The notes beneath the pieces were generated by a model. It did no database searches, was not told where the DNA came from, and saw only the letters and a list, made by a program, of their open reading frames with translations. A program made the position numbers and the translations under genes. Below, in pieces: positions 1-54,474 of a stretch of 54,474 bases of DNA. Positions within the stretch are counted from its first letter, which is position 1. Every line of letters starts with the position of its first letter. The DNA is from Micromonospora sp. CPCC 205371 (GTDB lineage Bacteria; Actinomycetota; Actinomycetes; Mycobacteriales; Micromonosporaceae), in contig NZ_JAIBNX010000004.1 in assembly GCF_026130045.1 (NCBI RefSeq), positions 1 through 54,474 on the forward strand, in the 5' to 3' direction.

Positions 1-69
1 GCCAACACCATCCGGCTCGACCCGACCACCACGGCCGGACTAGCCAACATCGACTACCTCGACGCATGA
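1..69 (+). CDS. C-terminal end of a CBM35-type carbohydrate-binding protein (partial)
   Basis: The open frame runs in from the left edge and stops at TGA 67-69. Its 22 residues (ANTIRLDPTT...NIDYLDA) match the last strand of the CBM35 module that ends the next gene almost residue for residue, so this is the tail of another secreted sugar-binding, probably glycoside-hydrolase, protein. The catalytic part lies outside the window. Only 14 nt separate its stop from the next start, so the two are probably cotranscribed. Confidence 0.7.
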   Translation, partial: ANTIRLDPTTTAGLANIDYLDA

Positions 70-83
70 GGCAAGGAGGAATC

Positions 84-2276
84 ATGAGGCGCAAAACCGG
101 TGCGCTCCTCGCCGCCACACTGCTGGCGGCGTCAGTGGCGGCGGCCGTTCGCTTCACCGGCGCGGAGGCCGCGACCAGCAATGGCAAGGCTTCCCCGTTC
201 TCGGCCGCGGACTATACGGCCAACTCCAAAGTGATGGTGCGCGGGCTCAAGAGCCTGGTATCCGACTACCAGACACGCGTGCCGTCCAAGTACACCGCGA
301 AGTCCTGGACCCCGTTCGCCAAGGCGCTGACCACCGCCACCGCGGTCGCCGGCAACGAGTCGGCGACCGAGTCGCAGGTAGCGGCCGCGAAGACGGCGCT
401 CATGCAGGCCGCCGAGGATCTGACGGCCGCTGACGAGGGCACGTTCCAGACCATCACCAACGACACCTTCTGGAACGACACCAGCGGCAACCCCATCTAC
501 TCGCAGGGTGGCGGCGTCTTCAAGTTCGGCGACACCTACTACTGGTACGGCGTCCACTACGTCGGTGCCGAGCTCTACCGGGCCAACCCGACGAGGCAGT
601 ACAACAACGACGTCACCTTTGTCGCGATCCCGGTGTACTCCTCCAAGGACCTGGTGAACTGGAAGTTCGAGAACAACGTCGCCACGACCAACACCACGCT
701 GCCCGACGGGACCAGGCTCGGCGGCTGGGTAGGCCGCCTCGGCGTGTCATACAACGAGAACACCGGCAAGTACGTACTCGTCGTGCAGGGCCCCGGCGGG
801 GTGGTGTTCCTGCGGGGCGACTCGCCCACCGACACCTTCGACGGCGCCGCCGTCCAGGCCCAGATCACGAACTCGCCGACGCCTGGTACGGGCGACCAGA
901 CCGTCTTCACCGACGACGACGGGAAGGATTACCTGATCTTCTCCAACTCGTCGGGACGCTCCCGTGCCTTCGTTTCCAAGCTGCGGGAGTCCGACTCGCT
1001 GTACGCCGAACCGGCGGTGCAGATCGGCTACTGCTCGGGCTGCGGCCGTGAGGGCAACGCCATGTTCAAGCTCGACGGCAAGTACTACCACGCGGCATCC
1101 GACCTGCACGGCTGGAACACCTCGGTCACGCACGTCCTCGAGTCCACCACCAACAGCATCCAAGGCGCCTACTCCGCCGAGTACACGATGGCCGGCACCG
1201 AAATGGACTACAGCCACGTGACCCAGACCGGGTTCTTCGTGACGGTCAAGGGCACCAAGCAGAACACGGTCATCTACGCCGGCGATCGCTGGGCCGACTT
1301 CGCCTGGAACGGCATCGGCTACAACCAGTGGATGCCGATCACCAGGACCGGCTCACGGCCGCAGTTCCACTCCGTCAGCCAGTGGCAGTTCAACGTCACC
1401 ACCGGCGAGTGGCGGGTCGGCCAGAACAACAACTACGTCCTCAACCCGAACTTCCAGGCCGACCGCATCATCGTCCCCCAGCTAACCGGGTGGACCAACT
1501 TCGTCGAGTCCGGGCCGAGCGCGATCGTGACCAACATCAACGGCGGCGCGAACGGTTCCCGCTTCGGGGTGCAGATCGGCGCGGCGCAGTCCTACGCCGG
1601 CGGCATCCGGCAGCAGATCACCGTGCCGGCCGGCACGTACAAGATGTCCACGTTCGCCAGGACCTCCGGTACCCTCACGGCCGCACAGATGACCGTCACC
1701 GACGCCGCCGGCGTCTCGCGCACCCTCACCATCCCCGCATCGACCGGCTGGACCGGTAGGGAGCTGGCGAACATCCCGCTGGCCGCCGGCACCGCCACCG
1801 TCACCATCCGCGCCGCGTCCGGCAACGGGTACCTGTTCGTCGACGACCTCGCCCTCGTCAAGACCTCCGTCGACACGCCACCGCCGTCGTCCGGACGGTT
1901 CGAGGCCGAGACCCCGCCCGCGGTCTGCCAAGGCACGATCGACTCCAACCACTCCGGCTTTTCGGGCACCGGCTTCTGCAACGGCACCGGCGCCATCGGC
2001 GCCTACTCCCAGTTCACCGTCAACAGGACCGCCGCGGGCACGGCCACGATCGGCGTCGCGTTCGCCAACGGCAACAGCAGCGCCGCCGCACGACCGGCGA
2101 ACCTGATCGTCAACGGAGCCACCGTGTCCACCCTCTCCTTCGAATACACCGGCGCCTGGAACAGTTGGGTCACCAAGACCCTGACCGTCCCGCTCAACGC
2201 CGGCACCAACACCATCCGGCTCGACCCGACCACCGCCGGCGGACTACCCAACATCGACTTCCTCGACGTCGCGTAG
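84..2276 (+). CDS. Secreted GH43 glycoside hydrolase with C-terminal CBM35
   Basis: A 730-residue exported enzyme. I start it at ATG 84 because AGGAGG lies 5 nt upstream; an ATG at 66 lacks a site. Order: signal peptide about 1-30, a small helical FIVAR-like segment about 45-115, a GH43 five-bladed propeller about 120-450 (YYWYGVHY, YSSKDLVNWKF, CGREGNAMF, the Glu of GREGN being the likely general acid), a jelly-roll segment about 455-605 and a CBM35 from about 613. The arrangement resembles secreted exo-beta-1,3-galactanases and arabinofuranosidases of GH43; exact substrate is inference. A type II arabinogalactan or pectin side chain fits the other enzymes in the window. The CBM35 closely resembles those of the PL9, GH53 and PL11 genes. 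Confidence 0.85.
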   Translation: MRRKTGALLAATLLAASVAAAVRFTGAEAATSNGKASPFSAADYTANSKVMVRGLKSLVSDYQTRVPSKYTAKSWTPFAKALTTATAVAGNESATESQVAAAKTALMQAAEDLTAADEGTFQTITNDTFWNDTSGNPIYSQGGGVFKFGDTYYWYGVHYVGAELYRANPTRQYNNDVTFVAIPVYSSKDLVNWKFENNVATTNTTLPDGTRLGGWVGRLGVSYNENTGKYVLVVQGPGGVVFLRGDSPTDTFDGAAVQAQITNSPTPGTGDQTVFTDDDGKDYLIFSNSSGRSRAFVSKLRESDSLYAEPAVQIGYCSGCGREGNAMFKLDGKYYHAASDLHGWNTSVTHVLESTTNSIQGAYSAEYTMAGTEMDYSHVTQTGFFVTVKGTKQNTVIYAGDRWADFAWNGIGYNQWMPITRTGSRPQFHSVSQWQFNVTTGEWRVGQNNNYVLNPNFQADRIIVPQLTGWTNFVESGPSAIVTNINGGANGSRFGVQIGAAQSYAGGIRQQITVPAGTYKMSTFARTSGTLTAAQMTVTDAAGVSRTLTIPASTGWTGRELANIPLAAGTATVTIRAASGNGYLFVDDLALVKTSVDTPPPSSGRFEAETPPAVCQGTIDSNHSGFSGTGFCNGTGAIGAYSQFTVNRTAAGTATIGVAFANGNSSAAARPANLIVNGATVSTLSFEYTGAWNSWVTKTLTVPLNAGTNTIRLDPTTAGGLPNIDFLDVA

Positions 2277-2298
2277 CACGGCCGCCTGATGCGCGGAG

Positions 2299-2330
2299 GC
2301 GTCGCCCGGTCCCCGCGGGCCGGGCGACGC
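2299..2330 (+). terminator. Strong hairpin after the GH43 gene
   Basis: A perfect 11-bp stem (GCGTCGCCCGG with CCGGGCGACGC) encloses a 10-nt loop, 22 nt after the GH43 stop. There is no T-tract, as is common in high-GC actinomycetes. It separates the GH43 transcript from the redox cluster. Confidence 0.75.
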
Positions 2331-2339
2331 TGGGCCGCC

Positions 2340-2349
2340 GGATGTGTCA
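2340..2349. promoter_or_regulatory. Candidate MarR operator upstream of the flavin monooxygenase
   Basis: GGATGTGTCA differs in one base from the TGAYRTRTCA palindrome seen before the MarR, DoxX, LLM, GtrA-like and NmrA genes. It lies 31 nt before the monooxygenase start. Binding by one of the two MarR proteins of this cluster is inference. Confidence 0.5.
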
Positions 2350-2379
2350 TATATCTCCGGGACGCGACGCTCGGAATAC

Positions 2380-3954
2380 ATGAACCATCATGCGGTTGAG
2401 ATCAATGTGCGATCAACGGTGGTGGTCATCGGCGGTGGCCAGGCGGGCCTGTCGGCGGCCTACCACCTCAAGCGACGCGGCTTCACCAGCGCTCTGACGC
2501 ACCCGGACGCCGATCGGACCTTCGTCGTGCTCGACGCCGAGCCCGCTCCCGGCGGGGCGTGGAGGCACCGCTGGCAGTCGCTACGGATGGCCACCGTCAA
2601 CGGGATCTTCGACCTGCCCGGCCTCGCCAAGCCGGCGATCGATCCCGACGAGCCCAGCCGCACGGCCGTGCCACGCTACTTCGCCGACTTCGAGGACCAC
2701 ACCGACCTGCCCATCCTGCGGCCGGTGACCGTCACCGCCGTACGCCGCGCCGGCACCGCCCCTGACGGCGACCTCATCGTCGAATCCAGCCGCGGCACCT
2801 GGCTCACCCGGGCGGTCATCAACGCCACGGGCACCTGGACCAACCCGGTCCGCCCGCACTACCCCGGACAGCACACCTTCACCGGACCCCAACCACACAC
2901 GCGCGATTACGTCTCGGCCGACCAGTTCGCCGGCCTGCGCGTCGCCGTGGTCGGCGGCGGCATCTCCGCGCTGCAGCAGCTCGAAGAGATCAGCCGGGTC
3001 GCCACCACCTTCTGGTACACCCGCCGCGAGCCGGTCTTCCGCGACGGCGCCTTCAACCCCGAGGTCGAGGGCCGCGAGATCATCGCCAAGGTGACCGCCG
3101 ACGTCGAAGCCGGCCGGCCCACCGGCAGCGTCGTCTCCTACACCGGCCTGGCCTGGACGCCGTACGCGCTGGCCGCCAAGGCGCGCGGCGCACTCGAACG
3201 CCGCCCGATGTTCACCGCGATCGAGCCCGGCGGCGTCCGCGAGGCGGACGGCACGTTCACCCCGATCGACGCGATCCTGTGGGCCACCGGCTTCAAGGCG
3301 GCCCTGGCTCATCTGGACCCGCTCGGGCTCCGCAACAGCCAGGGCGGCATCCGGATGGCCGGCACCCAGGTCGCTCGCGAGCCGCGCGTCCACCTGATCG
3401 GCTTCGGACCCTCACAGTCGACGGTCGGCGCCAATCGAGCCGGCCGAGCCGCGGTCACCACACTCGTCCGCTACCTCAACGAACACGGAAGGCAAACCAC
3501 GATGGACGGTAACAACGCCGGTCACACGCCGTACTCCCGCGACACGTTCCTCGACATATTCCGGGAGACGAAGTCGATCGCGGTGGTGGGCGCCTCCGAC
3601 GATCCCGCCAAGCCCGCCAACGCCATCCCCGCCTACCTCCAGGATCAGGGCTACCAGATCCTGCCGGTCAATCCACGGGGCGGCCAGATCCTCGGCCAGC
3701 CCGTGCACGCGTCACTGGACGAGATCGACGCGCCGATCGACGTCGTGGACGTGTTCCGGCCGCCGGCGCAGGCCGAGTCGGTAGCTCGCGCCGCCATCGC
3801 CGCCGGCGCCAAGGTCCTGTGGTTCCAGCCCGGAACCCACACCGAGCAGGCCGTACGCCTTGCCACCGACGCGGGGCTCACCGTCGTCGCCGGACACTGC
3901 ATGGGCCTGACGCACGCCAAGCTCGGCCTCGGACCCGGACCCTCCGCCAACTAA
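2380..3954 (+). CDS. Flavin monooxygenase fused to a CoA-binding (YccU-type) domain
   Basis: A 524-residue protein that reads as two in-frame proteins. Residues 1-374 are a flavin-dependent monooxygenase: FAD Rossmann motif GGGQAG near the N-terminus, the Baeyer-Villiger type fingerprint FxGxxxHxxxY (FTGPQPHTRDY, from about residue 167), a second dinucleotide motif GGGISA, and ILWATGFK. Residues 375-524 are a CoA-binding domain (SIAVVGASDDP, VNPRG, WFQPGTHTE, GHCMG) of the size of free YccU-like proteins. ATG 3502 (residue 375) has GGAAGG 9 nt upstream, so a free CoA-binding protein could also be made. Two separate genes joined by loss of a stop, or a sequencing slip, is the alternative. A candidate MarR operator lies just upstream. 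Confidence 0.85.
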   Translation: MNHHAVEINVRSTVVVIGGGQAGLSAAYHLKRRGFTSALTHPDADRTFVVLDAEPAPGGAWRHRWQSLRMATVNGIFDLPGLAKPAIDPDEPSRTAVPRYFADFEDHTDLPILRPVTVTAVRRAGTAPDGDLIVESSRGTWLTRAVINATGTWTNPVRPHYPGQHTFTGPQPHTRDYVSADQFAGLRVAVVGGGISALQQLEEISRVATTFWYTRREPVFRDGAFNPEVEGREIIAKVTADVEAGRPTGSVVSYTGLAWTPYALAAKARGALERRPMFTAIEPGGVREADGTFTPIDAILWATGFKAALAHLDPLGLRNSQGGIRMAGTQVAREPRVHLIGFGPSQSTVGANRAGRAAVTTLVRYLNEHGRQTTMDGNNAGHTPYSRDTFLDIFRETKSIAVVGASDDPAKPANAIPAYLQDQGYQILPVNPRGGQILGQPVHASLDEIDAPIDVVDVFRPPAQAESVARAAIAAGAKVLWFQPGTHTEQAVRLATDAGLTVVAGHCMGLTHAKLGLGPGPSAN

Positions 3955-4019
3955 AGGCACAAAGGAGCGCCTTCCACGCCACCACGGCGAACGGCTATAG
4001 GACCGTCTCCACTGGCATC

Positions 4020-4049
4020 GGGCGCGCCGCTAAACCAAGCGGAGCGCCC
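4020..4049 (+). terminator. Hairpin between the monooxygenase and marR
   Basis: GGGCG-CG-CCGC pairs with GCGG-AG-CGCCC around an 8-nt loop, with one small internal mismatch. It sits 65 nt after the monooxygenase stop and just before the marR promoter, so it probably ends the upstream transcript. Confidence 0.5.
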
Positions 4050-4058
4050 GGCGGTGAA

Positions 4059-4068
4059 TGATATGTCA
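4059..4068. promoter_or_regulatory. MarR operator in its own promoter
   Basis: TGATATGTCA fits the TGAYRTRTCA palindrome and ends 25 nt before the marR start. A TAAACT -10-like box at 4080-4085 would start transcription within a base or two of ATG 4094, so the message may be leaderless and the operator would cover the -35 region. This predicts autorepression. Confidence 0.6.
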
Positions 4069-4093
4069 AGAGCTTCCGGTAAACTTGTTCCAC

Positions 4094-4561
4094 ATGAGCG
4101 ACGAACCACACTGGCTGACCCCCGCCGAGCAGCACGCCTGGCGCAGCTTCGTCCGCCTGCACCAGAAGCTCTTCGCCACCCTGGTACGCGACCTGCAGGC
4201 GCACGCGAAGCTGTCCGGCGCCGACTTTGAGATCCTGGTCGCGCTCACCGACGTCCCGGAGGGGCGGCAGCGGTTCCAAGACCTGGCCAAGGCCATCGAC
4301 TGGGAGCAGAGCCGCCTGTCCCACCAGATCGCCCGGATGGCCAAACGCGGCCTGGTCGCGCGCGAAGAGTGCGCTGAGGACGGCCGCGGAGCCTTCGTCG
4401 TCATCACCGCGGCCGGCCGCAAGACCATCGAAGCCGCCGCGCCCCACCACGTCGCCACGGTCCGGCGGCTGGTCATCGACCCGCTCGGCCCGGACGACCT
4501 CGCCACCCTCGGCCGGATCTCCGGCCGCATCCTGGAAAACCTGGACAACGCAGCGCTCTGA
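4094..4561 (+). CDS. MarR-family transcriptional regulator
   Basis: A 155-residue winged-helix regulator. The helix-turn-helix and wing are clear ([46 protein letters not shown]). I start at ATG 4094; an upstream in-frame ATG at 4058 overlaps the operator. There is no good ribosome site, consistent with a leaderless message. It is strikingly similar along its full length to the MarR domain fused to an oxidoreductase at 6866-7333, so the two are paralogues made by local duplication. Its gene converges on doxX. The ligand is unknown; the neighbours suggest a quinone, aldehyde or other redox-active compound. Confidence 0.9.
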   Translation: MSDEPHWLTPAEQHAWRSFVRLHQKLFATLVRDLQAHAKLSGADFEILVALTDVPEGRQRFQDLAKAIDWEQSRLSHQIARMAKRGLVAREECAEDGRGAFVVITAAGRKTIEAAAPHHVATVRRLVIDPLGPDDLATLGRISGRILENLDNAAL

Positions 4562-4570
4562 GCACCGCGA

Positions 4571-4951
4571 TCAGCTGAATGAGTACGGGCCGAAGCGGCC
4601 CCAGACCACGATGCCGGCCAGCACGATCAGCACGAGGTTCATGACGATCGCCTGGTTTTCGTTGCGCCTGGCGTGAGTGATCGCCGCGCCGATCATTAAC
4701 AGCACCAGGCCCACGGCCGCAAGGGGCACGAGGACGGGGACGATGTCCAGCGCGGCGGGCAGGATCAACCCGATCGCGGCCAGCACCTCCAGCGCGCCGA
4801 TCATTTTGAGTGTGCCCGGCGAGAAGTCCTCGGTCCACGCCATGTTCGGCGAGGCGGCGAGCTTCTCCTTCGACTGGGCCAGCTTCGCACCGCCGGCGAC
4901 CAGGAACAGCGCCGCGAGCAGGCCAGCCACTATCCACAGGACGATGTTCAC
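4571..4951 (-). CDS. DoxX-family membrane protein
   Basis: A 126-residue integral membrane protein with four hydrophobic segments (IVLWIVAGLLAALFLVAGGAKL at the start, then MIGALEVLAAIGLIL, VLVPLAAVGLVLLMIGAAI and a final IVMNLVLIVLAGIVV), the DoxX/SURF4-like pattern. DoxX proteins are often coexpressed with oxidoreductases and have been linked to thiol or quinone stress responses. I start at GTG 4951, preceded by AGAGGG; the longer frame to 5041 runs through the promoter. It is transcribed divergently from the LLM gene, and a MarR-type operator lies in its promoter. Confidence 0.8.
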   Translation of the reverse strand: MNIVLWIVAGLLAALFLVAGGAKLAQSKEKLAASPNMAWTEDFSPGTLKMIGALEVLAAIGLILPAALDIVPVLVPLAAVGLVLLMIGAAITHARRNENQAIVMNLVLIVLAGIVVWGRFGPYSFS

Positions 4952-4974
4952 GCGAGCGCCCTCTTTTCGGCCAT
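4948..4974 (-). CDS. Possible 8-codon leader peptide before doxX
   Basis: ATG 4974 has GGGAG 8 nt upstream and opens a reading frame for MAEKRALA whose TGA overlaps the GTG of doxX (GTGA). Such an arrangement allows translational coupling. It is very short and could be chance. Confidence 0.3.
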   Translation of the reverse strand: MAEKRALA

Positions 4975-5008
4975 AGTTCTCGCTCCCCTGAAAGTATGAC
5001 GTGACATT

Positions 5009-5018
5009 TGATGTGTCA
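5009..5018. promoter_or_regulatory. MarR operator in the doxX promoter
   Basis: TGATGTGTCA matches the TGAYRTRTCA palindrome. On the minus strand it overlaps an ATGACA -35-like box, with CATACT at 4993-4998 as -10, reading toward doxX. Confidence 0.55.
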
Positions 5019-5077
5019 TGGACCTTACACCCCAGGTGCATGACGCTTCAAGTGGCTCAGGTCATCAGGGCTGCTAG

Positions 5078-5115
5078 TTGACATATCATGCATGTGGTAC
5101 ATAATTGATGTGTCA
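5078..5115 (+). promoter_or_regulatory. LLM promoter with two MarR operators
   Basis: TTGACA (5078-5083) and CATAAT (5100-5105) are spaced by 16 nt. Palindromes TGACATATCA (5079-5088) and TGATGTGTCA (5106-5115) overlap the -35 and follow the -10, centres 27 bp apart. Both fit the same consensus as the sites before marR, doxX and nmrA. This is a textbook repressor layout; the identity of the repressor is inferred. Confidence 0.65.
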
Positions 5116-5138
5116 TTCAGTAGGTAGGGAGCCCCACC

Positions 5139-6170
5139 ATGTCAGACCTCACGTTCGGCCTCGACACCTTCGGCGACGTACCAGAGGACGGCTCCGGTGC
5201 TCTTGTGTCCTACGCCGCCGCCATCCGGCAGGTCGTCGACGAAGCGGTACTGGCCGACGAACTGGGCGTCGACGCCCTCGCGCTCGGGGAGCACCACCGA
5301 CCGGAGTACTCGATCTCCACCCCGGAGACGGTGCTGGCCGGCATCGCGACCCGCACCTCACGGATCAAGCTCGCGTCGGGCGTCACCGTGCTCAGCTCCG
5401 ACGACCCGGTCCGCGTCTTCCAGCGCTTCGCCACCGTCGATGCGCTCTCGAACGGCCGCGCCGAGGTCATCCTCGGCCGCGGCTCGTTCACCGAGTCCTT
5501 CCCCCTGTTCGGCTACGACCTGGCCGACTACGACAAGCTGTTCGAGGAGAAGATCGAACTGTTCGTCAAGCTGCTGGACGAAAAGCCGGTGACCTGGAAC
5601 GGCACCATGCGGCCGGCGCTGCGGGATGCCGACGTCTTCCCCAAGACCGAATCCGGGCGGCTGACCACCTGGGTGGGTGTCGGCGGCTCACCACAGTCGG
5701 TCATCCGCACCGCCCACTACGGCCTGCCCCTCATGCTGGCCATCATCGGCGGGCCGCCCAAGCGCTTCGCCGGCTACGTCGACCTCTACAGGCGCGCCAC
5801 CGAGCAGCTCGGCACCACCGCCCACCCGGTCGGCATGCACTCCCCCGGCTTCATCGCCGACACCGACGAAGAGGCCAAGCGGATCGTCTGGCCGCGGTAC
5901 CGGGTCATCCGCGACCGCATCGGCGCCCAGCGCGGCTGGCCACCGGTGCGCCGAGAGGCGTTCGACGCCGACGTCGAGCACGGCTCGCTGTACATCGGCT
6001 CACCGGAGACGGTCGCCCGCAGGATCGCCGGCGCCATCAAGGCTGTCGGCGTCGGCCGGTTCGACCTGATCTACACCACCGGCTCGCTGCCAACCAGCGC
6101 TCGCCTGCGCGCCGTCGAGCTCTACGGCAGCAAGGTGATCCCCATGGTCCGCGACATCCTCGCCGACTGA
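5139..6170 (+). CDS. LLM-class (luciferase-like) flavin/F420-dependent oxidoreductase
   Basis: A 343-residue TIM-barrel enzyme of the bacterial luciferase superfamily. Typical blocks are [46 protein letters not shown] and [12 protein letters not shown], then a C-terminal [12 protein letters not shown]. Members use FMNH2 or reduced F420; the sequence does not decide which, though the next gene resembles an F420:NADP oxidoreductase. ATG 5139 has GGGAG 7 nt upstream. It begins an operon, the next gene starting 14 nt after its stop. Two palindromic operators lie in its promoter. Confidence 0.88.
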
Positions 6171-6184
6171 CCCTGGAGCCCGAC

Positions 6185-7333
6185 ATGAACGACACCATCG
6201 GTATCCTGGGAGCCGGCAAGATGGGCACCGTGCTGGCCAGGCTCGCCCTCGCCGCCGGGTACCGCGTGCTCATCGCCGGCTCCGGCGACCCCGCGAAGAT
6301 CGCCCTCACCATCGAAGTGCTGACACCCGGAGCGGTCGCTACCACCGCCACCGAGGCCGCCGCGCACGCCGATCTGGTGATTCTCGCCCTCCCCCTCGGC
6401 AAGTACCGCAGCCTTCCCGTGGAAGCGTTGCGCGGCAAGCTCGTCATCGACGCCATGAACTACTGGTGGGAGGTCGACGGCATCCGCGACGACCTGACCG
6501 ATCCACGCACCTCCTCCAGCGAGACGGTGCAGGCGTTCCTGACCGGCTCCCGCGTCGTCAAGGCGTTCAACCACGTCGGCTATCACGACATCGAAGACAA
6601 GGCCCGCACCGCCGGACAGCCCGGACGTATCGCCGTCGCCATCGCCGGCGACAATCCCGACGACCTCGCCACCGTAGCGTCGCTTGTGGACAATTTCGGC
6701 TTCGAGCCTGTCCTGGCCGGCCCTCTTGCCGAGGGCATCCGCATGGAACCCGGCACCGAGCTGTTCGGCGCCGACGTCGACGCCGACGAGGTACGGGCGC
6801 GGCTCGACCGCTTCCCCGACACCGAGCGCGGGCAGACCATCGCCCGCGCCCGCGCCGGAAGCGCGGTGGCCGGCCGACCGCACTGGCTCGCGCCTGCCGA
6901 GGAGTGCGCCTGGCGCAGCTTGGTCCGCCTGCACTACAAGCTGTTCGCCACCATGGGGCGTGACCTTCAGGCACACGCCAAGCTGTCCGGCGCCGACTTC
7001 GCGATCCTGGTCGCGCTCACCGACGTCCCGCGGGGACGGCAACGATTCCAGGAACTAGCCAAGACCATCGACTGGGCGCAGAGCCGCCTATCCCACCAGA
7101 TCGCCCGGATGATCAGACGTGGTCTGGTGGCCCGGGAAGAGTGTCCCGACGACGGCCGCGGCGCGTTCGTCGCCATCACCCCCGCCGGCCGCAGGGCCAT
7201 CGAAGCCGCCGCGCCTCACCACGTCGCCACCATCCGACGCCTGGTCATCGACCCGCTGGGCCCAGACGACCTGACCGCCCTCGCCCAGATCTCCGGTCGC
7301 ATCCTGGAGCAGTTGGACGCCGCGGCGCCCTGA
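6185..7333 (+). CDS. F420/NADP-oxidoreductase-like domain fused to a MarR regulator
   Basis: A 382-residue protein. Residues 1 to about 222 are a Rossmann-fold NADP-binding domain of the F420-dependent NADP oxidoreductase type ([55 protein letters not shown]). Residues from about 228 are a full MarR domain nearly identical in layout to the free MarR at 4094-4561. The paralogue's start methionine aligns with Val228, encoded by an in-frame GTG at 6866 with GGAAG 4 nt upstream, so a free MarR could also be produced. ATG 6185 has TGGAG upstream. I know of no common family with this order. A missed stop or frameshift at the junction is the main alternative. Confidence 0.85.
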
Positions 7334-7372
7334 CCCAACCCACGGTGTCGATCTTGCGGGCATGATGGGTGT

Positions 7373-9025
7373 ATGGGTGGCACTCAGATGGTCGACGACC
7401 TGGACATGGACTCTATCTCCATCGAGGTGGACGCGGCCGCCAGTATGGGGCCGTTCCGGCCGATCCACCGGTTCTTCGGCGCCGACGAGCCCAACTACGC
7501 GTACCTGCCCGATGGGCTGGCCCTGCTCGCTGAGATCGGGCGGCTCGGCCCGGCGCAGGCGTACTTTCGCACCCACAGCCTGATGGTCTCCGGAGACGGC
7601 ACGCCCGCGCTCAAGTGGGGCTCGACCAACATGTACACAGAGGACGCTGGCGGCAACCCGGTCTACGACTGGACAATCGTCGACCGCATCTTCGACGCGT
7701 ACCTCGCCAACGGCGTCAAACCCTACACGCAGATCGGTTTCATGCCGCAGGCACTGTCGACGCGTCCCGAGCCGTACCAGCACCACTGGCGGCCGGGCGA
7801 CCCATACGAAGACATATTCACCGGCTGGGCGTATCCCCCGAAGGACTACGACGCGTGGCGTGAACTGGTGTACCGGTGGGTCGCGCACTGCGTCGAACGC
7901 TACGGCCGGGCCGAGGTGGAGCAGTGGTACTGGCAGGTGTGGAACGAGGCCAACCCGGCGGACGCGTACTGGCGCGGCACACCGGAGGAGTTCCGCAAGC
8001 TACACGACTACGCGATCGACGGGGTCCGGCGGGCGCTGCCAACCGCGCGGGTGGGCGGTCCGGACACCGCCGGACCGGGCGGCCAGTGGATGCGCGACTT
8101 TCTCGAACACTGCCTGCGCGGCGCCAACCACGCCACCGGTGGCACCGGCACGCCGCTGGACTTCGTCTCGTTCCACGCCAAGGGCGCGCCGACCGTGGTG
8201 GACGGCCGGGTGCGGATGGGCCTCGCGCAGCAGCTGCGCGACGTCGACGAGGGCTTCGCCATCGTCGCTTCCTATCCCGAACTGCGTGACACACCTATCG
8301 TCATCGGGGAGTTCGACCCGGATGGCTGCGCCGCGTGCAGCGTCACGGTCTACCCGCAGAACGCGTACCGGAACACCGAACTGTATGCCAGCTACACGGC
8401 GGCCAGCTTCGCCCGCGTACACGATCTGGCCGATCGGCGGGGCGTGCGGTTGGATGGCGCTTTGACGTGGTCCTTCGAGTTCGAGGGCGAGCCGGCGTTC
8501 GCCGGCTTCCGCGCCCTCGCGACCACCGGTGGCATCCCGCTGCCCGTCTTCAACGTCTTCCGGATGTTCGGCGCGCTGACCGGCGAACGGGTCGCGGTGC
8601 GCAGCAGCGGCGAAATCGACCTGGACACCGTCCTTGCGGAAGGGGTCCGCGGACCCCGCCCGGACGTATCCGCGGTCGCCGCCGTCGACAATGGACAGGT
8701 GGCCGTGTTGCTGTGGAATTACCACGACGATGAGGTGCCCGCGCCGGAAACGCCCGTCGAGCTCACCGTGACGAACTTGCCGGCACCGTCCGCGCCGGTG
8801 CGACTGGTCGAGTACCGGGTCGACGCCCGCCACGGCAACGCGCACACCGCTTGGCGGGCGCTGGGCGCGCCGTCCCGTCCGACCGACGCCCAACTGGCCG
8901 AACTGCGCGAGGCCGGTCGGCTCACACCGCTTGACGACCCGCGGCCGGTCCAGTCGACGGGCCGCACCGTGAAGATCGCCACTCGACTGCCCCGACAGAG
9001 CGTCGCCCTGATGCTCCTCACCTGA
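7373..9025 (+). CDS. GH39-type beta-xylosidase-like glycoside hydrolase, cytoplasmic
   Basis: A 550-residue protein without a signal peptide. Its (beta/alpha)8 domain carries the clan GH-A motifs WNEAN (general acid/base Glu192) and IGEFDPDG (nucleophile Glu313), with RFFGADEPNY and ALTWSFEFEGE nearby, as in GH39 beta-xylosidases. The C-terminal roughly 130 residues form a beta-sandwich. The start at 7373 has no clear ribosome site and a CATGAT box lies just upstream, so it may be leaderless; ATG 7388 is an alternative. The likely role is hydrolysis of imported oligosaccharides; the exact sugar is not determinable here. Confidence 0.85.
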   Translation: MGGTQMVDDLDMDSISIEVDAAASMGPFRPIHRFFGADEPNYAYLPDGLALLAEIGRLGPAQAYFRTHSLMVSGDGTPALKWGSTNMYTEDAGGNPVYDWTIVDRIFDAYLANGVKPYTQIGFMPQALSTRPEPYQHHWRPGDPYEDIFTGWAYPPKDYDAWRELVYRWVAHCVERYGRAEVEQWYWQVWNEANPADAYWRGTPEEFRKLHDYAIDGVRRALPTARVGGPDTAGPGGQWMRDFLEHCLRGANHATGGTGTPLDFVSFHAKGAPTVVDGRVRMGLAQQLRDVDEGFAIVASYPELRDTPIVIGEFDPDGCAACSVTVYPQNAYRNTELYASYTAASFARVHDLADRRGVRLDGALTWSFEFEGEPAFAGFRALATTGGIPLPVFNVFRMFGALTGERVAVRSSGEIDLDTVLAEGVRGPRPDVSAVAAVDNGQVAVLLWNYHDDEVPAPETPVELTVTNLPAPSAPVRLVEYRVDARHGNAHTAWRALGAPSRPTDAQLAELREAGRLTPLDDPRPVQSTGRTVKIATRLPRQSVALMLLT

Positions 9026-9079
9026 CCCGCTTTCCACACTCCCTCCTTGCCGATATCGAGACGGTTCGATAGCGTCTTA

Positions 9080-9093
9080 GGTAAGCGCTTTCC
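9080..9093. promoter_or_regulatory. LacI-type operator before the PL9 gene
   Basis: GGTAAGCGCTTTCC is a near-perfect palindrome around AAGCGCTT, the form bound by LacI-family sugar repressors. It lies 62 nt before the PL9 start. It differs from the GAGCGCTC sites at 39-42 kb, so a different repressor is likely. Confidence 0.5.
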
Positions 9094-9155
9094 TGCACCT
9101 GTGGTCGAACCCGTGCGGGCACTTCGCGCTCCCCACAACCGAAAGGCTCCTCCGC

Positions 9156-10754
9156 ATGAACGAACCGAAGCGAACGCGCCGTCGATGGCGCGTGGCGAGC
9201 GGTGCCGTCCTGCTTGCTGGCGGTCTCGTCCTGGTGCCGGGCACCGCCGCGCAGGCCGCGCCCACTCGGTACGAGGCCGAAACCTCCCCGGCGGTCTGCA
9301 TGGGCACGATCGACAGCAACTGGTCCGGCTACTCGGGCTCCGGCTTCTGCAACGGCACCAACGCCGCAGGCGCCTACGCCCAGGTCACCGTGAACGCCTC
9401 AGCCGCCGGCACAGCCACGCTGGGCGTGCGGTTCGCCAACGGCACCACGGCGGCGCGCGCCGCCGACCTGATCGTCAACGGCTCCACCGTCCAAAATGTA
9501 GCGTTCGAGGGCACCGGGGCATGGTCGACCTGGGTGACCAAGACGCTGACCGTACCGGTGAACGCCGGCACCAACACCATCCGGCTCAATCCCACCCTCT
9601 CGGCTGGGCTAGCCAATGTCGACTACGTCGACTTCGAGGTCGGCGGAACGACGCCGCCAACCAACGCGCTGTACGTGGCGACCAACGGCAACGACAGCAA
9701 CGCGGGCACGTTGAGCGCGCCGCTGGCGACCATCCAGCGGGCGGTCGACCTGGCCCAGCCCGGCCACACCATCTACATCCGTGGCGGCACCTACGCCCCG
9801 AGCACCAACATCCAGATCCTGAAGAACGGCACGTCGAGCGCGCCCATCACGATGCGCAACTACAACAACGAGCGCGTGATCATCGACGGCGAGAACATGC
9901 CGTACACGCCGGGCGCGGTCGACTCCAGCATCCCCCGGCCGGAGCGCGGCGCCATCCACATCGAGGGCGACTACTGGCGGCTCATCGGCCTGGAGATCAT
10001 CCACGGCCCGTACGGCGTCTTCGGCCTGGACTCCAGCAACAACTACTACGAGCGGCTGGTCACCCGCGACAACTACGAGTCCGGCTTCCACCTGTTCCTG
10101 ACCTCCAGCAACAACCAGATCATCAACCTCGACTCGTACGGCAACTACGACCCGCGCAGCAACGGGGAGAGCGCCGACGGCCTGGCCATCAAGGAGGGCT
10201 CGGGCACCGGCAACGTCGTACGCGGCGCCCGGCTTTGGAACAACTCCGACGACGGGCTGGACTGGTGGATGTTCTCCTCGCCCATCCTGGTGGAGAACAG
10301 CCTGGCATGGGGCAACGGCTTCAACCGCTGGAACCTGCCGAACTTCACCGGTGACGGCAACGGCTTCAAGCTCGGTGGCAACAGCGTGGTCGGCAACCAC
10401 ACCGTGCGCAACAGCATGACGTGGGACAACGCGGTCAGCGGCTTCATCGACAACAACAACCCCGGCCAGCACCGGATCGAACGCTGCACCGCGTGGGACA
10501 ACCCCGGCACCGGGTTCGACTTCGACCGTTCCGACAGCACCCTGACGGGCAACCTGTCGGTCGCCAACGGCACCGCCTTCTCGTACGGGCCGAACTCGAG
10601 CGGCAGCGGCAACTCGTGGGACATCGGCGGCAGCTGGTCGCTGGCCAATACCAACCCCAGCACCATCACCGGGCCGCGCAACGCCGACGGCTCGATACCG
10701 TCCTCGACGTTCCTGCGCCCATCCAACGGCGCCGACGTCGGAGCACGGTTCTGA
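9156..10754 (+). CDS. Secreted CBM35-PL9 pectate lyase-like protein
   Basis: A 532-residue exported protein. Order: signal peptide 1 to about 38 (RRRWRV then a hydrophobic run ending TAAQA), CBM35 about 40-160 with its FCNGTNAAGAY block, a short TTPPT linker, then a right-handed parallel beta-helix about 168-532 (YVATNGNDSNAGTLSAPLAT opening, repeated Asn ladders such as SSNNQIINLDSYGNYD, and DGLDWWMFSSPILVENSLAWGNG). This opening and helix are characteristic of family 9 pectate lyases, which cleave polygalacturonan by beta-elimination using a lysine and calcium. GAAAGG precedes the start. A LacI-type operator lies upstream and a strong hairpin follows. Confidence 0.85.
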   Translation: MNEPKRTRRRWRVASGAVLLAGGLVLVPGTAAQAAPTRYEAETSPAVCMGTIDSNWSGYSGSGFCNGTNAAGAYAQVTVNASAAGTATLGVRFANGTTAARAADLIVNGSTVQNVAFEGTGAWSTWVTKTLTVPVNAGTNTIRLNPTLSAGLANVDYVDFEVGGTTPPTNALYVATNGNDSNAGTLSAPLATIQRAVDLAQPGHTIYIRGGTYAPSTNIQILKNGTSSAPITMRNYNNERVIIDGENMPYTPGAVDSSIPRPERGAIHIEGDYWRLIGLEIIHGPYGVFGLDSSNNYYERLVTRDNYESGFHLFLTSSNNQIINLDSYGNYDPRSNGESADGLAIKEGSGTGNVVRGARLWNNSDDGLDWWMFSSPILVENSLAWGNGFNRWNLPNFTGDGNGFKLGGNSVVGNHTVRNSMTWDNAVSGFIDNNNPGQHRIERCTAWDNPGTGFDFDRSDSTLTGNLSVANGTAFSYGPNSSGSGNSWDIGGSWSLANTNPSTITGPRNADGSIPSSTFLRPSNGADVGARF

Positions 10755-10768
10755 CACTCACGCGAGTG

Positions 10769-10801
10769 GCTGGCGGGGCCGGGTGTCCCGGTCCCGCCAG
10801 C
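10769..10801 (+). terminator. Terminator hairpin after PL9
   Basis: GCTGGCGGGGCCGGG pairs with CCCGGTCCCGCCAGC (one G-T pair) around a 3-nt TGT loop, 12 nt after the stop. Confidence 0.8.
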
Positions 10802-10916
10802 ATCCTCCGCGCTGGCTCTTGAACGTAACGCCATCGAACGCGTACGGTCAGTCGCACAGTGACTACCTTCGATCGGCCGGCCAGGGCGACCCCCAGGCCG
10901 CTACGGGAGGTGCGCC

Positions 10917-12254
10917 ATGCGGCGTCGGCCCTTGTATTTCCTTCTACCGCTGTGCGTCGCGTCGGCCCTGAGCATGACGCTGACCGCCAGCGCCTCGGCC
11001 CGCGACCCTGACCGCGTAGGCCCGCGAGACCTCAAGACGATGCCGTGGCTCGCCGCGGACGGCAGCCATGACCACAACCACGACCTGCCGGCACAGGTCG
11101 ACCCGCTGTCAATCCCGCAAGCGGCGGCCGCAGCGGCGACCTGCAGCGGCGGAACGGCGGGCGGATACCCGTGCCAGAACGTGGACCTGCTGGGCAACCT
11201 GCCGCTGTCCGGCATGGGCGGCGGTAGCGGCTCCGCGGGCTGGGGCTGGACCGACCCGTCCAACGGCAAGGAGTACGCGATCGTCGGCCGCACCACCGGC
11301 ACGGCGTTCGTCGACATCAGCGACCCCGTCAACCCCCGGTACCTGGGCAACCTGCCCAGCGCCACCGGCACGTCGAGCTGGCGTGAACTGAGTGTCCACA
11401 ACAATCACGCCTACATCGTGTCGGACAACAATGGCGCGCACGGGATGCAGATCTTCAACCTGACCCGGTTGCGCACCGTCACGACGCCGCAGACGTTCAC
11501 CGCAGACGCCCGCAACACGTCGTTCAACAACGGACACACGATCCACATCAACAACGCCACCGGCATCGCGTACGTCAACGGCTCCAACACGTGCAGCGGC
11601 GGCTCGCGCATGTTCAATCTGGCCAACCCGACCAGCCCCAGCTTCGTGGGCTGCGTGAGCGGCGACGGCTACACGCACGACGCGCAGGCGGTCGTGTATC
11701 GCGGCCCGCACACCGCATACCAGGGGCGCGAGATACTGATGGCCAGCAACGAGGACACGCTGACGGTCTGGGACGTGACCAACAAGTCCGCCCCCGTGCG
11801 GCTGGCGCGGCAGACCTACCCGGGGCGCGGCTACACGCACCAGGGCTGGTTCACCGAGAACCACCGGTACTTCGTGCTCGACGACGAACTCGACGAGACA
11901 CGGTTCGGGCACCGTAGCAAGACCTACGTGTTCGACATGGCCAACCTGACCGCCCCAGTGCTCGCCGGCACGTACCTGGGGCCGACGGCGGCCACCGACC
12001 ACAACCAGTTCGTCAAGGGCAACTACAGCTACCAGGCGAACTACCGGGCCGGGTTGCGGATCGTGCGACTGACCAACATCGCCAACCCGTCGACGATGAC
12101 CGAGGCCGGATACTTCGACGTCGACCCGACCAGCAACGCCGCTGGCTTCGCCGGTGCCTGGCACGTGTACCCGTTCTTCCCCAGTGGAAATGTGGCGATC
12201 TTCAGCATCCAGCGCGGGCTGTTCGTGGTACGGCCGAACCTGCCAGCGGCGTGA
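10917..12254 (+). CDS. Secreted choice-of-anchor B family beta-propeller protein
   Basis: A 445-residue exported protein with a signal peptide (1 to about 29) and LVIVD-like propeller repeats: WGWTDPSNGKEYAIVGRTTG, TAFVDISDPVNPRYLGNLP, HMQIFNLT-like blades, and FDMANLTAPVLAGTYLG. This matches the choice-of-anchor B family; its biochemical role is unknown. The mature N-terminus has a His-rich stretch (DGSHDHNHD) that could bind a metal. GGGAGGT precedes ATG 10917. The next gene overlaps the stop by 4 nt (GTGA), so the two are translationally coupled. Confidence 0.8.
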   Translation: MRRRPLYFLLPLCVASALSMTLTASASARDPDRVGPRDLKTMPWLAADGSHDHNHDLPAQVDPLSIPQAAAAAATCSGGTAGGYPCQNVDLLGNLPLSGMGGGSGSAGWGWTDPSNGKEYAIVGRTTGTAFVDISDPVNPRYLGNLPSATGTSSWRELSVHNNHAYIVSDNNGAHGMQIFNLTRLRTVTTPQTFTADARNTSFNNGHTIHINNATGIAYVNGSNTCSGGSRMFNLANPTSPSFVGCVSGDGYTHDAQAVVYRGPHTAYQGREILMASNEDTLTVWDVTNKSAPVRLARQTYPGRGYTHQGWFTENHRYFVLDDELDETRFGHRSKTYVFDMANLTAPVLAGTYLGPTAATDHNQFVKGNYSYQANYRAGLRIVRLTNIANPSTMTEAGYFDVDPTSNAAGFAGAWHVYPFFPSGNVAIFSIQRGLFVVRPNLPAA

Positions 12255-13150
12255 CCGCGATCGACGCTCAGTACGGGCGGCGGGCCGTCCGCTGGCTAGC
12301 GCTCGGCATGGTCGGCCTGTTCGCCGCGGCGGTGGTCTACATCAACCCGCTGGCTCCGGAGCGGAACACTCCGGACCAGCGGGTCGCGGCTGCTGCGACG
12401 CAAAGCCCTGGCACCCACGGCGGTGACGGCCTGACCGACAAGCACGACGGGTACACGCTGTCGCCCGTCGCACTGCCCGACCAGCGCGGCAAGGCGTTGC
12501 CGGTGGCGTTTCGCATCCTCGGCCCGGACGGCCGGGCCACCACCGCCTACGAACCGGTGCTGAGCCAACCGCTGCACCTGTACATGCTGCGCGAGGACCT
12601 CAGCTTCTACCAGCACCTGCATCCGTCGCTCGCCGGCGACACCTGGATGGTCGCGGTCGACGTACCGGACGGCGGCGTCTACCGGTTATACGCCGAGTTC
12701 ATGCCCCGAGAGCGCGCCGGCAGCGGACACTCCACCGTGCTCGGCGCACCCTTCGTCGTGGCCGGCGACACCAGGTACGCGCCGATCCCGCCACCCGCGC
12801 CGAGCGTGAAGGTCGCCGGCTACACGGTCAGGCGGATGGAAGGCGCGGCGGACGGCGTCGCTGGCCGGCCCGGCGTCGTCCGATTCCAGGTGCTCGACGC
12901 CAGCGGTGCGCCGGTGACCGCGATCGAGCCGTACCTCGGCGCGTACGCCCACGCCTCGGTGTTCGAATCCACCACCCTGAGCCTCACGCACCTGCATCCC
13001 ACGATGCCGGCGAACGCGCAGGGTCCGCCCGGCGACGGCGTGCTGCCGTTTCACACGCAGTTTCCGCAACGCGGCCGCTACCGCTTGTTCCTCCAGTTCA
13101 AGGCCGCTGGCGTGGTGCATCTGGCCGCGTTCACCGTGGTAGCGGCGTGA
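12251..13150 (+). CDS. Membrane-anchored or secreted protein with HLHP motifs, function unknown
   Basis: A 299-residue protein starting at GTG 12251, overlapping the preceding stop. An N-terminal hydrophobic segment (about 13-32) anchors or exports it. The rest is two similar beta-rich halves, each with a His motif (FYQHLHPSLAGDTW and LTHLHPTMP), followed by a domain ending RYRLFLQFKAAGVVHLAAF. Such H-L-H-P motifs occur in extracytoplasmic proteins linked to copper or other metals, which with the His-rich N-terminus of its partner hints at metal handling. I do not recognise a named family. Confidence 0.65.
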   Translation: MTAIDAQYGRRAVRWLALGMVGLFAAAVVYINPLAPERNTPDQRVAAAATQSPGTHGGDGLTDKHDGYTLSPVALPDQRGKALPVAFRILGPDGRATTAYEPVLSQPLHLYMLREDLSFYQHLHPSLAGDTWMVAVDVPDGGVYRLYAEFMPRERAGSGHSTVLGAPFVVAGDTRYAPIPPPAPSVKVAGYTVRRMEGAADGVAGRPGVVRFQVLDASGAPVTAIEPYLGAYAHASVFESTTLSLTHLHPTMPANAQGPPGDGVLPFHTQFPQRGRYRLFLQFKAAGVVHLAAFTVVAA

Positions 13151-13245
13151 GAGCGCCGCGCAGCGTTCCTGGCGCGGGAGGTGTGCGGGTACCAGGGTCG
13201 CTGACCTGCCCGTGATTACCCGCGCTTACGGGGTACTCCGGTGGT

Positions 13246-14331
13246 ATGCGGATTGTCGTCGTGGGCGCGTCCGGCAACGTCGGCACGGCGGTGCTGCGTC
13301 GCGTGGATGCCGAGCCGGGCGTGGACGCGGTGACCGGCGTGGCCCGGCGGGTGCCGCCGCCCTCGGCGGGGGCGCCGTACGACCGGGTGGACTGGCTGGC
13401 GGTCGACGTGGCCGAGCCGGCCTCGGTCGACGCTCTTGCCGACGCATTCGCCGGGGCGGCGGCCGTCATCCACCTGGCCTGGCAGATCCAGCCCAGCCAC
13501 GACCAACAGCGGCTGCACCGCACGAACGTGACCGGGACCGGCCACGTCGCTGAGGCCACGGTGCGGGCCGCGGTGCCGGCGCTGGTGGTGGCGTCGTCGG
13601 TCGGCGCCTACGCGCCGGGGCCGAAGGACCGCACGGTAAGCGAGGAGTGGCCGGTTACCGGCGTCCCGACATCGACGTACAGCCGGGACAAGGCCGAGGT
13701 GGAGGCTTTGCTGGACCGGGTGGAGCGGGAGCACCCCGGCCTGCGGGTGGTGCGACTGCGACCCGCCCTGACGTTTCAGCGCGCCGCCGCATCCGAGATC
13801 GCGCGCCTCTTCATCGGGCCGCTGGCGCCGCTCACGCTGCTTCGATACCGCCGGGTGCCGCTGCTGCCCGGCGGCCCGGCGTTGCGGGTCCAGGCCGTCC
13901 ACGCCGATGACGTGGCGGAGGCGTACATACGCGCGGCGCTGTCCGACGTGCGGGGTCCGTTCAACATCGCGGCTGATCCGATACTGGACGCGGCGTCGCT
14001 CGGGCCGATGCTGCGCGGGCGCGCGGTGCCGGTACCCCCGGCGCTGCTGCGGACCGGCGCGGCGCTGAGCTGGCGCGCCCGCCTCCAGCCGGTCGAGCCG
14101 GGCTGGATCGACCTGGCGACCTCGTGTCCGCTGCTCGACACCGCGCGGGCGACCCGCGAACTGGGCTGGCGGCCCCGCACGGACGCCAGGGACGCGTTCC
14201 TGGAACTCGTGACCGGCATGGCAGACAGCGCCGGCGCCGCAACGGCACCACTGCGGCCCCGGCCACGCGCGACGGCGCGCCTGGTCGCGATGCTGGCGGG
14301 CCGGCTGCCTGGCCACGGCGACCCGTACTGA
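13246..14331 (+). CDS. NAD-dependent epimerase/dehydratase (extended SDR)
   Basis: A 361-residue short-chain dehydrogenase. The N-terminal nucleotide motif GASGNVG, a serine block (VASSVGAY) and the YSRDK catalytic pair identify the extended SDR class that acts on nucleotide sugars or related substrates. The C-terminal part (RPALTFQRAAASEIARLFIG) supports an atypical SDR. It is monocistronic with a hairpin after it. The substrate cannot be assigned. Confidence 0.85.
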   Translation: MRIVVVGASGNVGTAVLRRVDAEPGVDAVTGVARRVPPPSAGAPYDRVDWLAVDVAEPASVDALADAFAGAAAVIHLAWQIQPSHDQQRLHRTNVTGTGHVAEATVRAAVPALVVASSVGAYAPGPKDRTVSEEWPVTGVPTSTYSRDKAEVEALLDRVEREHPGLRVVRLRPALTFQRAAASEIARLFIGPLAPLTLLRYRRVPLLPGGPALRVQAVHADDVAEAYIRAALSDVRGPFNIAADPILDAASLGPMLRGRAVPVPPALLRTGAALSWRARLQPVEPGWIDLATSCPLLDTARATRELGWRPRTDARDAFLELVTGMADSAGAATAPLRPRPRATARLVAMLAGRLPGHGDPY

Positions 14332-14338
14332 CCCCTCA

Positions 14339-14378
14339 GGCCCGGCGGCGAGGCTCCGAGGAGCACCAGCCGCCGGCC
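14339..14378. terminator. Bidirectional terminator between convergent genes
   Basis: GGCCCGGCGGC pairs with GCCGCCGGCC with one bulge, and an inner GCTCC/GGAGC stem closes the loop. It lies between the ends of the SDR gene and the convergent secreted-protein gene. Confidence 0.6.
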
Positions 14379-14390
14379 GGTTGAGGGGGT

Positions 14391-15014
14391 TTAGCCGAAG
14401 GAGTTGACGACTACGGATTTGGTGTCCACCGCCGGGTCGCCGGACTGGTCGTGCGGCACGCTGACGTACACCGTGCCGGTGCACTTGTCCTTGCCGTCGG
14501 AGACGGTGAAGGAGATGCGGTAGACCCGGCCGTCGCCGGTGCCGCTGCGTTCCGCGCGGAGCTGGACCTGGTCGGTGCGACCGGCCACCGCCGCCGCGTC
14601 AGGCGCCGTGTCGCCGTCGCCGAGGCCGTCGAGCGGCTCGTCCTGGGTGACGCCGGTGATGGTGAGGGTGGTCTTGTCTGCGTCCGGGTCGGTGGCGCCG
14701 GTGAGGGTGACCGTCACGAACTTGTGGTTTGGCGGCCAGAGCGTGTCTGGGCTGACGGTCACCGCCGAGCAGACGGGGGGATGGTTCGGCGGCTTCGTCG
14801 GCGACGGGGACGGCTTCGTGGGTGACGGAGACGGCTTCGTCGGCGACGGAGAGGGGGTTGGCGTGTGCGTCTTCGTAGGTGAGGGTGAGGGTGAGGTGCC
14901 GGTGTGGGGGGTTCCAGTAGCGGCGGCCGCACCCAACTGGGTGAAGGCGGCAGCTACTAGGGCGGTGCCGACGATGATGAGGGCCGGGCGCCGTAACCGG
15001 GGGTGGCGTGACAT
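14391..15014 (-). CDS. Secreted protein with SPSPTKP repeats and WPPNHK-motif domain
   Basis: A 207-residue exported protein. I start it at ATG 15014, preceded by GAGGAG. A signal peptide of about 35 residues is followed by a Pro/Ser/Thr/Lys-rich stalk with tandem SPSPTKP repeats, then a beta-sandwich domain with LWPPNHKFVTVTL and DPDADKTTLTITGVTQDEP. The WPPNHK motif occurs in many secreted bacterial proteins of uncertain role, often near Ig-like domains. The stalk suggests the domain is displayed away from the wall. Confidence 0.7.
   Translation of the reverse strand: MSRHPRLRRPALIIVGTALVAAAFTQLGAAAATGTPHTGTSPSPSPTKTHTPTPSPSPTKPSPSPTKPSPSPTKPPNHPPVCSAVTVSPDTLWPPNHKFVTVTLTGATDPDADKTTLTITGVTQDEPLDGLGDGDTAPDAAAVAGRTDQVQLRAERSGTGDGRVYRISFTVSDGKDKCTGTVYVSVPHDQSGDPAVDTKSVVVNSFG
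14791..14853 (-). repeat. Three tandem 21-bp units encoding the SPSPTKP stalk
   Basis: Units 14791-14811, 14812-14832 and 14833-14853 share GGCTTCGT and GACGG blocks and differ at few bases. A degenerate fourth copy follows near 14871. Each encodes seven residues, so copy number can change without shifting the frame. Confidence 0.75.
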
Positions 15015-15165
15015 GAGCGTGCTCCTCAACTAGAGCGTGGTGCCGCCGGTGACAGTTGCGCAGGGCCAGGCTACTGAAAGCAATAGATCGACATCAATCG
15101 CACCATCGGGCGACGTTACTCGGGACCGCGACGTTTCGGTCCAGGTGGCGCCTGCGCGGCACGAT

Positions 15166-16662
15166 GTGCTCGTGGATATCCGCTGGGGACTCGCCGTCCT
15201 GATCGGCTTCGTCGCCGTCGTCGTCGCGCTGGGGCTGCTCGTACGCCTCGTCGCGTGGTCGACCGCTGCCCGCGTACCGGCGGGCCGCGCCACGCCAGAC
15301 CTCATCGACACCCCACCGGCGGTCGTGAACCTGCTGATGAACGGCCTGCGCGCGGCCCCGGAAGCGGCCGCGGCCACCCTGCTCGACCTGGCCGCACGCG
15401 GGCATCTGGAGCTCTACCAGCCGGCCGCCGACCCGGGCGAGACCGTCGTGCGGGTACGCCGCGGCGCCCATGCCGGGCTCACGTCGTACGAACAGCGGGT
15501 CCTCGACCGCGTCGACGTGGCGCCCGGCGTACATCCGCTGACCCTGGCCGACCTGGCCCGACGGCAGGCACAGGACGGCCAGACCTGGCAGGAGCGCCTC
15601 GTCGTGGCCACTCGGGAGGACGCGATCGCCCGCGGACTGATGCGGGTCGGCGCGACACCGCCCGCCATGGTGGTCCTCGTCGTCGGCCTCATGCTGCTGG
15701 TGGTCCTGTCCTGCGTGCCCGGAGTCTTCGTCGTCGACCTCGCCGGCATGACGGAGCGGCTCGGCGACACCGGCGTCGCGGTCGCCGTGCTCGGCATCGC
15801 CTTCGTCCTGATGCTGCTGGCGATCTTCGCCGTGGTGGGGCTGGGCGGCGAACTTCGCGACGACCGCCTGACCGCCGAGGGACGCCGGGTTGCCCGGCAC
15901 TGGTCCGGGGTGGCCCGCTGGCTCAACGGCCACGAGGCCTTCGCCGACCTGCCACCCGCCTCCGTGACGGTCTGGGACTCCTACATCCCGTACGGGGTCG
16001 CACTCGGCGTCGCGACCCGCGCCACGGCGACCGTTGACCTGCGCGTTGGCCGGGTCGACGTGATCCGATCGCCGCTAGGTGACCGGCTCGTGCGGATTCG
16101 GTACCCAGCGACCGGTGGCCTGAAGGCGACGTCCGCCGGCGTACGGGTCCTCAGTGGACTGATCGGCATCGCGCTGGTCGCCGCCATTGTCACCCGGGAC
16201 CTTCCCGACTGGGCGGCACCCGTTGCCATCACCGTTGGCGCGCTCCTGACGCTCCGCTGGGCGTACCGGATCGTGCGCGGCCTCGCTGACCTGGTGGGCC
16301 CGGCCTCGGTCAGCGGTCGGGTGGTGCGGATCGTGCCGTTCGGCACCTTCGGCGACGCCGAAACCACCAAGCGCCTGACCAAGCTGTTCCACGGCCCGCC
16401 ACTGTCCTGGCTGACCAGGCGGGTCGGCGCGCCCACCGTGACCTCCGACGGCACCGGCCTGTCCCCGGGATTCTTCGTCGTACTAGACGACGGAACGTCA
16501 CCGGTGCTGCAGGCTTGGCTCGCGACTCCACGGAGTGCGAGCCGGCTCCGGCCCGGCGACGACGTCACTGCCCGGGTCCAGCGATGGACGAAGAGGCTGA
16601 CCGGCACCCGCGACGTCGACGCCCACCCGACCGACAACTCACAGGCCGCCGCCCGTCACTAA
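15166..16662 (+). CDS. DUF2207-like membrane protein
   Basis: A protein of about 498 residues with an N-terminal transmembrane segment (WGLAVLIGFVAVVVALGLLV), a winged-helix-like stretch (PAVVNLLMNGLRAAPEAAAATLLDLAARGHLEL) typical of the DUF2207 C-terminal region, two more hydrophobic segments near residues 165-235, and one near 360-385. It lacks the usual N-terminal extracytoplasmic DUF2207 domain. GTG 15166 or GTG 15172 are the best starts; neither has a strong ribosome site. Function unknown. Confidence 0.65.
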   Translation: MLVDIRWGLAVLIGFVAVVVALGLLVRLVAWSTAARVPAGRATPDLIDTPPAVVNLLMNGLRAAPEAAAATLLDLAARGHLELYQPAADPGETVVRVRRGAHAGLTSYEQRVLDRVDVAPGVHPLTLADLARRQAQDGQTWQERLVVATREDAIARGLMRVGATPPAMVVLVVGLMLLVVLSCVPGVFVVDLAGMTERLGDTGVAVAVLGIAFVLMLLAIFAVVGLGGELRDDRLTAEGRRVARHWSGVARWLNGHEAFADLPPASVTVWDSYIPYGVALGVATRATATVDLRVGRVDVIRSPLGDRLVRIRYPATGGLKATSAGVRVLSGLIGIALVAAIVTRDLPDWAAPVAITVGALLTLRWAYRIVRGLADLVGPASVSGRVVRIVPFGTFGDAETTKRLTKLFHGPPLSWLTRRVGAPTVTSDGTGLSPGFFVVLDDGTSPVLQAWLATPRSASRLRPGDDVTARVQRWTKRLTGTRDVDAHPTDNSQAAARH

Positions 16663-17324
16663 GGCAGGCTCGACTCGCGAGTCATCGACCGGTTGGCGAA
16701 CGCCGCCGCGAAGAGCGCGTCCGTGGCGATTCCCGATCGTTCGTCCAGGAACTCCGGCAGCAGGACGGCGGCCGGATCGGCGGCCACATGGCCACCGTGG
16801 TCGCGGTCGCCGCTAAGACGTACGTCGACGTCGCGATCGGTGTCGAGCCAGGCGCGGGTGGTGGTGGCGCCCTGGACGCGGAGCGAGCCGCACTCGTAAA
16901 GGTCGGTCACCAGCAGATTGGAGACAGTGAGCGAACCCGCGACGAACAGCCAGCATTCGCTGCTGCAGAAGAGGCTCTCGGCCGTGACCGAACCCGTGAC
17001 GAGGAGCGCGGCATAGTAGCCCTCGTTGTAGAAGTGCAGCGGACCGTCAACGGCGAGGTCGCCGTCGATCAGATACACCAGGCCGTCCTCGCCGTAACCC
17101 TCGTGATGGCCGTTCCCGATGGCGGTGGCGCCGCTGACGGTGATGTTGCCGCGATGCACGAAGACCCGCTCGGGGTCATCGCCGAACAGCACGTCGAACT
17201 CGAACTCGAACACGTCGACGCCGGCAGCGCCGTCCGCGCTGGTGCCCGGGGGAAGCAGCGCCAACGCCTCGTCGAAGGGCATCGTGTCCCATGCTGTCGT
17301 CAGTGCGTCGAAGGGCGCAGGCAT
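16659..17324 (-). CDS. Hypothetical protein with beta-helical repeats
   Basis: A 221-residue cytoplasmic protein. ATG 17324 has GAGAGGAAC upstream. The centre has short repeated strands of the form D-G-D-L-x-V-x-G-P and G-S-L-T-V (LIDGDLAVDGPL, VTGSVTAESL, VAGSLTVSNL, CGSLRVQGA), which would stack as a small beta-solenoid, somewhat like polymer-forming cytoskeletal proteins. I do not recognise a characterised family. It is divergent from the padR operon, and its stop overlaps the end of the DUF2207 gene. Confidence 0.65.
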   Translation of the reverse strand: MPAPFDALTTAWDTMPFDEALALLPPGTSADGAAGVDVFEFEFDVLFGDDPERVFVHRGNITVSGATAIGNGHHEGYGEDGLVYLIDGDLAVDGPLHFYNEGYYAALLVTGSVTAESLFCSSECWLFVAGSLTVSNLLVTDLYECGSLRVQGATTTRAWLDTDRDVDVRLSGDRDHGGHVAADPAAVLLPEFLDERSGIATDALFAAAFANRSMTRESSLP

Positions 17325-17363
17325 CGCGTTCCTCTCGATGGGCGGGTGTCGCCAGACTTTATC

Positions 17364-17391
17364 TTGCAAGGCCGGAGCGGGGCTATATAGA
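17364..17391 (+). promoter_or_regulatory. padR promoter, probably leaderless
   Basis: TTGCAA (17364-17369) and TATAGA (17386-17391) are 16 nt apart. Transcription would begin within a base or two of the padR start at 17400, and no ribosome site precedes that ATG. Confidence 0.5.
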
Positions 17392-17399
17392 GTACGACA

Positions 17400-17729
17400 A
17401 TGCGAATGACCCTGCAGGTGCAGCTCACGCTGCGGGCCATGCTGGAGCGGCCTGACAGCCAGATGTACGGGCTGGAACTCGTGGAGGCCACCGGTCTCCC
17501 CCCTGGGACGATGTATCCGATCATGGCCAGGCTGGAGAACGCCGGGTGGGTCTCCAGCCGCTGGGAGGAGATCGGCCCGGAGGCCAAGAACCGGCCGCGC
17601 CGGCGGTACTACCGGCTCACCGCAGACGGCATCGTGCAGGCCCGGTCCGCCCTGGCATCCAGCGACGCACGCCGCCAGGCTCGCGCCCGAGGCCCCATCG
17701 GCGACATCCTCCCGGGAGCGCTGGGATGA
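17400..17729 (+). CDS. PadR-family transcriptional regulator
   Basis: A 109-residue PadR regulator with the diagnostic blocks MYGLELVEATGLPPGTMYPIMARLENAGWV and RRRYYRLTADG. Its stop overlaps the start of the next gene (ATGA), as in the many two-gene modules where PadR controls a membrane protein encoded downstream. ATG 17406 is an alternative start. Confidence 0.9.
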   Translation: MRMTLQVQLTLRAMLERPDSQMYGLELVEATGLPPGTMYPIMARLENAGWVSSRWEEIGPEAKNRPRRRYYRLTADGIVQARSALASSDARRQARARGPIGDILPGALG

Positions 17730-18574
17730 CCGTCCACAGTATGGTGCTCGGGATAGCGTCGATCGTCCTGCCACAACGCCACCGTGCACGCTGGCGCGAA
17801 GAGGCATCGGCTGTGCTCATGGAAGTCGCGGGGGTGCGGCGCGTCTGGTACCTGCTCGACACCGTTCTCAAGGTGCCGATCCTCGCGCGACAACACCGAC
17901 GAGGGCAGACCAGCGACTTGCCCGGCGCAAAGCTCTCGGCCGTCGACCGTGCGGTTTCGGCACTGGTGGGCGCCGCGCTGCTCGCGGGTGTGTTGGCGCT
18001 CCTGGCTCCGGTCCTCGCCGGGGCGCCCCGCATCCCACCCGTAGAGCCACTCCCGGTCCTCGCGGTGTCCGACCCGCTCGCGTATCCACTGGTGATGGGC
18101 GGGCTGTTCGCGCTGGTGGCCGCCCGGTCGTTCCGCTCGGCACGGCGGCACGGCGGCGGGCTGCGCTACGCGGACTCGGGTGCGGTACTCATCACGGTGT
18201 TCGCCGGCGCCGGGCCGCTCGTCGCCGGGCCCCTCGCGATCGCGCTCGGCCTTCCGGCCATGGCGCTCGTGGCCAGCGTGCTGCCCGGCGCGTGGCTGGC
18301 TGCGATCTGCGCGATGGCGCTGCGGAGTCGCACCGGACCCTGGCCACTTGCCATGGTCGGGGCCATCGCTGGCCTCGCGCTGATCGGCGTACTGGGCAGC
18401 GCGCCGCTAGGGCAGGTAACGCCCGGCCAACAGCCACTTGCCGTACTGGTCGGCGGCCTGTCGACGGCTGTGGCCGTGCCGGCCTACATCATCTGGTCCG
18501 GATGGTCCGGCGTACGACTCCTGCTCGGCCGCCTGGATCTACTCACCGCCTGGCTGCCCCACTCCCAGGTTTGA
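17726..18574 (+). CDS. Integral membrane protein paired with PadR
   Basis: A 282-residue protein with a cytoplasmic N-terminal region of about 65 residues (QRHRARWREEASAVLMEVAG, seen in many PadR-linked membrane proteins) and about six hydrophobic segments (ALVGAALLAGVLALLAPVLAG through LAVLVGGLSTAVAVPAYIIW). Translationally coupled to padR by ATGA. Transport or signalling role unknown. Confidence 0.75.
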   Translation: MTVHSMVLGIASIVLPQRHRARWREEASAVLMEVAGVRRVWYLLDTVLKVPILARQHRRGQTSDLPGAKLSAVDRAVSALVGAALLAGVLALLAPVLAGAPRIPPVEPLPVLAVSDPLAYPLVMGGLFALVAARSFRSARRHGGGLRYADSGAVLITVFAGAGPLVAGPLAIALGLPAMALVASVLPGAWLAAICAMALRSRTGPWPLAMVGAIAGLALIGVLGSAPLGQVTPGQQPLAVLVGGLSTAVAVPAYIIWSGWSGVRLLLGRLDLLTAWLPHSQV

Positions 18575-18638
18575 CCGCACCCGATTGATTCATGAGGCCC
18601 AGTGATGCTGCGTACGGATGTCTGTGCGGAGCCAGGTG

Positions 18639-19133
18639 TCAGTGGTGCCAGGGCAGCTCGATGGGCTGCTCAGGGATCTGACCGGTGAGTAGGTCGCTCA
18701 CGACGTTGGCGAGCCGGTTGGGGTAGATGGTCTCGGTCGTGGTGGCCAGCTCCCCCGCGGTCCACCAGCGGTGGCCGGCGTAGTGGCTGCGTTCCAGGTC
18801 GTTCTGGCCGGTGGTGTCGACGTCGTGGCTGGATACTCGGTGGAGCAGGAAGTCGTCGCGGAACAGTCCGTTCGCCCAGCCGAGGTCGGCGTGGCCGGTG
18901 GTGTAGGCGACGTGCCGGAAGTCGGCTGGATCCGCGCGCAGGCCGATTTCTTCGTGTAGCTCGCGGGCTGCGGCGGTGGCCAGGTCTTCGCCCGGTTCGA
19001 TGCCGCCGCCGGGGGTGAACCAGGCGTGTCCGCCGTCGGGCTGGCCGGAGATGTGAAGGGAGCGGATCAGCAGCAGCCGGTCGGCGGCGTCGAGCAGCAG
19101 GATTCGGGCCGAACGCCGGGCGTAGGTGGACAT
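18639..19133 (-). CDS. Nudix hydrolase
   Basis: A 164-residue enzyme with a complete Nudix box (GGGIEPGEDLATAAARELHEEIGL), which binds the divalent metal and hydrolyses nucleoside diphosphates linked to another moiety. The substrate is not evident. ATG 19133 gives the natural N-terminus of the fold (ARRSARILLLDAADRLLL). Confidence 0.9.
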   Translation of the reverse strand: MSTYARRSARILLLDAADRLLLIRSLHISGQPDGGHAWFTPGGGIEPGEDLATAAARELHEEIGLRADPADFRHVAYTTGHADLGWANGLFRDDFLLHRVSSHDVDTTGQNDLERSHYAGHRWWTAGELATTTETIYPNRLANVVSDLLTGQIPEQPIELPWHH

Positions 19134-19175
19134 GGCGGACCAGTGTAGAAGGGAGCAGCCCCGAGCGCGGCTGGG

Positions 19176-20300
19176 TTAGATCGATAGTCCATTTGCGGGT
19201 ACAGCGGCGATCGACCCCGGCATGGTCGCCTCGGACTTGTGCATCCTTCGGTGCAGCAGCACCGCGCCGGTGAAGACCACCGGCGCGACGAGGGCACGCA
19301 AGGGGGTGACCGGTACGCCCAGTAGCAGGCCGCTCACGGCGCCAAACCCGACCACGCTGGCCCGGTGCCGCCAGACCGCCCGGAATTGCGCCCGGAACGT
19401 CGACGTGCCGTGGTGGTGCAGCGGGATGGCCAGCATGAGCAGCCCGACGAGGAAGCCGTTGAAGAGGGCCACTGCGCCGACGGCCACGAACACGTTGAGC
19501 CCTGGCACAAGCAGCAAAGGTATGAGTAGCAGCCAGCCTAGCTGGACGACCAGCGTCACCAGGATGGCCTGCCGGATGGCGACACCGCAGGCTTGCCACA
19601 GTGATGGAGGCCGGCCACCTGTGGCGGTGCCGTCGACGGCGCCGTGCTTTCGCTCGATGCGCCGGGCGAGCAGGACGTAGCACGGCGCGCCGAGCACGAT
19701 GCTCAACGGCAGGACGAGGTAACCCAGGGCGAAGTGGATGGCGATCCGTACGCCCCAGAGCAGGAGTTCACCGAGCGTGTTGTGGATCCACTGTGGCCAC
19801 CCTTCCGCGAAGGCGGTAAGCCAGCCGATGACGACCTGGGCCCCGGCTTCCAGGGCGTGCGTCATGCCGTACAGCGCCAGCACTAGCAGCACGAGCGGCG
19901 CCAGCGCGTAGGGCCACAATGTGGGGCTGCCAAGGAACCGGCCTGTGCCTCGGAAGAAACAGCCGATCCCAGCGAAGAAGTTCACGATCGGCCGGGTGCC
20001 ACGGTAGGCGACGGTGCGAGCGGTCTGGCTCGCACCGGTCGCTACTGCGGCGGCGGCCTGCGCCGCCCCGGTGGCCACCGCCCGGCCGGCCTGCCGTGCC
20101 GCGTCGGCGTTGGGAACCGTCACGTGCCTTGGGAGCCGCAGCCGCTGCGGACCTACCGTGTTCTGTTCCACCGGAGCCAATGCCGCCGCGTCCGATGCGA
20201 CGACTTGGCTGGGGATGAAGCCTGCCATCCGTCCAAAGGGATCAGCCGCCTCGACAGGTCGGGTCGGCGGGATAGGCGGTTCCGGCTCCGGCCCACTCAT
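19176..20300 (-). CDS. EI24-domain (CysZ-like) membrane protein
   Basis: A 374-residue protein with a long polar N-terminal region (Pro-, Ala-rich, about 115 residues) followed by an EI24-type domain: FFAGIGCFFRGTGRFLGSPTLWPYALAPLVLLVLAL, LGYLVLPLSIVLGAPCY and the region around GLNVFVAVGAVALFNGFL. CysZ members move sulfate; actinobacterial EI24 proteins with long N-terminal extensions are uncharacterised. The 271 bp upstream of it show no clear motif. Confidence 0.75.
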   Translation of the reverse strand: MSGPEPEPPIPPTRPVEAADPFGRMAGFIPSQVVASDAAALAPVEQNTVGPQRLRLPRHVTVPNADAARQAGRAVATGAAQAAAAVATGASQTARTVAYRGTRPIVNFFAGIGCFFRGTGRFLGSPTLWPYALAPLVLLVLALYGMTHALEAGAQVVIGWLTAFAEGWPQWIHNTLGELLLWGVRIAIHFALGYLVLPLSIVLGAPCYVLLARRIERKHGAVDGTATGGRPPSLWQACGVAIRQAILVTLVVQLGWLLLIPLLLVPGLNVFVAVGAVALFNGFLVGLLMLAIPLHHHGTSTFRAQFRAVWRHRASVVGFGAVSGLLLGVPVTPLRALVAPVVFTGAVLLHRRMHKSEATMPGSIAAVPANGLSI

Positions 20301-20571
20301 CTGCTTCGAAACCCTCCGTCCATTCGGGACGCTGCACCGGTCGATTTTTCAACGCCAACCGGGTCCGGCAATCGAACAGCATAATGTGACCCCGTTCGCG
20401 TGGGTCATGATGGCCGTCCACCAAAGCGCCAGGTACGTGGTCGCGCGCGCGCCTCGACGTCGGCGCCCGCGCCACCGCCGGCCTGCCGGTTGGTGGGTCC
20501 GACCGGCCAGGCGCAGGCCGTGGCCAGAATCCGCATTACGGCTTCCCGACCATTGGCGTTCTCTCCAGTCC

Positions 20572-21732
20572 TCAGCGGTTGCCGGCCTGGGCGACGATGG
20601 TGGCGAGTACGTCCTCGGCCGCCGGTGTGGCTGCGATCTCGGCCTTGATGGTCCGCGCCGCCTGGCCGAAGCTGGCCTCGTCGAGCAGGCGCCGCACCGC
20701 GGCGCGGACGGTGTCGGGCGTGACGGTGCCCGGCTGCAGCGTCAAGGCCGCGCCGGCGGCTTCGGCCGCAGCGGCGTTGAGGAACTGGTCGGCCGCCTGC
20801 GGCAGGATGAGCTGTGGCAGGCCGTTGGCGAAAGCGCCGAGCATGGTGCCGGCCCCGCCATGGGCGATGACCAGGCGGCAACGGGGCATCAGCAGGGCCT
20901 GCGGCACGTACCGCTCGACAAGCATGCCGGGCGGCTGCGGGCCGAGCCGGTCCGGGTCGCCGTCGCGTCCGACCGTGACCACGACGTCGATGGGCAGTTC
21001 CCGCAGCCCCGCCAGACACGCCTCGAAGACCTCCGGCGCGTCATGGAAAACGGTGCCGAGGGTCAGATACACCAGGTCCCGGCCGGATAGGGCGGCGAGC
21101 GACGCCGGGAGCTCGTCGGTGGGCAGGACGTCACCGGCGGACGGTCGTAGCGGCAGGCTGCTCGGGAAGGCCGGGTCGCCGTCCGGGTGCAGCGTCGGCG
21201 GGCACAGGTCGAGATAGGTGCTCGCGAACACGGCCGCGGCGAGGTCGGGCGCATCCCAGGCCGTGAACAGGTCCACCATGGCCGGTTCGAGGATCGCCCG
21301 CATCGGAGCCGGCGGCGTCGGACCCAGCCCGTGCGTGACATGCACCGCGCCGGCCCGGCGTGCGGCGATCGGCGCGGCGAACTCTGCCGGTTCGTGGATG
21401 ACCACGTCCGGGCGCCAAGCCTCGGCACGGGGCACGAGGTCGACGGCGCGCTTGGCGGCGGCGGCACGGAAGAGCACATCCACATCGAGGAGCATGTGCT
21501 GGTCAGGCGGCACGGAGTCCAGGTCAGGCAGCGCGGCGTTGCGTTCGGCCCAGGACTCGGCAAAGGTCGGCCCCACCGCCCAGGCGTCGAAGCCGCGGTC
21601 CGCCAGGTGCGGCGCCAGGTCGGGTCCGGTCGCGACGGCGACCTCGTGTCCGGCGCGCACGGCGGCGCGCGCGAGCGGGAGCATCGGGTACAGGTGCCCG
21701 TACGCGGGCGAGCTGCTGAACAAAATCTTCAT
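20572..21732 (-). CDS. GT1/MGT-like glycosyltransferase
   Basis: A 386-residue GT-B enzyme. The N-terminus KILFSSSPAYGHLYPMLPLARAA and the C-terminal donor-binding motif (RLVIAHGGAGTMLGAFANGLPQLILPQAADQFLNA) match the macrolide/natural-product UGT family (CalG or erythromycin CIII-like). It probably transfers a hexose to a small acceptor such as a polyketide, lipid or xenobiotic. It stands alone and no biosynthetic genes adjoin it, so a role in glycosylating foreign antibiotics is possible. Confidence 0.85.
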   Translation of the reverse strand: MKILFSSSPAYGHLYPMLPLARAAVRAGHEVAVATGPDLAPHLADRGFDAWAVGPTFAESWAERNAALPDLDSVPPDQHMLLDVDVLFRAAAAKRAVDLVPRAEAWRPDVVIHEPAEFAAPIAARRAGAVHVTHGLGPTPPAPMRAILEPAMVDLFTAWDAPDLAAAVFASTYLDLCPPTLHPDGDPAFPSSLPLRPSAGDVLPTDELPASLAALSGRDLVYLTLGTVFHDAPEVFEACLAGLRELPIDVVVTVGRDGDPDRLGPQPPGMLVERYVPQALLMPRCRLVIAHGGAGTMLGAFANGLPQLILPQAADQFLNAAAAEAAGAALTLQPGTVTPDTVRAAVRRLLDEASFGQAARTIKAEIAATPAAEDVLATIVAQAGNR

Positions 21733-21839
21733 GACTCAAGTCGTACGGCGGGCCGGCACGGCGGTCGTAACGCGGCGCCGCGAGTTGCCGGTGAACTGCC
21801 GGTCGGTGTCGGGTTGCCGACGCGGCGGGCCGGCGGCGC

Positions 21840-22062
21840 TGCTGGCCGACCGCACCGACCTGGCCGTATGGACGCTGGACCTCTCTGCGGTGCGCGAGCC
21901 GGAGCTCGTCGCCGAACTCGTCGCCGCGGCGCTCGGCTGCGGAGCATCCCGGCGCGGCTCGCGGCGGGCCCGGCCGAGGCATTGCGCTCCGCCCAGAAGC
22001 TACTCGGCATCGGCCTGTGAACCCTCGTACGGCGTGCCGTTGCGGGGCGACGGCTTCGCGCT
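21840..22062 (+). pseudogene. Mixed gene debris
   Basis: Translation of about 21840-21945 gives AALLADRTDLAVWTLDLSAV and VAELVAAALG, resembling the ATPase part of AfsR/LuxR-type regulators but lacking everything else. In another frame, ending at the TGA at 22018-22020, RLAAGPAEALRSAQKLLGIG resembles the C-terminal region of enoyl-CoA hydratases. Neither has a start or a complete domain. I read the stretch as remnants of several genes. Confidence 0.4.
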
Positions 22063-22242
22063 GACGCCTTCCAGTGCGGCTTCTGCACCCCTGGTCAGAT
22101 CGTGTCCGGCGTCGCCTGCATCGCGGAGGGCCACACCGGCTCGCCTGCCGAGGTGCGCGAATGGATGAGCGGCAACATTTGCCGCTGCGGGTGCTACATC
22201 AAAATCGTCAAAGCGGTCGAGCAGGCCGCCGGGAAGCGGTGA
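22063..22242 (+). pseudogene. Remnant of a molybdenum-hydroxylase [2Fe-2S] small subunit
   Basis: The frame gives FQCGFCTPGQIVSG and GNICRCGCYIKIVKAVEQAA before TGA 22240-22242: the second [2Fe-2S] cluster of xanthine/CO-dehydrogenase-type small subunits, with all four cysteines. The N-terminal plant-ferredoxin domain that should precede it is absent, so the gene is truncated at its 5' side. Confidence 0.8.
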
Positions 22243-22245
22243 GGC

Positions 22246-22475
22246 ATGTACCCCTTCGCGTACACCAAAGTCAGCGACGGCGCGGCGGTGTCATCCGGGA
22301 GGCGAAGGTCGCGGCCGGCGGGGTGGGCACCGTGCCGTGGAAGCTGCGCGCGGTCGAACGCGCCCTCATCGGTGAGCGGGCGGCGCCCGCGGTGTGGGGC
22401 AGCGCCGCCGGCCCCCCCGCCCCCCGGGCCCCACCGCCGCGCCCCCACCCCCTCAAGGGTCGACCGCCTGGGGCG
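22246..22475 (+). pseudogene. Remnant of a molybdenum-hydroxylase FAD subunit
   Basis: ATG 22246 opens with MYPFAYTKVSDGAAV, the usual N-terminus of the FAD-binding medium subunit. After a frameshift near 22295 the translation is EAKVAAGGVGTVPWKLRAVE and RALIGERAA, its C-terminal domain. The FAD-binding core of about 200 residues is missing, so an internal deletion has destroyed the gene. A long C-run near 22410-22450 follows. Confidence 0.75.
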
Positions 22476-22513
22476 CCCGTGGAACGTCAGCTGCGTGTCG
22501 TGGGAGGTGGCAA

Positions 22514-24709
22514 GTGACCGGTCAGCCCAGCAACGCCGTAGGAGTGCCGACGTCGCGGGTGGAGGGCCGGCTCAAGGTCACCGGCGCCGCCCGGTACGCC
22601 GCTGACTTCCCGGTCGACGACGTCCTGTACGCCGTCGTGGTCGACAGCACCATCGGCCGCGGTCGTATCACCGGCATCGAGGCCGGCGCCGCGACCGCGC
22701 AGCCCGGGGTACGCGCGGTGCTCAGTCATCTGAACGCGCCCCGGCTGCCGTACCGGGACAACACCGGCTCCAACAACCCGGCGGGTCAGCGGCTACGCGT
22801 GTTCCAGGACGACCAGGTCCGCTTCTTCGGCCAGCCGGTGGCTGTCGTGGTGGCCGCGACGCTGCAGGACGCCCAACACGCCGCCAGCCTCGTCGAGGTC
22901 GACTACGAAGCCGAGCAGCCGTCGTTCGACCTGGACTCGGCGCCGGCCAACGATCCGGAGACCTACGCGCGCGGCACCGCCGACCAGGCGTTGACCTCGG
23001 CACCGGTCCGTCTGGACCTCACCTACCGCACGTCGCGCAACCACCACAATCCGATGGAGCCGCACGCGACCATCGCCTCCTGGGACGGCGATCAGCTGAC
23101 CGTTTGGGACAAGACCCAATGGATCAACGGAACGCAGGCCGAACTCGCCGCCGTCTTCGGGATTCCCCTCGCCTCGGTCCGGGTGCTGAACCCGTTCGTA
23201 GGCGGCGGGTTCGGCAGCGGCCCGCGCTGCTGGCCGCACGTGACCGTCGCGGCCCTCACCGCCCGCCAGGTCGGCCAACCGGTCAAGGTCGTGCTGACCC
23301 GCCGGCAGATGTACTTCGGCACCGGCTTCCGGCCGGCCTACACGTACCAGCTACGTCTGGGCGCCGACCGACGTGGCCGGCTCACCGCGACGACACACCA
23401 CATCCGGGCGGAGACCTCCCGGTACGAGAACTTCCAGGAAGGCATCCTGGCGCCCGGGCAGATGCTGTACAGCATGCCGCACGTCAGCCAGGAATACCGC
23501 ACGGTGCCCCTCGATGTGAACACTCCACTGTGGATACGCGGACCTGGCTGGGCCACCGCCTCCTACGTCATCGAGTCGGCCATGGACGAACTCGCCTACC
23601 AGGTCGGCGTCGACCCCGCCGAGTTGCGCTACCGCAACGAGCCGGAACGCGACGAGTCCACCGATCTGCCGTTCTCGACCCGACGCCTACGGGAATGCCT
23701 CGCCGTCGGGGTCCGAGAATTCGGCTGGCAGCAACGGCCACGAGCGCCACGAGCGCGCCGCGACGGTGACTGGCTGATCGGCACCGGCATGGCGGTCAGC
23801 GTCTACGACACCCTGCGCAACGCCGCCCAGGCACAGGTCCGCCTCGCCGCGGACGGCACCGCCATCGTCGAAGCCGCCAGCAGCGACATGGGCCCCGGCA
23901 CCTACACATCGATGACCCAGGTCGCCGCCGACGCGCTCGGCCTGGACCTGGACGGTGTCCAGTTCCGGCTCGGTGACTCGCTGATGCCGCCGACCCCGCC
24001 GCACGGCGGCTCCCAAACCATGGCCAGTGTCGGATCCGCCGTGCAGGACGGCTGCGACAGCCTCCGCCGGCAGGCGATCACCCTCGCGGTACAGGACCGA
24101 AACTCGCCGCTGTACGGCGCCGACCCCGACACGGTGATCGTGCGCCGCGGCAGAATGTCGCCGCGTGACCAGCCCGCCCACGGCGAAACCTACCGCCAGC
24201 TGCTCACCCGGCAGGGCCGCACCCACCTGGAAGCGCGGGGATCGTTCGCCCCGCCGACCGGACCGGCCCGGTTCTCCATGCACGCCTACGGGGCGCTGTT
24301 CGCCGAGGTCGCCGTCGACGCCCGGCTCGGCATCGTCCGCATCCGGCGGCTGCTGGGCGTCTTCGACGCCGGCCGCATCATCAACCCCGCTCTCGCCGAC
24401 AGCCAGGCCATCGGCGGCATGGTCGGCGGCATCGGCACCGCACTGCTCGAACACACCGTCACCGATCCGCGCGATGGGCGCATCACCAACGCCAACTTCG
24501 CTGACTACCTGGTCCCGGTCAACGCCGACGTGCCTGACCTACGCGCCATTTACGTGCGCGGACAGGACTTCGAGGCCGACCCGATCGGCGTCAAGGGCCT
24601 GGGCGAACTGGTACACGTCGGCGTCGCACCGGCCATCGCCAACGCGGTCTTCCACGCCACCGGCCGCCGCATCCGCGAACTACCCATCACCGCCGACATG
24701 CTGCAGTGA
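22514..24709 (+). CDS. Molybdenum-hydroxylase large subunit (xanthine/aldehyde dehydrogenase type)
   Basis: A 731-residue, apparently intact molybdopterin-binding subunit. It has the Ald_Xan_dh N-terminal domain (GRLKVTGAARYAADF), NPMEPHATIASW, the cofactor motif GGGFGSGPRCW, GPGTYTSMTQVAADALG, and the KGLGELVHVG segment that carries the catalytic glutamate. GTG 22514 follows GGGAGG. The family normally works with [2Fe-2S] and FAD subunits encoded just upstream; here both are remnants, so electron flow from this subunit would need partners elsewhere. It may be a decaying gene that has not yet lost its frame. Confidence 0.88.
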   Translation: MTGQPSNAVGVPTSRVEGRLKVTGAARYAADFPVDDVLYAVVVDSTIGRGRITGIEAGAATAQPGVRAVLSHLNAPRLPYRDNTGSNNPAGQRLRVFQDDQVRFFGQPVAVVVAATLQDAQHAASLVEVDYEAEQPSFDLDSAPANDPETYARGTADQALTSAPVRLDLTYRTSRNHHNPMEPHATIASWDGDQLTVWDKTQWINGTQAELAAVFGIPLASVRVLNPFVGGGFGSGPRCWPHVTVAALTARQVGQPVKVVLTRRQMYFGTGFRPAYTYQLRLGADRRGRLTATTHHIRAETSRYENFQEGILAPGQMLYSMPHVSQEYRTVPLDVNTPLWIRGPGWATASYVIESAMDELAYQVGVDPAELRYRNEPERDESTDLPFSTRRLRECLAVGVREFGWQQRPRAPRARRDGDWLIGTGMAVSVYDTLRNAAQAQVRLAADGTAIVEAASSDMGPGTYTSMTQVAADALGLDLDGVQFRLGDSLMPPTPPHGGSQTMASVGSAVQDGCDSLRRQAITLAVQDRNSPLYGADPDTVIVRRGRMSPRDQPAHGETYRQLLTRQGRTHLEARGSFAPPTGPARFSMHAYGALFAEVAVDARLGIVRIRRLLGVFDAGRIINPALADSQAIGGMVGGIGTALLEHTVTDPRDGRITNANFADYLVPVNADVPDLRAIYVRGQDFEADPIGVKGLGELVHVGVAPAIANAVFHATGRRIRELPITADMLQ

Positions 24710-24796
24710 GCGCCGCCCTCACGCTGCCAACACGCGACCCCGGTGAAGGCCGGCGCCTTCGGCGATGCCCAGTGTTCAGCGACACCTGGGCTTCGC

Positions 24797-24849
24797 TTGA
24801 CATGTCATGCACCTCTCCGGGTAAGGTGGCGACATCACCTGACATGTCA
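24797..24849 (+). promoter_or_regulatory. Two perfect TGACATGTCA palindromes before the GtrA-like gene
   Basis: TGACATGTCA occurs exactly at 24798-24807 and 24840-24849, centres 42 bp (four helical turns) apart. The first overlaps a TTGACA -35 box at 24797-24802. They are the best matches in the window to the operator class of the 2-7 kb MarR cluster, and the next gene downstream begins at 24906. Confidence 0.65.
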
Positions 24850-24905
24850 TGTAGTCCGGTTGGCGGGGGCGCAGGGGGCGCCGCGAGCATGTGAAGGGAA
24901 CGCCG

Positions 24906-25442
24906 ATGACGTCGTTGCGCTCGCCCGAGCCGCCGGCAGCGGATCGGAGTGCAATCACCTCGTTTGCGAGGTTTGTCGTCTTCGGCGGCGGAATCGGGCT
25001 CGCCTCCAGCGCCGCACTGCCGCCGGCGGCGACGCTCATGCCGTGGGCAGTCGCAAACGCCCTGATCACGGTCGCGTCCACCCTGCTCGGTACTGAACTC
25101 CACGCCCGGTTCACCTTCGGCACCGGCCGGCTCGCGCAATGGCGCCAGCACCTGCAATCCGCGGGCTCGGCCACGGCCGCCTACCTAGTGACCTCGTCCG
25201 CGATTCTCATCCTGCACGCGGTGCAGCCGTCGGCCAGCATGCGCTGGGAGCAGGCCGTCTACCTCGCCGCCTCCGGGCTCGCGGGGGTCGGACGCTTCCT
25301 AGTGCTACGACTGTTCGTCTTCGCCGGCGGCCGCTCCCCCGTTGCGAACCGCGATCGCAGCGGGCTCCGGAGCTCGGTCACACGCGAGCAACATTCTCGG
25401 TTTTCACGAACGACGCCCGGGTTCGCGTACTCGGCGAGCTAG
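24906..25442 (+). CDS. GtrA-like membrane protein
   Basis: A 178-residue integral membrane protein with four hydrophobic segments (FARFVVFGGGIGLASSAAL, PWAVANALITVASTLLGTEL, AYLVTSSAILILHAV and LAASGLAGVGRFLVLRLFVF) and the HARFTF and RLFVF signatures of the GtrA family, usually linked to moving polyprenyl-linked sugars for cell-surface glycans. ATG 24906 has AAGGGA upstream; GTG 24891 is an alternative. Two palindromic operators lie before it. Confidence 0.7.
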   Translation: MTSLRSPEPPAADRSAITSFARFVVFGGGIGLASSAALPPAATLMPWAVANALITVASTLLGTELHARFTFGTGRLAQWRQHLQSAGSATAAYLVTSSAILILHAVQPSASMRWEQAVYLAASGLAGVGRFLVLRLFVFAGGRSPVANRDRSGLRSSVTREQHSRFSRTTPGFAYSAS

Positions 25443-25447
25443 GCATG

Positions 25448-25489
25448 TTGACACGTCATGCATTGCATGGCAAGGTACATGACGTATCA
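25448..25489 (+). promoter_or_regulatory. nmrA promoter region with two MarR-type operators
   Basis: TGACACGTCA (25449-25458) and TGACGTATCA (25480-25489) flank the promoter, centres 31 bp apart. The first overlaps TTGACA at 25448-25453. The stretch TTGACA..TCATGCAT and GGTACAT is shared with the LLM promoter at 5078-5104, so the two promoters look related by descent. Confidence 0.65.
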
Positions 25490-25528
25490 AATGATGCGCC
25501 ATCTAAGTAGACGACAGAGGAGATAGAC

Positions 25529-26473
25529 ATGGTGGACAAGAAGATCATCGCGGTGGTCGGCGCGACCGGTGCACAGGGTGGCGGTTTGGCCAGGGCAATC
25601 CTGGCCGATACCGGTGGTGAGTTCGCGGTGCGGGCGCTGACCCGCAACCCGGATTCGGACGCCGCGCGTCAGCTGGCCGCCCAGGGCGCGGAGGTGGTCG
25701 AGGCCGACATCAGCGACGAGGCAAGTGCGACGAAGGCGTTCGACGGGGCCTACGGGGCGTTCCTGATGACGAACACGTGGGAGCACATGTCGCCGGAGAA
25801 GGAAAAGCAGGACGTGGCGACCATGGCGCGGGCTGCCAAGAAGGCCGGCGTGTCTCATGTGGTGTGGTCGACGCTGGACGACACCCGTGAGCACATCCCG
25901 CTGGATGACGACCGTATGCCGACGCTGCAAGGCAGGTACAAGGTGCCGCACTTCGACGCCAAGGCGGAGGCGGACCGGTTCTTCATCGACGCCGGGGTGC
26001 CGACCACGTTCCTGCGGACCACGTTCTACTGGGAAAACCTGCTCGGCCCGATGGCGCCGCGGCGGGGCGAGGACGGCCGGCTCGTGCTGGCCCTGGCGAT
26101 GGGTGACAGCCCGCTGTCCGGTATTGCCGCGGATGACATCGGCAAGACCGCGTACGGAATCTTCCGCCGTGGCGGGGACCTGGTCGGCCGTACCGTGCCG
26201 ATCGCCGGTGAGCACCTGACCGGCGCGCAGATGGCCGAGCAGCTTGGCGCGGCGCTCGGCGAAGAAGTGGCCTACGCGCCGGTGCCGTTTGACGTGCTGC
26301 GAGCGCAACCGTTCCCGGCCGCGGAGGATCTGGGCAACATGTTCCAGTTCTACGCGCAGGTGCCACAGTTCGCCGCAGCGCGGGATCTGGATGCCGTACG
26401 GGAGCTGAATCCCGAGCTGCAGACGTTCCAGCAATGGTTGAACGCGCACAAGGACGCCCTCGCGACCGTCTGA
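25529..26473 (+). CDS. NmrA-family NAD(P)-binding protein
   Basis: A 314-residue atypical SDR with the N-terminal GATGAQGG motif, AVRALTRNPDSDAARQLAAQGAEVVEADISD and the THFLR-like block TTFLRTTFYWENLLG. NmrA/HSCARG proteins sense the NADP/NADPH ratio or reduce small substrates, and usually lack the SDR tyrosine-lysine pair. AGGAG precedes ATG 25529. It shares operators with the redox cluster at 2-7 kb and starts a two-gene operon with the propeller protein 19 nt downstream. Confidence 0.85.
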   Translation: MVDKKIIAVVGATGAQGGGLARAILADTGGEFAVRALTRNPDSDAARQLAAQGAEVVEADISDEASATKAFDGAYGAFLMTNTWEHMSPEKEKQDVATMARAAKKAGVSHVVWSTLDDTREHIPLDDDRMPTLQGRYKVPHFDAKAEADRFFIDAGVPTTFLRTTFYWENLLGPMAPRRGEDGRLVLALAMGDSPLSGIAADDIGKTAYGIFRRGGDLVGRTVPIAGEHLTGAQMAEQLGAALGEEVAYAPVPFDVLRAQPFPAAEDLGNMFQFYAQVPQFAAARDLDAVRELNPELQTFQQWLNAHKDALATV

Positions 26474-26492
26474 ACCGAAAGGAGATGACCCC

Positions 26493-27458
26493 ATGCAAGA
26501 CCGTCGAGGCTTCTTGGCAACCCTCGCAGGCACGGGAGTTGCTTTGACCGCTGCCGTCGTAGGCGCCCCGTCGGCCGCCGCCGCGCCCTCCGGGCCGCCA
26601 CTGTCGGAGGGCTCCGGACGTTTCCCCGAGACCATCGCGTTGCCGACCGGTTTCTTCCCCGAGGGCATCGCGATCGGCAACGGTCCCACCGCCTACATCA
26701 GCTCCCTGGCCAACGGCGACGTGTACAAGCTCAACCTGGCGACCGGCACGGGCCGGACCCTCACCCACGGGCTTGGCACGGGCGCGGTGGGAATCACCGT
26801 CGACTCCGTCGGCCGCCTGTTCGTCGCGGGCGGGCAGGCGGGCACCGCCAGGGTGATCAACCCGATCACGGGGAAGACCATCACCACATACCAGCTCGGC
26901 ACCGAAGGCTCGTTCGTCAACGACCTCGTCTGTACCCCCGAAGCGGCCTGGGCCACCGACTCGTTCGTACCCGTGCTCTACAAGCTTCCATTCGGCCCCC
27001 GGCGCACGCTGCCATCGCAGGCCGACGTGGCACGGATTCCACTTGGCGGTGATATCGCCTTCGATGCCGGCTTCAATCTCAACGGCATCGTGCGTACACC
27101 GGACGGCGAGGCGCTACTCGTCGTGCAGAGCAACACCGGACTACTCTTCCGCGTCGACCCAGGTACCGGCGTCGCCACCAAAGTCGACCTTGGTGGTGAC
27201 GACCTGACCTTCGGTGACGGGATGCTCCTCGAAGGAAGAACCCTCTACGTCGTACAAAACGTGGCCAATACCGTCGCTGTCGTTCGGCTCAACAGCACGG
27301 GCGGCGCAGGTCGCGTCACCGAACTGCGCACCGACCCCCGCTTCGACACGCCGACCACCATCGCGCGCTTCGGCAACCGCTTCTACCTCCCCAACGCCCG
27401 CTTCACCCTCCCGTCGCCACAAAACGCCGACTTCACCGTGGTATCCATCCCGGCGTAG
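26493..27458 (+). CDS. Secreted SMP-30/NHL-like beta-propeller protein
   Basis: A 321-residue exported protein. The N-terminus (DRRGFLATLAGTGVALTAAVV) has a twin-arginine-like pattern and an Ala-rich cleavage region near residue 35. The rest is a propeller with repeats such as PEGIAIGNGPTAYISSLANGDVYKLNL, GAVGITVDSVGRLFVAGG and LNGIVRTPDGEALLVVQSNTGLLFRVD, resembling SMP-30/gluconolactonase-type proteins. AAAGGAGAT precedes the start. It follows nmrA by 19 nt and is probably under the same MarR operators. Confidence 0.75.
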   Translation: MQDRRGFLATLAGTGVALTAAVVGAPSAAAAPSGPPLSEGSGRFPETIALPTGFFPEGIAIGNGPTAYISSLANGDVYKLNLATGTGRTLTHGLGTGAVGITVDSVGRLFVAGGQAGTARVINPITGKTITTYQLGTEGSFVNDLVCTPEAAWATDSFVPVLYKLPFGPRRTLPSQADVARIPLGGDIAFDAGFNLNGIVRTPDGEALLVVQSNTGLLFRVDPGTGVATKVDLGGDDLTFGDGMLLEGRTLYVVQNVANTVAVVRLNSTGGAGRVTELRTDPRFDTPTTIARFGNRFYLPNARFTLPSPQNADFTVVSIPA

Positions 27459-27525
27459 AGCAGCCACGCCGGTCCTCCTGGGCTTCACCAATCGCCGACC
27501 CCGCGGGCAGCAGGCTCCCAAAAGT

Positions 27526-27570
27526 TTGGCTAGCCACAGAGTTGCTGCTACGTTTATGTGCCTAGCCACA
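27526..27570 (+). promoter_or_regulatory. Promoter with paired GGCTAGCC operators before the esterase remnant
   Basis: TTGGCT (27526-27531) and TACGTT are separated by 17 nt. GGCTAGCC at 27528-27535 overlaps the -35, and TGTGCCTAGCCACA at 27557-27570 follows the -10, centres 32 bp apart. The block is nearly identical to that at 30112-30157 read on the other strand. The MarR protein encoded between them at 28481-28972 is the natural candidate regulator. Confidence 0.7.
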
Positions 27571-27612
27571 TAACGCCCGCGATACGCGACTCGATCGTCC
27601 AAGGAGACCCCC

Positions 27613-28405
27613 ATGCGCCATGCCTTCGATCCAGAACTCGCCCCGATCGTGCAAATGCTCCCCACCCTCGCGTGGGACGACCCCGCAGCGTTCCGCCAGC
27701 AGACCACCGAGTTCGCCGCGGTCATGCAGCAGCGCCCGCAGACGGCCGTTCCCGTGGAGGTACGGGATGCGGCGGTGCCGGGCCCGGCACCGACTGGCCC
27801 CCGAGAACCCGTTCCCAGCCGCGCCCGAGGACTGCTACGCGGCCTTCCTCTGGACGGTCGAGAACGCCGCGGAACTGGGCATCGACCCCGAGCGGATCGG
27901 GGTCGCTGGCGACAGCGCCGGCGGTAATCTCGCGGCCAGCGTGAGCCTGATGGCCCGCGACCGGGGCGGGCCGACGCCGTGCTTCCAGTTCCTGCGCATC
28001 CCGGCCGTCGACGACCGCCTCGACACCCCGTCCATCGCCGAACTCACCGACACGCCGATCATCACGGGGTCCGACCTGCCGATCGTGTGGGACTTCTACC
28101 TGGGCGGCCCCGGGCGTCGGGGTGGTCCCGATATCTCCCCCTACGCCGCACCGGCCCGCGCCGAAGACCTGACCGGCCTCCCGCCCGCCTACGTCTGCGT
28201 CAGCGAGTTCGACCCGCTGCGCGACGAAGCCATCGCCTACGCCCAGCGCCTCGTCCAAGCCGGCGTACCCACCGAACTCCACCTCTTCCCCCGCACGTTC
28301 CACGGTTCCGCCGCCATCCCCGGCCCGAAGATCAACCAGCGGATGAACGCCGAAGCGATCACTGTGATCCAGCGCTACCTGCAGATCGAACAGCAGCCGC
28401 AGTAA
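27613..28405 (+). pseudogene. Alpha/beta-hydrolase (HSL-type esterase) with internal deletion and frameshift
   Basis: The first 55 codons ([19 protein letters not shown] and on to [12 protein letters not shown]) are a normal esterase N-terminus. Near 27780 the frame shifts, and translation continues in the other frame from [19 protein letters not shown] through [11 protein letters not shown], an Asp-containing [10 protein letters not shown] and FHGS. The intervening roughly 60-70 residues of the family, including the HGGG oxyanion hole, are missing. Ser, Asp and His of the triad remain but no functional product is expected. A downstream start giving a truncated protein is possible but would lack the oxyanion hole. 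Confidence 0.8.
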
Positions 28406-28480
28406 GCGGTGACAGCGCCGCGAGATCGGCGCCGAAGTGGTTGCGGCCCCCAGGCCCGAACCGGGTTGCAAACGGAGTAG

Positions 28481-28972
28481 TTACTTGGACTCTGCTTGCG
28501 GAAGAGCGCGGCCGTTGATCGCGTCGGCGATGGCGTCGGCGATGGCGTAGGCGGTGCGTACGAAGGACAATGCCTGCTGCGCCGACAAGTTTCGCGCGGT
28601 TGTCTCCTCCAGGGCCTGCCACATGGCCGCTATGGGCTCGCGCATAGCGCGGCCCTTGTCGGTGAGGTGGACGACCATGACGCGCCGGTCGTGTTCGGCC
28701 GGCTCGCGGATGAGCAGGCCGGCGTCCTGCATGCGGCGTAGGGACTTGGAGACGGTGGAGTGGTCCAGGCCGACGCTATCGAGCAGCTCGGACTGGGTCT
28801 GCCCGTCCCGGTCAAGCAGGTGCATCAACAGCAGTTCCTGTCCGGGATGCAGGTCTATCTCGCGGAGCAAGGCGGCGGCGTAACCGCGGTGAGCGCGGGC
28901 GAGCTGGAAGATCGCGTAGCTCATCTGCCCCTCGCTGGCCGTGGTCGGTATATGCGGTGTCGAGTCGGGCAT
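28481..28972 (-). CDS. MarR-family regulator of the GGCTAGCC sites (predicted)
   Basis: A 163-residue regulator with the MarR winged helix (TQSELLDSVGLDHSTVSKSLRRMQDAGLL, REPAEHDRRVMVVHLTDKG). It is not closely similar to the two MarR proteins at 4-7 kb, having a different recognition helix. It lies between the esterase remnant and the quinone oxidoreductase, whose promoters carry matching paired palindromes, so it is the likely repressor of both. An old-yellow-enzyme remnant sits 16 nt upstream. Confidence 0.88.
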   Translation of the reverse strand: MPDSTPHIPTTASEGQMSYAIFQLARAHRGYAAALLREIDLHPGQELLLMHLLDRDGQTQSELLDSVGLDHSTVSKSLRRMQDAGLLIREPAEHDRRVMVVHLTDKGRAMREPIAAMWQALEETTARNLSAQQALSFVRTAYAIADAIADAINGRALPQAESK

Positions 28973-28988
28973 GGTTTCTTCGGTTTCC

Positions 28989-29140
28989 TCAGACGGTGTC
29001 GGTGGCGTAGTCGGTGTAGCCGGCCGCGCCGCCGCCGTAGAAGGGGCGCCGGGTCGCGGTTCAGCGGCGCGTCAGAGCGTAGCCGCTCGACCAGGTCCGA
29101 GTTGGCGAGCGCGAGGGGGCCGACGGAAACAGGCCGGCCG
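28989..29140 (-). pseudogene. C-terminal remnant of an old-yellow-enzyme-type ene-reductase
   Basis: Reading the minus strand gives GPLALANSDLVERLRSDAPLN in one frame and, after a frameshift, RPFYGGGAAGYTDYATDTV before a stop at 28989-28991. These are the last two conserved blocks of OYE-family alkene reductases (NPDLVERL...PLN and FYGGG..GYTDYP). The catalytic barrel is gone. Confidence 0.75.
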
Positions 29141-29177
29141 CGCCGTTGTCGACGTCCTTGGCGCGTGGCGGGCGTGT

Positions 29178-30083
29178 TCAGTCGAGCGTGATGACGAGCT
29201 TGCCGCGGACATGCCCGGTGTCACTGACCTGCTGGGCGGTGGCGGCCTGGTCGAGAGGGTAGGCGGTGACGGTGGTGACGACCTTGCCGGTCGCGGCGTC
29301 CTCGGCCAGGGCGGCGAGTCGGTCGGCCGATACCCTCTTAGAACCGCTGGAGAAGGTGACGCCGAGCTCGCGCGCCCGGAAGTCGGCGATGGTGACGATG
29401 CGCTCGGTGCCGCCCCGCAGGGTGATGGAGTCCTCAAGGGCTCCCTTGCCGGCCAGGTCGAACACCGCGTCCACGCCGCCGGGGGCAAGCGCCCGGACCC
29501 GCTCGACCAAGCCCTCGCCGTAAAGGGTCGCGGTGGCGCCGAGCGAGGCGAGGTATTCCTGGTTGGCGAGGCCCGCGGTGGCGATTACACGCGCTCCGCG
29601 GGCAGTTGCCAGCTGGACAGCCAGGGTGCCCACCCCTCCGGCGGCGCCGTGCATCAGCACGGTCTCCCCCGTGGCGACACCCAGCAGGTTGAGGACCCGC
29701 TCAGCCGTCTCGCCCGCCACCGGCAGCGCGACCGCGTGCTGCCAGTCGAGGCCGGCGGGCTTGGGGGCCACGGTGGTGGCCAGCGCGTACTCCGCGTACG
29801 AGCCGGTGTCCGACCAGCCCACCACATCATCACCGACCTGCACGTCTCGCACGCCCTCACCCAGGGCGTCCACCACGCCGGCGAGCTCGTGACCGGGGAC
29901 GGAGGGCAGCGGCGTCGGGAACAGGGCCTCCAGTGCCCCGGACCGGATCTTGCCGTCCAGTGCGTTCAGCCCAGCTGCCTTGACGCGGACGCGGACCTGT
30001 CCCGGGCCGGGCCGCGGGACGTCGATATCCGCCACGTGCAGGACTTCCGTGCCGCCGAAACGGTCGAACTGGATGGCTTTCAT
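29178..30083 (-). CDS. NADP-dependent quinone oxidoreductase-like (MDR) enzyme
   Basis: A 301-residue zinc-independent medium-chain dehydrogenase. It has KAIQFDRFGGTEVLHVADID at the N-terminus, the GHELAGVV segment, the nucleotide motif MHGAAGGVGTLAVQLA and no catalytic zinc cysteines, as in quinone:NADPH oxidoreductases. It probably reduces quinones or enones. Its promoter has paired GGCTAGCC palindromes, predicting repression by the nearby MarR and induction by an electrophile. Confidence 0.88.
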   Translation of the reverse strand: MKAIQFDRFGGTEVLHVADIDVPRPGPGQVRVRVKAAGLNALDGKIRSGALEALFPTPLPSVPGHELAGVVDALGEGVRDVQVGDDVVGWSDTGSYAEYALATTVAPKPAGLDWQHAVALPVAGETAERVLNLLGVATGETVLMHGAAGGVGTLAVQLATARGARVIATAGLANQEYLASLGATATLYGEGLVERVRALAPGGVDAVFDLAGKGALEDSITLRGGTERIVTIADFRARELGVTFSSGSKRVSADRLAALAEDAATGKVVTTVTAYPLDQAATAQQVSDTGHVRGKLVITLD

Positions 30084-30111
30084 AACGACTCCTCACGTGT
30101 ACCACCGATTA

Positions 30112-30157
30112 GGTGGCTAGACACGTAAACATAGCATGAATTCTGTGGCTAGCCAAG
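30112..30157 (-). promoter_or_regulatory. Promoter with paired GGCTAGCC operators before the quinone oxidoreductase
   Basis: On the minus strand TTGGCT and TATGTT are 17 nt apart. TGTGGCTAGCCAAG (30144-30157) covers the -35 and GGTGGCTAGACACG (30112-30125) follows the -10, centres 32 bp apart. Spacing, order and most intervening bases match the site at 27526-27570. Confidence 0.75.
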
Positions 30158-30207
30158 TTTTCGGCAGGCAGGACCCCGGCGACGAAAGGCGGATCTGCGC
30201 CGCGCCC

Positions 30208-30873
30208 CTAACGCTCCCGGACGGCGTAGGTCAGGTGCGTCACCCTCGGGGAGTGCTCCGCGCGGACCGGCTCCAGGGCCACGCGGTCCGCGTCCACACC
30301 CTCGAACAGGCGGATTCCGGAGCCGAACAGCACGGGTGAGAGTGCGATCGAGAACTCGTCGATCAAGCCGGCGTTCACGTACTCCAGGATCGTCGCGCCG
30401 CCGCCCGCGATGCGGACGTCGCGGTCGCCGGCGGCCTCGCGGGCCTGGTCAAGCGCGGCCTCGATGTCGTCGTTGACGAAGTTGAAAGTCGTGCCGCCCG
30501 GCCGCTTCCAGGGGTCACGCTTGGTGTGGGTCACGACGAAGACCGGCGTGTGGAACGGCGCCTCCTCCGGCCACGCCAGCTCGCCAGCGTCGAACATGCG
30601 CTTGCCCATGACGCTCGCGCCGGTGCGCTCGTGCGTCGCCCGAGCGATGTCGTTGTCGAGTCCTTCCTCGCCGCCCTCGCCGAGCTTGAGGTTCTCCCGG
30701 AAGAACCGCAGCGGGAACACCCACGCCTGCAGCTCCGACCATTTCGTCAGCCAGCGCTGGACCCTCGGGTCGTTCTGACCGTCAGGCGAGAAGACCTCCT
30801 CGACGGGCACGGCCTCCGGCGCCATGAAGCCGTCGAGCGACATCGTCACGCTGAAGAACACCTTCCCGGCCAT
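30208..30873 (-). CDS. Dihydrofolate-reductase/RibD C-terminal domain protein
   Basis: A 221-residue protein with the N-terminal VFFSVTMSLDGFMAPE and VVTHTKRDPW plus the DVRIAGGGATILEYVNAGLIDEF block of the RibD C-terminal (DHFR-like) family. Many actinobacterial members are NADPH-dependent reductases of unknown substrate. Its start overlaps the stop of the SRPBCC gene by one base, so it is the third gene of the ArsR operon. Confidence 0.85.
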   Translation of the reverse strand: MAGKVFFSVTMSLDGFMAPEAVPVEEVFSPDGQNDPRVQRWLTKWSELQAWVFPLRFFRENLKLGEGGEEGLDNDIARATHERTGASVMGKRMFDAGELAWPEEAPFHTPVFVVTHTKRDPWKRPGGTTFNFVNDDIEAALDQAREAAGDRDVRIAGGGATILEYVNAGLIDEFSIALSPVLFGSGIRLFEGVDADRVALEPVRAEHSPRVTHLTYAVRER

Positions 30874-31379
30874 CAGCCCTCCGCTCCCTTCCGCACGATT
30901 TCGGTGACGTAAGCGGCCAGGTTGCCCAGGGTCTGCTGGCCGCCCTCGATCGCGTGGTACTTCTCGACCGCCTCGTCGCGCAGTTCCCTGGTGGGGAACA
31001 CGGTGCGCATCACGATCCGGGTCGCCGCCCCGTCGGGCGCGAACGTCAGGAACGACTCGAAGGCGTTCGGGTCGTCGCGGGACTCACCGTGCAGCAGCGC
31101 GATCCGCTCCGGCGGGGTGATCTCGGTCCAGGTGATCCACTCGGTGTAGTCCGTCCCGTGCGGTCCGTGCATCACGAAGTCCCACTCACCGCCGACGCGG
31201 AACTCGAACGACTGCGTAGTGGTGGTGAACCCCACCGGTCCCCACCACCGCGACAGGTGCCGCACCTCGGTGAACGCCTCGAACACCAGCTCGCGTGGGG
31301 CATCGATGACCCGGGAGATGACGATCTCGCGATCGGCCGTCGCGGACTTAGCCGGTGCCCCTCGTCCCGTCGCGCTCAT
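30873..31379 (-). CDS. SRPBCC (AHSA1-type) protein
   Basis: A 168-residue START-like domain protein: ISRVIDAPRELVFEAFTEVRHLSRWWGP and WTEITPPERIALLHGE are diagnostic of the AHSA1 branch. The cavity probably binds a hydrophobic ligand. It lies 3 nt after an ArsR regulator, the common ArsR-SRPBCC pair. Confidence 0.88.
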   Translation of the reverse strand: MSATGRGAPAKSATADREIVISRVIDAPRELVFEAFTEVRHLSRWWGPVGFTTTTQSFEFRVGGEWDFVMHGPHGTDYTEWITWTEITPPERIALLHGESRDDPNAFESFLTFAPDGAATRIVMRTVFPTRELRDEAVEKYHAIEGGQQTLGNLAAYVTEIVRKGAEG

Positions 31380-31382
31380 CAG

Positions 31383-31733
31383 CTACTCCTCCTGCCTTGC
31401 CTGCTTGAGGTCCTGCACGTATGCGTCCAGCCGGTCGAAGCCCTCGTTCCAGACCCGCTCGAATCCGCCGGCCCACTCGTGGACCGGTCGCAGCCCGCGG
31501 GCGTCAAGGCCGTACAGGCGCTGCTTGCCCGCCCCGCGGACCCGCACCAGCCCCACCTCCCGGAGCACCCGCAGGTGCTTGGAGGCCCGCGGCTGGCTCA
31601 TCCCCAGCGCCTGGGCCAGGTCGGTCACCGGCCGCTCACCCGCCCGCAGCAGCGTCAGGATGTCCCGGCGCTGCGGCTCGGCGATCGCGTTGAACGCGTC
31701 CGACGTCGTCGCTGCTCGTGCCATGGCCACCAT
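31383..31733 (-). CDS. ArsR-family transcriptional regulator
   Basis: A 116-residue winged-helix protein: AIAEPQRRDILTLLRAGERPVTDLAQALGMSQPRASKHLRVLREVGLV is typical. No metal-site cysteines are visible, fitting the class that pairs with SRPBCC proteins. ATG 31733 and ATG 31724 are both possible; GGTGG precedes the second. CATATG and CATAT repeats at 31734-31745 just upstream may be its operator. Confidence 0.85.
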   Translation of the reverse strand: MVAMARAATTSDAFNAIAEPQRRDILTLLRAGERPVTDLAQALGMSQPRASKHLRVLREVGLVRVRGAGKQRLYGLDARGLRPVHEWAGGFERVWNEGFDRLDAYVQDLKQARQEE

Positions 31734-31888
31734 CATATGCCCATATCGGCACGCGTCCAGTCGAGTTGAATGAGCGGGTCCGCAACGTCTATCTGCTGCG
31801 AACCTGGTTCGCCGAGCAGCCGCACCATCGCCGTGCTCGCCACCGCGCTGGCGCGCGCGTATCGAGCGCGCCGATACACTCGGGCGCC

Positions 31889-33634
31889 GTGACTGATGCC
31901 GATTTCGGTTTATGCGTCGACTACGGCACATCGAACACGGTGGCCGTGCTTCGCTGGCCGGACGGGCGGGTCCGGCCGCTGCTGTTCGACGGGTCGCCGT
32001 TGCTTGTCTCGGCTGTCTTCGCCACGCCTGACGGCAGGATCGTGGTGGGCCGCGACGCCGAACGCAGCGCCCGGTTGGATCCCGCGCGTTACGAGCCGAA
32101 CCCGAAACGGATGGTGGATGCCGGCGGTTTGCTGTTGGGAGAGCGGTCGTACCCGGTCGCGGAGCTGATCGCCGCGACGTTGCGGCGGGTCCATGCCGAG
32201 GCGGTCCGGACTGGCGGAGTGGAGCCCGCACGGGTGACGCTCACCCATCCGGCCGCATGGGGGCCGCAGCGGCGCGCGGTGCTGCAGGCCGCCGCAGGGC
32301 TGGCCGGCTTCGCGCGGCCGGCGATGATGCCCGAGCCGGTCGCTGCCGCGACCTACTTCACGCGGGTGCTGGGGCATCGGGTCGCCGCCGGCGAATGCGT
32401 GGTGGTGTACGACCTTGGCGCCGGCACCTTCGACGTCAGCGTGGTGCGCCGGAGCCCGGACGGTTTCCAGACGGTGGCGACCGCTGGCCTCGACGCCTTC
32501 GGTGGTCTCGACCTCGACGCTGTCATCGTGCAACGGATCGGCTCCGCGGTGCCGCCCACCGCAACCGCATTGTGGCACCGGCTTACCGCGCCGGTCGAGC
32601 CGGACGACCGGCGCAGCTTCCGTCTGCTGTGGGACGACGCCCGTGCGGCCAAGGAGATGCTGTCCCGCCAACCGGTCGCGGCGATGCACGTGCCGCTGAT
32701 CGACAAGCAGGTCCACCTCACGCGCGAGGAGTTCGAACAGGCCGCTCGTCCCGCCCTCGAACAGACCGTCGACGTCACGCTGTCGACCATCGGGCGGCTG
32801 CGCGAGTCAGTGGTTGGGGTCTTCCTCGTCGGCGGGTCCAGCCGCATCCCCCTGGTCGCCACGCTGCTGCACCAGCGGCTGGCAATGGCGCCTACCGCGA
32901 TCGAGCAGCCGGAGATCGTCGTCGCCGAAGGCGGGCTGCACGCGGCCCCACCGGCCAACCTACCGCCCCTGTCGCCGGTGCCGGTGCCGGCGTCCGTCCC
33001 CGACCCGGCCGGCGCCGTCATGGATGTCCCGGCGGTGCCACTCGCGAGTCCATCGCGCCCTGCGGCGCGCCGCCGCCCACTCGTCCTGGGTATCGCCGCC
33101 TTCGCCGTGGTGGCCATGGGCGTTGCCGGACTGTTCTGGCTGCAGACGGATCGCAACCGCGCCGGACAGGCCTTCGGCGACGCCCACGACCTGCGCGACT
33201 TCGCGGCGGAGTTCATCGAGCGGGCCGATGCCTGCGCCGGTGCACCGGCGACGACACACCGGCAGGAGACCGGTCTGACGCCTCTAGGCATGGACACCTA
33301 CCGGGCGGTCGTGCGGTGTACCGGCGACGGCTGGACGGCCTACTTCTACGACTGCGGTAGCCCCAAGGACGCCAGCGATCCGCGCGTCGACCTCTATCAC
33401 GCCATCCGCGCCACAGCCGACCAAGGCAACAGTTGGGGACCCGGCCTCGCCACGGAGAAACCACGAGACGGCACCGACCGACCGACGTACGTCGAGTTCG
33501 CCGCCGGCAACGGCGCTACCGGGATCTACTGGGAGCCGCATCCGGGACCGGATAGCGGTGAACTGCTGGCCGCCGTGCTCATCGGCCGGGACGCCGAGAC
33601 GATCCGCACCCTCTGGCAGGCCGGCGAGCGGTAG
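31889..33634 (+). CDS. Hsp70-like ATPase with transmembrane and extracytoplasmic C-terminus
   Basis: A 581-residue protein. Residues 1 to about 345 are an actin/Hsp70 ATPase: phosphate 1 motif VDYGTSNTVAVL, phosphate 2 motif VVYDLGAGTFDVSVV and adenosine motif FLVGGSSRIPLV. There is no DnaK substrate-binding domain. A Pro/Ala-rich linker, a transmembrane helix about 396-416 (VLGIAAFAVVAMGVAGLFWL) and an exposed domain of about 160 residues follow. GTG 31889 is chosen because the Hsp70 fold begins there; TACACT at 31875-31880 predicts a leaderless message. A sensor or envelope role is conceivable. Confidence 0.8.
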   Translation: MTDADFGLCVDYGTSNTVAVLRWPDGRVRPLLFDGSPLLVSAVFATPDGRIVVGRDAERSARLDPARYEPNPKRMVDAGGLLLGERSYPVAELIAATLRRVHAEAVRTGGVEPARVTLTHPAAWGPQRRAVLQAAAGLAGFARPAMMPEPVAAATYFTRVLGHRVAAGECVVVYDLGAGTFDVSVVRRSPDGFQTVATAGLDAFGGLDLDAVIVQRIGSAVPPTATALWHRLTAPVEPDDRRSFRLLWDDARAAKEMLSRQPVAAMHVPLIDKQVHLTREEFEQAARPALEQTVDVTLSTIGRLRESVVGVFLVGGSSRIPLVATLLHQRLAMAPTAIEQPEIVVAEGGLHAAPPANLPPLSPVPVPASVPDPAGAVMDVPAVPLASPSRPAARRRPLVLGIAAFAVVAMGVAGLFWLQTDRNRAGQAFGDAHDLRDFAAEFIERADACAGAPATTHRQETGLTPLGMDTYRAVVRCTGDGWTAYFYDCGSPKDASDPRVDLYHAIRATADQGNSWGPGLATEKPRDGTDRPTYVEFAAGNGATGIYWEPHPGPDSGELLAAVLIGRDAETIRTLWQAGER

Positions 33635-33682
33635 GTGGCACGAGTCCTCGTGGCGCAGGGAATCGATGCGGTTGACGCATCG

Positions 33683-34030
33683 ATCAATGCCGGACTTTCC
33701 GTTGATCGGCGTGCCGGCCCTGGCCATCCTCGGCATAGCGGCCGGGAGGAGGCGGCGCTCGTGGCGCTTGTCCTCGTCGTCTGGGGACTGGTCGGGTTCG
33801 GGCTTGTCTCGATCGCCATCCAGGTTCGCGTGATCAGCCTGGCCGGCCGTGGCAAGGATCTCGCCGCCAGCCTCGGCGCGTCGGCCGCGAACGCCGGAAT
33901 CGCGACCGGCGCGCTGATCGGCGGCCAAGTCGTCGCCCATCTCGGGGTGCGTTACACCGCCCTGGCCGCGCCGTTGTCTGCCTGCTGTCCCTGCCTGCCA
34001 CCGTGGCCGCCCGGTTCATCCGGCCAGCCC
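33683..34030 (+). pseudogene. Remnant of an MFS transporter
   Basis: Two frames carry pieces of one membrane protein: FPLIGVPALAILGIAAG near 33690-33745, then VALVLVVWGLVGFGLVSIAI and ASAANAGIATGALIGGQVVAH in another frame to about 33990, the last transmembrane segments of a DHA1-type efflux protein. There is no start and most of the protein is missing. The second piece is in frame with the LysR gene, so nothing stops translation between them. Confidence 0.6.
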
Positions 34031-34177
34031 GCAGGTGACGGTCGCGGGATGCCAACCGGTCGAGCACGCTTGTCGAAGGCTCGCCGATGCCCTCCGGCCA
34101 GCGACGCGGAACCGGCTTCCTGCCGGTGGCCGAAGCGTGCGACGATCTATGTTGCGGTTGCATGGATCGGAGCGAAC

Positions 34178-35020
34178 ATGGACCTCGCGCAGGTCGAGAC
34201 GTTCCTCGTCCTCGCCGAGGAACTTCATTTCGGGCGCACGGCCGAGCGGTTGCGCTTCACCCAGCCGAAGGTGAGCCGGCTGGTGGCGGCGCTCGAACGC
34301 GAAGTCGGTGGGGCGCTGTTCGAGCGCACCAGCCGCCGGGTCCGGCTCACCCCGCTCGGTGCGCAGCTGCGCGACCAGCTCGCTCCGGCGTACGCGCAGT
34401 TGCACGACGCGGTCCAGCATGCCCGTGCGACCGCCCAGCAGATCGCCGGGACACTACGGATCGGGTTCAGTGCCACCACCGAGGGAGCCGCGTTGAATCG
34501 GCTGGTCGCCGCGTTCGAGGCCCGCCATCCGCAGATCCGGGTGCTCCTGCAGGAGGTGCCGATCTTCGACCCGTACACGCTGCTGAGGGCCGGGCGGATC
34601 GACGCGACGTTCAACTGGCTGGTCAACGACGACGAACCCGACCTGACCGCCGGGCCCGCAGTCGAGTATCGGGATCGTCGCCTCGCCGTTTCCACTCGCC
34701 ACCGGCTCGCCGCCCGGACGTCGGTATCGGTGGAGGACATCGCCGAATACGAGGGGCCCAAGGTTCTCCCACCGTTCCCGCAAGGATCTTGGTACCGGTT
34801 CCTACCGCCCCGGGCCCCGTCGGGCCGCCCGATCCGGCGCACCGTGATGTGCTCGTCCGTGGCGGAGGTCGTGGTACCCATCCGGGACATGCCGCCGATC
34901 GGCCTGGGGCCGATCTGGTGCAGCGCCCACGAAAACGCCCGCATTCGGGCCCTCGCCGAAGTGGCCCGCGGCATCGCCGCTCCACAAGCGAGGGTTGCCG
35001 CGATGGCGGGCCGCGGTTAG
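34178..35020 (+). CDS. LysR-family transcriptional regulator
   Basis: A 280-residue regulator. The N-terminal helix-turn-helix is complete (DLAQVETFLVLAEELHFGRTAERLRFTQPKVSRLVAALEREVGG, FERTSRRVRLTPLG), followed by a periplasmic-binding-like effector domain (LRIGFSATTEGAALNRLVAAFEARHPQI). ATG 34178 has GGAGCGAAC upstream. LysR genes often sit beside the gene they control, here probably the broken MFS exporter. It converges on the GH53 gene. Confidence 0.88.
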   Translation: MDLAQVETFLVLAEELHFGRTAERLRFTQPKVSRLVAALEREVGGALFERTSRRVRLTPLGAQLRDQLAPAYAQLHDAVQHARATAQQIAGTLRIGFSATTEGAALNRLVAAFEARHPQIRVLLQEVPIFDPYTLLRAGRIDATFNWLVNDDEPDLTAGPAVEYRDRRLAVSTRHRLAARTSVSVEDIAEYEGPKVLPPFPQGSWYRFLPPRAPSGRPIRRTVMCSSVAEVVVPIRDMPPIGLGPIWCSAHENARIRALAEVARGIAAPQARVAAMAGRG

Positions 35021-35094
35021 CCCGCGGATGACCGCGTCCCGTCGCCCGAGGCTGACCGGCTGGTGACGCAACTGCCGGCTGGACCACGGCGCCG

Positions 35095-36594
35095 TTAGGG
35101 GAGCCACCGGATGTTGGGGTTGAGGCGGCCGGTGCGGTCGAAGATGGCCATGTTGTCCCACTCGTTGCCGGAGTTGTTGATGTCGGCCGGATTCCAGCCG
35201 TTGCCGGGCACGGCGTACCAGGTGGGCTCCCAGTAGAAGATGCCGATGGCGCCGGCGTTGCGGGCGGTGTTCTGTACCGCGGCAAAGTTGGCTTGCTGTC
35301 CGGCCGGCGAGATCGGGTAGCCGGAGCATCCGGACGTGACGACGTTGGCGGTGCTGTCGGCGTTGGTCGTGGTGTACGGGTAGGCGGTCTCGGCGATGAT
35401 GACCGGCTTGCCGTATCGGGAGCGCATGTCGGAGACGACACTGGCCATGTTGGACATGCTGCCGTGCCACATGCAGTAGTACGACAGGGCGGTGATGTCC
35501 CATTGGACGCCCTGGGCGCGGATGCCGTCGTAGAACCAGCGGGCGCCGCTTTCCACCCGGGCGGTGTGGATGATCACCTGGGTGCCGCTGTCGCACGCCT
35601 TGGTGGCGTTGTAACCGGCCTTGAGGAGCAGACCGAGGTTGGTGAAGTTGTTGTTGACCACCCGGCCGTCTTCCCAGAGCATGCCGGTGTTGATTTCGTT
35701 GCCGATCTGCACGCTGTCCGGCGTGGTGCCCTGCGCCTTCAGGCTGTTGCACACGTCGTAGGTGTAGTTGTAGACGTCGGTCTGCAGTTGGCTGATCCCG
35801 TGGCTGGCCCAGGCGGCCGGCTTGAACTGCTTGCCGGGGTCGGCCCAGGTGTCCGAGTAGTGGAAGTCGACCATCAGCTTCAGGCCCTTGGCCTTCACCG
35901 TCCGCGCGTACTGCAGGACCTTGTCCTTGTTGTTGTAGCCGCTGCGCGGGTTGTTCCAGATCCGCAGCCGCGCGTAGTTGACGCCGACGCTTTTGAGGAT
36001 GTCCAGCGGGTCACCTTGGGTGCCGTCGGCGTAGGAGAACCGGGTGCCCAGGTCGGCGGCGCGCTGCAGGGTGGAGACGTCCGCGCCCTGCATGATCGAG
36101 CTGCCTCCGGTGTCGTCGGTCACGACGTCAAGGTAATCGATATTGCCGAGCCCGCCGGCGGTCGTCGCGGCGAGCCGCACGGTGTTGCTGCCCGCGTTCA
36201 GCTGGACGGTGATGCTCCTGGTCGCCCAGCTGGTCCAAGCGCCGGTGACGTCGAACCCGAAGCCGGACTGCACCACCGTCCCGTTGACGCTGACGTCCGC
36301 CGGCCGGTTCGCGGTGCTGCCGTTGGCGTACCGGATGTCGAGCCTCGCGGTGCCCGCGGCTGGCACGTTCGCCGTGAACTGGACGGCGGCACCGACGGCG
36401 TTGGTCGTGTCACAGAAACCGCTACCGGAGAAGCCGGAGTGGTTGGAGGCGACAGAGCCGCCGCACGTGGCGGGTGCGGACTCCGCCTCGTACCGAGTTG
36501 TCGCGGCATGCGCGGGGATCGCGACTATGGCGGCGATGCCGGACAGAGTCGTCGCCGCCACCATGGCTGCCGAAGCCTTCGAATACCACTTCAT
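35095..36594 (-). CDS. Secreted CBM35-GH53 endo-beta-1,4-galactanase
   Basis: A 499-residue exported enzyme. A signal peptide (1-30, ending IPAHA) precedes a CBM35 (about 33-157) and a GH53 catalytic barrel (about 168-499). IGNEINTG gives general acid/base Glu300, and VIIAETAYP gives nucleophile Glu402; LMVDFHYSDTWADPGKQ is a family hallmark. GH53 endo-galactanases cut beta-1,4-galactan side chains of rhamnogalacturonan I. It lies downstream of PL11 on the same strand, with a hairpin between them. Confidence 0.92.
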   Translation of the reverse strand: MKWYSKASAAMVAATTLSGIAAIVAIPAHAATTRYEAESAPATCGGSVASNHSGFSGSGFCDTTNAVGAAVQFTANVPAAGTARLDIRYANGSTANRPADVSVNGTVVQSGFGFDVTGAWTSWATRSITVQLNAGSNTVRLAATTAGGLGNIDYLDVVTDDTGGSSIMQGADVSTLQRAADLGTRFSYADGTQGDPLDILKSVGVNYARLRIWNNPRSGYNNKDKVLQYARTVKAKGLKLMVDFHYSDTWADPGKQFKPAAWASHGISQLQTDVYNYTYDVCNSLKAQGTTPDSVQIGNEINTGMLWEDGRVVNNNFTNLGLLLKAGYNATKACDSGTQVIIHTARVESGARWFYDGIRAQGVQWDITALSYYCMWHGSMSNMASVVSDMRSRYGKPVIIAETAYPYTTTNADSTANVVTSGCSGYPISPAGQQANFAAVQNTARNAGAIGIFYWEPTWYAVPGNGWNPADINNSGNEWDNMAIFDRTGRLNPNIRWLP

Positions 36595-36647
36595 CGATGA
36601 TCCCGAGATGTGCCCATGGCCAGATCCGTTCTAGGGATGCCCCCTTG

Positions 36648-36677
36648 GGGCGCGCCGGCCCAGCGGCCGGCGCGCCC
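36648..36677 (-). terminator. Perfect hairpin between PL11 and GH53
   Basis: A 13-bp perfect stem (GGGCGCGCCGGCC with GGCCGGCGCGCCC) with a 4-nt loop follows the PL11 stop by 8 nt. It would end most PL11 transcripts, or allow partial read-through into GH53, whose own upstream 54 nt have no obvious promoter. Confidence 0.75.
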
Positions 36678-36685
36678 GAAAGGAG

Positions 36686-38956
36686 TCAGCGGACGTGGAT
36701 GTTCGGTTGCGGCGGGTTGGTCATGCCGTTGCCGAGGAAGAAGCTCGGGTGCGGCGGCTGGTTGTAGGTGGTGTTCTGCCAGGCGATCGCGACGCGGTAC
36801 TGGGCGTCGTGCATGAGCGTGTAGATGCGCCGGTCGGTTTGTATGGGTGTGGCGTAGATGCGCAGGGCGTTGTTGTCGTCACGCGGAAGGATGATCTCTT
36901 CGCGCCAGTCGCCGAACAGGTCACCCGACAGCGACGGAGTGGACTTGGTGCCGTTGATGGAGTGGGCGCCGGAACCGGTCATGAGGCGGGTGTCGCCGCC
37001 GGTGCCGTACTTGTCGACGTAGTTGCCGTTGAGCAGTTCCCGTACCAGGTCGCCGTCCCACCAGGCGAGGAAGTTGTTGCTGCTGGGGTTGCGTCCGACG
37101 TTGCCGCCGGAGGAGTTGAACAGGCTGCCCAACCCGGTCCCGCTGCCCCAGAATTCGCCGCCGGCGTTGCCGGCGTGGATGTCACCGGCCACACCACGGG
37201 CCGGGCCCTCACAGTTGCAGGCGTTGTTCTTCTGCATGATGACCGCGCCGGTGTTCGCATCCCGCAGGGTCGCCGCCGGGCTTTGGGCCGCCTCGTGGAT
37301 CATCCAGATTTCCTGGCCGGTCCGGCTCGGCACGAAGTCACTGACGTGCAGCGCGTCACCGTGGCCGTAGAAGCTGGTGGAGTGGCGGCCGGTGCCGTTG
37401 GAGTTGATGACCATAGCACCGAAGACGATCTCGTCGGTGCCGTTGCGGTCGACGTCGGCGATCGACAGCGAGTGCGCCCCCTTGCCGGCCCACTGGCTAC
37501 CGGCGGTGCGGGAGTCGAACTTCCACCGCAGTGACAGTTGACCGTTGCGCAAGTCGTAGGCCGCGATCGCGGTCCTTTCGTAGACACCGCGGCTCATGAT
37601 GACAGTGGGACGCTGACCGTCGAGGTAGGCGGTCCCGGCCAGGAACCGGTTACCCCGGTTGCCCTTGGTGTCGCCCCAGTCGGCGATGTTGCCCCGGACC
37701 GGTTCGAAGGTCACCGTCGAGCGCACCGCACCGGTGAGCCCGTCGAACATCGTCAAGAACTCCGGTCCGGCGTTGACATGCCCGGCCGAGTTGCGATGCA
37801 CGGCGCTGGCGTTACCGATCACCTGACCGGTCCCGGAGCGGGTCCCGTCGGAGGTCCGCACCGCCATCTCGGCCCGGCCGTCGCCGTCGTAGTCGTACAC
37901 CTGGAACTGGGTGTAGTGCGCCCCGGCCCGGATGTTGGGACCCATGTCGATGCGCCACAGCCGGGTGCCGTTGAGCCGGTACGCGTCGATGTAGACGTTG
38001 CTGGTGACCCCATCCTGAGCAGGATCCTTCTGATTGGAAGGGTCCCACTTGAGGAAGATCTCGTACTGGCCGTCGCCATCCGCGTCACCGACGCTGGCGT
38101 CGCCGGCGGTGTAGCTGCTGCCCGGCCGGGAAATCGGCACGTCGAGGTAGTTGCCGCCGGCGAACCGCAGCGACGCCTCCGACGCCGCCTGCTCGACGCC
38201 GTCCACGACCGCGCGGACCGTGTACGACGCGTCCGCCGCCGCGCCGGAGTCCAAGTAGTTGGTGGAGTTGGTGATCGGCGACGAGTTCACCTTCGTCGAT
38301 CCGCGGTACACGTTGAAGCCGGTGTTCGCGGCCTCGGTGCCGAGCAGTCGCCAGGAGACCAGGTTGCCGCTGCCGGAGCGGACGCTGGCCAGCCCGCGGT
38401 TCAGGTCCTCCATCTGCTTGCCCGATCCGGGCGCCGGCGAACTAGGCGGTGGCGACGTGGGTGGCGTGCCACCGACCTCGAAGTCGACGTAGTCGATGTT
38501 GGCAAGGCCATTGGCCGTGGTCGGGCTGAGCCGGATCGTGTTGCTGCCGGCGTTCACCGACACGGTCAGCGTCGTGGTGGCCCATGTCGTCCACGCGCCG
38601 GTGGGGTTGAACGCGGCACCCGACTGCGCGACCGCGCCGTTGACCAGCACGTCCGCCGGACGGTTGCTCGTCGTGCCGTTGGCGTACCGCACCGCGACGG
38701 TGGCCTCCCCGGCGGCGGACGCCGTCACCGTGAACTGCGCTGCCGCGCCGACCGCGTTGTTGGCGTTGCAGAATCCACTGCCGGAGTATCCGGTGTGGTT
38801 TGACTCGATGACACCGTCGCATGTGGAGGGTGCGGTTTCCGCCTCGTAGCGGGTCGCCGCCGCGGAAGCCACGGCGGCGGTGAGCACCCCTGCGCCCGCC
38901 ACCGCTATCGCCGCGCCGGCGGACAGCAACGCGACGCGCTGTCTGCGTGAAAACAT
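36686..38956 (-). CDS. Secreted CBM35-PL11 rhamnogalacturonan lyase
   Basis: A 756-residue exported protein. ATG 38956 has CTGGAG upstream. A signal peptide (1 to about 32) is followed by a CBM35 (about 34-160), a PTSPPPSSPAPGSG linker and a PL11 propeller (about 178-756). Hallmarks are NRGLASV...VSWRLLGTE, the calcium-binding DADGDGQYEIFLKWDPSN, VYDYDGDGRAEMAVRTSDGT and AHSLSIADVDRNGTDEIVFG. PL11 (YesW/YesX) cleaves the rhamnose-galacturonate backbone by beta-elimination. Its promoter at 39173-39200 carries a LacI-type operator. Confidence 0.93.
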   Translation of the reverse strand: MFSRRQRVALLSAGAAIAVAGAGVLTAAVASAAATRYEAETAPSTCDGVIESNHTGYSGSGFCNANNAVGAAAQFTVTASAAGEATVAVRYANGTTSNRPADVLVNGAVAQSGAAFNPTGAWTTWATTTLTVSVNAGSNTIRLSPTTANGLANIDYVDFEVGGTPPTSPPPSSPAPGSGKQMEDLNRGLASVRSGSGNLVSWRLLGTEAANTGFNVYRGSTKVNSSPITNSTNYLDSGAAADASYTVRAVVDGVEQAASEASLRFAGGNYLDVPISRPGSSYTAGDASVGDADGDGQYEIFLKWDPSNQKDPAQDGVTSNVYIDAYRLNGTRLWRIDMGPNIRAGAHYTQFQVYDYDGDGRAEMAVRTSDGTRSGTGQVIGNASAVHRNSAGHVNAGPEFLTMFDGLTGAVRSTVTFEPVRGNIADWGDTKGNRGNRFLAGTAYLDGQRPTVIMSRGVYERTAIAAYDLRNGQLSLRWKFDSRTAGSQWAGKGAHSLSIADVDRNGTDEIVFGAMVINSNGTGRHSTSFYGHGDALHVSDFVPSRTGQEIWMIHEAAQSPAATLRDANTGAVIMQKNNACNCEGPARGVAGDIHAGNAGGEFWGSGTGLGSLFNSSGGNVGRNPSSNNFLAWWDGDLVRELLNGNYVDKYGTGGDTRLMTGSGAHSINGTKSTPSLSGDLFGDWREEIILPRDDNNALRIYATPIQTDRRIYTLMHDAQYRVAIAWQNTTYNQPPHPSFFLGNGMTNPPQPNIHVR

Positions 38957-39380
38957 GATGATCTCCAGAGTCAGGTGATGGCGAAGCCCTTCACGGCCTG
39001 GTGCTGCTCGAACGTTGCGGCGTTGGCCGCCTGCCGCGTGACGATCGCTGCCCGCATCTCGCAGTGGACCAACACCGGCGGCCCCAACCAACGCCGCTCA
39101 GCGCGGTGTGGCCCTCGTCCTGGTGCCCTGCCAGAACGCACTGTGAGCGCTCCCATTCAGATCTATCAAAGAGTGTTACCGTCGGACAACGACTTGTCAA
39201 TCGATGGATGTCAGCGCCATTGCCGGCTGATGGAAGGCCGATCGCGGCCGTCGACCTGCCCGAACGACGTCAACGGCGCGTACGGCGACGCGGCGTCGTC
39301 CTGCTCGGCGGAGAACCTGAACCGCCATGAGTACGCCGACCCGGGCGGCGAAGGCATCGACGGTGTCGGCGCGTCGTGAG
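38957..39380. other. Intergenic region between PL11 and the ABC permease
   Basis: It holds the PL11 promoter and operator (39142-39200) and a predicted leader of about 210 nt. A minus-strand frame 38971-39156 starting inside the operator shows no recognisable protein. I see nothing else in 39201-39380. Confidence 0.5.
39142..39200 (-). promoter_or_regulatory. PL11 promoter and LacI-type operator
   Basis: On the minus strand TTGACA (39200-39195) and TAACAC (39178-39173) are 16 nt apart. TGTGAGCGCTCCCA at 39142-39155, one base from the perfect palindrome at 42613, lies roughly 10 to 25 nt after the expected start, a simple roadblock position. Confidence 0.7.
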
Positions 39381-40274
39381 TTACCCCTTCACGCCGGAGC
39401 TGAGGACGCCGCGGATGAAGTAGCGCTGCGCGAACAGGAAGATCACCAGGACCGGTACGACGTAGAGCGTGGCGGCGGCCGCCTGCAGCGTGGTGTCGGG
39501 GTTGCCGTGCGGGTCGCGGTAGAACGCCGAGATGGCCACGGACAGCGTGGTGTGGTCGGGGTCGAGGAACAGGGCGGGCGCGATGTAGTCGCCCCAGGTC
39601 CAGGTGAACGAGAGCAGGAACGAGGTCACCAGCACGGGCCGGGACAGCGGCAGGAAGATCTGCAAGAAGATCCGGCCGTATCCGCAGCCGTCGATGATCG
39701 CCGCGTCTTCCAGCTCGGCGGGGATGGCGGCGAAGAACTGGCGGAAAAGGAAGACTAGGTATGGCGAGGCGGCCAGGCCCCACAGCACCCACGGCCAGTA
39801 CGTGTTGACCAGCCCGACCCGGGCGAACAGCACATAGGTGGGGATCAGGGTGAGGATCTGCGGCAGCATCATGGTGGAGAGCAGCACCACGAACAGCGGA
39901 CGCTTGCCGCGCCCGCGCAGCCGTGCGAAACCGAAGCCGACGGCCGCGCTGGAGAACGTCACCAGCACCGCGTACAGGAAGGACAGGAAGAGCGAGTTTC
40001 CCAGGTACGCCGTGAAGTTGATTTCGGTGAGCGCCTGTGTGAAGTTCCCCCACTGTGGAGCCTCCGGCAGGATCTTCGCCGGGATCGCGACCCACTCCGT
40101 TTTGGTCTTCAACGCGGCGAGCACCAGCCAGGCGAACGGCCCGGCGAACAGTACCGCGAGCGTCATCAGCAGCAGGTAAGTCCACGCCGCGTTGGCCCTG
40201 CGCCGGGGTCGCCGCGCCGGCGCCGGCAAGGCCGGCTTGATCGCCGGGCGTGCGGGGTCACGGACAACCGTCAT
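39381..40274 (-). CDS. ABC sugar transporter permease (MalG/GanQ-type)
   Basis: A 297-residue permease with six transmembrane helices and the EAA-type loop (ELEDAAIIDGCGYGRIFLQIFLPLSRPVL). Start ATG 40274 overlaps the upstream permease stop by 4 nt. It is the second inner-membrane half of the oligosaccharide importer and the last gene of that operon. No ATPase is encoded here; actinobacterial carbohydrate importers of this class commonly share a separately encoded MsiK-type ATPase. Confidence 0.88.
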   Translation of the reverse strand: MTVVRDPARPAIKPALPAPARRPRRRANAAWTYLLLMTLAVLFAGPFAWLVLAALKTKTEWVAIPAKILPEAPQWGNFTQALTEINFTAYLGNSLFLSFLYAVLVTFSSAAVGFGFARLRGRGKRPLFVVLLSTMMLPQILTLIPTYVLFARVGLVNTYWPWVLWGLAASPYLVFLFRQFFAAIPAELEDAAIIDGCGYGRIFLQIFLPLSRPVLVTSFLLSFTWTWGDYIAPALFLDPDHTTLSVAISAFYRDPHGNPDTTLQAAAATLYVVPVLVIFLFAQRYFIRGVLSSGVKG

Positions 40275-41224
40275 CGTTCGGCCTCGCTGTCGACCTGGTA
40301 GTGCACCCACAACCGGCTGGAGCGCTGCACCACGAGGGTGATGGCCAGGATGACCAGGAAGAACACCCAAAGCATGGCGGAGCCGAAGCCGTACCGGTTG
40401 TTGTTAAAGAACTCCTCGTAGACCTGCACCATGTACAGGTGTGTGCTCTGCGGCACCAAAGCCACCGAGCCGACCTGGTTGGACTCGGCGAGCAGCAGCG
40501 GCTGAATGATGATCTGGAACGACGCGATGACGCCGGTGACCACCTGGAAGAAGATGACCGGCGAGATCATCGGCACGGTGACGTGGCGAAACACATGCCA
40601 CCGGCTGGCGCCGTCGACGACCGCCGCCTCCTCCAGCTCGACCGGCACACTCTGCAGGGCGGCGAGCATGATGACCATGCCGCCGCCCAGTCCCCACAGA
40701 GTGAGGATGATCAGCGCGTAGAACGCGTTCGGGTCGACCAACCATGCGATCGGTCCCACGCTGACCTTCTCGAGTATCGCGTTGAGGATGCCGGCGTCCC
40801 GGTTGAAGATCAGCTTCCACATGATCGCCATGGCGACCACCGGCACCACCGAAGGCAGGAAGAAGATCGTCCGGAACAGGCCGACGGCCTTCAGCCGCCG
40901 GTTGAGCAGCACGGCCAGGCCCAGCCCGCCGGCCACCATCAGCGGCACCGTGATCGCCGTGTACGCCAGCGTCCGGACCAGGCTGGCGATGACGTCGGCG
41001 TCGCGTACCAGCTCGGTGTAGTTGCGCATGCCGACCCAGCGCCACCGGCTGTTGCGGCCGTTGAAGTTGGTGAAGCTGACCAGCAGCGCGTATCCGAGCG
41101 GCAGCGCGGTGAGCAGCGCGAAACCGAGGACCCAGGGCGAGACGAACAGGTAAAAGGTCCGGCTGGGGTACCGCGACCAGCGGCGCCGCCCGCGTCTCGC
41201 CCTTTCCGCTTCCATGGCGACCAC
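40271..41224 (-). CDS. ABC sugar transporter permease (MalF/GanP-type)
   Basis: A 317-residue permease with the FYLFVSPWVLGFALLTALPLGYALLVSF opening and the cytoplasmic EAA loop (VELEEAAVVDGASRWHVFRHVTVPMISPV). GTG 41224 touches the stop of the binding-protein gene; ATG 41215 is an alternative start. Confidence 0.88.
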   Translation of the reverse strand: MVAMEAERARRGRRRWSRYPSRTFYLFVSPWVLGFALLTALPLGYALLVSFTNFNGRNSRWRWVGMRNYTELVRDADVIASLVRTLAYTAITVPLMVAGGLGLAVLLNRRLKAVGLFRTIFFLPSVVPVVAMAIMWKLIFNRDAGILNAILEKVSVGPIAWLVDPNAFYALIILTLWGLGGGMVIMLAALQSVPVELEEAAVVDGASRWHVFRHVTVPMISPVIFFQVVTGVIASFQIIIQPLLLAESNQVGSVALVPQSTHLYMVQVYEEFFNNNRYGFGSAMLWVFFLVILAITLVVQRSSRLWVHYQVDSEAER

Positions 41225-42579
41225 TATCTGATCTGGTCCTTGCCCTGCTTGAGCAGTTTGTTGATCTCGTCGGTGATCGCCTTGCAGGCGGCGTCGACGG
41301 TGATCTCCTTCTTGATGGCGCGGGTGATGTGCTTGTCGAGCACGGGCAACCAGCCTCCCCCCGTCATGTATGGCGAGTCCGGCAGTTGCCCGGCGTACTG
41401 AAGCTCGGCCTGCGTGGTCTGGTAGGCCTGCTTCTGGTACGGCAGCTCCTGCGGCAGCAGCGACAACTGCGACTTCAGGCCCGGCAAGCCCCAGCCACTC
41501 TTGGCCCGCTCCTCCGACGGTGGCCCGGCCATGAAGTACTCCATGAGCTTCCAGGCCTCGTCCTTATGCCTGGCCTTGGCCGGGATCATGGCGCCCCAAC
41601 CGACGTACGTGGGGCTGATCCGCTTGTCGCCCATCACCGGCGCCGGCGCCATCGCCACGCTGTTCTTGATCTCCTCGGACTCCTTGACGAAGTTGCCGCC
41701 GTACCAGTAGCCGTCCTGGGTGATCGCCATCCGCTTCGCCAGGAACAGCGACAGGTCCGCGCCGTCCGGGGCCGGGTCGAGCGTGGTCGGCCCGACGCCC
41801 GCCTGCCCGAAGTCGACGTACCACTGGATGGCCCGCTTGGCCTCCGGCGTGGTCATGTCGGTCTCGGTCAGGTCGGCGTTGTAAACCTGGCCGCCCTGCT
41901 GGAGGATCATCATGAAGATCGGTGCGGACATCCCCCACGCCCACTCCACGCCGAGGCCGTAGACCTGGGTCTTGCCGCCGCTCTTCTTGGTCAGCTTCTT
42001 CGCGATCTCCAGCAGCTCGTCGTACGAAATGGGCTCTGTGGTGCTCAGCGGCGGGATCTTGGCCTGTTCGAACAGCGCCCGGTTGTACCAGAGCGTGGCG
42101 TCCTGGCTCCAGTCCTTGGTGATGCCGTAGTACGGACCCTGTCCGGTGACCTTGCCGTCCCAGCGGAAGCTCTCGTTGACCGCCATCAGGTTGTCCTTCG
42201 TGAGCACCGTGCTCTTGTCCAGGTACGGGTCGAGCGCGGTGGTCAAGCCCTGGGCGTTGTTGGCGGCGCTGCCCACCGCCGGCGCGCGGACGAAGTCGGG
42301 CGGTTCGTTGGAAGCCAGCATCGCGTTGAGCCGCGTCTCGTCGAACTCAATGAAGCTGATCTTGATGCCTGGGTGCTTCGCCTCGAAGTCGGCGATGTGC
42401 TCCTTGGTCAGCTCGTTGTTCTTGTACATGACGGTGAGCGTCACGGTCTTGCCGTCACCGGACGAATCGCCATCCGAGCTGGCGTCACACGCGCCAAGCA
42501 GTGGCACACCGAGGGCGCCGCCGGCGGCGAGCGCCGAACCGGTGAGGAAACGGCGCCGGCTGATGTCTCTATCGAGCAT
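41224..42579 (-). CDS. Extracellular sugar-binding lipoprotein of the ABC importer
   Basis: A 451-residue type 1 substrate-binding protein. ATG 42579 has GGAGGAGAG upstream. The leader RRRFLTGSALAAGGALGVPLLGAC combines a twin-arginine pattern with a lipobox cysteine. The mature part (FEAKHPGIKISFIEFDETRLNAMLASNEPPDFVRA, ...YNRALFEQAKIPPL) is the MalE/GanO type. Divergent GH42 and the shared LacI operators indicate galacto-oligosaccharides as cargo; this is inference. Confidence 0.88.
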   Translation of the reverse strand: MLDRDISRRRFLTGSALAAGGALGVPLLGACDASSDGDSSGDGKTVTLTVMYKNNELTKEHIADFEAKHPGIKISFIEFDETRLNAMLASNEPPDFVRAPAVGSAANNAQGLTTALDPYLDKSTVLTKDNLMAVNESFRWDGKVTGQGPYYGITKDWSQDATLWYNRALFEQAKIPPLSTTEPISYDELLEIAKKLTKKSGGKTQVYGLGVEWAWGMSAPIFMMILQQGGQVYNADLTETDMTTPEAKRAIQWYVDFGQAGVGPTTLDPAPDGADLSLFLAKRMAITQDGYWYGGNFVKESEEIKNSVAMAPAPVMGDKRISPTYVGWGAMIPAKARHKDEAWKLMEYFMAGPPSEERAKSGWGLPGLKSQLSLLPQELPYQKQAYQTTQAELQYAGQLPDSPYMTGGGWLPVLDKHITRAIKKEITVDAACKAITDEINKLLKQGKDQIR

Positions 42580-42612
42580 GGAGCTCTCCTCCGTTAACCC
42601 GGCGGAAATCAT

Positions 42613-42655
42613 TGTGAGCGCTCACAGTGTTCGCCGAGCGTCGCACGCGTGTCAA
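42613..42655 (-). promoter_or_regulatory. Importer promoter with perfect LacI-type operator
   Basis: On the minus strand TTGACA (42655-42650) and GAACAC (42632-42627) are 17 nt apart. The perfect palindrome TGTGAGCGCTCACA (42613-42626) begins next to the -10. Confidence 0.8.
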
Positions 42656-42712
42656 GAGCCAGACCGGCGGTGCCGTAACTGACAACTGTTGTGTCATGAT
42701 GGCGCACATCTT

Positions 42713-42726
42713 TGTGAGCGCTCACA
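42713..42726. promoter_or_regulatory. LacI-type operator before GH42
   Basis: A second perfect TGTGAGCGCTCACA lies exactly 100 bp from the first and 14 nt before the GH42 start, close enough to block transcription or initiation. Confidence 0.75.
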
Positions 42727-42739
42727 GCCAGGAGCTTCT

Positions 42740-44731
42740 ATGAACGACGCCGCCCGCGCGGTGCCCCGCCTCGGCAAGATCGGGTACGGTGGGGACTACA
42801 CCCCCGAGCAGTGGCCCGAGCCCGTCTGGCACGAAGACGTGCGGCTCATGCGCGAAGCGGGCGTCAACCTGGTAAGCGTCGGGATCTTCGCATGGGCGCT
42901 GCTGGAGCCCGCCCCCGGCGAGTACGACTTCGGCTGGCTGGACCGCATCATCGCGATGCTGCACGACGGCGGCATCGCGGTCAACCTCGCCACCCCCACG
43001 GCCGCGCCGCCCGCCTGGTTCTTCCGGCGCCACCCGCAGGCCCGCCAGGTCACCCGGGAAGGGCAGGTACTCGGCGGCGGCGCCCGGCACGCGTTCTGTC
43101 CCAGCTCACCCGCGTACCGTGCGGCGGCCACGGGGATCACCGCGGAACTGGCGCGCCGCTACGGTGACCACCCGGCCCTGGTGCTGTGGCACGCGCACAA
43201 CGAGTACGGGTGGGCCAACTCGGCCTGCTACTGCGAGACCTCGGCAACCGCGTTCCGGCAGTGGCTGCGCCTGCGGTACGACACGCTCGACGCGCTCAAC
43301 GAGGCGTGGGGCACCACCTTCTGGGGCCAGCGGTACGGCGACTGGTCCGAGATCGACCCTCCCCGCGTCGCGCCGCCCGGCGTCAACCCGACCCAGCAGC
43401 TCGACTACCTTCGGTTCTCCTCCGACGAGTACCTGGCTTGCTTCCGCGCCGAGCGCGACGTGCTGCACCGGCTCGCACCAGGCGTGCCCGTGACGACCAA
43501 CTTCATGGTGCCCAACTGCAAGTGGATGGACTACTGGCGGTGGGCAGCCGAGGTCGACGTCGTCTCCAATGACCACTACCTGCAGGCCGAGCGGACCGAC
43601 AACCACATCGAGCTGGCCATGGCCGCCGACCTCACCCGGTCGGTCGCCGAGGGCCGGCCCTGGCTGCTCATGGAGCACTCCACCGGCGCGGTCAACTGGC
43701 AGCCCCGCAACATCGCCAAGACACCCGGTGAGATGCGCCGCAACAGCCTCGCCCACATCGCCCGCGGCGCCGACTCCGCGCTCTTCTTCCAGTGGCGCGC
43801 CTCCCGCTTCGGCGCGGAGAAGTTCCACTCGGCGATGCTTCCCCACGGTGGCACCAGCACGCGGATGTGGCGTGACGTCGTGCGGCTCGGCGCCGATCTG
43901 TCCAACCTGGACGAACTGGTCGGCACCCGGGTGGTGCCGGACATCGGCATCGTCTGGGACTGGGAGGCGTGGTGGGCCCTCGAACTGGAGTGGCGGCCGT
44001 CCGTCGACCTCGGCTATCTCGACAGGCTGTACGCGTACTACGAGCGCGCCTGGCGGGCCCACCGCACCGTCGACTTCGTCCGCCCGGAGGGCGACCTTTC
44101 CAGGTATCCGATGGTGCTGGTGCCGAGCCTGTACCTGATGTCGTCAGCAGCGGCGGCCAATCTGGCCGCCTACGTCCGGGACGGCGGAACGCTGATCGTT
44201 TCCTACTTCTCCGGCATCGTCGACGAGACGGATGCCGTGCACCCCGGCGGCTATCCAGGTGCCCTGCGCGACCTGCTCGGCCTGTCTGTGGAGGAGTTCT
44301 TGCCATTGCGGGCCGGTTCGGCCGTGCGGCTGGACGGTGACCTGACCGCGGATGTCTGGACCGAGCGGCTGGTCCTCGCCGGGGCCGAGCCGGTGCGGCG
44401 GTACCTGGACGGCCCCGCCGCTGGTGAACCCGCCGTCACCCGGCACCGCTTCGGCACGGGCAGCGCCTGGTATGTCTCCACCCGCCTGAACGGCCGCGAC
44501 CTCGACGCCGTGCTGGCCGAGGCCGGGCTGGTCCCCCGCGCTGGGCTGCCGGACGGCGTGGAGCTGGTCCGCCGGGTCGGCGACTCCGCCAGCTATCTCA
44601 TCGCCATCAACCACACCGGCCGCGACGTGGAACTGGCCGCCTCCGGTAAGGAACTGATCACCGGCGCCCCGTGCCACGGGACGCTACCGGTACCGGCCGG
44701 AGACGTCCGCGTGTTGCGCACCGCCTCCTGA
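42740..44731 (+). CDS. GH42 beta-galactosidase
   Basis: A 663-residue cytoplasmic enzyme without a signal peptide, in the usual GH42 size range. KIGYGGDYTPEQWPE is the standard N-terminus; general acid/base Glu155 lies in WHAHNEYGW and nucleophile Glu312 in LLMEHSTGAVNWQ, matching the spacing in characterised enzymes. The trimerisation and C-terminal beta-domains follow. It would hydrolyse galacto-oligosaccharides delivered by the adjacent importer. ATG 42740 has AGGAG upstream. Confidence 0.93.
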   Translation: MNDAARAVPRLGKIGYGGDYTPEQWPEPVWHEDVRLMREAGVNLVSVGIFAWALLEPAPGEYDFGWLDRIIAMLHDGGIAVNLATPTAAPPAWFFRRHPQARQVTREGQVLGGGARHAFCPSSPAYRAAATGITAELARRYGDHPALVLWHAHNEYGWANSACYCETSATAFRQWLRLRYDTLDALNEAWGTTFWGQRYGDWSEIDPPRVAPPGVNPTQQLDYLRFSSDEYLACFRAERDVLHRLAPGVPVTTNFMVPNCKWMDYWRWAAEVDVVSNDHYLQAERTDNHIELAMAADLTRSVAEGRPWLLMEHSTGAVNWQPRNIAKTPGEMRRNSLAHIARGADSALFFQWRASRFGAEKFHSAMLPHGGTSTRMWRDVVRLGADLSNLDELVGTRVVPDIGIVWDWEAWWALELEWRPSVDLGYLDRLYAYYERAWRAHRTVDFVRPEGDLSRYPMVLVPSLYLMSSAAAANLAAYVRDGGTLIVSYFSGIVDETDAVHPGGYPGALRDLLGLSVEEFLPLRAGSAVRLDGDLTADVWTERLVLAGAEPVRRYLDGPAAGEPAVTRHRFGTGSAWYVSTRLNGRDLDAVLAEAGLVPRAGLPDGVELVRRVGDSASYLIAINHTGRDVELAASGKELITGAPCHGTLPVPAGDVRVLRTAS

Positions 44732-44768
44732 GCTTGGACCTCGCGCGTATCCAGAGATGTATCAGGAA

Positions 44769-44796
44769 GTGTTACGGTCGGACGCATATTTGTCAA
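44769..44796 (-). promoter_or_regulatory. Promoter-like block shared with the PL11 promoter
   Basis: TTGACA and TAACAC on the minus strand, 16 nt apart, with GTCGGAC conserved in the spacer and ATCGA beyond the -35, repeat the block at 39173-39200. Here a transcript would run back into the end of GH42, so the block may instead be a regulatory site for the plus-strand GH53 gene at 44859. Confidence 0.45.
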
Positions 44797-44858
44797 TCGA
44801 CAGATCTCGACGTGCAAATGGTTCTGACGCCAGAGCCCGCACGGGTTAGGAGAAAGGT

Positions 44859-46778
44859 ATGGGGGTCAGGAACCCCGCCCGCAGAGCCGTGGCGGTGACC
44901 GCACTCGCCGCCATGGTGAGCGCGGGGATGCTCGCGGCGCCAACCCCGGCGCACGCCGTTTTCGGCACCGCGGACATCAAGCCCATCGAAAGCAACATCG
45001 CCGCCAAGTTCTGGGCCTCCGCGACGGCCAGCAGCGGCGCGTCCACCGCTCGCCTGGCCACCGACGGCGACCCGACGACCTCCTGGTACGCCGACGGCCC
45101 CGGCGCCCACCAGCGGCTGACTGTCGACCTTGGCGGCGCCTACGACAACCTGCGCAAGGTCAGGGTGGTCTTCCCGGACCGTGGCGCGGTGTACCGGTAC
45201 GTCGTCGAGGCGTCATCCGACGCTCGCCGGTGGAAGACGATAGCCGACCGATCCGGCAACCGAACCGTCTCGCGGGGGGCGGTGCACCTGTTCACCCGGC
45301 CAGATACGCGCTTCATCCGGCTCACGATCACCGGCGCGTCCCAGCACGCCAAGGTCGGCGTCAGCGAGATACAGGTCTTCAATTATCTGCGCGACGACCT
45401 CATCCTCGGGGCCGATCTGTCCTGGGTGGACGACTTCCAGACCCGGCAGTACTGGGTCGACCCCTTGGCCGCCGACCGAGGCGCCGGGCCACACCTGCTC
45501 GACGTGGCCAAGGATCGCGGCATGGAGTACGCCCGGCTGCGGATCTTCAACGAGCCAAGAGACGAGACCACCGGCGAACCAACGGCGATTCCACGCCAGG
45601 GCCCGGAGCGGTCGCTGCAGTCAGCTCGGTGGATCAAGGAACGTCGCATGGGCCTCGGCATCGACTTCCACTACGCGGACTCCTGGGCGGACCCGAGCAA
45701 GCAGCCGAAACCCCGCGCCTGGGCCGAGCTGGAGTTCGATGACCTGACCCAGGCGGTGTACGACTCCACCGCCGACTACCTGCGCCGGCTGATCCGGCAG
45801 GGCACCAGACCGGACAAGGTCGCCGTCGGTAACGAGATCATCAACGGCTTCATGTACGGCAGCGAGGCGGCCCTGATCGGCACGACCAATCCGCCGTACT
45901 TCGTCAACCAGGCCGACGTCTACCAGTCCAAGCCCGGCGGCGGCCTGCTGTGGCGGTACTGGGGCTCGACAGACCCGGTCGAGCAACAGCTGTACGACGA
46001 GGCGTGGGACCGCTTCACCACCCTGGCCGCATCCGGAATCGAGGCCGTCCGCGACGCGTCCCCGAAATCCAAGGTCGAGATCCACGTGATCGTCGATAGG
46101 AATCGGCTCGCCAAGACCATGGAGTTCTGGCACCAGTTCCTAACCCGGGTGAAGGCAAAGGGCCAGAACCCTGACGTGCTGGCCATCTCGTATTACCCGG
46201 AGTGGCACGGCACGCCTGAGGCGCTGGACCTCAACCTGCACACGATGACGACGACATACCCCGACTACGAGATCGAGGTCGCGGAGACCTCCTATCCCGC
46301 GTCCGGCGGCGACGGCTCACCGCTGCCCAACTCGCCCTTCCCGCGCACCATCCAGGGCCAGGCGGACGCGATCCAGCGGGTCTTCCAGGCCGCCAACGAT
46401 GTGGTGAACAACCAGGGCACCGGAGTGCTGGTCTGGGAGCCGGCGGGATGGCAGACGATGTTCCGCGCTGTGCCAGAGCTGCCCAACACCTGGGAGCCGC
46501 ACGCGTCCATCAACGTGTTCAACGCGAGCCGAGCCAAGCACATCCTGGAGGACACCGTCTACAGAGCCACCAGGGTTGGCGGGGTGCCGGCACTGCCCTC
46601 CTCCGTCCGCGTGCTCGTCACCGCGAGGGGTGCCGTCATCACTGTCCCCGTCCGATGGCAGGCGCTGCCGGTCGGGGCGACAGACGTGCCAGGTGAGGTG
46701 GCCGTCACCGGCATGACCAGGTTCGGTGCCGTAACGGCGGTCATCGACGTTGTCGAGCGTCCCGGGGCGCTTTCCTGA
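44859..46778 (+). CDS. Secreted CBM32-GH53 endo-beta-1,4-galactanase with Ig-like tail
   Basis: A 639-residue exported enzyme. AGGAGAAAGG precedes ATG 44859. Order: signal peptide (1-33), F5/8-type C/CBM32 domain about 40-176 (WYADGPGAHQRLTVDLGG, VYRYVVEASSDARRWKTI, FIRLTITGASQHAKVGVSEIQVF), GH53 barrel about 182-560 with acid/base Glu326 (VGNEIING) and nucleophile Glu476 (VAETSYP), and a C-terminal bacterial Ig-like Big_4 domain about 575-639. It has an insertion of about 60 residues relative to the window's other GH53 between the two catalytic residues. Confidence 0.92.
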   Translation: MGVRNPARRAVAVTALAAMVSAGMLAAPTPAHAVFGTADIKPIESNIAAKFWASATASSGASTARLATDGDPTTSWYADGPGAHQRLTVDLGGAYDNLRKVRVVFPDRGAVYRYVVEASSDARRWKTIADRSGNRTVSRGAVHLFTRPDTRFIRLTITGASQHAKVGVSEIQVFNYLRDDLILGADLSWVDDFQTRQYWVDPLAADRGAGPHLLDVAKDRGMEYARLRIFNEPRDETTGEPTAIPRQGPERSLQSARWIKERRMGLGIDFHYADSWADPSKQPKPRAWAELEFDDLTQAVYDSTADYLRRLIRQGTRPDKVAVGNEIINGFMYGSEAALIGTTNPPYFVNQADVYQSKPGGGLLWRYWGSTDPVEQQLYDEAWDRFTTLAASGIEAVRDASPKSKVEIHVIVDRNRLAKTMEFWHQFLTRVKAKGQNPDVLAISYYPEWHGTPEALDLNLHTMTTTYPDYEIEVAETSYPASGGDGSPLPNSPFPRTIQGQADAIQRVFQAANDVVNNQGTGVLVWEPAGWQTMFRAVPELPNTWEPHASINVFNASRAKHILEDTVYRATRVGGVPALPSSVRVLVTARGAVITVPVRWQALPVGATDVPGEVAVTGMTRFGAVTAVIDVVERPGALS

Positions 46779-46865
46779 CGCCCAACCTGTAGCGGCCCGA
46801 TCTGCTGGCCGGGGGAACACGGCGTCCGCGTAAAGGCCCGGAGCGGTAGAACACGATCCAGTTAC

Positions 46866-47924
46866 TTAGAAGTCGAACTGGTCGATGTTGGAGGCGTCGA
46901 AGACGGTCGGCGGGCCGAGCACGACCACGCTGTCCGGACCGATGGTGTACTCGCCGAGCTTGCCAGCGGTGAACTTCTCGCCCTCCTTGCCGGTGATGAT
47001 GCCCGAGGCCAAAGCCGCACCAGCGTAAGCGGCGAGGTAACCGAGGTCGGCCGGGTTCCACAGCGCGAAGTTCTTCACCGTGCCGTCCTTGACGAACTCA
47101 CGCATCTGATTCGGGGTACCCAGCCCAGTCAAGACCACCTTGCCCTTGTACTGCGAACCCGACAAGTACCGCGCCGCCGCAGCCACCCCCACCGTCGTGG
47201 GCGAGATGATGCCCTTCAGGTCCGGATACGACGACAACAGCCCCTGAGTCTCCTGGAACGACTTCTGGTCATCGTCGTTGCCGTACGCGACCGTCACCAG
47301 CTCGATCTTGCTGTACTCCGACTTCTTCAGCTCAGTCTTCATCAGCTCGATCCAAGCGTTCTGGTTCGTCGCGTTCGCCGTCGCCGACAGGATCGCGATC
47401 TTCCCCGCACCGCCGATCTGATCGGAGATCAGCTTCACCTGGTTCTCCGCGATACCCTGCGCCGTGACCTGGTTGACGAACAGATCCCGGCAATCCTTGT
47501 TAGTGTCCGAGTCGAACGTGACCACCTTCGCCCCACCCTGCCGGGCCTGCTTGACGGCGCCACAGATAGCGTTCGGATCGTTGGCCGACACCGCGATAAC
47601 ATCCGAGCCCTGCTGCGTCAGAGTGTTCAAATAGGACACCTGCGACGACGCCGACGCCTCCGACGGGCCGACCTCCTTGTACTCCCCCTTGAACTCCTCC
47701 ACCGCGGCCTTGCCACCATTGTCCGACACGGTGAAGTACGGGTTGTTCACCTGCTTGGGCAAGAACGCGACGCTCAGACCTTCCTTGATCTCGCCCGACG
47801 CCCCAGCGCTGGCGTCACCGCCCGCCGCCGGAGTGTCACCTCCGTCGTCGCTGGCGCACGCGGCGGCGGTCAGCAGCAGCGCCGAGAGCGTAAGCAGGGA
47901 TACACCGTTACGTATGGCTCGCAT
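46866..47924 (-). CDS. rhaS: Rhamnose-type ABC importer binding protein (RhaS-like lipoprotein)
   Basis: A 352-residue lipoprotein (lipobox LTAAACA). ATG 47924 has AAAGGA 7 nt upstream. It is a type-1 pentose/hexose-binding fold (VAFLPKQVNNPYFTVSDNGG, GSDVIAVSANDPNAICGAVKQARQGG, VVTFDSDTNKDCRDLFVNQ). The CRDLFVNQ and VLTGLGTPNQMREFV features match RhaS rather than RbsB. It is the last gene of the transporter operon. Rhamnose as cargo is supported by the PL11 and GH78 genes nearby; the autoinducer-2 type LsrB is the main alternative. Confidence 0.75.
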   Translation of the reverse strand: MRAIRNGVSLLTLSALLLTAAACASDDGGDTPAAGGDASAGASGEIKEGLSVAFLPKQVNNPYFTVSDNGGKAAVEEFKGEYKEVGPSEASASSQVSYLNTLTQQGSDVIAVSANDPNAICGAVKQARQGGAKVVTFDSDTNKDCRDLFVNQVTAQGIAENQVKLISDQIGGAGKIAILSATANATNQNAWIELMKTELKKSEYSKIELVTVAYGNDDDQKSFQETQGLLSSYPDLKGIISPTTVGVAAAARYLSGSQYKGKVVLTGLGTPNQMREFVKDGTVKNFALWNPADLGYLAAYAGAALASGIITGKEGEKFTAGKLGEYTIGPDSVVVLGPPTVFDASNIDQFDF

Positions 47925-47956
47925 GGCAGGTCCTTTCATCGCGCGGTAAGGAGGAA

Positions 47957-48925
47957 TCAGGCGGGTCGTCGCCGGCGCAGCCGATCGCGCAGCATGCTGG
48001 CGGCATTGGGACCGACGACCGAGATGATCAGCAGGGTGCCGGTGACGACGGTGAGCGTGTCGGCCGGCACGTCGGCCAGTTGCAGGGCGTTTCGCAGGGT
48101 GATCAGCAGCAGCACACCGGCCAGGACCCCGCCCAGCGTGCCGCGACCGCCGAAGATGGAGACCCCGCCGAGCAGCACCGCGGCCACGACGGCCAGTTCC
48201 AGGCCGGCACCGTTGTCGGCGCGGGCGGACGCGTACCGCATCGTCCAGAAGAACCCGGCGAGCGAGGCGACCGCGCCGGTGACCACGAACAGCCAGAACT
48301 TCGTCTTGGCTACGGAGATGCCGGAGAAGGTGGCGGCCTGGTCGTTGTTGCCCATGGCGAACAGCGCCCGCCCGATCGGGGTCGCGTGCAGCACGACACC
48401 GAAAACGACCGCCAGGCCGAGCACCACCAGCGCCACCCACGGCACCGTGGTGCCCGGCAGCGGCTCGATGAACGTGCCGGTCCAGGAGAACGGGAAGTCG
48501 GCGACCGCCCGATCGCCGAGCACCACGTAGGACAGTCCTCTGTAGAGGGCCAGCGTGCCGATGGTGACCGCGAGGGAAGGCAGCCCGAACCCGGTGACGA
48601 ACAACCCGTTGACGGCGCCGCAGGCCACGCCGAGCAGCACCACGAGCGGCAGGATCAGCGGCAGCGGCGTACCGGACAGCCACAGCTGGCCCATGACAGC
48701 GCTGGACAGGCCCAGCACGCTGGCCACCGACAGGTCGATCTCGCCGGTGATGATGACCAGGGTCATCGGCAGCGCGATCAGCGCGATCGGGATGACGTCT
48801 AGCAGCAGGAAGCCCCAGAAGCGGGAGGTGGCGAAGCCGTCAACCAGCACCGAGGAGGCCACGACCACCAGCGCCAGCACGGCCACGACCAGGACGTCCC
48901 AGGTGCCCAGTCGCTTACGCACCAC
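47957..48925 (-). CDS. Rhamnose-type ABC importer permease
   Basis: A 322-residue permease of the RbsC family with about nine hydrophobic segments (ITGEIDLSVASVLGLSSAVMG, LGGVSIFGGRGTLGGVLAGVLLL). Paired with the next upstream permease, a two-permease arrangement characteristic of RhaP/RhaQ and LsrC/LsrD systems. It overlaps the preceding gene by 11 nt. Confidence 0.85.
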   Translation of the reverse strand: MVRKRLGTWDVLVVAVLALVVVASSVLVDGFATSRFWGFLLLDVIPIALIALPMTLVIITGEIDLSVASVLGLSSAVMGQLWLSGTPLPLILPLVVLLGVACGAVNGLFVTGFGLPSLAVTIGTLALYRGLSYVVLGDRAVADFPFSWTGTFIEPLPGTTVPWVALVVLGLAVVFGVVLHATPIGRALFAMGNNDQAATFSGISVAKTKFWLFVVTGAVASLAGFFWTMRYASARADNGAGLELAVVAAVLLGGVSIFGGRGTLGGVLAGVLLLITLRNALQLADVPADTLTVVTGTLLIISVVGPNAASMLRDRLRRRRPA

Positions 48926-49961
48926 GGGCCCTCCTTCCCCTCAGCCGTCGGGCGATCCGGGCGGTCAGCGCCCGGTCCAGGCCGATCGCGGCCAGGATCA
49001 GCGAGCCGACGACGGCCTGCTGCCAGAACGGGTCTATGCGCAGCACCGGCAAGGCGGCGCCCATTGTGGACAGCAACACCGCGCCCAGTGCCGCCCCGTA
49101 CACCGAGCCGCTGCCGCCGAAGATGGCCACCCCGCCGACCACGACCGCGGCGACCACGTTGAGCTCGATGCTGGTGCCGGCGGCGGCGTCGAGGGTGCCG
49201 AACCGGGCCGCGTACAGCACGCCGGCCAGCCCTGCCAGGGCGCCGGAGACGGTCATGGCGGTGAACACCCGCCACCCGACCGGGATACCGGACAGGCGTG
49301 CGGCGTCCGGGTCCGAGCCGATCGCGTACATCTCCCGCCCGGACCGGTACGAGCGCAGGTAGAACCCGGCGATCAGCAGCACCGCGACCGCGAACAGCGC
49401 CAGGACGGGCACGCCGAGCACGACGGCGGTGCCCATCCGCTTGAACCCGCTGGGCATGTCGGCCGCGTTGATCTGCTGCCCGGCAGCCCATGAGTAGTCC
49501 AGCCCCCGAAACACGTACAGGGTGCCGAGGGTGACCACGAGCGCCGGTACGCGGGCGATGGCGATCAGGGCGCCGTTGACCGCGCCGCACAGCACACCGA
49601 GCCCGACACCGGCGAGGATGGCCAGCACGATCGGCGCGTCCGGCATCGCCAGAAACAGCTTTCCGGTCGCGAACGCCGACAGCCCCAGCACCGACCCGAC
49701 CGACAGGTCGACGTTGCGCGTGATCACCACGATCGTCTGGCCGACCGCCAGGACCACCAGGATGGTGGCGCCGAGCATCAGATCCTTGCGGGACTGCGCG
49801 GAGAGGAACCGCGAGTTCGAGATCGTCGTGACGGCGACCAGCAGCACCAGCGCGAGGGCGATGCCGAGCTCCCGTATGACGAACAGGCGGCGGGCACCGC
49901 GCACGTCTCCGCGCGCGCGTGGCGGCGACGCTCCCTGGGCCGGCTTGGTCGCTGTGGTCAT
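48915..49961 (-). CDS. Rhamnose-type ABC importer permease
   Basis: A 348-residue permease of the same family ([43 protein letters not shown]) with a longer cytoplasmic N-terminus. Its start overlaps the ATPase stop by 4 nt (ATGA). Confidence 0.85.
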
Positions 49962-51475
49962 GACCGGCCCGCCTGACCGGTGGCGGCGAGCATCACCGAC
50001 TCCTCGTCGGCCGCGTCCCGGGCGATCTCCTCGACCAGCCGGCCCTCGTGCATGACCAGCACCCGGTCGGCCATGCCGAGCACCTCAGGCAGCTCGCTGG
50101 AGACCATCAGCACGGCGACGCCCTCGCCGGCCAGTTGCGACATCAGCCGGTGCACCTCCGCCTTGGTTCCCACGTCGATGCCGCGAGTCGGCTCGTCGAC
50201 GATGAGCACCTTCGGGTTGGTGGACAGCCACTTGGCCAGTACCACCTTCTGCTGGTTGCCACCGGACAATGTGGACACCGGGTCGGACAGGTGGCCGACC
50301 TTGACCTGGAGCAGCCGCGTCCAGCGGTGCGCGTCCTCGCGCTCCACGCGGGGCCCGAGCAGGCCCAGCCGCGACAGCGACCAGCGGCGGGTGAGGGTCA
50401 CGTTGCGCTCGATGGGCAGCTCCATCACCAGGCCCTGCTGCCGGCGGTCTTCCGGTACGAGCGCCACACCCGCGGCCATCGCGGCGGCCAGCCGGCCGCG
50501 CGGCAGTCGCTGCCCGTCCACCAGAACCTCGCCGGAGTCGTACCGGTCGACGCCGAAAACCGCCCGGACCACCTCGCTGCGACCGGCGCCGACCAGACCC
50601 GCCAGCGCCACGATCTCGCCGGCGCGCACCTCGAAGCTGACCGCGTCGAACACCCCGGCCCGGGTGAGGCCACGCACGCGGAGGACCGCGTCACCAACCT
50701 GGGTGTCCTGCCTGGGGTACAGCTGGGAGACCTCGCGCCCGACCATCCGGCGCACCACCTGGCCGACGGTCAGCTCGGCGACCGGGTCGGTCGACACCCA
50801 GCGCCCGTCCCGCATGACCGTGACCCGGTCGCACAGCGCGAACACCTCGTCGAACCGGTGCGAGATGAACAGGATCGCGGCGCCGGACTCGCGCAGCGAC
50901 CGCACGACGGCGAACAGCCGCTCGACCTCCACGCCGGACAGCGCCGCGGTCGGTTCGTCCATGACCAGCACCCGCGCGTCGAACGACAGCGCCTTGGCGA
51001 TCTCGACCAGTTGCTGGTCGGCGATGGAGAGGCCACGCGCCGGGCGGTCGGGATCAATCTGTACGCCCAGCTGCGCGAACAGCTCCCGGGTGCGCCGCCG
51101 CATCGCCGCGGTGTCGATGCGCCGCAGACCGCGTAGCGGCTGCCGGCCCATGAAGATGTTCTCCGTGACCGACAGGTCGGGAAACAGCGTCGGCTCCTGG
51201 TAGATCACGGCGATACCGGCCGCGCGAGCGCCTGCCGGCCCGCCCAACACCGTGGGCTGCCCGCCGAGCGCCAGCACGCCCTCGTCCGGCGCGTGTACGC
51301 CGGCGAGGACCTTCACCAGCGTCGACTTGCCCGCCCCGTTCTCGCCTACCAGGCCGTGCACCTCGCCGGCGCGCAACTCCAGCCGCCCGTCGAGCAGCGC
51401 GTGAACGGCACCGAAGGACTTACGCGCGCCGGCGAGGGTAAGCACGGGTGTGTCGTTCGTGGTCTGCTCGGGCAT
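49958..51475 (-). CDS. rhaT: Rhamnose-type ABC importer ATPase (RhaT-like)
   Basis: A 505-residue two-domain ATPase of the RbsA/RhaT type. The first half has Walker [10 protein letters not shown], signature [15 protein letters not shown] and Walker [12 protein letters not shown]. The second has the degenerate Walker [10 protein letters not shown] and the signature [15 protein letters not shown]. First gene of the minus-strand operon, divergent from lacI, with operators directly upstream. Confidence 0.88.
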
Positions 51476-51493
51476 GCGGCCTCCAAGCGGTGA

Positions 51494-51556
51494 TGAAACG
51501 ATTCATCGACCTGATCTGTAAAACGTTAAACACGCACCTCCGGTCGGGTCAAGAGT
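51494..51556 (-). promoter_or_regulatory. Rhamnose-operon promoter with two LacI-type operators
   Basis: On the minus strand TTGACC (51556-51551) and a TTAACG-like -10 lie about 17 nt apart. TGTAAAACGTTAAACA (51517-51532) overlaps the -10, and TGAAACGATTCA (51494-51505) lies between it and the ATPase start. An inverted repeat with CGGG arms at 51563-51585 lies just outside. Confidence 0.6.
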
Positions 51557-51642
51557 TTCGAGCGGGTTACCGAATCGTTAGCCCGCCCCGGGCTGGCCAC
51601 ATGGGGACACACCCCTACACCCAGCGCCGGAGCGCGATTACC

Positions 51643-51656
51643 TTGAACGATTCATG
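51643..51656. promoter_or_regulatory. LacI operator overlapping the lacI start codon
   Basis: TTGAACGATTCATG shares AACGATTCAT with the site at 51494-51507 and includes the ATG of the lacI gene, predicting autoregulation. Confidence 0.6.
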
Positions 51657-52700
51657 GAAGCGCGGGACAGACACCTCACCAGGCCGGCCGCCAGCGTCCG
51701 CGATGTCGCCATTCGCGCGGGCGTTTCGGTCGGCACCGTGTCGAACGTCCTCAACAAACCCGACATCGTCACGCCGACGACCCGCTCCCGCGTCCTGGCC
51801 GCGATCCAGGAGCTGGGTTTCGTACGCAACGACGCCGCCCGCCACCTGCGGCGAGGCCGTGGTCGCACCCTCGGCCTGGTCGTACTCGACGTGGCCAACC
51901 CGTTCTTCACCGACGTCGCCAAGGGCGTGGAGTACACGACCGGCAGGGCCGGGCTGGCGGTCATCTTCTGCAACAGCGACGGCGACCTGGCCAAGGAGAA
52001 CGCGTACCTGGACCTGCTCGAGGAGCAACGGGTCCGTGGTGTCCTGATCACACCGATCGACGACGCCAGCGAACGCCTGCAACGGTTGCGCGACCACGGG
52101 GTGTGCGTGGTCATGCTGGACCGCACGTCCACCAACGCCGACGCGTGCTCGGTCTCCGTCGACGATCACCTCGGCGGGCAGCTCGCCATCCGGCACCTGA
52201 TCGAAAACGGCCACCGGCGGATCGCGTTCGTCGGTGGCTCCGCCCTGCAACAGGTGCGGGACCGCCACCGCGGCGCACAGCAGGCACTGGTCGACGCCGG
52301 CCTGGAACCGCGGTCGCTGCAGAGGGTCGACACTCCCACCCTCACCGTGGCAGCCGGACGCGACGCCGCCGCCCGCATCCTCGGATTGCCGCGGCAGGCG
52401 CGCGCCACCGCGGTGTTCTGCGCCAACGACCTGCTGGCGCTGGGCGTGCTGCAGGGCCTGACCCGCCAGCGCGTTCGCGTGCCCGACGACATCGCCCTCG
52501 TCGGGTACGACGACATCGACTTCGCCGCGGCCGCCGCCGTCCCGCTGACCTCGGTGCGCCAACCCCGCCAACGCCTCGGCCAGACGGCCGCGACGCTGTT
52601 GTTGGAGGAGGCCGACAAACCGGAAGAACACCAGCACCAGCAGGTGGTCTTCGACCCGGAACTGGTCGTACGCGAGTCAAGCCTGCACCGGCTCCCTTGA
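51654..52700 (+). CDS. LacI-family transcriptional regulator
   Basis: A 348-residue repressor: SVRDVAIRAGVSVGTVSNVLNKPDIVTPTTRSRVLAAIQELGFVRNDAARHLRRG is a complete LacI helix-turn-helix and hinge, followed by a sugar-binding core (TLGLVVLDVANPFFTDVAKGVEY, GYDDIDFAAAAAVPLTSVRQP). It is divergent from the rhamnose importer and most likely controls it, with rhamnose or a metabolite as inducer. Its 3' end overlaps the convergent GH1 gene by 24 nt. ATG 51654 has no strong ribosome site. Confidence 0.9.
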   Translation: MEARDRHLTRPAASVRDVAIRAGVSVGTVSNVLNKPDIVTPTTRSRVLAAIQELGFVRNDAARHLRRGRGRTLGLVVLDVANPFFTDVAKGVEYTTGRAGLAVIFCNSDGDLAKENAYLDLLEEQRVRGVLITPIDDASERLQRLRDHGVCVVMLDRTSTNADACSVSVDDHLGGQLAIRHLIENGHRRIAFVGGSALQQVRDRHRGAQQALVDAGLEPRSLQRVDTPTLTVAAGRDAAARILGLPRQARATAVFCANDLLALGVLQGLTRQRVRVPDDIALVGYDDIDFAAAAAVPLTSVRQPRQRLGQTAATLLLEEADKPEEHQHQQVVFDPELVVRESSLHRLP

Positions 52701-53891
52701 GGACAGTCGCCCGGAAGCCGCGATCGCGGCGAAGGCGTGGGCGCTCGGCTTGGGTATCCGGGTGAAGCCGGAGTCGACGGCGATGAGGCCGAACGTGGGT
52801 CGGTAGCCCTCGCTCCACTCGAAGTTGTCGAACGCCGACCAGTGCAGGTATCCGCGCACGTCGACGCCTTCGTCAAGGGCCTGCGCGACGGCGGCGATGT
52901 GGGTGTGCAGGTAGTCGACGCGCTCGGTGTCGTCTTCGGTGGCGATGCCGTTCTCGGTGACGTAGAGCGGCAGGCCGGTCTCGGCGGCCCGGTGCAGGAC
53001 CTGGCGCAGCCCGTCCGGATAGACGGCCCAGCCCATCTGGGTGCGCCGGAACCCTTCGGGCGGATCGGCGAAGAACGTCGGCGAGGCCGGATCCACCCAT
53101 TGCTTGCGGTAGTACTGCACGCCGAGCCAGTCGCCGCGATCCGGCCCGGTGAGGCCGTCGAGGTACAGGTCGACGATCTCGTGCCGCATGAGCCGGTGAA
53201 AGGACCAGCAGGCGTCGTCGTCGCGGGAGGGCGCCAGCAGTGGCAGGTTCACGGCCAGGCCGACCTGCGAGTGCGGGGACGCGTCCCGGACCGCGCGGAC
53301 GGCGCCGTGGTGGGCCTCCAGCAGCACCCGGCCGGCACGCTTCCACAACGTGGGGTTGGTGATGCCGGGCGGGTGATAGCCCTCCAGGTAGCCATGCAGA
53401 GCCACCATCTGCGGTTCGTTGATGGTGCACACGTACGGCATCAGGTCACCGAGTTCAGCGGCCACGTACCGGCAGTAGCGTGCGAACACCTCCACGGCGT
53501 CCGGAGCGAGCCAGCCGCCGGCCGCCGCGAACCAGCGCGGCAGCGTGAAGTGGTGCAGGGTCACGAACGCGGTCATGCCGGTATCGGCGAGCGCGGTCAG
53601 CACCCGCCGGTAGTGCTCGATGGCGGCGCGGCTGAACTCGCCGGGCGCCGGCTCGGTCCGGGCCCACTCCACGGACAGGCGATGGGCGTTGTGGCCAAGA
53701 GACCTCAGGAGGGCGAAGTCGTCGGCGTACCGGTGGTAGTGGTCGATGGCATCGCCGGAGGACTCGCGGGCGGCGGTGCCGGGCCGGTGCTCGAAGTCCC
53801 ACCAGTCGCTGTTGACGTTGCCGCCTTCGACCTGGTGGGCCGACGTGGCCGCCCCCCACAGGAAGGCGGCCGGAAAGTCGACACGGGTCAT
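52677..53891 (-). CDS. GH1 beta-glycosidase
   Basis: A 404-residue cytoplasmic enzyme. ATG 53891 overlaps the GH78 stop by 4 nt. FPAAFLWGAATSAHQVEGG is the GH1 N-terminus; acid/base Glu159 is in CTINEPQ and nucleophile Glu313 in YVTENGI; HWSAFDNFEWSEGY completes the active site. GH1 enzymes cleave beta-glucosides, beta-galactosides or related bonds. Coupling to an alpha-rhamnosidase suggests stepwise removal of rhamnosyl and then glucosyl residues, as in flavonoid rutinosides, or oligosaccharide trimming. Confidence 0.9.
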   Translation of the reverse strand: MTRVDFPAAFLWGAATSAHQVEGGNVNSDWWDFEHRPGTAARESSGDAIDHYHRYADDFALLRSLGHNAHRLSVEWARTEPAPGEFSRAAIEHYRRVLTALADTGMTAFVTLHHFTLPRWFAAAGGWLAPDAVEVFARYCRYVAAELGDLMPYVCTINEPQMVALHGYLEGYHPPGITNPTLWKRAGRVLLEAHHGAVRAVRDASPHSQVGLAVNLPLLAPSRDDDACWSFHRLMRHEIVDLYLDGLTGPDRGDWLGVQYYRKQWVDPASPTFFADPPEGFRRTQMGWAVYPDGLRQVLHRAAETGLPLYVTENGIATEDDTERVDYLHTHIAAVAQALDEGVDVRGYLHWSAFDNFEWSEGYRPTFGLIAVDSGFTRIPKPSAHAFAAIAASGRLSSREPVQA

Positions 53892-54474
53892 GACGTGCTG
53901 GTGGTGAAGGTGTAGGAGCCGGATCCGACGCGGTAGACGGCGTAGTCGCCGTCGACGCGCACGAAGTCGGCCCCGCGTGGCTTGCCGGCGACGCGGCCGC
54001 CGAGGGTCGGCACCCAGACCTCGGCGCTGGTGTTGGTGGGTACGGTGACCGTCAGGCGGAGCCAGCGGTCGCCCTTGCGCCACTCGGAGCGGGCCTCCCC
54101 GGCCGGGGTGCGATAGCTGCCCTTGACGAAGGTCAGGTCACCGACGACCTTCGGCTGGAAGACCAGTTGCCGGTACGCGACCGACCCGGGCGCTTCCCGG
54201 ATGCCGGCCAGCCCGGTGTGGAACCACTCCTCGATCTGGGCGAGGATCATGTGGTTCTTGGAGTCCCGGCGGTTCCACCGCTCGCCGATGGTGGTCATGC
54301 CGCCCGGGTTGGCGACGGTGGACTCCATGAAGAAGCCGTAGCTGGGCTCCTCGTCCTCCTGCAGCAGGTCCCACAGCACGTCGTCGCGGCCGGCGGGCGC
54401 GGGCGCCCGCACGGGGGCGGCCAAGCCCGTCGGGCCCGCGCGCGAGGGCGGGCCGGCACCCACCCGGGGGGACG
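53888..54474 (-). CDS. C-terminal part of a GH78 alpha-L-rhamnosidase (partial)
   Basis: The frame is open to the window edge, so the gene begins outside. The end of the catalytic barrel is visible (GGMTTIGERWNRRDSKNHMILAQIEEWFHTGLAGI) followed by the C-terminal beta-sandwich (PGSVAYRQLVFQPKVVGDL, WLRLTVTVPTNTSAEVWVP), both typical of GH78. The first roughly 30 residues (Gly/Ala/Pro/Arg-rich, from the GC-rich edge) do not resemble the family and may reflect a frameshift or poor sequence there. Coupled to the GH1 gene. Confidence 0.85.
   Translation of the reverse strand, partial: SPRVGAGPPSRAGPTGLAAPVRAPAPAGRDDVLWDLLQEDEEPSYGFFMESTVANPGGMTTIGERWNRRDSKNHMILAQIEEWFHTGLAGIREAPGSVAYRQLVFQPKVVGDLTFVKGSYRTPAGEARSEWRKGDRWLRLTVTVPTNTSAEVWVPTLGGRVAGKPRGADFVRVDGDYAVYRVGSGSYTFTTSTS

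Follow-up and report, generated by a model that had tools for sequence, protein, structure and literature searches.

The NADH-sensing repressor Rex combines a winged helix and a dinucleotide-binding domain in one chain. The protein described here also holds both domain kinds in one chain and would resemble Rex if it senses a cofactor, but the order of the domains in Rex is the reverse and Rex is not a combination of MarR and PF03807. The N-terminal, FNO-like part of the protein is closest in fold to STEAP NADPH-oxidoreductase domains, SMa0349, a putative F420-dependent NADP reductase of Arthrobacter and T. fusca FNO, an uncharacterised protein being among the neighbours. The structures 5n2i (T. 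fusca FNO), 2vns and 2yjz (STEAP), 3dtt and 4huj (SMa0349) have the Rossmann fold and the family in common with this part, at 22–28% sequence identity in the fold search; unlike for the fusion, their descriptions name no DNA-binding domain. The best PDB relatives of the C-terminal MarR part are AbsC (3zmd, 99.3 bits) and SCO3205 (93.6 bits) of Streptomyces coelicolor, both of which are free-standing single-domain proteins, unlike the fused MarR. We take 3zpl to be SCO3205, which agrees with the residue numbering.

PMC3737563 identifies 3zmd as AbsC, has salicylate held by Trp18 and His120 of that protein (the equivalent pair in SCO3205 being Trp16 and His119) and gives TCAA as a half-site of the AbsC/SCO3205-type operator. 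The fused MarR has the equivalent Trp/His ligand-pocket pair. Our main reading, to which we give a probability of about 0.5, is that the locus carries a genuine, recent and lineage-specific fusion in which a reductase-tethered MarR (auto)represses its own operon.

A dinucleotide-binding domain and a MarR regulator in one frame

In the window, by which we mean the whole 54,474-nucleotide stretch of Micromonospora sp. CPCC 205371 that was analysed, positions 6185–7333 of the + strand are translated as a single open frame of 382 amino acids without a stop. PF03807 (F420_oxidored) covers fusion residues 4–93 with 65.8 bits against a Pfam cut-off of 21.6, and PF12802 (MarR_2) covers residues 267–325 with 39.9 bits against 27. 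The fusion is thus a complete FNO-type domain followed by a complete MarR in one frame, as the first-pass annotation had read it. The free MarR paralogue that it had placed in the same cluster is also there, 80% identical to the fused copy; the 1.6 kb given as its distance holds from the end of the paralogue to the start of the fusion, and the distance to the MarR part is 2.3 kb. The features are as follows:

6185–6856, + strand: FNO-like dinucleotide-binding domain (PF03807, F420_oxidored/STEAP-type; Pfam), residues 1–224
6857–6892, + strand: junction or linker of about 12 residues (225–236), including GTG 6866 (sequence, AF2)
6866–7333, + strand: MarR2, a complete MarR regulator of AbsC/SCO3205 type, C-terminal to the FNO part (Pfam, alignment)
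5139–6170, + strand: LLM, a luciferase-like monooxygenase (PF00296), which opens the operon and lies 14 bp 5' of the fusion
4094–4561, + strand: MarR1, the free paralogue, which probably starts at 4094 rather than 4058 (homologues begin at the same Met)
4571–5041, − strand: DoxX_2 protein gene (extent of the longest ORF; translation may begin further in)

In the AF2 models a helix ends at 224–225, a break follows and MarR helix 1 begins at 237. As one model was built with MarR rows and the other with FNO rows (mean pLDDT 68.3 and 63.4, low values), they say nothing on the relative placement of the domains. With MarR rows, the predicted linker lies between helices 214–224 and 237–265, with pLDDT below 50 at 225–229.

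Relatives of the FNO part were taken from a peptide-pattern scan of 84,980 genomes, from which the own genome was perhaps left out; the best 80 of 560 relatives were kept. Aligned with 79 of these 80 (L052, whose match ran through a stop, was omitted), the FNO part deviates from columns conserved at more than 90% at T142 and E174 only. Compared with the orthologue from the same genus, dN is 0.066 and dS 0.50, the nucleotide differences falling chiefly at third positions (19, 11 and 65 at the first, second and third). The score against the NpdG equivalog (NCBIfam TIGR01915) is 37.9, below the cut-off of 149.8, so F420 use by the FNO part is not established. An F420-specific role is unsupported also by the nearest folds, where STEAP and an uncharacterised protein stand beside F420:NADP oxidoreductases.

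MarR2 aligns over its full length with MarR1 and nine other free homologues, with the N- and C-terminal helices complete. W243 and H346 of the fusion (MarR2 residues 16 and 119) are nearly invariant in the aligned set and align with Trp18/His120 of AbsC and Trp16/His119 of SCO3205, the numbering offsets agreeing in both PDB alignments. Since this pocket pair is kept, the MarR part is equipped for induction in the ordinary MarR way and needs no FNO sensor. That bears on the idea, also raised at first pass, of a transcription factor in which DNA binding by MarR depends on NADP(H) or F420 bound at the FNO part. A complete MarR whose N-terminal helix carries an intact dinucleotide-binding domain is what such a sensor would look like, and the operon contains a luciferase-like monooxygenase and has operator-like sites at its own promoter. 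We nevertheless consider direct redox sensing improbable: the MarR part keeps the AbsC-type salicylate-binding pair as its own ligand pocket, confidence in the predicted linker is low, the FNO part is not an NpdG equivalog and the genomes searched show no cross-species conservation that would indicate selection for coupling.

Between MarR1 and MarR2, dN is 0.124 and dS 0.41, again with differences chiefly at third positions (20, 15 and 42), and with dN below dS both parts of the fusion look constrained. Of the columns invariant among the other nine free homologues, three are changed in MarR2 (the start Met, Q240E and E298A) and none in MarR1. The QSRLSHQ segment is kept in MarR2; A298, which is Glu in nine of nine, adjoins it, and with these departures at A298 and E240 the DNA binding of MarR2 could have changed. 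A 14-protein tree pairs MarR1 with MarR2 as sisters, weakly supported (80/79), on branches of length 0.044 and 0.24, respectively. MarR1 is probably the sister copy of MarR2, and the tree, whose support is not strong, is what one would expect if the gene had been duplicated in this lineage and MarR2 had since changed faster. The roughly fivefold longer branch, the changed family-invariant positions and the presence of a free MarR1 would also suit a neutral young fusion, in which the reductase is functional while the MarR part, a mere duplicate, drifts and binds DNA less well; this we hold to be unlikely, as dN/dS against MarR1 is still about 0.3, the frame is undamaged and QSRLSHQ is intact.

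Nine annotated homologues of MarR1 are 62–82% identical to it, and at none of these nine loci is an FNO match joined to the homologue. A DoxX gene lies near the MarR1 homologue in four of the nine (L133, L134, L135 and L078).

Distribution of the fusion and its junction

FNO is joined to MarR in none of the 80 loci kept as the best of the 560 scan relatives. All 80 stop before any MarR, at the equivalents of fusion residues 221–260 (lengths of 220–266 aa when counted slightly differently), and five stop exactly at the equivalent of residue 225; the stop codon is TGA in 50, TAG in 25 and TAA in 5. It was for these 80 scan loci that ends were traced to actual stops. Several apparent exceptions were rejected. 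A seeming 163-aa tail in L052 is preceded by a stop directly after FNO, matches extending as far as query residues 246–283 in L042, L057, L062 and L094 come with a stop shortly 3' of FNO, and a MarR about 190 bases downstream in L088 is a separate gene, 41% identical.

The same family was searched in 354 genomes, of which 163 (own included) have a match with E of 1e-50 or better, and among the matches listed no row besides the window's own spans FNO and MarR; any fusion with a similar MarR should score above the weak end of this search. Rows with query ends up to 262 were rejected on account of in-frame stops or because they fall short of MarR. Eight of 396 phylum genomes (own included) match at E 1e-45 or better, none of them fused apart from the window's own. 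These family and phylum searches are sensitive to a fusion with a similar MarR and blind to FNO fused to an unlike domain. The MarR part alone, searched against 394 class genomes, gave one genome besides its own, with the MarR in an open frame of 182 aa. No FNO-MarR fusion was found in the open-access papers searched. In the nearest relative, from the same genus and 86% identical, the orthologous FNO gene is free-standing, and DNA homology with it ends exactly at 6856, directly 5' of the GGA codon for residue 225. An origin by frameshift was dropped as unnecessary because the FNO homology continues in frame to 6856.

The fusion therefore joins two known kinds of protein and is seen in a single genome, no family being seen; a conserved two-domain family would call for more than one. 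Here the first-pass annotation, which knew of no named family with this domain order, agrees with the genome searches made. It had also named, as evidence against a fusion, a consistent separation of the two genes in relatives: this is what all 80 scan loci show, although the frame itself is not refuted. As all examined relatives are unfused, the event is confined to one genome and the junction could rest on one wrong base. From these comparisons it looks like a recent one-off event.

Codon 225 (GGA, 6857–6859) is one substitution away from TGA, and the source is one genome in a draft of 481 contigs; at this junction natural stop loss and sequencing error are indistinguishable. The alternative is two separate proteins: an error of sequencing or assembly would mask an FNO stop (for example TGA at 6857–6859), and MarR2 would be translated by coupling from GTG 6866. 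A single wrong base at 6857 would suffice to hide the commonest stop of the family, five scan relatives stop at this very position, FNO is free-standing in every one of the 80, and GTG 6866 aligns with the ATG of MarR1 and the Met of the nine other aligned free homologues. Against it are the open frame as assembled and the ribosome-binding site. GGAAG at 6857–6861, 5' of the GTG as the first-pass annotation had stated, is SD-like (−3.5 kcal/mol), but its score is equalled or beaten by 47 of 129 internal in-frame ATG/GTG codons and is no better than chance. The promoter pattern of MarR1 (operator, TAAACT, ATG) is absent 5' of GTG 6866 as well, so a separate MarR2 start there has no sequence support, and neither has the proposal that fused and free forms are both made. 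Translational coupling could operate if the stop were present. On balance we regard separate proteins as somewhat unlikely.

A second gene pair of the cluster also reads through. Positions 2344–3954 encode a flavin monooxygenase fused in frame to a CoA_binding_2 domain, 2.2 kb upstream of the FNO-MarR fusion (gene end to gene start). Its junction is near 3487–3502, where GGAAGG at 3487 precedes an internal ATG at 3502. In 200 family genomes, 81 (own included) match the monooxygenase gene at E 1e-100 or better, and the CoA_binding_2 part is covered in none of the 80 non-own matches; 11 of 12 inspected loci end within 20 residues after the monooxygenase, and the match in L159 ran through a stop. 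That one cluster holds two unique fusions points either to an island rearranged recently or to errors in the draft assembly. The second is unusual and counts against a genuine fusion and for separate proteins; it would, however, be rare for two independent errors to remove stops within 5 kb, which counts against separate proteins in turn.

Operator-like palindromes and proposed regulation

In 78 of the 80 scan relatives the gene directly 5' of FNO, on the same strand, is an LLM, and a divergent MarR is present within 3 kb in 55 of the 74 loci having at least 3.3 kb upstream. This divergent MarR, about 40% identical to MarR2, is missing in the window, where MarR1 and the DoxX_2 gene are in its place. 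Between the divergent marR and the LLM-FNO operon there is a TTGACATGTCAA-like (TGACATGTCA-like) palindrome in 57 of 57 testable loci, testable meaning those of the 80 with a divergent MarR and an LLM start within 900 bp (23 dropped); as many of the species are related, the 57 are not independent events. Relative to TGACATGTCA, 21 are exact, 33 have one mismatch and three have two, whereas in mononucleotide shuffles the best match has one mismatch in 0.1% and two in 3%. The SCO3205 consensus TTnAAnnnTCAA differs from TTGACATGTCAA of the LLM-FNO loci in the fifth base. Operator-like sites around the window's operon are as follows:

5079–5115, + strand: two operator-like palindromes at the LLM-FNO-MarR2 promoter, TGACATATCA at 5079 and TGATGTGTCA at 5106
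4059–4085, + strand: operator-like TGATATGTCA (4059–4068) with a TAAACT −10-like box (4080–4085), directly 5' of MarR1
5009–5018, + strand: operator-like TGATGTGTCA, within the longest DoxX ORF and close to where this ORF starts

In the same-genus relative, TGACATGTCA and TGACGTGTCA are 27 bp apart before LLM, and the sites at 5079 and 5106 have identical spacing in the orthologous place. This conserved spacing and the 57-locus palindrome are the more independent indications of an operator. By comparison, TGAYRYRTCA occurs 8 times in the window against 0.55, a count that is partly circular because the pattern was widened after the window sites were seen, and plain TGACATGTCA with up to two mismatches gives 14 matches against 12.9 expected, not significant by itself.

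Five of the seven MarR1 homologues printed have TGACATGTCA followed by a TAAACT/TAGACT-like box, one has a variant and one has none. L137 and L138, both MarR1-homologue loci, are without an exact or near-exact palindrome. As the −10-like box is 8 bases before the MarR1 ATG, the leader is probably very short or absent. Imperfect TGAC/GTCA repeats (4997, 5002 and 5009) lie in 4997–5060, inside the longest DoxX ORF, whose true start is therefore probably downstream of 5041 on the − strand.

With no MarR1-type pattern before 6866 and with sites at the LLM promoter, MarR2 would most simply be co-transcribed with the LLM-FNO operon. Autoregulation is proposed mainly because the promoter of this operon carries operator-like sites; in relatives the palindromes adjoin a different MarR (about 40% identical), so that binding of MarR2 to those at 5079 and 5106 is a presumption carried across from one regulator to another. 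For the genuine, recent fusion that we favour, the neighbouring marR would have been duplicated and one copy placed directly behind the FNO of the LLM-FNO operon. Loss of the FNO stop codon would have left the last gene of the operon encoding FNO-linker-MarR; the stop would then be truly absent in the organism and the fusion protein made whole. Most likely NAD(P) binding is retained by the FNO part, which would serve LLM as its reductase, while the MarR part would dimerise and (auto)repress the operon through the two palindromes, for which free MarR1 perhaps competes. A small aromatic ligand bound in the ordinary MarR pocket would lift the repression; such a ligand, like any coupling to the cofactor, is presumed here. 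A one-component redox regulator in the making, in which cofactor occupancy or turnover of FNO directly sets transcription of its own LLM-FNO operon, we consider improbable, to the same degree as redox sensing.

If the junction is real, an enzyme has been joined to the likely repressor of its own operon and is caught at the single-genome stage with its free parents still present: MarR1 alongside, and FNO as a separate gene in a sister species. How an operon turns into a one-component regulator could then be tested directly. The conserved TTGACATGTCAA-like palindrome also offers a testable regulatory code for the widespread actinobacterial LLM-FNO-MarR cassette, of which no description was seen in the open-access papers searched on this point. 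One or more LLMs with an FNO-like reductase form a cassette in 78 of the 80 Actinobacteria loci L025–L104, often with a divergent MarR and a palindrome.

A genome-wide search for strict palindromes found one place outside the window, C454:21179, which overlaps the start of a gene read as a PadR-like regulator. Within the window, four more operator-like palindromes occur in pairs at 24798–24849 and 25449–25489, preceding a 183-aa ORF (24891, with a GtrA-type membrane protein-like reading) and an NmrA-like gene (25529), respectively, and suggesting that the same regulator or regulators may act there.

In Saccharothrix deserti (L078, 3476–3922) the LLM 5' of FNO matches residues 1–48 and 196–341 only, within 450 bases, and this gene seems to be internally deleted. 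The redox cassette of the window is flanked by carbohydrate-active genes (66–2276, 7373–9025 and 9156–10754; GH43 with CBM35, GH39 and a Pel9A-like beta-helix), placed as if inserted in a polysaccharide cluster.
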